Shown here in pieces: positions 1 to 26,384 of a DNA stretch of 26,384 nt. Origin of the DNA: JBBIPZ01 sp037442505 [NCBI: Deltaproteobacteria bacterium] (GTDB lineage: Bacteria > CALINM01). The stretch covers positions 1-26,384 of the forward strand of contig JBBIPZ010000027.1 in NCBI GenBank assembly GCA_037442505.1, in the 5' to 3' direction. The position numbers and the translations under genes are program-made. Every line of letters begins with the position of its first letter. The first letter of the stretch is position 1. Below the pieces are notes generated by a model. It was not told where the DNA came from, made no database searches, and saw only the letters and a list, made by a program, of their open reading frames with translations.

Positions 1-64
1 TTGTATGGGATGGTGGGGAAAATGTCAAGATAAATTTGGATTAAGTGCCTGTCCCTATAGGGGA

Positions 65-93
65 ATGAGACTTGAATAAGTTTCAAGTCTCAT
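65..93. repeat. 12-bp perfect inverted repeat downstream of sucD
   Basis: ATGAGACTTGAA at 65-76 pairs perfectly with TTCAAGTCTCAT at 82-93 around a 5-nt loop. It lies about 30 nt past the sucD stop codon. There is no clean T-run on either side, so it is not a textbook intrinsic terminator, but it could end the sucCD transcript or stabilise its 3' end. A 10-bp palindrome, CCCTATAGGG (53-62), lies next to it. Confidence 0.55.
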
Positions 94-124
94 CTCGGAA
101 GTTTGGACGTTTATATCATTATCA

Positions 125-997
125 CTAATAAGAAATTAAATTTTTCAATGTAATGCCAATTTCAGCTGGGCTTTTAGCGACAGTAACTCCCGCGTTTTCT
201 AATGTAGATATCTTTTCAGCTGCAGTGCCTTTCCCTCCGCTGATTATTGCCCCCGCATGTCCCATTCTTTTACCTTTTGGTGCGGTCATCCCTGCAATAA
301 AACCCACTACTGGTTTTTTTACATTTTCTTTTATAAATTTTGCAGCCTCTTCTTCTGCTGTGCCTCCAATCTCACCTATCATAATAATAGCTTCAGTATC
401 CGAATCTGCGTTAAACATTTTTAAACAATCAACAAAATCAGTCCCATTAATTGGGTCTCCACCTATACCTATACATGTAGATTGCCCTATCCCCAATTGT
501 GTTAGTTGATAAACTGCTTCATATGTCAAAGTGCCTGAGCGAGAAATTAAGCCAACTTTTCCCGGCTTGTGAATATATCCGGGCATAATACCAATTTTGC
601 ACGCACCCGGTGTAATGATGCCAGGACAGTTTGGACCTATAAGCCTGCTTTTGCTGTCTTCTAATACCCTTCTTACCTTTAACATATCTATAACGGGGAT
701 ACCTTCTGTAATGCAAACTATGATTTCGATGTTTGCATCAATAGCTTCAAGAATAGCATCCGCTGCAAATGGTGCAGGAACAAAAATCATGGTTGCGTTT
801 GCACCAGTCTCTTTTTTTGCTTCATAAACGGTATTAAATACAGGAAAGCCTTCTATGGTGGTACCGCCTTTTCCGGGCGTAACCCCACCAACTACGTTTG
901 TTCCGTAATCTCGGCAGCCTTTTGAATGAAAAAGTCCTGCACTTCCCGTAATCCCCTGTGTAATCAACCTTGTCTCTTTATTTACTAAAATAGCCAT
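125..997 (-). CDS. sucD: Succinyl-CoA ligase (ADP-forming) alpha subunit
   Basis: With SucC this enzyme interconverts succinyl-CoA and succinate with formation of a nucleoside triphosphate, a cytoplasmic TCA-cycle step. The 290-aa product has the usual family length. Visible motifs are the N-terminal CoA-binding Rossmann loop GITGSAG (residues 15-21), GPNCPG (121-126), SRSGTLTYE (152-160), and the active-site phosphohistidine in GHAGAI (H247). A good ribosome binding site, AGGAGGGAC, precedes the ATG. It starts 11 nt after the sucC stop, so the two subunits are surely cotranscribed and probably translationally coupled. The hairpin at 65-93 lies just past its stop codon. Confidence 0.97.
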
Positions 998-1008
998 CCT
1001 GTCCCTCC

Positions 1009-2172
1009 TTAGACATTCGCAGCAGCAATGACTTTTTGTGCTGCATCAGTCATGCTGTCAGCAGAAATCAATTTAAGTCCTGAATCTTGAAGAAGCTTTT
1101 TTCCCAATTCAACATTTGTCCCTTCTAACCTGACTACTACGGGTACATTTATCGACATCGCCTTTGCAGCTGCAATAATGCCTTCTGCAATAACATCACA
1201 CTTCATTATTCCGCCGAAAATGTTAACCAGCACAGCTTTTACATTTTTATCAGATAGTATGAGTTTAAAAGCCTCTGTAACTTTTTCTGTTGAGGCCCCA
1301 CCGCCTACATCCAGAAAGTTTGCTGGTTCACCACCATGAAGTTTAATAATATCCATCGTTGCCATAGCTAACCCCGCACCATTCACCATACATCCTATGT
1401 TGCCACTTAATCCGATGTAAGATAGGTCGTATTTGCTTGCATCTACTTCGCGAGGATCTTCTTCATTGAAATCTCTCATTGCTTCGATATCCTTGTGTCT
1501 ATAAAGTGCATTACTGTCAAAATTCATTTTTGCATCAAGTGCCAACACGCTTCCATCTTTTAAAACCGCTAAAGGATTAATCTCTGCGAGAGAGCAATCA
1601 CACTCTTCAAAACATTTTTCAAGAGCAATTATAAACTTAACCATCTCCTGAGCCTCTTTATCTTTCAGTCCTAAACCATATGCCAATTTCCTTGCTTGAT
1701 AAGGCATTATTCCTACTGCAGGATCAATTGTTTCCTTAAGAATTTTTTCCGGCGTTTTTGCTGCAACCTCTTCAATTTCCATTCCACCTTCTGTCGATGC
1801 CATTATTGTTACACGTCTTGTTGCCCTATCGATAACAATGCCTAAATAAAGCTCTTTAGCGATATCACAGCCCGCTTCAATATACAGACGTTGTACTACC
1901 TTGCCTTCTGGACCAGTTTGGTGAGTAACCAGCTTTTTGCCAAGTAGTTGAGTCGCAGCCTCTTTTACCTCTTCTTTTGATTTGCAAACTTTAACACCGC
2001 CAGCCTTCCCCCTTCCACCCGCGTGAATTTGAGCCTTAACCACCATTATTGGTGTATCGAGTTTTTTTGCAGCTTCGTAAGCTTCATCTGGTGTAAATGC
2101 AGGATAGCCCTGTGGTACTGCTACACCATAACGCTTAAGAATTTCCTTTGCTTGATATTCATGGATATTCAC
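1009..2172 (-). CDS. sucC: Succinyl-CoA ligase (ADP-forming) beta subunit, GTG start
   Basis: This is the ATP-grasp partner of SucD; it binds the nucleotide and contributes to the phosphate-transfer interface. The 387-aa length is typical. It begins [11 protein letters not shown], the conserved N-terminus of the family, and carries the ATP-grasp segment [13 protein letters not shown] near residues 50-62, AEINPLAV in the middle, and the C-terminal [17 protein letters not shown] segment. The start codon is GTG (2172-2170), preceded by GGGAGGAGC at good spacing; the next in-frame ATG is inside conserved sequence. It is the first gene of a sucCD operon with its own promoter candidate at 2200-2229. 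Confidence 0.97.
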
Positions 2173-2199
2173 AAGCTCCTCCCTTTTAGTTTGATAACT

Positions 2200-2229
2200 T
2201 TATTATGCCTAAAATAAATTTATTTTCAA
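2200..2229 (-). promoter_or_regulatory. Candidate sigma70 promoter of sucCD
   Basis: On the minus strand, TTGAAA (2229-2224) is followed by a -10 candidate, CATAAT (2207-2202), at 16 bp, or the overlapping TAATAA (2205-2200) at 18 bp. The site lies in the 68-nt gap between prmC and sucC, giving a short leader. Assigned by hexamer match and position only. Confidence 0.4.
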
Positions 2230-2240
2230 TAAAAATTTTG

Positions 2241-3092
2241 TCAATTAGAAATTTTTATAGCTTTAAGGACTCTTTCTTTGCCTGCGAGGTCGTTAATGAT
2301 AGAGCCTATAAGATGATGTTTTTCGGCAAATTTTAGTACTTCTTCCCCCTGTCCATCACCAAGCTCTATAAAAAGATAGCCACCTGTGTTTAGATGTTTT
2401 TCTGCTGAACGTATAATTTTTTTTATGATTGCCAATCCTTTATCTTTAGCCATTAAAGCTTTTTTAGGCTCTTTTCTGACGTCTGGCTCAGCCTCAAGAT
2501 AATCTGATTTAGATAAATAAGGTGGGTTTGAAACGATACAATCAAAAGTGATATTTTTAACAGCATCAAACAGTTTTCCCTGAAAAATTTTTATCCTATC
2601 GTTTAGTTGATAAATTTTTATATTTTTTTTTGTATTGGAGATAGCTTTTTTGCTGATATCGCAACCAAACACTCTGGTTAAATTTAACTCTAATGCAAGA
2701 GTGATAGAAATAATGCCTGTTCCAAGACCTATCTCGAAAATTGACGGGTTGTCCAGCTTATTCAATGAGTTTATAGCTTCTTCAATAAGAATTTCGGTCT
2801 CTGGACGAGGACAAAATACGCCTTTTTCAACAAAAAATTTCCTCCCATAAAACTCTTTTTCGCCAATTAGATAAGCTAAGGGAAATCGTTGACCACGTTT
2901 CCTTACAATTTTTTTATATGTGTTAAGAACTGTTGAGCTGAGCGTGATTTCAGGATGAGCGTAAAGAAACACCCGGTCTTTTTTAAGAATCTTTGCCAAG
3001 ATGATTTCGCTATCAAGCTTATGGCTGTCAATACCCTTTTCTTTTAAATATGAAGATGCGAAGGATAATGCATCTTTAATCGTCAAAGACAT
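2241..3092 (-). CDS. prmC: Peptide chain release factor N5-glutamine methyltransferase
   Basis: PrmC methylates the glutamine of the GGQ motif of release factors RF1 and RF2, using S-adenosylmethionine. The 283-aa protein has an N-terminal helical substrate-binding region, the SAM-binding glycine motif IGLGTGI (121-127) and the diagnostic NPPY catalytic motif (189-192), which separates glutamine methyltransferases from other Rossmann methyltransferases. It lies directly downstream of its substrate gene prfA: the prfA stop TAA and the prmC ATG are separated by one base (3093), the classic prfA-prmC pairing with likely translational coupling. It ends the rho-to-prmC operon; I see no strong terminator before the sucC promoter. 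Confidence 0.95.
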   Translation of the reverse strand: MSLTIKDALSFASSYLKEKGIDSHKLDSEIILAKILKKDRVFLYAHPEITLSSTVLNTYKKIVRKRGQRFPLAYLIGEKEFYGRKFFVEKGVFCPRPETEILIEEAINSLNKLDNPSIFEIGLGTGIISITLALELNLTRVFGCDISKKAISNTKKNIKIYQLNDRIKIFQGKLFDAVKNITFDCIVSNPPYLSKSDYLEAEPDVRKEPKKALMAKDKGLAIIKKIIRSAEKHLNTGGYLFIELGDGQGEEVLKFAEKHHLIGSIINDLAGKERVLKAIKISN

Positions 3093-3093
3093 A

Positions 3094-4161
3094 TTAATCC
3101 TGATTTTTTAGAGCCTCAGCCTGATAATAGGTGACGAGACTATCAACGATTTCGTCAATGTCTCCGTCCATAATCTGTTCTATTTTATAAAGAGTCAGAT
3201 TAATCCTGTGATCTGTAACTCTGCCCTGTGGGAAGTTGTAAGTCCTGATTCTTTCACTTCTGTCGCCAGTGCCGACCATGCTTTTCCTTTTTTCCGCCTG
3301 ATCTTTATCCTGCTCCTCTCGCATCCTCTCTAAAAGCCTTGCCCTTAAAACTTTCATCGCCTTTTCTCTGTTTTTTATTTGTGATTTTTCGTCCTGACAC
3401 TGCACGACAATGCCTGAAGGTATGTGTGTTATTCTAACGGCAGAATAAGTGGTGTTAACACTCTGACCACCGGGTCCAGATGAACAAAATGTATCAATTC
3501 TGATATCTTTTGGTTCTATTTTTACATCTACCTCTTCTGCTTCAGGCAAAACTGCAACTGTTACCGCAGATGTGTGGATCCTGCCTTGAGACTCTGTCTT
3601 GGGTACTCTTTGAACTCTATGAACACCTGCTTCGTACTTTAGTTTGCTGTAAACCTTGAGTCCTGTTATTAATGCTATTACTTCTTTCAATCCACCGATG
3701 CCAATTTCGTTTTTTTCCATTATCTCAACTTTCCACTTCTTTCTCTCAGCATAGCGTAAATACATCCTGAAAAGCTCAGCAGCAAAAAGAGCCGCTTCAT
3801 CTCCACCAGTTCCCGCTCTTATTTCGAGGAACACATTTTTTTCATCATTTTCATCCTTGGGCAACAAAAGTATTTTCAGCTCGGTAATTACCTTGTCCTG
3901 TTCCTGTAAAAGTTCTTCTAACTCTTCTTTTGCCATCTTTTTAAGTTCTTCATCTTTTTCTGTTTCAAGAATTTCTTCGTCTTCTTTAATTCTTTTGCTA
4001 ATGTCTTTGTAACGCAGGTATGTCTCTACTACAGGTTCAATGTCTTTCATTTCTTTCGAGTATTTTGTGTATAAGGTATTGTTCTGAATTACTTCAGGTT
4101 CAGAAAGAAGTTTCTCAATCTCATTATAACGATTAACTACAACTTCTAATTTTTCAAACAT
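3094..4161 (-). CDS. prfA: Peptide chain release factor 1
   Basis: RF1 reads UAA and UAG stop codons and triggers peptide release. The 355-aa length is normal. The GGQ motif that contacts the peptidyl-transferase centre is at 231-233 (in [12 protein letters not shown]). The codon-recognition tripeptide has the PxT form of RF1 (PKT, 187-189, just before [10 protein letters not shown]) rather than the SPF of RF2. The C-terminal [18 protein letters not shown] segment is also characteristic. A weak ribosome binding site (GAAGGG) precedes the ATG. It sits between the yqhQ-like gene (22-nt gap) and prmC (1-nt gap). Confidence 0.97.
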
Positions 4162-4183
4162 AAAATCCCTTCAAGCAAGTTTG

Positions 4184-5032
4184 CTATTTTTTCAGATTTT
4201 CAAAGGCTTTTATAGCCACTTCTATCTGCTCAAGATTTGGTTCCCTTGTTGTAATCCTTTGTAGCAGTAAGCCCGGATAAAAGATGATTTTGCAAATCGA
4301 GTATTTTTCTAATTTTAACAGTTCATAAATAAAACCAGCCAGCACAGGAAATGCAACAAGACGCAAAGCTACTTTGCCAATTATGTGTTCGGGGCGAAAT
4401 ATTGAGAAGAAAATAATACTTATCAATACAACAAGTATCAGAAAGCTTGTGCCACAACGTGGATGAAATCTACTGTACTTGGCAACTTTTTCCGGTGTTA
4501 AATCTTCTCCGTTTTCATAAGCCGCTATTACCTTGTGTTCTGCTCCATGATACTCAAAAAATCTCTTTATATCGCTTAAAAGTGATATAGACAACAGGTA
4601 AAGTAAAAAAATCCCAACCCTGATAACTCCTTCATAAAAATTGAACCAAAAAGGATTTTGCAAAAAAAAGAAATACTTTGATGCAATCTGAGCAAGAAAT
4701 AAAGGCAAAAGAAAAAAGAAAAAGATGGTAAAAAGGATCGCTACTGCAGCAGATGCTATGAAAACCCAATTACTTTGAGATGTATCTTCCTCTTCAAGCA
4801 CGTTAACAGAAAATTTTAAAGCCTCAAAACCTAAGATTAACAAAGAAAATAGTTGAAAAAAGCCTCTTACAAAAGGCATCCTCAAGTAAAAGGACCTTTT
4901 TGAGAATGGAAGAAGCTCTTTTTTTTTGGTGGCAATCTCTCCATCTTTCTTTCTGACGGCAACAGCCATCATGTCTTCGGATTTTAGCATTACGCCTTCT
5001 AATACAGCCTGACCACCTATGCGTGGTATCAT
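4184..5032 (-). CDS. DUF1385 family membrane protein (YqhQ-like)
   Basis: This 282-aa membrane protein belongs to the DUF1385/YqhQ family, whose biochemical role is not established. Family hallmarks are the N-terminus RIGGQAVLEGVMLKS and the polar segment FEYHGAEHKVIAAYENGE followed by SRFHPRCGTSF, which looks like a metal- or substrate-binding site with conserved His, Glu and Cys. Several hydrophobic stretches (around 60-75, 90-125, 133-150, 195-210, 220-240) predict 4-5 membrane segments. Its ATG overlaps the thyX stop by 4 nt (ATGA), so the two are translationally coupled. The yqhQ-prfA-prmC neighbourhood recurs in many bacteria; its reason is unknown. Confidence 0.9.
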   Translation of the reverse strand: MIPRIGGQAVLEGVMLKSEDMMAVAVRKKDGEIATKKKELLPFSKRSFYLRMPFVRGFFQLFSLLILGFEALKFSVNVLEEEDTSQSNWVFIASAAVAILFTIFFFFLLPLFLAQIASKYFFFLQNPFWFNFYEGVIRVGIFLLYLLSISLLSDIKRFFEYHGAEHKVIAAYENGEDLTPEKVAKYSRFHPRCGTSFLILVVLISIIFFSIFRPEHIIGKVALRLVAFPVLAGFIYELLKLEKYSICKIIFYPGLLLQRITTREPNLEQIEVAIKAFENLKK

Positions 5033-5721
5033 AACTTTGATAACTCCTTTTTTACTTCTATTGCTTTACCACAAGAAAGCTTGCCTTCTGGGCACCTTGT
5101 CCTTACACACTCAGGCCCAGCGTTATAAAAAATATCAGGCGCTACCTTACGAACTTCTTTCAGCATCTTTTTTGCCATTTCTCTGATTTCCCATTGGGCA
5201 CGTTTACATAGCCTTAATGTGAAAAAATGTATCAGTTCTCTTGCATTCATAGTAACTATTATCTTCGTCTCGCTGGCGTTGGGTAAGATATACCTCGCAT
5301 CTTCCTGATGAATGCCATCGTTAATTAACTCGTCATATAATCTTTTTGTTTGAGTTATAGCATCTACAAATTTCTGTTTTAGTTTTGTGTTTTTAGCAAT
5401 TGCTGGTGGAATTATATAATCAAAGTTTTCTCCAAAGCGCACATATCTCTGACTCTGCTGAGAATAAGAAGCAATTCTGTGTCTAACTAACTGATGCGAA
5501 CATGCCCGAGAAATTCCTTCTATTCCAAAAGTAAATGATGCATGCTCAAAAGTAGAGAGATGCCCGCTCTCCGAGAGTCGTGCCAACATCTCACTTACTT
5601 TTTTCTTGTCAACTGCCTTTTTAAGATCCGATATACTCGACGGAAAGTAACACAACCTACCTGCCCTTGCAACGACTTCCTCAGGTGAAGCAGTGTGTGC
5701 AAGAAGGACAACTTTTAGCAA
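5029..5721 (-). CDS. thyX: Flavin-dependent thymidylate synthase, TTG start
   Basis: ThyX makes dTMP from dUMP using methylene-tetrahydrofolate and reduced FAD, replacing ThyA; no thyA is in the window. The 230-aa protein has the ThyX signature RHRxxSxxxxSxR at 80-92 and the conserved N-terminal pattern ARLCYFPSS. The start is TTG (5721-5719), preceded by GGAAG that overlaps the end of rpmE; the protein's conserved N-terminus begins right at this codon, so a later start is unlikely. There is a 3-nt gap from rpmE and a 4-nt overlap with the yqhQ-like gene downstream. Confidence 0.95.
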   Translation of the reverse strand: MLKVVLLAHTASPEEVVARAGRLCYFPSSISDLKKAVDKKKVSEMLARLSESGHLSTFEHASFTFGIEGISRACSHQLVRHRIASYSQQSQRYVRFGENFDYIIPPAIAKNTKLKQKFVDAITQTKRLYDELINDGIHQEDARYILPNASETKIIVTMNARELIHFFTLRLCKRAQWEIREMAKKMLKEVRKVAPDIFYNAGPECVRTRCPEGKLSCGKAIEVKKELSKL

Positions 5722-5724
5722 AGT

Positions 5725-5925
5725 TTACTTCCTGTTGTATTTTTTGTTAAACTTTTCAATCCTTCCTGCAGAATCAAGAAATTTCTGTTTTCCCGTATAA
5801 AATGGATGACAGTTTGAGCAGATTTCTACGTGAATCTCCTTTTTTGTTGAACCTGTTTCAAACTTGTTACCGCAGGCACATTTAACGATTGCCTTTCCAT
5901 ATTCTGGATGAATACCTTTTTTCAT
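5725..5925 (-). CDS. rpmE: 50S ribosomal protein L31, zinc-binding type
   Basis: This is a 66-aa protein of the large ribosomal subunit. It is the zinc-containing form: C16-x-C18 and C36-x-x-C39 (in KCACGNKF and [12 protein letters not shown]) form the metal site. The start [10 protein letters not shown] is typical and is preceded by AAGGAG at good spacing. It lies 39 nt after rho, a common association. In organisms that also have a Cys-free L31 the zinc form is repressed under zinc limitation, but no such paralogue or Zur box is visible here. Confidence 0.97.
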
Positions 5926-5964
5926 ATTATCGACTCCTTCTATCTAAGTTTATAAAAAGGGAAA

Positions 5965-7350
5965 TCAATCCATTTTTCCCATATTTTCAAGAAATTCACG
6001 GTTTGACTTTGTGAATCTCATCTTGTCAAGCAAAAATTCCATACTTTCTACAGAGCTTAACTGCTGCAGTATCTTTCTTAAAAGCCAGATACGCTGAAGC
6101 TCAAAATTATCAACAAGTAGCTCTTCTTTTCTTGTTCCAGATTTGTTGATATCAATAGCAGGGAAAATTCTTCTATCTGCAAGTTTTCTATCCAGAACGA
6201 GTTCCATATTACCGGTTCCTTTGAATTCTTCAAAGATAACCTCGTCCATTCTGCTACCCGTTTCTATTAGTGCGGTTGCTATTATCGTTAAACTTCCACC
6301 TTCCTCTATATTTCTTGCGGCACCAAAAAACCTTTTTGGCTTTTGCAAAGCATTGGAATCAACACCACCAGAAAGCACCTTGCCACTCGCTGGCACAACA
6401 GTGTTGTAAGCACGAGCTAACCTTGTTATGCTATCAAGGAGTATAACTACATCCTTTTTTGCCTCAACAAGACGTTTTGACCTTTCTATGACCATTTCTG
6501 CAACCTGCACGTGACGACTGGCAGGCTCATCAAAAGTAGAACTAACAACCTCACCCTTAACGCTTCGTTGCATATCGGTAACTTCTTCAGGGCGTTCATC
6601 AATCAAAAGCACTATCAGGTAAATCTCAGGATGGTTTTTTGCAATGCTATTTGCTATATTTTGAAGAAGTACTGTTTTACCAGTCCTTGGTGGAGCGACG
6701 ATTAACCCCCTCTGTCCCTTGCCTATTGGTGTCAAAAGATCCATAACACGCATTGAGAAGTTGTCGGACTCTACTTCCAATTTTATTCTTTCTTGTGGAT
6801 ATAAAGGGGTTAAATTATCAAATAAAATTCTGTCTCTCGCATTTTCGATTGTTTCTCTATTTATGCTCTCAACCTTTAAAAGTGCGAAATATTTTTCTCC
6901 TTCCTTTGGAGGCCTGATCTGTCCAGAGATAAGTTCACCAGTTCTTAAGTTAAACCTCTTGATTTGTGAAGGTGACACATAAATATCATCTGGACCTGGA
7001 AGATAGTTATAGTCTGGCGAACGCAAAAAACCATATCCATCGGGCAAGACTTCAAGAACACCTTCTCCGTATATTATGCCATTCTGCTCACTCTGTGCCT
7101 GAAGCATAGCATAAATCAGTTCTTGTTTTCTCATCGCCCCCGCATTTTCAACGTTCATTTCGCTTGCCATATGAGCTAATTCGCCAATTTTTTTTGTTTT
7201 TAAATCTTTGAGATTAATTCTTTTGGGTTGAAGGGGCTGAGTTGCTTGAGGAACAACGTTTTCAGATTCATTTTCTACTGATTGCTCAGTAACAATGTTT
7301 TCTTCCGTGTATTCTTCCTTTAACTTTTCTGTCTTTTTTGTTCTAACCAT
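5965..7350 (-). CDS. rho: Transcription termination factor Rho
   Basis: Rho is the hexameric RNA-dependent ATPase that ends transcription at unstructured C-rich sites. The 461-aa protein has a 45-residue charged N-terminal extension, the Rho_N helical domain (about 46-90), the RNA-binding cold-shock-like domain ([15 protein letters not shown], 96-110), and the ATPase core with Walker A APPRTGKT (219-226), followed by [13 protein letters not shown] and [15 protein letters not shown]. The leader from the predicted promoter to the ATG is over 100 nt, which would leave room for Rho autoregulation as known in enterobacteria (inference). It heads the rho-rpmE-thyX-yqhQ-prfA-prmC run. Confidence 0.98.
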
Positions 7351-7465
7351 ACCTCTACCTTGATAAATTATAACTTAATTCCTTCGTTTATTTTGAAATA
7401 CACAGTTGTTTTATCATTGTGGGACTTTGAATAATATTTCCAGGAAGGAAAAGTTTCAATATTAA

Positions 7466-7493
7466 ATTTTAAACCTTTAAACAAAAATGTCAA
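7466..7493 (-). promoter_or_regulatory. Sigma70 promoter of the rho operon
   Basis: Minus-strand TTGACA (7493-7488, a perfect -35) is followed by 16 bp and TAAAAT (7471-7466). The -35 overlaps the stop codon of the upstream HEAT-like gene. The predicted transcript would have a leader of roughly 110 nt before the rho ATG. Confidence 0.65.
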
Positions 7494-8125
7494 GCCCTTT
7501 CTTTTAAAAACTGGATACTTCTCACAATTTCGCGTATCACATAGGGTATTCCAACATCATTTACACACTTTGCCTGTAGCTTTTGTTCTACTTCCAGACG
7601 CTGTTCCAATTCAGGTAAACTTTTTTTATCACCGATGTTTCGTAAAATTATTGCTGTATTCATACGTGTAAAAGTGTTTTCATCGTTCAATAGTTTATTT
7701 TTTAATCTTGAAATGTAAACGCTTGCCCTGAAAGGTTTTTGTGTCAGTAAAAGTTTTAATGCGTTTGTTATGTTTTGAGTTGCTATCTGCCTGATATATC
7801 TGTCAAAAGTAGACTCTCTTATGCCTATTAAGGCAAATTGTTTATCCAGAACGGCATCATTTACATTATCTTTTATGGACTCTACCATAAATTTTCTTAC
7901 TTCATCATCTTGCTCAATATAGAAAACGTCGAAAAACCTTTTGTATATCTGGTCATCGTTCAAAGATAGTGCGATTAAGGCAACAGCTTTTCTGACTTCA
8001 ACTTCGGAAGAAGGTTTGTCGAAGTAATCAAGGACAACCTTTTTCCATAAAGGCGCCCCTTCTGACAATGGCTTAAGTAGTGGATTTATCTTTTTTAAAA
8101 GTGCATAAGCTTCTTTGATATCCAT
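7490..8125 (-). CDS. HEAT-repeat-like protein of unknown function
   Basis: This is a 211-aa, wholly helical-looking soluble protein without signal peptide or membrane segment. Segments such as DDEVRKFMVESIKD and NTFTRMNTAIILRNIGDKKSLPELEQRL have the pattern of HEAT or PBS-lyase repeats (paired helices, with aspartate or asparagine at the turns), which usually mediate protein binding. I do not recognise a specific family. It starts 2 nt after the stop of the diguanylate cyclase gene, so it is likely cotranscribed and perhaps functionally tied to it. Confidence 0.7.
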   Translation of the reverse strand: MDIKEAYALLKKINPLLKPLSEGAPLWKKVVLDYFDKPSSEVEVRKAVALIALSLNDDQIYKRFFDVFYIEQDDEVRKFMVESIKDNVNDAVLDKQFALIGIRESTFDRYIRQIATQNITNALKLLLTQKPFRASVYISRLKNKLLNDENTFTRMNTAIILRNIGDKKSLPELEQRLEVEQKLQAKCVNDVGIPYVIREIVRSIQFLKERA

Positions 8126-8127
8126 AT

Positions 8128-9159
8128 CTAAGCTGCTTCTATATTATTTCTTGTGCTGTTTTTGACTCTATACATCGCATTATCAGCCATCTTAATTAGC
8201 TCTGTCTTGTCTTTTGCGTCGTCGGGAAAGGTTGCGTAACCAATACTTGCTGTAAGTTTTAGATTCAAGTTTTCTTCTTTTAAGAAATTTGTATTACGAA
8301 TATTGTTTAAAATCCTTTCCGCAACATTTTTAGCACACTCTTTGCTGGTTTCAGGAAGAATGATGACAAACTCATCTCCACCATATCTGATAGGTATATC
8401 TATATTTCTGACCGATTCCATAATTATTTTAGCTATCTCTTTAAGTAGTTTGCTGCCACATAAATGTCCGTGAGTGTCGTTTACTTCTTTAAAATGGTCA
8501 AGATCCATAAAAATAAGAGAAAGCTCCCTTCTTTTTCTCATTGAACGTTTTATTTCTCTTTCAAGCATATCATGAAAAAATCTTGTGTTATAAAGGCAAG
8601 TTAGATCATCTTTAATTGTAAGCTCCTGAATTTTTTCAAAATTTCTTGCATTGTCGATAGCTATGGCTATGTAGTCAGACAAATGTTTAAGAATTTCTAA
8701 ATCCTCTTCAGTAAATTCTTCCCCAATCTTTTTGTTAACAAGCTCTATTACGCCAAGCACCTTATCTCTGCATATGAGTGGGGTACATATCAATGAGAGA
8801 GTTTTAAAACCACTTATGCTATCAATACTGGGTAAAAACCTACTATCTTTTGAAACATCTTTTATCAACACCGATTCTTTATGGTTGGCAACCCAGCCAG
8901 CAATGCCCTGTTCTGCTTTAATGCGCAAACCTTTAAGCTTGCCTGAAGATTCACCAACTACAATTTCGAAGTATAGTTCTTGTTTTGTCTCATCAAGTAG
9001 CATAAGAGACCAATTATTAGCAGAAAGGAGCTCGCCTACTTTATCCATAACAAGCTTCAGAAGATTTTCTGTATTCAATGTAGAGGTTAAAAGTTTGCCA
9101 ATTTTGTATAAACTTGTGAGAATTTCTATCTTACGTTCATTTGATATAGCATTCATCAT
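8128..9159 (-). CDS. GAF-domain diguanylate cyclase
   Basis: Predicted to make cyclic di-GMP from two GTP. The 343-aa product has a GAF domain (about 20-168, ending SDYIAIAIDNARNFE) and a GGDEF domain (about 175-340). The catalytic GGDEF is intact (260-264), as is the MDLDHFKEVND metal/GTP segment (218-228). RNID (251-254), exactly five residues before GGDEF, is a complete RxxD inhibitory site, so product feedback is expected. The open frame extends upstream to 9246, but that part would overlap the divergent polX start and encodes an unlike hydrophobic run; the paired ATGs at 9159/9156 fit better. There is no Shine-Dalgarno, and the -10 at 9176-9171 implies a nearly leaderless mRNA. Confidence 0.9.
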   Translation of the reverse strand: MMNAISNERKIEILTSLYKIGKLLTSTLNTENLLKLVMDKVGELLSANNWSLMLLDETKQELYFEIVVGESSGKLKGLRIKAEQGIAGWVANHKESVLIKDVSKDSRFLPSIDSISGFKTLSLICTPLICRDKVLGVIELVNKKIGEEFTEEDLEILKHLSDYIAIAIDNARNFEKIQELTIKDDLTCLYNTRFFHDMLEREIKRSMRKRRELSLIFMDLDHFKEVNDTHGHLCGSKLLKEIAKIIMESVRNIDIPIRYGGDEFVIILPETSKECAKNVAERILNNIRNTNFLKEENLNLKLTASIGYATFPDDAKDKTELIKMADNAMYRVKNSTRNNIEAA

Positions 9160-9170
9160 TGCGTTTAATG

Positions 9171-9221
9171 ATAATAAAAAAAATAAATAGTGTTGTAAAC
9201 AAAAAAACAATTTTATGATAA
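9171..9221. promoter_or_regulatory. Back-to-back promoters for the GGDEF gene and polX
   Basis: Minus strand: TTTACA (9199-9194), 17 bp, TATTAT (9176-9171), about 12 nt before the GGDEF-gene ATG. Plus strand: TTGTAA (9193-9198), 17 bp, TGATAA (9216-9221), about 10 nt before the polX ATG. The two -35 hexamers overlap almost completely, so polymerase binding in one direction should exclude the other. Neither gene has a Shine-Dalgarno sequence. The plus-strand -10 is the weaker match. Confidence 0.5.
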
Positions 9222-9231
9222 GATTATAACA

Positions 9232-10962
9232 ATGAAAAACAAACAATTGTCAATAATTTTTAATGAAATTGGAGACATGCTGGATTTTTTAGGTGATAAC
9301 CCTTTTCGTGTAAGGAGTTATAAAAGGGCCGCTCAAATAATTAATGGATTGAATGATGATATTGAAACGCTTTTTAATTCTGGGGCATTATCAAAGATTA
9401 AAGGTATAGGAGAGGGTTTACTAACAAAAATTGAAGAGTTTATTAAGACTGGAGAAGTTCATTATCATAAGGAGCTCAGGGAAAAAATCCCATCAGGCTT
9501 ATTAGAATTATTAAATGTTCCTTATTTAGGTCCTGCTACATTGAGAACGCTTTACAAAACATTGCATATTACCAGCATGGACGAGCTAATTAAGGCATGT
9601 GAGGATAAACTCCTCAGGAATCTTTCTAATTTTGGCGCAAAAAGGGAAGAAAACATAATTAAAGGTTTGTTAAGGTATAAGGAATCTCATACGCGTTTTA
9701 CGCTTGGGTCGATTTATGAAGATGTTTTAGCGCTTTTAAAAAAGATTCGAGGCTTTGACAGTACTCTCAAAGTTGAAATTGCTGGTAGCTTCAGAAGAAT
9801 GAAAGAAACAATTGGAGATATTGACATTTTGGCAACTTCTAAAAATCATAAAGAAGCTATAAACAGTTTTTGCAGGTTAGATGATGTGAAAGATGTTATT
9901 GCAGAAGGGGAAACCAAAGCCTCTGTGATGCTTGTGAGCGACCTTCAGGCGGATATAAGGGTGGTAAATGAGGCATCATTTGGGGCATGTTTGCAATACT
10001 TTACTGGCTCAAAAGAGCATAACGTAAAATTGAGAAGTATAGCCAAAAGCCAAGGATTAAAAATTAACGAGTATGGAGTTTTTAAAGATGACATAATGAT
10101 TGCTGGCAAAGACGAATATGATGTTTATAAGATACTAAATTTACAATGGATTCCGCCAGAGATGCGTGAAGATACAGGTGAAATTGAACTCGCTCAAAAA
10201 AACGCTTTGCCTGAAATTATCGATTACAATGATATAAAAGGAGATGTTCATTTACATTCAACATATAGTGATGGTGGTGAAAGCATTGAAAATATGGCGT
10301 TAGCCTGTATAGCTTTAGGTTATCAATATATGGTGGTGACGGATCATTCTCAAAGTCTTAAAATTGCAAAAGGATTGGATGTTGAAAGGCTAAAAAAGCA
10401 GTGGGAAGAGATAGATAATTTAAACAAAAAGTTTAATAATTTCAGAATATTCAAAGGTAGCGAAGTTGATATAAAAAAGGATGGAACATTGGACTACCCT
10501 GACGAAATTCTCGAACAGCTTGATTTTGTGATTGCATCAATTCATTCAGGTTTTAAAGAAGACGAAAAAACGCTCACAAATAGAATCATAAAAGCAATGG
10601 AAAATCCTTTTGTAACATTAATTGGACATCCCACTGGCAGAATTATCAATATAAGGGATCCATACGACTTAAATCTTAAAGAGATATTTAAAGTTGCATC
10701 TGAAACAAAAACATACTGCGAGATTAACTCGTATTACGAAAGACTTGATCTTAATGATGTTAACTCAAGAATCGCAAAAGAATACGGAGTAAAATTTTGT
10801 CTGGGAACCGATGCCCATAATTCTTTGCAGTTAAAGTATATTAGGTTTGGTATAGCTCAAGCAAGGCGTGGCTGGTTGTCAAAAAATGATGTGATAAATA
10901 CATTAACGCTTTCGGAATTTGAATCTGCAATAAGGGCAAAAAGAAGGACTTTTGGTTGCTAA
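9232..10962 (+). CDS. polX: Bacterial family X DNA polymerase with PHP domain
   Basis: A gap-filling repair polymerase with an associated phosphoesterase or 3'-5' exonuclease. The 576-aa length is normal. Domains in order: N-terminal 8-kDa-like region with helix-hairpin-helix (IKGIGEGLLTKI, about 56-67); a second HhH (NVPYLGPATLRTL, 95-107); the polymerase core with GS (185-186), GDIDIL metal aspartates D196 and D198, and the third aspartate in QADIRVV (D241); then the PHP domain from about 338 with HLHSTYSDG, TDHS, SIHS, GHPTGR and GTDAH metal-binding motifs all intact. Divergent from the GGDEF gene and followed by an intrinsic terminator. Confidence 0.96.
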   Translation: MKNKQLSIIFNEIGDMLDFLGDNPFRVRSYKRAAQIINGLNDDIETLFNSGALSKIKGIGEGLLTKIEEFIKTGEVHYHKELREKIPSGLLELLNVPYLGPATLRTLYKTLHITSMDELIKACEDKLLRNLSNFGAKREENIIKGLLRYKESHTRFTLGSIYEDVLALLKKIRGFDSTLKVEIAGSFRRMKETIGDIDILATSKNHKEAINSFCRLDDVKDVIAEGETKASVMLVSDLQADIRVVNEASFGACLQYFTGSKEHNVKLRSIAKSQGLKINEYGVFKDDIMIAGKDEYDVYKILNLQWIPPEMREDTGEIELAQKNALPEIIDYNDIKGDVHLHSTYSDGGESIENMALACIALGYQYMVVTDHSQSLKIAKGLDVERLKKQWEEIDNLNKKFNNFRIFKGSEVDIKKDGTLDYPDEILEQLDFVIASIHSGFKEDEKTLTNRIIKAMENPFVTLIGHPTGRIINIRDPYDLNLKEIFKVASETKTYCEINSYYERLDLNDVNSRIAKEYGVKFCLGTDAHNSLQLKYIRFGIAQARRGWLSKNDVINTLTLSEFESAIRAKRRTFGC

Positions 10963-10980
10963 AATTTTGATATTAATAAT

Positions 10981-11016
10981 AAAAAACTTTTAAAAGTTGA
11001 CTTTAAAAGTTTTTTT
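10981..11016 (+). terminator. Intrinsic terminator after polX, overlapping the next promoter
   Basis: AAAAAACTTTTAAA (10981-10994) pairs with TTTAAAAGTTTTTT (11002-11015) around a 7-nt loop and ends in a T-run. The stem is AT-rich, so efficiency is uncertain. The loop and 3' arm contain the -35 and spacer of the mltD-like gene's promoter. Confidence 0.6.
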
Positions 11017-11026
11017 AAGCTAAGAT
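10997..11026 (+). promoter_or_regulatory. Sigma70 promoter of the mltD-moeA operon
   Basis: TTGACT (10997-11002), 18-bp spacer, TAAGAT (11021-11026). The ATG of the mltD-like gene is only 9 nt beyond the -10 box, so transcription would start at or within a base or two of the initiation codon. Confidence 0.55.
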
Positions 11027-11034
11027 TAATTCCT

Positions 11035-12222
11035 ATGAAAAAATTGTTTTTTTTGATGCTTTGTATCAATTTGTTTTTATCCTTATATTATCCTGAAGCC
11101 TCATTTGCTGTGGAAGAAGTCAATCATACTCCTCAATCGAATACTGCTATGGTCAGCGTCAACAACAACAATCAAGAAGTTGAAATAAGAAAAGAACTAA
11201 AAAAATTGATGAATACTGATAATAGTGATGATGGTAGTACAACTCAATCGCCAGGGCAAAAGAGCCCTTCCGAAAAAAACATTGTTGACAACAACACAAT
11301 GGTTTTAAACTCTGTCTTGTGGGGTGTTTCCAGCAACCCGAAAGTTGATTATTTCATAAACTATTTTAAAACTAAGATTAGAGAACGTTTTAAAATTTGG
11401 CTTTCGCGTTCTTCTAAATATCTGCCACTGATATCGAAGATATTTGAGGAGCATGGTATTGCACAAGAACTTATTTTTTTACCTCTGATAGAGAGTGGTT
11501 TTTCCCCTTATGCCACTTCTCGAGCGCAGGCTGTTGGAATATGGCAGTTTATGAGAGGTACAGCTGTCAAATATGGTCTTAGGGTTGATAAATTTGTTGA
11601 TGAACGAAGGGATCCCGAAAAGTCCGCAAAGGCTGCTGCACTTTACTTAAAAGACCTTTACAATATGTTTGGTTCGTGGGATTTTGCCCTTGCTGCTTAC
11701 AATGCAGGTGAAGGTAAAATTATGAGGACCATGAGTTCAGTTGGTTCGAAAGATTTTTGGGAAGTTATTGCCAACAGAAAGATTAAAAGGGAAACTAAAG
11801 AATATGTTCCTCGTTTTGTGGCTGCCACATTAATTGCAAAAGATCCAGAAGAACATGGTTTTGATGATATTGAATACGAAACTGGCATTGAATATGAAGA
11901 AGTATCTTTACCTCCAAAAACTACGTTGCAATCTATAGCAAAAGTTATAGATGTAGATGAGAATTTGATAAAACATCTAAATCCTTCTATCAAGCATGGT
12001 TTCTTGCCTCCTGATACCTATTATCATGTGAAAGTCCCCAAGGATAAAAAAGAGTTGTTAATAAGCAAGATACACCTTCTTAAGGTAGCGGATGCTAAGT
12101 TGGTCAAAAAAGTTATGGCAATGAAAGAAAGAAGGACGTTTTCAAAAAAATATAAAGTAAAAAGAAATAAACATAAAAAAATTGCCAATGCTAAAAACAT
12201 CAATTTCAATAAAAGAAGCTAA
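11035..12222 (+). CDS. MltD-like membrane-bound lytic transglycosylase
   Basis: Predicted to cleave peptidoglycan glycan strands to 1,6-anhydro ends in the periplasm. The 395-aa precursor has a signal peptide (1-25, ending EASFA; no lipobox), a low-complexity Asn/Ser-rich linker (26-90), and a family-1 SLT domain (about 125-235) with the catalytic glutamate E153 in LIESGF and the motifs AVGIWQFM and ALAAYNAGEG. A LysM-like stretch follows (about 288-335, TTLQSIAKVIDVDENLIKHLNP), then a very basic Lys/Arg tail. The signal peptide fixes the start although there is no Shine-Dalgarno. Its end overlaps moeA by 35 nt. Confidence 0.88.
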   Translation: MKKLFFLMLCINLFLSLYYPEASFAVEEVNHTPQSNTAMVSVNNNNQEVEIRKELKKLMNTDNSDDGSTTQSPGQKSPSEKNIVDNNTMVLNSVLWGVSSNPKVDYFINYFKTKIRERFKIWLSRSSKYLPLISKIFEEHGIAQELIFLPLIESGFSPYATSRAQAVGIWQFMRGTAVKYGLRVDKFVDERRDPEKSAKAAALYLKDLYNMFGSWDFALAAYNAGEGKIMRTMSSVGSKDFWEVIANRKIKRETKEYVPRFVAATLIAKDPEEHGFDDIEYETGIEYEEVSLPPKTTLQSIAKVIDVDENLIKHLNPSIKHGFLPPDTYYHVKVPKDKKELLISKIHLLKVADAKLVKKVMAMKERRTFSKKYKVKRNKHKKIANAKNINFNKRS

Positions 12223-13408
12223 AGAGATAATCTTAAGCAACGTTAAAGAATTATCTTCGGAAAACATTTTAACGACCGAAAGTTTAGGGCGTTATGTTTC
12301 GGAAGACGTTGTCTCGTCGTTAGACATCCCTCAATCTGATAACTCTGCTATGGATGGCTTTGCTGTTAACTCGGATGATATTGTAAATGCATCAAAAGAC
12401 AATCCTGTAACTTTAAAGATTGTCGATGAGATATATGCGGGTAAACACTCAGAACTTACTATTCCAAAAGGTTGCTGTGTCAGGATATTCACAGGCGCAA
12501 AAATTCCCGCTGGAGCTGATGCAGTTGTCAGACAGGAAGATGTTGAATTTGATAATAATACTGCCACTTTTTTTTCTTCTGTAGAAAAAGGCACTGATAT
12601 TAGAGAAGCTGGGGATGATGTAAAAAAAGGGCAGGTAGTCCTTCAAAAAGGCAGTAGAATAACCCCAGCCGCAATAGGGATGCTTGCTGCCCTTAACAAA
12701 AAAAACGTAAATGTCTTTAAAAAACCAAAAGTTTTTATTCTCGCAACGGGGAATGAGTTGATTGAATTAGGTGAACAGCTTGCTGATAACAAGATTGTCA
12801 ACAGTAATTCTTATGCACTTTCTGCAATGATTTCTGAAACAGGAGCTACTCCTGTATATGGTGGGATTGCAAAGGACGATGAAGTAGCAATAATGTCTGT
12901 TTTTGATAAAGCGCAGGAAGCGGATATAGTTATAACGACTGGAGGCGTATCTGTAGGGGAGTATGATTTAGTGAAAGATACTTTTGCAAAATGTGGTGTA
13001 GATTGGTTGTTCTGGAAGGTAAAGATTAGGCCCGGGCATCCTGTTGCCTTTGGTATGTATAATTCCAAACTTTTTTTTGGCTTACCGGGCAATCCAGTAT
13101 CAGCAATGGTTACGTTTGATCAGTTTATAAGACCTGCTATCCTAAAAATGATGGGCGCAAAAACGACCGAAAGAATTAGATTTTTTGCCACATCAACTGA
13201 TGACATTAAAAAGAAACCTGATAGAACGCATTTACTAAGAGCCAGGCTCTTTTCGTTAGATGGAGAGTTGTTTGTTGAGGTAATGAAAAATCAATCGTCT
13301 GCTGCTATAAGTACGATGTTAGACGCAAACTGTTACATAATCCTCGAAGAAAACAGAACTAAAATCAAAAAGGGTGACAAAGTTTTAGTGGAAGTATTTA
13401 AAATTTGA
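12188..13408 (+). CDS. moeA: Molybdopterin molybdenumtransferase MoeA
   Basis: MoeA inserts molybdate (or tungstate) into adenylylated molybdopterin, the last step of basic molybdenum cofactor synthesis. The 406-aa protein carries the family motifs SAMDGFAV, FTGAKIPAGADAVV, ILATGNEL, ITTGGVSVGEYD, the PGHPVAFG segment and GLPGNPVSA in order. An in-frame TTG lies two codons upstream (12182), but the ATG at 12188 is the more natural start. It overlaps the mltD-like gene by 35 nt and the next gene by 4 nt (TTGA), so it is inside an operon. It implies the cell makes molybdo- or tungsto-enzymes. Confidence 0.96.
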   Translation: MLKTSISIKEAKEIILSNVKELSSENILTTESLGRYVSEDVVSSLDIPQSDNSAMDGFAVNSDDIVNASKDNPVTLKIVDEIYAGKHSELTIPKGCCVRIFTGAKIPAGADAVVRQEDVEFDNNTATFFSSVEKGTDIREAGDDVKKGQVVLQKGSRITPAAIGMLAALNKKNVNVFKKPKVFILATGNELIELGEQLADNKIVNSNSYALSAMISETGATPVYGGIAKDDEVAIMSVFDKAQEADIVITTGGVSVGEYDLVKDTFAKCGVDWLFWKVKIRPGHPVAFGMYNSKLFFGLPGNPVSAMVTFDQFIRPAILKMMGAKTTERIRFFATSTDDIKKKPDRTHLLRARLFSLDGELFVEVMKNQSSAAISTMLDANCYIILEENRTKIKKGDKVLVEVFKI

Positions 13409-14151
13409 TAGAAAAAGCTTACGTAATCAACAATTTAGAAGATTTATCCTTATTACCACGGGACTCTAACAGGGTTTATATTGGTTCTGAGTATTGTTTA
13501 AAAGCCTTCCCTTTACAGCTGGAAAAGATAATAAAAGAGTCAAAAAAGCTAATACCAATTTCTTTGATTACTCCACCTTTGTTAGAGTCTGAACTAAGCA
13601 CCTTTTTCAAGTATTTGCATCTTTTTGAAAGGTTTGCATCTAAGGAAGATGAATTGATAATTAATGACTGGGGAGTAATGGGTTATGTCACTTCAAATGA
13701 ACAAAAACTATATAAACTGCGATTGGGACGTTTTTTAACATACCAAAAGAGAGGAACGCAGAATCGTAACAACCTGGTTCAGGATTCGAACCTTTCAGAT
13801 ATTCCTTTATTAGATAAGAAAACAGTTGAGTACTTAATTAAAATTGGTATTACCGGTATAGATATAGATTTGCCATTATATAAAATAAATCTGCCTGAAA
13901 ATCTTGAAATAAACATTGCTGTCTGTCTGCCTTATGCAGTCAATTCATATACTATAAATTGTCCTTTTACCTTTAATGGGAAAACATGGGGCAGAAAATG
14001 CAAAAGAGAATGTCTGAAAATAAAAATGTTTTATAATAATCAAGAAGTTGAGGAGCCATTTTTTCAGAAGGGAAAGGTTTACTATACAAAGTCACATTTT
14101 ATTGATTTACCTTTTGTTAAAAGAATTATAAATTTCGAATGGAACAAATAA
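13405..14151 (+). CDS. UbiV/U32-peptidase-like iron-sulfur protein, TTG start
   Basis: This 248-aa protein looks like a divergent member of the U32 peptidase / UbiV-TrhP group. Seen directly: the early strand VYIGSEYCLKAF with C31, the segment LIINDWGVMGYV (84-95), and C186-x12-C199-x3-C203. In UbiV the four [4Fe-4S] ligands are one early cysteine after an LGE-like strand plus a C-x12-C-x3-C cluster, so the spacing matches exactly. Members of this group support oxygen-independent hydroxylations (ubiquinone, tRNA) or are annotated as collagenase-like peptidases; the substrate here is unknown. C174 is an extra cysteine. The TTG start overlaps the moeA stop (TTGA). It is shorter than typical U32 proteins (about 300-400 aa). 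Confidence 0.65.
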   Translation: MIEKAYVINNLEDLSLLPRDSNRVYIGSEYCLKAFPLQLEKIIKESKKLIPISLITPPLLESELSTFFKYLHLFERFASKEDELIINDWGVMGYVTSNEQKLYKLRLGRFLTYQKRGTQNRNNLVQDSNLSDIPLLDKKTVEYLIKIGITGIDIDLPLYKINLPENLEINIAVCLPYAVNSYTINCPFTFNGKTWGRKCKRECLKIKMFYNNQEVEEPFFQKGKVYYTKSHFIDLPFVKRIINFEWNK

Positions 14152-14897
14152 CGTTAGAAAAGTTAGTATCAAAAATCCTTTCTGTATCCGATAGAAAGCA
14201 GAGGGCGTTTCTGCTAATAGAACAGTTACTGTCATTTTCGATAGAAAACCTTACAGAAATACTTGAAGACATTGTTAATTTTAGTTTAAGAGATGATTAC
14301 ACATCAAAAGAATTACTCTTTTCACTGACGGACATTTTAGAAAATATTCATACTTTTGACGATGATAGCGATATCAATAATTTGAAAAAAACAATTTCTG
14401 CTTTAACCACCTCAAATAGGACCTTAAGATTTTTTATAACTCCACCACAACCGCACCGTTTTTTAAAAAAAACTGAACAACAAACAACGGATATTTTGCT
14501 TGATTATCTGCCGCTCGGGGTAAAAAGAAGTTTTGCAAAAAAAATCGATAAAAATCTTTTAAAAAGAATGCTATTAGACAAAGACCCATTAGTAGTCAAA
14601 TATCTCCTGAATAACCCTTTGATAACAGAGAAGGATGTTCTTAAGATAGTATCAAGCCGTCCTAACACGGCAAGTGTAATAAAGGTAGTTTTTGCTTCAG
14701 ACAGGTGGGTAAAAAGCTATCATATAAAAGAGGCAATAATTAAAAACCCATACTCTCCTTTTAGAATCGCACTAACGCTTTTATTTTCTATGAACAAAAA
14801 AGAGTTAAAACAGATTGAAACAGACGCCACACTCCACCCGGAAATCAGAATCGAGGCAGAAAGAATGCAAAAGCTAAGAGGATATTCGAGTTATTAA
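14139..14897 (+). CDS. Hypothetical helical-repeat protein
   Basis: A 252-aa soluble, helix-rich protein without signal peptide. The central stretch [19 protein letters not shown] followed by [10 protein letters not shown] resembles conserved proteins of unknown function in delta-proteobacteria-like genomes, with DUF2336/HEAT-type helical repeats, but I cannot name the family. It overlaps the Fe-S protein gene by 13 nt, so it belongs to the mltD-moeA operon. It converges with tatA, the two stop codons overlapping in 14894-14897, and no terminator hairpin is apparent between them. Confidence 0.6.
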
Positions 14898-15100
14898 TCC
14901 TTGTTTTCTTTTTTTTCGTTTTTTTCTTCTGATTTTTCTTTTGGTGTAACGTCAATGGCATCAGGTTCATTTACAGACCTTTTAAAATTTTTAATAGCTT
15001 TGCCTATTCCAGATCCTAACTCAGGTAACTTTCCCACCCCAAAAACCAAAACTACTATTACAAGAATTACTATAAGTTCAGGAAACCCAAGTCCAAACAT
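14894..15100 (-). CDS. tatA: Sec-independent protein translocase TatA/TatE subunit
   Basis: TatA forms the pore of the twin-arginine system that exports folded, often cofactor-bearing proteins. The 68-aa protein has the family layout: a short N-terminus, one membrane helix (about 7-20), the FG motif (F20-G21), an amphipathic helix (about 25-43, [18 protein letters not shown]) and a charged, Lys/Glu-rich tail. The open frame runs further upstream to 15247, but that part is the tRNA-Sec gene; the ATG at 15100 follows a strong AAGGAGG. It sits 20 nt downstream of tRNA-Sec and has no promoter of its own that I can see. No tatC is in the window. Confidence 0.95.
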
Positions 15101-15120
15101 AACTCCTCCTTTTTGAGATA

Positions 15121-15210
15121 CGGAAGTGCATGGGAATCGAACCCACCTTCCCCTCGCGAGGAACATCGGATTTGAAGTCCGTGGAGCCCACCAGGAGCCC
15201 TTGCACTTCC
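15121..15210 (-). tRNA. selC: tRNA-Sec, anticodon UCA
   Basis: The selenocysteine tRNA that reads UGA with SelB. The 90-nt gene has the diagnostic 8-bp acceptor stem (GGAAGTGC with GCACTTCC), discriminator G, anticodon TCA (15175-15173) in loop CTTCAAA, a long variable arm (TTCCTC, GCGA tetraloop, GGGGAA) and a T arm with loop TTCGATT. CCA is not encoded. In my hand fold the D stem (GGGCTC with GGCTCC) has one C-C mismatch and the anticodon stem closes with an A-A pair, so both arms are slightly weak. The promoter at 15219-15247 places the start at its first base. It shows the organism makes selenoproteins. Confidence 0.93.
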
Positions 15211-15218
15211 AGCTAAAT

Positions 15219-15247
15219 ATTTTAAAGTAACCGTTGTATATAGTCAA
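15219..15247 (-). promoter_or_regulatory. Sigma70 promoter of the tRNA-Sec / tatA unit
   Basis: Minus-strand TTGACT (15247-15242), exactly 17 bp, TAAAAT (15224-15219). The -10 box ends 8 nt before the first base of the mature tRNA, so transcription would start at the tRNA 5' end and 5' trimming by RNase P may be minimal. Confidence 0.7.
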
Positions 15248-15292
15248 CCAACTTTATATCCATGTGCCAGATCAGTGTCGATTACGTTCAGT

Positions 15293-15742
15293 TTATGGTA
15301 ATACTGTAACAGTTACAATGTCTGAGTAAGTTCCGACTGATACATTTTGTAAAGATGGAACTCTGCCATAAAGAGTAACAACACGAGGTCTATTTCTTCT
15401 AACTCTTAAAGTGACAGTGCTACTACCTCCACTCCCATCTCCCCAAATGGTTGTTCTACTAACATTGGTAAAAATATTATATGCAAGCATATCAGCAAAA
15501 TACGTGTGTTTCATATAGCGGTTGGCATAAGTACTACTATGCAATCCTCTGTCAAGTTGAATCGTAACATTCATATTTATGCTACAGAAAATAGTAACCC
15601 TTCCCAATCCATCAGTTGGTAGTGTATTTCTAACATCATAAACGCCAAAATTGATATTAGAAATATTTGTAATATTACAGACCTGAGCCTGTACAACATT
15701 ATTAAATGCAAAAAAAATCATTAAAAACAAAATCTTTTTCAT
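15293..15742 (-). CDS. Spore coat U domain subunit without donor strand (likely pilus tip)
   Basis: A secreted 149-aa protein of the spore coat U (SCPU) fold used by archaic chaperone-usher pili. It has a signal peptide (1-19, ending VVQA) and the family pattern: C22, NFGVYD (31-36), C53, a glycine-rich WGDGSGG turn and the C-terminal strand GTYSDIVTVTVLP. The mature chain begins only two residues before C22, so it lacks the N-terminal extension that donates a strand to the next subunit; the other two pilins have about 14-16 residues there. That fits a tip subunit. It is the last gene of the operon, 9 nt after the usher. Archaic pili usually have a two-domain tip adhesin, so this one is minimal. 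Confidence 0.85.
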   Translation of the reverse strand: MKKILFLMIFFAFNNVVQAQVCNITNISNINFGVYDVRNTLPTDGLGRVTIFCSINMNVTIQLDRGLHSSTYANRYMKHTYFADMLAYNIFTNVSRTTIWGDGSGGSSTVTLRVRRNRPRVVTLYGRVPSLQNVSVGTYSDIVTVTVLP

Positions 15743-15751
15743 ACTAATATT

Positions 15752-18679
15752 TTACCATTCTTCTTCAGAAATTATATAAATTTCAACCCATCTATTTTTC
15801 TTTCTACAAGACTCATTCAGCTCTTCGCACACAAGATAGCCTTTACCTAATCCAACAGTGGTTAAAATTTTATCTTTTCTCACCCCAAGTTTTATCATTT
15901 CATCTGCAACGTATTTTACGCGTTTTTCACTTAAATTTTTGTTATATTTTTTTGAACCCAACTGATCACAGTGACCGAAAAGTTCTATAAATGTTAATTC
16001 TTTATCTTTAACCCGGGAAGCCATTTCTTTTATTATATTATAATACCTTTTTGAAGCTAATTTTGTACTGTTAAACTTGAAGAATATCTTACCTATTGAT
16101 TTTTTTCTCCCATAAAAATCCTGAAAAAGCCTTTTTTCTGTCTTATATTCTTTCTTTTCAAAGAATTCCTCTTTTGTTTCGGTATTATAGACTGGTTTCT
16201 CTTTTTTTTCATTTTTTGTATTATTTTCTATTTTTATTGGTTTAACTTCTGGAGCACTTTTTATGACTTTTTCCTGTAGAATAAGTTCTATGTTCCCGAC
16301 ATCAATTATAAACCCCTCTTTATTAGGCAATAAAATTTCAAACTCAATAGTTTTATCCTTATAAAATACTGAACTTTTATACTTGCCGGGTGCAATATTT
16401 TCAATATAAAACTCCCCTTTTTTGCCTGTGGGGATTTTTATAACATTTTCCTTATCTTCTGTTGAGAATCTTATGCAGCCTGATTTTTCTTTTTTTGTTT
16501 CCTTAGGCTTTTGAATGGTTATATCGTAATATTCGAGGGGCATTTTCTCTTTATCAATTACACCAATTAACTTACCCGTATATCTGTATACCCTATAAAC
16601 GGGAAATTCCAGACAAAAACCACTTTTGTACCATGGCGAAACGGCAAACTCCTTCTTTAATATATCGTACTCGAAGGGTATATCTTTATCGTTCAAAGAT
16701 AAAATATTGTCATAATATGAGTTTAAGTCGGGTACAAATAGATATCCTTTTTTGTTAGTTTTGCCAGTATACTGACCATTTATATTAATTTTTACATTTT
16801 CTAAGTCTGATGTCTTTATAAGGGCAAAACTGTCGTTGATAGGTCTTGTAAAGCCTATCGTATCAGAAACGTATGCAACTGCGCCCGCATAACTAAGTCT
16901 ATACATTTCGAAGGTCTTTTCTGAACTATTTTTTAATGATACATCCAGTTCTGAAACTCCAAATTTTGTTCTATACTGCAGATATGGATTTATTGAGTTG
17001 TAAGTGTTATTAGTTTTTTCTCTTTCTAAATCAATCCTGTATCCGTAGCCTTCTCCAATCGGAGAAACCTTTGATAGCTGCAATACTTCTGCAGTTCTAC
17101 CCTCAGTATTTTCATACCTTGCAGATAATGTGTAATCCTTTTTCGGATAAATACTTAAACCCAGAAAGAACTCTGTAGAATTATTGTTTTCGTATTTTCT
17201 TGATAAGTTTGCATATATACTTGCATTTCCTTTTATTGATTTTGAATAGCCAAGATTGAGAATGTTTTTTTCGGAAGACTGATATTTATTATGTGAAAAA
17301 TCTATGCTAAAGTTGCCAACTTGTTCAACAAAGTAAGATATTCCAGCTGAGAAACTTTTTTTAATTTGATCGTTAACAAGCTGATATGAATTGTAATAAT
17401 CATCAGATGAGGCAACCCCAGAAGTTCTAAATGTAAAGTTTTTAAACTGGTAGTTATAAGAGGAGAGCATCGCGAATCCATAAAGACTATCTTTTTTACT
17501 AATAGATGGTAAAAGGCTTAAAATACCGTATTTATTTAGTAAAATGATAGCTTCACCGCTTAAATTATAAAAACTACTTGCAGGAACACCTTCAAACCTG
17601 CCACCAATATTTAAAAATTCATTGTAGCCATACCTTTCAAAACCAAGAAAACCAATATTTGTATAGTTGTTGCTATCTATAGAGTAGTTTTTCCTTAAAA
17701 AACCTATGGAATAGTTAAACTCTCTAACACCTTGCCTTAACATAACATCAGCAAAATAAAAGGGATAGCGATATGTCTCCAATCTACCATAAGGGTCTTT
17801 TATTACAATCTGAACATCTTTTCTTCCCCCATAATAGTATAAATCAGATAAGTTGACGCCACCAGGTGGAATGATTTCTTTTTTTATCAAGGTGTTGTCA
17901 AGATATATTTCCAGTTCAGAACGAAAAGTTGCAAAGGTGTTAATATCAAAAGTAGGTTTGTAAATATAGTAGGGGTCGATATCAAAATTTTTGTAAAAGC
18001 TTATACCAATCATTGGATTGCCAGCCGTAAGAGGTCCTGAAGGGGTTATAAAATCTCCAACAACCAATCTATTTAAACTTTTTCTGTTGTCATAAACTGC
18101 ATAGCTGTTTAATCTTGTGTATTTGTTGCTATCTTCGTTATAAAAGCCTTCCGTTATAAAGCTCCAATCAGTTAATCTGATTCCTAACTCATGATTTAAA
18201 TAAAAGTCGTTACTGTTTTCAATACTGGTATAATCAAGCCTGTAGTTGAGGAAAACGCTATTCTGTGAAGGAACAATAACATTTTCTCTTTTTTTAGGGT
18301 ATAAACTTATTGTAGTTTCAGGTAAATATTGTGGTGGTATGGTGATTTCCAGTTCGGCTCTTTCTTCATTCAATTTAAATTCCAACTCCTTCCAGCTGTT
18401 TAAAAGTAAGTATTCTTTGTCTTTTATTTTTGTTCTATTTCCGACTATTTCTTTCAAACCAAAGCTTAACAGATCATCGATAGGTAAAAATATTTTATTT
18501 CCATCAATAAAAGCAAAAACATCACCTTTTTTTTCACCATTTAAGACAATGGAGAAAACAATTTCGTTACCCTTAGGCTCAGCTATCGAAAGTCTTGGTA
18601 AGAAAAGGGTTAACAAAAGGAAACATAATATCAGTTTAAGGATTGCAGGATTCTTTACTAATATCAATTTTATCATCAA
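15752..18679 (-). CDS. Fimbrial outer-membrane usher with C-terminal OmpA-like domain
   Basis: The 975-aa protein is predicted to form the outer-membrane pore that takes subunits from the chaperone and assembles the pilus. A signal peptide (about 1-33) precedes an N-terminal chaperone-binding domain (about 40-150) and the beta-barrel/plug region (about 150-640, e.g. RLVVGDF and NPMIGISFYKN). C-terminal sandwich domains follow (about 640-800, including GEFYIENIAPGKY), then a charged linker (about 800-862). The last 112 residues are OmpA-like: KIFFKFNST (864), FGHCDQLGS, NLSEKR, KKNRWVEI. The peptidoglycan-binding residues D905 and R920 are conserved at the family's 15-residue spacing. The extra domain is unusual for ushers. 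The start overlaps the chaperone gene by 44 nt. Confidence 0.88.
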   Translation of the reverse strand: MMIKLILVKNPAILKLILCFLLLTLFLPRLSIAEPKGNEIVFSIVLNGEKKGDVFAFIDGNKIFLPIDDLLSFGLKEIVGNRTKIKDKEYLLLNSWKELEFKLNEERAELEITIPPQYLPETTISLYPKKRENVIVPSQNSVFLNYRLDYTSIENSNDFYLNHELGIRLTDWSFITEGFYNEDSNKYTRLNSYAVYDNRKSLNRLVVGDFITPSGPLTAGNPMIGISFYKNFDIDPYYIYKPTFDINTFATFRSELEIYLDNTLIKKEIIPPGGVNLSDLYYYGGRKDVQIVIKDPYGRLETYRYPFYFADVMLRQGVREFNYSIGFLRKNYSIDSNNYTNIGFLGFERYGYNEFLNIGGRFEGVPASSFYNLSGEAIILLNKYGILSLLPSISKKDSLYGFAMLSSYNYQFKNFTFRTSGVASSDDYYNSYQLVNDQIKKSFSAGISYFVEQVGNFSIDFSHNKYQSSEKNILNLGYSKSIKGNASIYANLSRKYENNNSTEFFLGLSIYPKKDYTLSARYENTEGRTAEVLQLSKVSPIGEGYGYRIDLEREKTNNTYNSINPYLQYRTKFGVSELDVSLKNSSEKTFEMYRLSYAGAVAYVSDTIGFTRPINDSFALIKTSDLENVKININGQYTGKTNKKGYLFVPDLNSYYDNILSLNDKDIPFEYDILKKEFAVSPWYKSGFCLEFPVYRVYRYTGKLIGVIDKEKMPLEYYDITIQKPKETKKEKSGCIRFSTEDKENVIKIPTGKKGEFYIENIAPGKYKSSVFYKDKTIEFEILLPNKEGFIIDVGNIELILQEKVIKSAPEVKPIKIENNTKNEKKEKPVYNTETKEEFFEKKEYKTEKRLFQDFYGRKKSIGKIFFKFNSTKLASKRYYNIIKEMASRVKDKELTFIELFGHCDQLGSKKYNKNLSEKRVKYVADEMIKLGVRKDKILTTVGLGKGYLVCEELNESCRKKNRWVEIYIISEEEW

Positions 18680-19379
18680 ATGTAAACCCGTTGGAAACCA
18701 ACTGGAAAAGAATTTTATCTATTTTATTACACTCCTCAAGCTTTCCTGAAAACAACCTTTTTGCTCCACTTAAAACATACCAGCCTTTGATGTCTTTAGA
18801 AAACACCTCCTTTTCACCCGCATACCCTTTTATCCTTATGTAATGAACTTGTAAATGATGGTTAGATTTATTTTCCATTTGTAGATGGAAAATGCTATTT
18901 GACACCATCTTTTTTGTTATCTCCCATTTTGTATCTTCTCTTAAGGGTTTCACAAAAATAGGGATACCAAATTTTAGTGCAATCTGGAGAGCAACACCTT
19001 CTTTATTTTGTTGAGAAGGTATCTCTTCTACAAAAAGACGATAAGTCTTTTCTTTTATTGGTGTAAGTGCTTTTAAACCAATTCGGATAAGTCTTTCTTT
19101 ACCGGGAGCTAAGGTAAAAACTTTGGGGAAAAAGATTATATCATCAGAATCAATATATACATCTTTGCCATTCTCGTCTTGTGTCCATTCCATAGCTTTT
19201 ACCTGAAAGTTAATTGGAACCTTATCTTCATTAATTACAGTGATCGACGTGCTTTTGTCCTGAGCAGACATCTCGATTCTAATAGGGCTTATACGCCATT
19301 CTCCTGCATTAGTTGTATTTACTGATATAAGCGAGATAAGACTAAAAAGTAGAAACAGAGATAGAAAATGGCCACGCAT
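18636..19379 (-). CDS. PapD-type periplasmic fimbrial chaperone
   Basis: Predicted to fold and cap pilus subunits in the periplasm before delivery to the usher. The product is 247 aa from the ATG at 19379, chosen because GAGGA lies 9 nt upstream and the protein then begins with a good signal peptide (MRGHFLSLFLLF, cleavage near TTNAG); an in-frame ATG eight codons earlier lacks this. Two immunoglobulin-like domains are suggested: domain 1 with WRISPIRIEM, INFQVKAMEWTQ, LAPGKERLIRIGL and the PapD-signature-like YRLFVEEIP; domain 2 from about 150. It overlaps the upstream MshEN-fusion gene by 38 nt and the downstream usher by 44 nt, indicating tight translational coupling. Confidence 0.9.
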   Translation of the reverse strand: MRGHFLSLFLLFSLISLISVNTTNAGEWRISPIRIEMSAQDKSTSITVINEDKVPINFQVKAMEWTQDENGKDVYIDSDDIIFFPKVFTLAPGKERLIRIGLKALTPIKEKTYRLFVEEIPSQQNKEGVALQIALKFGIPIFVKPLREDTKWEITKKMVSNSIFHLQMENKSNHHLQVHYIRIKGYAGEKEVFSKDIKGWYVLSGAKRLFSGKLEECNKIDKILFQLVSNGFTFDDKIDISKESCNP

Positions 19380-20433
19380 AAGTGCCGTTCCTCGCGTTAT
19401 CATTTAGTTTTAATCTATATGAAAGGTCAAACTTCATAGTTCTAACAGGAGATTTTATTAAAACCATACCGCCATTAGGTCCAAGCTTAACAGGTTCACC
19501 AAAACCAAACACTTCAACCTCTTCTATTAATCCATCACTAAATCCTTCAAAAACAACAAAAATCGCATTTGTATTGGTTTTTAGTTCAATGCTTGTGGCA
19601 TTTTTAATCTCTTTGGTTTTTGTGGCAATATCCCTCTCTGATATAACTATTTCTCCAATCTGTTTGGTTAAATTTAGTTTTGCGTAACTTCTTACTTCTG
19701 CAACGATTCTTACTCTTCCCTTTGTTATTGTATTGCTTAGTTCCTGGGCTTGCAATTCATTAACAAAAAAACTGGTTGAAAAGGTTATAAGTGTTGACAA
19801 GGCAACAGTAGCCAACTTTTGTTGAAGTGTAAGTCCCTTTTCTATATCTTTTTTCGTTACATATCCAAGTTCAAATAAAATCTCTCCCAGCCTTTTTTCA
19901 GGGTGAATTGTTTGAATTTTAAGTGCCTGATTAAGCTGGTCCCGTGTAATTATACCTAAACTAACTAAAAGCTCACCTAATTTAAGCTTTTTATGAATAG
20001 CCGCTTCTTCCTGTGTTTTCTGGAAGAGTAAAACTGCATCTAACTCTTTTTTGCTGATGAAGCCTTTTTCAACCAGTATCTCACCAATTTTTTTACCTGT
20101 CTTTTGTTGAAATGCCAAAGCTTCTTCTAATTCTTTTTCGGTAATTCTCTTTAGACTTATTAAAAGTTCACCAAGCTTTTTTCTAAGTCCAGTGGCGAAC
20201 TTTAGGGCTTTGTGAGGATTTGAGAGGTCTTCCTGAAAGTGTAGAACTATGCTTAATTCTTCCTTCGAAATAGCACCAAGATCTATTAATAACTCACCGA
20301 TTAGCTTATTTGTAGTTTTCTGTTCTTCAAGGGCTTTTTCAACATCCTCTTTTTTTACAAAACCGCCCGACAGGAGTAAATCTCCTAAAAGCCTTTTTTT
20401 CAATTTGCAAAAAAGATTACATTTTTCACTCAT
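19342..20433 (-). CDS. Triple MshEN domains fused through a membrane segment to a pilin-like domain
   Basis: A 363-aa protein of unusual build. Residues 14-204 hold six copies of a motif like LGELL-x4-G-xI-x4-L-x3-L-x2-Q. The LG glycines are at 17, 46, 88, 117, 153 and 183, so pairs 1-2, 3-4 and 5-6 have 29-30-residue spacing, as in MshEN cyclic di-GMP domains (two 24-residue motifs, 5-residue spacer). All six end in Q; the RLG arginine is kept only in repeat 6 (K in 3-5), so binding is uncertain. Residues 206-228 are a hydrophobic segment ending like a signal peptide (NELQAQ). Residues 229-363 look like a beta-sandwich and end GTYAWPFSISVSTF, matching the GTY/GSY final strand of the pilins. 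Function is inferred only. Confidence 0.8.
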   Translation of the reverse strand: MSEKCNLFCKLKKRLLGDLLLSGGFVKKEDVEKALEEQKTTNKLIGELLIDLGAISKEELSIVLHFQEDLSNPHKALKFATGLRKKLGELLISLKRITEKELEEALAFQQKTGKKIGEILVEKGFISKKELDAVLLFQKTQEEAAIHKKLKLGELLVSLGIITRDQLNQALKIQTIHPEKRLGEILFELGYVTKKDIEKGLTLQQKLATVALSTLITFSTSFFVNELQAQELSNTITKGRVRIVAEVRSYAKLNLTKQIGEIVISERDIATKTKEIKNATSIELKTNTNAIFVVFEGFSDGLIEEVEVFGFGEPVKLGPNGGMVLIKSPVRTMKFDLSYRLKLNDNARNGTYAWPFSISVSTF

Positions 20434-20458
20434 AGTTTAAATATACCATAAATCTCCA

Positions 20459-20962
20459 TTATGGTAAAAGTGTTAATGTGACAGTATCGGAGTAACTACC
20501 TATGGATGCATTTTGGTATGAACTATGAAGAGCTGTAGCTGTAATGTTTAAAGTTCTTCTTATGTTAATTATTCTGTTACGTCTTATTATTGTTTCGCTT
20601 TGCGGTGAATAAGTAAAGTTGTAATCAATGTATTCGTTTAATGTTGAATGTTTCATTCTATGCATGCCAGGAGATGCTTCATATAAGCCGTCATCATCAG
20701 TTATAGAATAGCTTAAAGTATCAAAACCAATGCATCTAAAATTGAGAGTAGCGGTGCCTGATATATCTAAACCAGTTCCTGGTGTTAAATTACCCAAATT
20801 AATTGTTGCATTACTTGTTTGAAACCAACAAGTCCAACCTGCTACAACAGCAGCACTTATATTAATAGATGTTGTTTGCGATTTTACATCTTTTGTGATA
20901 CACAAGAGTGAAAAAAGAAAAAAAAGAGAGGGCAATAAATGCCCTCTTTTTTTAGTGTGCAT
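20459..20962 (-). CDS. Spore coat U-type pilus subunit (second pilin)
   Basis: A secreted 167-aa subunit: signal peptide 1-28 (cleavage near VKS-Q), an N-terminal donor-strand-like extension (TTSINISAAVV) before C45, C77 as the likely disulfide partner, the DDDGLYE motif (89-95) shared with the major pilin, and the final strand GSYSDTVTLTLLP. Its ATG is 3 nt after the major-pilin stop (TAATTTATG) and has no Shine-Dalgarno, so translation probably depends on ribosomes arriving from the major pilin. Codons 6-17 coincide with an intrinsic terminator, which should make it a low-copy subunit. Confidence 0.87.
   Translation of the reverse strand: MHTKKRGHLLPSLFFLFSLLCITKDVKSQTTSINISAAVVAGWTCWFQTSNATINLGNLTPGTGLDISGTATLNFRCIGFDTLSYSITDDDGLYEASPGMHRMKHSTLNEYIDYNFTYSPQSETIIRRNRIINIRRTLNITATALHSSYQNASIGSYSDTVTLTLLP
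20911..20947 (-). terminator. Intrinsic terminator inside the second pilin's signal-peptide codons
   Basis: On the minus strand, AGAGGGCA (20947-20940) pairs perfectly with TGCCCTCT (20934-20927) around loop TTTAT, followed by C, eight T, C, six T. It starts 18 nt after the major-pilin stop, the normal place for a gene-end terminator, yet overlaps codons 6-17 of the next gene. On the plus strand the stem is also followed by a run of seven T. Confidence 0.75.
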
Positions 20963-20965
20963 AAA

Positions 20966-21433
20966 TTATGGATTTACTGTAATGGTTACCGTATCAGCAT
21001 AACTCCCTGCTGAGGCATTTTGATAATCCGTTTGTGCAAAGCTCGCAGTTATATTGAGAGTTATTGGGCTTGTTGGACCAGCACCTGTCCCGCTTGTAGG
21101 ATTGTAGCTAAACGTGTAAGGGATATACTCATTTGCCGTTGAATTGAATACGCGGTTTGCATTAGCTCCAGTCTCATACAAACCATCATCATCTGTTACA
21201 GTGTAGTTTGCATTTTTTGTGCACCAGAATATTAATGAGCCCGAACCATTAACAGTACCACCGACACTTGGGTCAAGAGAAACGCTGATGTTTGCAGAAG
21301 ATGTAGTGAACTTACAGGTGCCCACTACTGTCGCATTGATGTTTACAGTTCCAGTATCAGCTGCATAGGTTATTACCGTTGATAGCAAAAACATCAGAGA
21401 AAACATTGATACACCCAACAAAAATCTTCTCAT
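20966..21433 (-). CDS. Major pilin of the archaic chaperone-usher pilus (spore coat U type)
   Basis: A secreted 155-aa subunit and the first gene of the operon: signal peptide 1-24 (ends ITYA), an alternating donor-strand extension (TGTVNINATVV) before C40, C71 as the likely disulfide partner, DDDGLYE at 81-87, and the C-terminal strand GSYADTVTITVNP. The mature chain is rich in Ser, Thr, Asn and Ala with few charges, as expected for a structural pilin. It has the strongest translation signal of the operon (AAGGAGG just before the ATG) and a near-consensus promoter. A terminator immediately downstream should make its mRNA the most abundant. Confidence 0.9.
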   Translation of the reverse strand: MRRFLLGVSMFSLMFLLSTVITYAADTGTVNINATVVGTCKFTTSSANISVSLDPSVGGTVNGSGSLIFWCTKNANYTVTDDDGLYETGANANRVFNSTANEYIPYTFSYNPTSGTGAGPTSPITLNITASFAQTDYQNASAGSYADTVTITVNP

Positions 21434-21460
21434 ACATACCTCCTTTTTTTATTTATACTA

Positions 21461-21489
21461 ATTTTACCTAATTTCTAATGAAGTGTCAA
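21461..21489 (-). promoter_or_regulatory. Sigma70 promoter of the pilus operon
   Basis: Minus-strand TTGACA (21489-21484, perfect), 17-bp spacer, TAAAAT (21466-21461). The predicted leader is about 20 nt and contains AAGGAGG. I saw no clear activator or repressor palindrome next to it. Confidence 0.75.
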
Positions 21490-21927
21490 TAAATATGCAA
21501 TTAAAATGCCAAAAAACAATAACGATAAATTTTGTTTTAAATTCAAAGCACAACTTTATTTTACTTTATGAATCTTGCTATAACTACTATTTTTTTATTA
21601 CACCTTTTTGCTTAAATGTGCCAGCTAAATGACATTTTTTACGCCATTTAACTGTATGCCTAATAGCGCTGGCTGGTTAAGTTAGCGATGAACAATGCAA
21701 CCTAACTGTGGGGTGAAAAGTGAAATCATTAATTAACTATATGATGTGTTGTTCATTAATAGATAAACTTGATGATACCTTGATAATCAACGTGTGTTAA
21801 CTTAGAGACATTCTTTGCCCTAATGAAAAAAGTTAATTTTGTGTCTTAATAGCCCATTTTTATTTTTTAGCTCTTTAAGTGGTCATTCTGAGACGTCAGG
21901 CGAAGAATTTTCCCGCCATTAATATGC
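21490..21927. other. Gene-free spacer between rtcB and the pilus operon
   Basis: About 440 bp without a credible reading frame or RNA gene. It holds an imperfect inverted repeat (AGCTAAATG near 21624 with CATTTAACT near 21645) and the CATTCTG element at 21882-21908. No conventional rtcB terminator is evident. The mid-part (about 21600-21800) is less AT-extreme than its surroundings and could hide a decayed gene or small RNA, but nothing supports this directly. Confidence 0.5.
21882..21908. repeat. CATTCTGAG / CGAAGAAT dispersed element, copy 1
   Basis: It starts with GTCATTCTGAG and ends with GCGAAGAAT; ATTCT and AGAAT can pair as a small hairpin, with CTGA-GACG-TCAG nested inside. A related copy is at 25543-25567. 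It lies 20 nt beyond the rtcB stop. Confidence 0.5.
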
Positions 21928-23370
21928 TTAACCTTTTATGACACCGATTGGTTTTAGCATCGCTACTTTTTTTGATATGCCTGCATTATGCACCACATCT
22001 ACTACATTAGAAACGTCTTTATAAGCATCTGACATCTCTTCTGCAAGAGTTTCTCTCCCGGCGCTTTTAACAATAATTCCTTTGTCTGCCATCTCTTTTC
22101 TGATGGAGCGACCTTTTGCAGCTTTAATAGCCTGATGCCTTGACATTAATCTCCCCGCACCATGACAGGTTGACCCGAATGTATCTTCCATTGCCATTTT
22201 TGTGCCTATTAAAAGAAATGATGCCCTTCCCATATCGCCGGGTATTAATACTGGCTGTCCAATATCTTTATAACGAACAGGGAGTTCTTCGTGAAACGGT
22301 GGAAACGCCCTTGTAGCTCCTTTTCTATGAACAATAAGCTTTTTCTTTATTCCGCCAACATTATGTTCCTCTATCTTTGCTATATTGTGTGCCACATCAT
22401 AAATTATGCTCATTCCGAGGTCTTCAGGTGACATATTTAGAACGTCCATAAAAACTTCTCTTGTCCAATGCATTATACATTGTCTATTTGCCCATGCATA
22501 GTTAGCTGCAGCCTTCATTGCGGATAAATATGCTTGTGCTTCGCTACTTTTTATAGGGGCACATGCAAGTTCCCTATCTGGGAGTTGAATTTTATATTTT
22601 ATTACTGCTTGCGCCATTATTTCTATAAAATCTGTGCAAACCTGATGTCCAAAACCGCGTGAGCCAGTGTGTATCATAACAGTAATCTGTCCCGGGAATA
22701 GCCCCAAGATATCTGCAGCTTTACTGTCATAAATCTCATTAACATACTGAATTTCAAGAAAATGGTTTCCAGAGCCGAGAGTTCCTTGCTGAGCCCTTCC
22801 TCTTTCGAAAGCCTTATCACTTATTATGGAAGGATCTGCACCGTCGAGGTGTCCGTTAGATTCGATATACTGTAAATCGTCTTTCTCTCCAAAACCTTCT
22901 TCAACTGCAAAAAGAGCACCTTTTTTCAACAGGTTTATTTCATCCTGTTTGGAGAGTCTGAGCTTACCTTTAGAACCAACACCAGAAGGCACATCAAGAT
23001 ATAATTTATCAACTAACTTTTCTATGTAGTCCTTAATATCGTCTTTATGAATATTGCTTCTTAATAATCTGACACCACAGTTAATATCGTACCCAACGCC
23101 TCCCGGAGATATTATTCCTGTTTCCAAGTCAAATGCCGCGACACCACCAATAGAAAAGCCATATCCGGTGTGTATGTCTGGCATGGCTATGGATTTGCCA
23201 GAAATGCCGGGTAAAGTGGCAACATTTGCAACCTGTTTTATTGCGTCAATCTCAAGATATTTTTCCAGATTCTCATCTACATAAATGATCCCATCAACAT
23301 GCATTCCATCAACAAAACCTTTTGGAACAAGCAGACGAAACTTATCTAACCTTTTTAATTGCGTAGCCAT
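21928..23370 (-). CDS. rtcB: tRNA-splicing / RNA-repair ligase RtcB
   Basis: RtcB joins RNA 2',3'-cyclic phosphate or 3'-phosphate ends to 5'-OH ends using GTP and Mn2+; in bacteria it repairs cleaved RNAs. The 480-aa length is typical. Visible motifs: D95 and C98 of the metal site in GYDINCGVR, SGNHFLEIQ, HTGSRGFGHQV, VAHNIAKIEEH, HRKGATRAFPP, GDMGRASF and TCHGAGRLMSR, whose histidine corresponds to the GMP-accepting residue in studied homologues. The protein ends HNAGISKKVAMLKPIGVIKG, the usual C-terminus. AGGAGG precedes the ATG. It lies 37 nt after archease, the protein that activates RtcB, so the pair forms a complete module. Confidence 0.97.
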   Translation of the reverse strand: MATQLKRLDKFRLLVPKGFVDGMHVDGIIYVDENLEKYLEIDAIKQVANVATLPGISGKSIAMPDIHTGYGFSIGGVAAFDLETGIISPGGVGYDINCGVRLLRSNIHKDDIKDYIEKLVDKLYLDVPSGVGSKGKLRLSKQDEINLLKKGALFAVEEGFGEKDDLQYIESNGHLDGADPSIISDKAFERGRAQQGTLGSGNHFLEIQYVNEIYDSKAADILGLFPGQITVMIHTGSRGFGHQVCTDFIEIMAQAVIKYKIQLPDRELACAPIKSSEAQAYLSAMKAAANYAWANRQCIMHWTREVFMDVLNMSPEDLGMSIIYDVAHNIAKIEEHNVGGIKKKLIVHRKGATRAFPPFHEELPVRYKDIGQPVLIPGDMGRASFLLIGTKMAMEDTFGSTCHGAGRLMSRHQAIKAAKGRSIRKEMADKGIIVKSAGRETLAEEMSDAYKDVSNVVDVVHNAGISKKVAMLKPIGVIKG

Positions 23371-23407
23371 CTTTTGCCTCCTGTTTTTTGATAGTTATGC
23401 AGATGTC

Positions 23408-23824
23408 TTAAATATCAAAAATTATCTTTGCGTATAGACCTTTTTCATTGGTATCAAATAACATATTATGATAAGTTGCAGCCTTTATCAGCAGTCCTGC
23501 TTTGTGTTTGTTATTATCAAAGTAATCACCACACACGGAGGCGACAAGATTGTTTTGGTCAAACTTTTTAAAAACAACCTTACTGCCAACAAAGCCTTTT
23601 GCATCAAAATAAAAAATGAGCTCATTTAACCATTTTAGCAAAAGAGTCTCTTTGTCAGTAGCTGTCAGAGAAATTTCAATTTTTATTACAGGTTTAATCT
23701 TTGATGTTGTAATAAGCATGGATAGACCTTTTGCTGCATTTTCAAAAAGTTCTTCCATAGACTCACCCCTTACTTCAAGCCCAACGTCTCCGTAAAAATC
23801 TATAACTTTAAACCGCTTCTTCAT
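23408..23824 (-). CDS. Archease, RtcB activator
   Basis: Archease speeds RtcB guanylylation and turnover. The 138-aa protein matches the family: an N-terminal FKVIDFYGDVGLEVRG segment (where others have a DHTADxGIxV-like motif), ETLLLKWLNELIFYFD in the middle, and KAATYHNMLF near the C-terminus; the acidic metal-binding positions appear kept. There is no good Shine-Dalgarno, and an extended -10 box ends about 9 nt before the ATG, so the mRNA is probably nearly leaderless. It is the first gene of the archease-rtcB operon and divergent from amtB. Confidence 0.9.
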   Translation of the reverse strand: MKKRFKVIDFYGDVGLEVRGESMEELFENAAKGLSMLITTSKIKPVIKIEISLTATDKETLLLKWLNELIFYFDAKGFVGSKVVFKKFDQNNLVASVCGDYFDNNKHKAGLLIKAATYHNMLFDTNEKGLYAKIIFDI

Positions 23825-23833
23825 CTTTTAAAA

Positions 23834-23842
23834 ATTATAGCA
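23834..23842 (-). promoter_or_regulatory. Extended -10 promoter of archease-rtcB
   Basis: Minus-strand TGCTATAAT (23842-23834) matches the extended -10 consensus TGnTATAAT exactly. A TTGACA lies upstream, but only 13 bp from the -10 box, too close to serve as its -35. The transcription start would lie within a few bases of the archease ATG. Confidence 0.6.
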
Positions 23843-23967
23843 CAAAACTAAATGTCAATTTTGCAATATAACAGATATATTGTGTTTAAAAAATATGCAT
23901 TAATGTTTTAAAATCTAAAAAAAGTATATTAAATGTGCATTTTTGTATAAAAAATAATCATTTTTCT

Positions 23968-23983
23968 TGGCACGAGAATTGAT
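23968..23983 (+). promoter_or_regulatory. Sigma54-type (-24/-12) promoter of amtB
   Basis: TGGCACG at 23968-23974 followed by four bases and TTGAT (23979-23983) matches the consensus TGGCACG-N4-TTGCW with one change (C to A at the -12 GC). The start would be near 23994, just before the amtB ribosome binding site. Ammonium transporter genes are commonly NtrC/sigma54 controlled. I could not find a convincing NtrC site upstream. Confidence 0.6.
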
Positions 23984-24015
23984 AAATTTAGTTAAAATTT
24001 GAAATGAGAGGTTTT

Positions 24016-25329
24016 ATGAAAGCCAGAAATATTTTAGTAAGCATAATAATGTTATTGGCGCCAACATTAGTTTTTGCAGAGGGAGTTTCTAATGATGTGA
24101 TTAATAAGATTGATGCGGGAGATACTGCATGGTTATTAATCTCATCAGCACTTGTTATGCTTATGACTCCGGCACTCGGACTTTTTTATGGAGGAATGGT
24201 CAGAAAAAAGAACGTTTTATCAACGATAATGCAAAGTTTTATTTCTTTGGGCATAGTAACGATAATATGGGTTCTTTATGGTTATAGCTTAGCGTTTGGT
24301 CCAGATGTTCATCATTTAATAGGTGATTTTTCCTGGGTTGCATTAAAAAATGTTGGCTTAACACCCAATCCAGATTATGGTTCGACAGTGCCACATCAGT
24401 TATATATGGTGTACCAACTGATGTTTGCGATTATTACTCCTGCACTAATTACAGGCGCCTTTGCCGAAAGGTTTAAATTTAAAACTTTTCTTATTTTTAT
24501 TATACTTTGGGAAACATTTGTGTATATTCCGATGGCCCACTGGATATGGGGCGTGGGTGGATGGATAAGAAATTTAGGAGCACTCGATTTTGCAGGTGGG
24601 CTTGTGGTTCATATAAGTTCAGGTGCAAGTGCACTTGTTGCGGCAATAGTCACAGGAAAAAGAAAAGGTTATAAAGTAGAGCCAATGCCTCCACATAACT
24701 TAACGATGACAGTTGTTGGTGGTGCAATTTTGTGGTTTGGTTGGTTTGGTTTTAATGGTGGTAGTGCAGTAGGTTCTAACAGTTTAGCCGTCTCTGCTTT
24801 TATTACAACGCATATTGCAGCAGCAACTGCTTGTGTATCGTGGATGATTATAGAGTGGATTCATAACAAAAAACCAACTGGATTAGGAATTGTCTCTGGT
24901 GGTGTTGCAGGACTTGTCGCCATTACTCCTGCAGCAGGTTTTGTGACACCAATGGCAGCCATGATAATAGGACTGGTAGCTGGTATAGTATGCTTTTTTG
25001 GAGTTTTGATTAAGACAAAAATTGGTTATGACGATTCTTTAGATGCAGTTGGTGTTCATGGTATAGGCGGGACATGGGGGGCAATTGCTACTGGATTTTT
25101 TGCAACTAAATCTGTTAACCCGGCAGGGGCTGATGGCTTATTTTATGGCAACACTTCACTGTTATTAACTCAAAGTATTACAGTTATAGTTGGTTGGATT
25201 TATCCATTTGTCGTAACCTTTTTAATACTTAAGCTTTTAGATAAAGTGATAAGCTTAAGGGTTTCAAAAGAAGATGAGATTGAGGGGTTGGATTTAAGTC
25301 AACACGGTGAAAGCGGATATACTTTTTGA
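24016..25329 (+). CDS. amtB: Ammonium transporter, Amt/MEP/Rh family
   Basis: A trimeric inner-membrane channel that takes up ammonium or ammonia. The 437-aa precursor has a cleavable signal peptide (MKARNILVSIIMLLA to VFAEG), as in several AmtB proteins, and 11 membrane segments by hydrophobicity. Family motifs: DTAWLLISSALVMLM, TPALGLFYGGMVR, GAFAERFKF, DFAGGLVVHISSG with the first pore histidine, GGAILWFGWFGFNGGSA, and GVHGIGGTWGAIATG with the second. A start at 24004 is possible, but GAGAGG at 24006-24011 places initiation at the ATG at 24016. No glnK follows, unlike the usual glnK-amtB pair, so its PII regulator must be elsewhere. Confidence 0.96.
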   Translation: MKARNILVSIIMLLAPTLVFAEGVSNDVINKIDAGDTAWLLISSALVMLMTPALGLFYGGMVRKKNVLSTIMQSFISLGIVTIIWVLYGYSLAFGPDVHHLIGDFSWVALKNVGLTPNPDYGSTVPHQLYMVYQLMFAIITPALITGAFAERFKFKTFLIFIILWETFVYIPMAHWIWGVGGWIRNLGALDFAGGLVVHISSGASALVAAIVTGKRKGYKVEPMPPHNLTMTVVGGAILWFGWFGFNGGSAVGSNSLAVSAFITTHIAAATACVSWMIIEWIHNKKPTGLGIVSGGVAGLVAITPAAGFVTPMAAMIIGLVAGIVCFFGVLIKTKIGYDDSLDAVGVHGIGGTWGAIATGFFATKSVNPAGADGLFYGNTSLLLTQSITVIVGWIYPFVVTFLILKLLDKVISLRVSKEDEIEGLDLSQHGESGYTF

Positions 25330-25366
25330 TTACTTGTTTTGATGTTCTACCTCTAATAATGGGGGA

Positions 25367-25385
25367 AGACCTTTGAAAAAGGTCT
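25367..25385. repeat. AGACCTTT hairpin 1
   Basis: AGACCTTT (25367-25374), loop GAA, AAAGGTCT (25378-25385): a perfect 8-bp stem about 40 nt after the amtB stop. It could help end the amtB transcript, but it lacks a following T-run. Confidence 0.65.
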
Positions 25386-25437
25386 CCTACTCTGGGGTAT
25401 ATCTTCAGGCCTTTGGTGCTAAGTTATTTAAAAGATT

Positions 25438-25464
25438 TTTAAAATTATTTTTAATAATTTTAAA
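25438..25464. repeat. 12-bp AT-only perfect inverted repeat
   Basis: TTTAAAATTATT (25438-25449), loop TTT, AATAATTTTAAA (25453-25464). Its right arm overlaps the left edge of AGACCTTT hairpin 2, so the two folds compete. Confidence 0.6.
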
Positions 25465-25492
25465 GACCTTTGCAAGGTTTTGTAAAGGTCTT
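25463..25492. repeat. AGACCTTT hairpin 2
   Basis: AAGACCTTT (25463-25471) pairs with AAAGGTCTT (25484-25492), a 9-bp perfect stem with a 12-nt loop. An inner alternative, ACCTT-TGC-AAGGT (25466-25478), can form instead. Confidence 0.65.
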
Positions 25493-25542
25493 GAGTGTGG
25501 GCTCTTAATTAATTTTAGCTGCCTTAGAACGATAGCTGCATG

Positions 25543-25567
25543 GCATTCTGCGAAAAGCGAAGAATCC
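25543..25567. repeat. CATTCTG / CGAAGAAT dispersed element, copy 2
   Basis: It begins with GCATTCTGCG and ends with GCGAAGAATCC; its ends match the element at 21882-21908, with a different centre. ATTCT and AGAAT are complementary. Confidence 0.5.
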
Positions 25568-25667
25568 ACTTTAGGTTGTTTTGAATGAAGTGAATAATCT
25601 CATGTCTTAATATCCTTAAGTCATTTAAGCTACATACAATAGGGGAGTTTCGGATGTGCACCGCAAG

Positions 25668-25694
25668 TAAGAGACCTTTTGCAAAGGGCTCTTA
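25668..25694. repeat. AGACCTTT hairpin 3
   Basis: TAAGAGACCTTT (25668-25679), loop TGC, AAAGGGCTCTTA (25683-25694): 11 pairs with one A-G mismatch. It shares the AGACCTTT core with hairpins 1 and 2. Confidence 0.6.
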
Positions 25695-25753
25695 TAACAG
25701 TATCCAATTCTTAAACAAAACATATTATCTGGATTAAAATTTTTCTTTTTTTT

Positions 25754-25782
25754 TTGTGTGTGTTTTTTTTACATGCTATACT
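25754..25782 (+). promoter_or_regulatory. Porin gene promoter with homopolymer spacer
   Basis: TTGTGT (25754-25759), exactly 17 bp, then TATACT (25777-25782) with an extended -10 TG two bases before it. The spacer contains eight consecutive T (25763-25770), and ten T followed by a GT run (25746-25762) reach into the -35, so length changes would alter -35/-10 spacing. Confidence 0.55.
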
Positions 25783-25809
25783 TAAAAAAACTAACAAGGA
25801 GGTCAAATG

Positions 25810-26384
25810 ATGAGAAAAGTTTTTCTGATTGTTTTATGTTTTCTTATTACTACAGTTACTTATGCAGAGGAGTTCAAGTACATTCTTTCACCTTACCTTG
25901 GATACCACTTTTTCAATGCTGAGAGAAGTATGAAGGATAACTTAGAAGTTGGCGGCAAAGTTGAACGTTTTTTAAATGAAAAACTTGGATTTGAAGTTGG
26001 TTTAGGATATGTCCCCACAGAAACTGGAAGCAATGAAAACAATTTAATTCAATATCATACACATCTCAAATATTATTTTGCAAACATCAATAAGTTAAAA
26101 CCTTATATATCTGGTGGAATTGGAGGAGATTTAACAAGGGGGATGAACATAGGTCCTTCAGTTGCTTTAGGAGCAAAATACCATATAAAAGATAACATTG
26201 GCGTTTTTGGAGAAGTAAGAGACAACTTTCTTTTTGGGGATGGTAATGATTTTATTGTTTCTGCAGGTCTAAATATTTATCTTGCAAAAAAAACTAAACC
26301 TTTAGTTGACATGGATGGTGATGGAATAAGTGACGAGTTAGACAAGTGTCCCGATACACCATCTGGAGTAAAGGTTGATAGTAA
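25810..26384 (+). CDS. OprF/OmpA-type outer membrane protein, cut by the window end
   Basis: Partial: 191 codons are visible and the 3' end lies outside. AGGAGG at 25797-25802 serves either of two adjacent ATGs (25807, 25810); the second has the better spacing. A signal peptide (MRKVFLIVLCFLI to TYAEE) is followed by an eight-strand-barrel-like region (about 22-165: SPYLGYHFF, VGGKVERFLN, LGFEVGLGY, PYISGGIGGD, SVALGAKYHI, FIVSAGLNIYL). Next comes a thrombospondin type 3 calcium-binding repeat, DMDGDGISDELDKCPDTPSG. This order predicts a C-terminal OmpA-like peptidoglycan-binding domain beyond the window. Likely a porin or structural outer-membrane protein. Confidence 0.88.
   Translation, partial: MRKVFLIVLCFLITTVTYAEEFKYILSPYLGYHFFNAERSMKDNLEVGGKVERFLNEKLGFEVGLGYVPTETGSNENNLIQYHTHLKYYFANINKLKPYISGGIGGDLTRGMNIGPSVALGAKYHIKDNIGVFGEVRDNFLFGDGNDFIVSAGLNIYLAKKTKPLVDMDGDGISDELDKCPDTPSGVKVDS

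What the first reader, a model, noticed from the sequence alone, without database searches (positions are those of the whole stretch)
19342..20433. Pilus operon gene fusing three MshEN domains to a membrane segment and a pilin-like domain
Seen: six LGELL...Q motifs in three pairs with 29-30-residue spacing, then a hydrophobic segment (206-228), then about 135 residues ending in the same GTY-type final strand as the operon's three pilins. Known: MshEN domains (two 24-residue motifs, 5-residue spacer) bind cyclic di-GMP, classically in type II secretion and type IV pilus ATPases. Inference: a cytoplasmic c-di-GMP sensor coupled through the inner membrane to the subunit pool or usher of a chaperone-usher pilus, which normally has no cytoplasmic component. 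I know of no described system with this layout.
Basis: partly seen in the sequence, partly recalled or inferred. Interest (0 to 1): 0.85.

Follow-up and report, generated by a model that had tools for sequence, protein, structure and literature searches.

The report
Cyclic-di-GMP receptor fused to pilin-like protein
A gene inside a bacterial pilus operon joins three predicted sensors for the signal molecule cyclic di-GMP, which would sit inside the cell, to an exported pilin-like part, and the same layout recurs in related bacteria, so a cell may steer this kind of pilus directly by its internal signal level.

Summary
Window 19342-20433 (-) encodes 363 aa: three tandem MshEN_N-type c-di-GMP motif pairs (NCBIfam NF053729, three stretches, E=1.8e-45), a hydrophobic segment and about 134 beta-rich residues. 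It lies inside a pilin-pilin-THIS-chaperone-usher-pilin operon. It is not a local fusion: 14 fused proteins (window included) and 16 stand-alone relatives of the C-terminal part were found, 27 of these 30 in 395 genomes of one phylum (Nitrospirota by record title). The C-part co-occurs with ushers (18 of 27 genomes; about 2 expected). In six of 14 loci the fused gene lies in a chaperone-usher cluster. Elsewhere it or its stand-alone form sits beside PilZ, GGDEF, or separate MshEN and HD-domain genes. The PF05157 (MshEN_C) part is absent. The 'membrane segment' resembles a signal peptide placed inside the protein, with a possible cleavage site, so tether and cleaved precursor are both open. The C-part matches no known family; its kinship to pilins is weak, though it aligns end to end. 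Seven of 11 fused-gene genomes in the survey have no detectable usher, so its role is not only pilus-bound. c-di-GMP binding and control of the pilus are inferred, not shown.

The parts
19342..20433 (-). MshEN_N x3 - hydrophobic segment - pilin-like C-domain gene, 363 aa
19822..20391 (-). three MshEN_N-type c-di-GMP motif pairs (residues 15-204)
   Evidence: NF053729, 3 stretches, 1.8e-45; motif positions and shuffles
19747..19815 (-). internal hydrophobic, signal-peptide-like segment (residues 207-229), possible signal peptidase I site after residue 229
   Evidence: no start codon with a ribosome-binding-site-like stretch in the region searched around it in this or the other 13 fused genes
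19345..19746 (-). C-terminal beta-rich domain (residues 230-363), same family as 16 stand-alone proteins
18636..19403 (-). PapD-type periplasmic chaperone, overlaps the fused gene by 62 nt as called
   Evidence: PF00345, 2.7e-19; junctions
15752..18679 (-). outer-membrane usher with an extra C-terminal OmpA domain
   Evidence: PF00577 3.4e-31; PF00691 7.1e-14
20459..20962 (-). SCPU-family pilin
   Evidence: PF05229, 2.9e-7
20966..21433 (-). SCPU-family pilin, first gene of the operon
   Evidence: PF05229, 2.1e-11
15293..15742 (-). SCPU-family pilin, last gene of the operon
   Evidence: PF05229, 5.8e-29
21497..21511 (-). sigma-54 (-24/-12)-like site 63 nt upstream of the first pilin gene
   Evidence: 1 match in the window, 0.13 expected, 13 of 100 shuffles had one; consensus recalled

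Best explanation
This is a c-di-GMP-responsive accessory protein of an SCPU-type chaperone-usher pilus. Three tandem MshEN_N units stay in the cytoplasm and bind c-di-GMP. A single hydrophobic segment places the pilin-like C-domain in the periplasm, where its stand-alone relatives appear to be sent by ordinary signal peptides. Ligand binding changes how, or how much of, the pilin-like domain is offered to the chaperone (whose gene overlaps this one) and to the usher, so that pilus assembly follows intracellular c-di-GMP after translation, not only through transcription. Shown: the architecture, its conservation, the operon context and the sequence of the ligand motifs. Inferred: ligand binding, N-in/C-out topology, and action on assembly. 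Undecided: whether the C-domain stays tethered (inside-out signalling) or is cut free by signal peptidase (gated release).
For: Three NF053729 units in the window protein and in 8 of 8 fused relatives scanned, of 13. Of the six ligand-contacting positions per half-motif, 32 of 36 fit the extended consensus with R, K or L first; PMC11731258 (passages read) reports nanomolar binding by a domain with K and L at that position. The low-confidence full-length model (pLDDT 49.6) matches c-di-GMP-bound MshE and PilF over 54-58 columns at probability 1.00, although with non-significant E-values of 0.08 and above. 14 fused proteins; fused and stand-alone labels need only 2 changes on the tree. In the window clade the fused gene overlaps the chaperone gene by 62, 38, 38 and 56 nt as called (WIN, L093, L094, L123) and the chaperone overlaps the usher by 41-44 nt. 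Usher co-occurrence 18 of 27 against about 2 expected, P=2.2e-17. PilZ-like gene beside 4 of 14 fused genes, with a GGDEF gene within 4.4 kb in three of those loci; a HAMP-GAF-GGDEF gene 1.6 kb from the L130 fused gene. In L141 and L145 the stand-alone C-part is followed by a separate MshEN gene.
Against: No biochemical evidence. Seven of the 11 fused-gene genomes within the 395 have no detectable usher and no PapD chaperone, and an eighth (G016) has them on another contig than the fused gene, so the protein need not always serve a chaperone-usher pilus; incomplete MAGs may explain some. The gene overlap with the chaperone is not general: gaps of 156 and 32 nt in L129 and L130. The C-domain matches no Pfam family convincingly, lacks the two invariant cysteines of the SCPU alignment, and its profile match to SCPU is weak (local E 0.0065, global 6.4e-4, other settings down to 0.022, probability 2-11%; 6.9%). 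Four of 36 key motif positions in the window protein deviate, and half-motif 3 lacks the turn glycine.
Confidence: 0.5

Rival explanations
1. Gated or coupled export: the hydrophobic segment is a true internal signal peptide. Signal peptidase I cuts after about residue 229, the C-domain is released to the periplasm as a minor pilin, and the MshEN part acts before cutting, holding or releasing the precursor according to c-di-GMP.
For: An [AVLIT]-x-[AS] site, a permissive pattern, can be placed by eye after the hydrophobic core in 14 of 14 fused proteins. A home-made site score agrees with that place in 9 of 14 and beats internal hydrophobic segments of other proteins (median 2.0 against 0.27, n=14 and 85, P=0.002). 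By eye the uncharged stretch is short and often ends in Pro, as in signal peptides. No start codon with a ribosome-binding-site-like stretch lies in the 42 codons searched around the segment in 14 of 14 genes, so the C-domain has no obvious separate translation. The stand-alone relatives carry N-terminal signal-peptide-like segments (by eye; L139 is cut by its contig end).
Against: Scores are lower than those of stand-alone relatives (median 3.9, P=0.036); two proteins score about zero (L124 0.3, L126 -0.3); a quarter of the control segments reach the fused median; the score picked another site than mine in 4 of 14 and differed by one residue in a fifth. An acidic residue lies just before the site in the window clade. 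I know of no precedent for an internal bacterial signal peptide behind a ligand-binding domain (recalled, not searched).
Confidence: 0.3
2. General inside-out signalling protein, not a pilus part: a tethered periplasmic domain whose state is set by cytoplasmic c-di-GMP, used by a pilus in some genomes and by something else in others.
For: Five related fused proteins (L095, L124, L125, L126, L128) have no chaperone or usher in the fetched locus, and four of them (L095, L124, L125, L126) have a PilZ gene within 212 nt. No usher was found in those five genomes.
Against: Fused gene inside the pilus cluster in 6 of 14 loci; stand-alone relatives in usher-bearing genomes in 14 of 16; MAGs may be incomplete.
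Confidence: 0.3
3. The MshEN repeats no longer bind ligand and serve only as an oligomerisation or localisation scaffold for an anchored pilin-like protein.
For: Half-motifs deviate at some positions; the strict RLG...Q motif of the founding paper is met by 0 of 83 complete aligned half-motifs. PMC5013675 (section 12 read) notes MshEN relatives that lost binding through changes at key residues.
Against: 437 of 498 key positions are kept across the 14 proteins; half-motif 5 of the window fits the extended consensus fully; several neighbours belong to c-di-GMP signalling.
Confidence: 0.2
4. Assembly or annotation artefact that joins two genes.
For: None beyond the existence of stand-alone C-domain genes.
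Against: 14 open frames with the same order and no stops inside, the other 13 being 32-64% identical to the window protein in alignment.
Confidence: 0.01

Closest known systems
Triple GSPII/MshEN region of Thermus thermophilus PilF
   Same: Three consecutive MshEN-type units, with K and L in place of the first Arg in the GSPII-B motifs (PMC11731258 passages); sequence hit E=1.5e-15
   Different: PilF is a type IV pilus ATPase and its GSPII domains have C-terminal subdomains; here there is no ATPase, no PF05157 part, and an export-type segment plus a beta domain instead
V. cholerae MshE N-domain (PDB 5htl)
   Same: Paired 24-residue motifs with a 5-residue spacer (PMC5013675); sequence E=1.1e-6
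   Different: Single unit on a type IV pilus ATPase
SCPU-type (archaic-like) chaperone-usher pilus operons
   Same: SCPU pilins, PapD chaperone and usher present
   Different: Extra MshEN-fused gene; the usher carries an OmpA domain. That such operons normally have no cytoplasmic component is recalled
NfrB and EpsG-type MshEN fusions
   Same: MshEN module in a protein other than a secretion or pilus ATPase; NCBIfam matches far below their cut-offs and confined to the MshEN part
   Different: By the models' names the outputs are a glycosyltransferase and a tyrosine kinase, not a periplasmic domain
LapD inside-out c-di-GMP signalling (recalled)
   Same: Cytoplasmic c-di-GMP receptor with a periplasmic output in one chain
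   Different: LapD uses an EAL domain and a PAS-like periplasmic domain (recalled); neither appears among the Pfam hits of the window protein

Membership tests
MshEN c-di-GMP-binding domain (MshEN_N) | two 24-residue motifs with a spacer of about 5 residues | tested here: met
   three pairs, spacers 5, 5, 6; NF053729 over cut-off
MshEN c-di-GMP-binding domain (MshEN_N) | ligand residues (R/K/L)-L-G ... L ... L ... Q | tested here: met
   32 of 36 positions in the window protein; the four departures are I or V for L; half-motif 3 also lacks the turn Gly; the older strict RLG form is not met
MshEN c-di-GMP-binding domain (MshEN_N) | binds c-di-GMP | not testable with these tools
   needs ITC or a similar assay
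Full MshEN domain, Pfam PF05157 | PF05157 match (the MshEN_C part) | tested here: not met
   absent at E<=1 from the window protein; found at 2.9e-16 in neighbour L141:2918-3940 behind the motifs
Type II secretion / type IV pilus ATPase | T2SSE ATPase domain | tested here: not met
   no such match in Pfam at E<=1; the weak PilB match covers only its first 65 positions
Chaperone-usher pilus operon | usher, PapD chaperone and pilins in one gene cluster | tested here: met
   PF00577, PF00345, three PF05229
SCPU pilin (C-domain) | PF05229 match | tested here: not met
   0 of 30 C-domains match at E<=10, with HMMER's filters on
SCPU pilin (C-domain) | invariant cysteine pair | tested here: not met
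   two invariant Cys in the 36-row SCPU alignment; 24 of 30 C-domains have no Cys and 1 of 30 has two or more
Chaperone-usher subunit-like fold (C-domain) | end-to-end profile alignment to pilins, beta-sandwich | tested here: inconclusive
   hhalign global E=6.4e-4 over 131 columns, global controls E 0.53-0.85 over 7-14 columns; local E 0.0065 against 0.051-0.27 for controls; best of 120 shuffles 21.5 against 22.3; single-sequence model pLDDT 61, best Z 7.9 with no row standing out
Secreted protein with cleavable signal peptide | h-region followed by a signal peptidase I site | tested here: inconclusive
   scores between stand-alone signal peptides and internal hydrophobic segments

The most novel reading that the evidence does not exclude
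c-di-GMP gates protein export itself: the MshEN triplet is a cytoplasmic pre-domain in front of an internal signal peptide, and ligand binding decides whether the pilin-like subunit is released by signal peptidase into the periplasm. That would be direct second-messenger control of the supply of a chaperone-usher subunit.
Probability: 0.22. Interest if true: 0.88.

Novelty: new variant of a known kind. Interest (0 to 1): 0.66.

Why it matters
The c-di-GMP control of chaperone-usher pili that I know of (MrkH and type 3 fimbriae, for example) is at transcription; this is recalled. A receptor built into a gene of the assembly operon would make post-translational, inside-out control of such a pilus directly testable. 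It also defines a domain family without a convincing Pfam match that recurs with c-di-GMP genes: fused to MshEN in 14 of 30, and beside a separate MshEN gene in 2 more.

Tried and rejected
Artefact or local fusion: rejected, since 13 further fused homologues exist. SCPU membership of the C-domain: not met. Fold of the C-domain: single-sequence model only (pLDDT 61), because structure prediction by its stated rule does not take loci from the genome search or the fetch from genomes; none were sent. Foldseek's best hits were PliG lysozyme inhibitors (E=2.4e-4, TM-score 0.38) and other beta-rich proteins, 7 at E<=0.001, none of them pilins. In the VIA-align second look fimbrial EcpA (Z 6.7) and BPSL1626 (Z 6.6) are among tied rows, and unrelated families rank above them, up to Z 7.9. 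PDB search with the C-domain profile: nothing below E=0.48. Plasmid tblastn: 3 records, each matching only MshEN-part residues or little beyond (query 84-139, 115-176, 149-226). Genome-contig scan with the protein: 0 relatives; the RtcB scan gave 80 loci (151 found, 80 kept), and tblastn of the operon proteins found no operon in them, only an OmpA-type match in L033. c-di-GMP riboswitch: no Rfam match at gathering score in the window or in 6 of the loci. SCPU search by PF05229 in 10 genomes: 0 of 10, but no control genome rang, and one of the ten (G016) has a usher, so it shows little. Sigma-54-like sites were counted by a simple consensus score with fixed GG and GC (consensus recalled), not a trained model; one fused gene without a neighbouring activator, L128, also scored 8. 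The cleavage-site score was home-made, trained on 56 signal peptides of the same loci whose sites were themselves inferred. Literature: searches listed no paper whose title or abstract start describes an MshEN domain fused to, or controlling, a chaperone-usher component; the listings of 13 (40 of 52), (15 of 2,593; 15 of 23) were partial, the papers listed were not opened apart from two, and papers outside the held library were not searched.

Full report
What is there. The minus-strand cluster 21433-15293 reads SCPU pilin, SCPU pilin, the 363-aa protein of the finding, PapD-type chaperone, usher, SCPU pilin. The gene before it is RtcB; the 80 RtcB relatives kept are up to 75% identical and the nearest are titled mostly Nitrospirota / Thermodesulfovibrionia MAGs, the first row 'Proteobacteria'. 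No genome is held for the window itself, so its own full gene set could not be searched.

The N-terminal part. NF053729, the curated model for the MshE-related c-di-GMP motif, matches three times. The six half-motifs sit at residues 15, 44, 86, 115, 151 and 181. PF05157 does not match at E<=1; in a neighbour gene of locus L141 it covers the stretch after the motifs, so the window protein has three MshEN_N units without MshEN_C. PMC5013675 (abstract and passages, section 12) reports that isolated MshEN_N binds c-di-GMP, somewhat more strongly than the longer domain. The first residues of the window's half-motifs are L, L, K, K, K, R, and none meets the strict RLG...Q form of that paper. PMC11731258 (passages) extends the consensus to R/K/L in that position and reports nanomolar binding by a domain with K and L there. 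By that rule 32 of 36 key positions are kept, and 437 of 498 over the 14 fused proteins (one incomplete half-motif left out). Binding is therefore likely, not shown.

The middle. A hydrophobic stretch beginning at about residue 207 is followed by a possible signal peptidase site after residue 229. I placed such a site by eye in 14 of 14 fused proteins. A home-made site score agrees with my site in 9 of 14, differs by one residue in L126, and picks a different place in L094, L127, L129 and L132; two scores are about zero (L124 0.3, L126 -0.3). The fused group lies above 85 internal hydrophobic segments of other proteins (P=0.002), though 26% of these reach the fused median, and below the 16 stand-alone relatives (P=0.036). 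No start codon with a ribosome-binding-site-like stretch lies in the 42 codons searched around the segment in 14 of 14 genes, and four genes have no start codon there at all. So the C-domain is most likely made, and if exported then exported, as part of the fusion.

The C-terminal part. It belongs to a family with no convincing Pfam match (12 families each hit 1 or 2 of 30 members, best E 0.0093). Thirty members were gathered: the window, G001, G007, and 27 of 395 genomes of the phylum of G002. The phylum group of G001 holds only 3 searchable genomes, 2 with the C-domain. Fourteen members are fused to the MshEN part; sixteen are stand-alone proteins of 151-196 aa with a signal-peptide-like segment near the start (L139 is open at its contig end). 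Of the 13 fused relatives, 8 were scanned with NCBIfam and 8 of 8 show three units; all 14 match an HMM of the N-part built from themselves. Profile comparison with 36 SCPU pilins gave probability 6.9 over 55 columns. A second comparison with 42 gave a collinear alignment over 119-131 columns, local E 0.0065 and global E 6.4e-4 (0.022 with another setting); 0 of 120 column shuffles reached the score, but the best came close, 21.5 against 22.3. Chaperone, usher and OmpA profiles as controls gave global E 0.53-0.85 over 7-14 columns and local E 0.051-0.27. I read this as suggestive of a pilin-like fold, not proof. The single-sequence model is all-beta apart from one short helix.

Context of the family. 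The fused gene lies in a chaperone-usher cluster in 6 of 14 loci, and a usher lies near the stand-alone gene in 9 of 16. In the same 395 genomes ushers occur in 29 (28 over cut-off), and 18 of the 27 C-domain genomes are among them (P=2.2e-17, not corrected for kinship). Against a purely pilus-bound role: 7 of the 11 fused-gene genomes, and 2 of 16 stand-alone ones, have no usher hit, and a PapD search of those nine plus G016 found one only in G016, where usher and chaperone lie on another contig than the fused gene. These are drafts, and completeness is not given. Eleven usher genomes have no C-domain hit.

Links to signalling. Beside fused genes: a PilZ-like gene within 212 nt in 4 of 14 loci (Pfam score above the cut-off in three, just below in one), with a GGDEF gene in three of those loci (1.3-4.4 kb away; HAMP found in two of the three), and a HAMP-GAF-GGDEF gene 1.6 kb from the L130 one. 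A GAF-GGDEF gene lies 10 kb away in the window. Beside stand-alone genes: a sigma-54 activator within 170-402 nt in 10 of 16 loci, one of them a shortened frame; four were checked with Pfam, the rest match an HMM of three of them. Sigma-54-like sites of 8-9 of 11 matches lie within 30 nt of the start in 7 of 16 stand-alone genes, and in 1 of 14 fused (L128). In L141 and L145 a separate DUF6982-MshEN-type gene follows the C-domain gene (DUF6982 scanned in L141 only) and a PAS-GAF-HD gene comes next. The window operon has one sigma-54-like site, TGGCATTTTAATTGC, 63 nt before the first pilin, 0.13 expected in the window; its counterpart in L093 lies 64 nt before.

Origin. On a tree of 30 C-domains the fused and stand-alone labels need 2 changes (10.2 on shuffled labels), so few fusion or fission events explain the family; deep branches are weakly supported. 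The window, L093, L094 and L123 form one fully supported clade, which shares the gene order and the gene overlaps (L094 is cut inside the usher).

How it most likely works. c-di-GMP binds the cytoplasmic repeats, and this changes the presentation or release of the pilin-like domain on the periplasmic side, where the chaperone and the usher act. Whether the chain stays whole is the central open point; the evidence splits. The usher-less clade suggests that the module can serve something other than a chaperone-usher pilus.

Novelty. The parts are known; I found no described system with this layout in the searches named, of which I saw listings only, some of them capped, apart from two papers read in part. 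I rate it a new variant of a known kind, of high interest because one binding assay and one topology test would settle most of it.

Noticed in passing
window 15752-18679 (-): The usher carries a C-terminal OmpA (peptidoglycan-binding type, recalled) domain; by an HMM built from the three, it is found on 3 of 15 ushers, all in the window clade (WIN, L093, L123).
   Followed up: partly
window 21497-21511 (-): Sigma-54 (-24/-12)-like site before the pilus operon, mirrored in L093 at almost the same distance.
   Followed up: partly
L133-L136, L138, L142-L144, L146, L148: Stand-alone C-domain genes lie 170-402 nt from a sigma-54 activator gene; in the fetched fused loci the nearest is 2.0 kb away (L132).
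   Followed up: partly
L141:2329-6911, L145:105-4381: Stand-alone C-domain gene, then a separate MshEN gene, then a PAS-GAF-HD gene: the two halves as neighbouring genes.
   Followed up: yes
L095, L124, L126: A small protein of 122-126 aa with a signal-peptide-like start and no Pfam match (one of three scanned) and a PilZ-like gene lie beside the fused gene on the opposite strand.
   Followed up: partly
L129:11367-11669 (-): A 100-aa protein with one MshEN_N unit lies about 310 nt upstream of the pilus cluster.
   Followed up: no
window 15121-15210 (-): Selenocysteine tRNA gene just downstream of the operon; the N-terminal stretch of the TatA-family ORF 14894-15247 as called runs through this tRNA on the same strand, so its start is probably mis-set.
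   Followed up: partly
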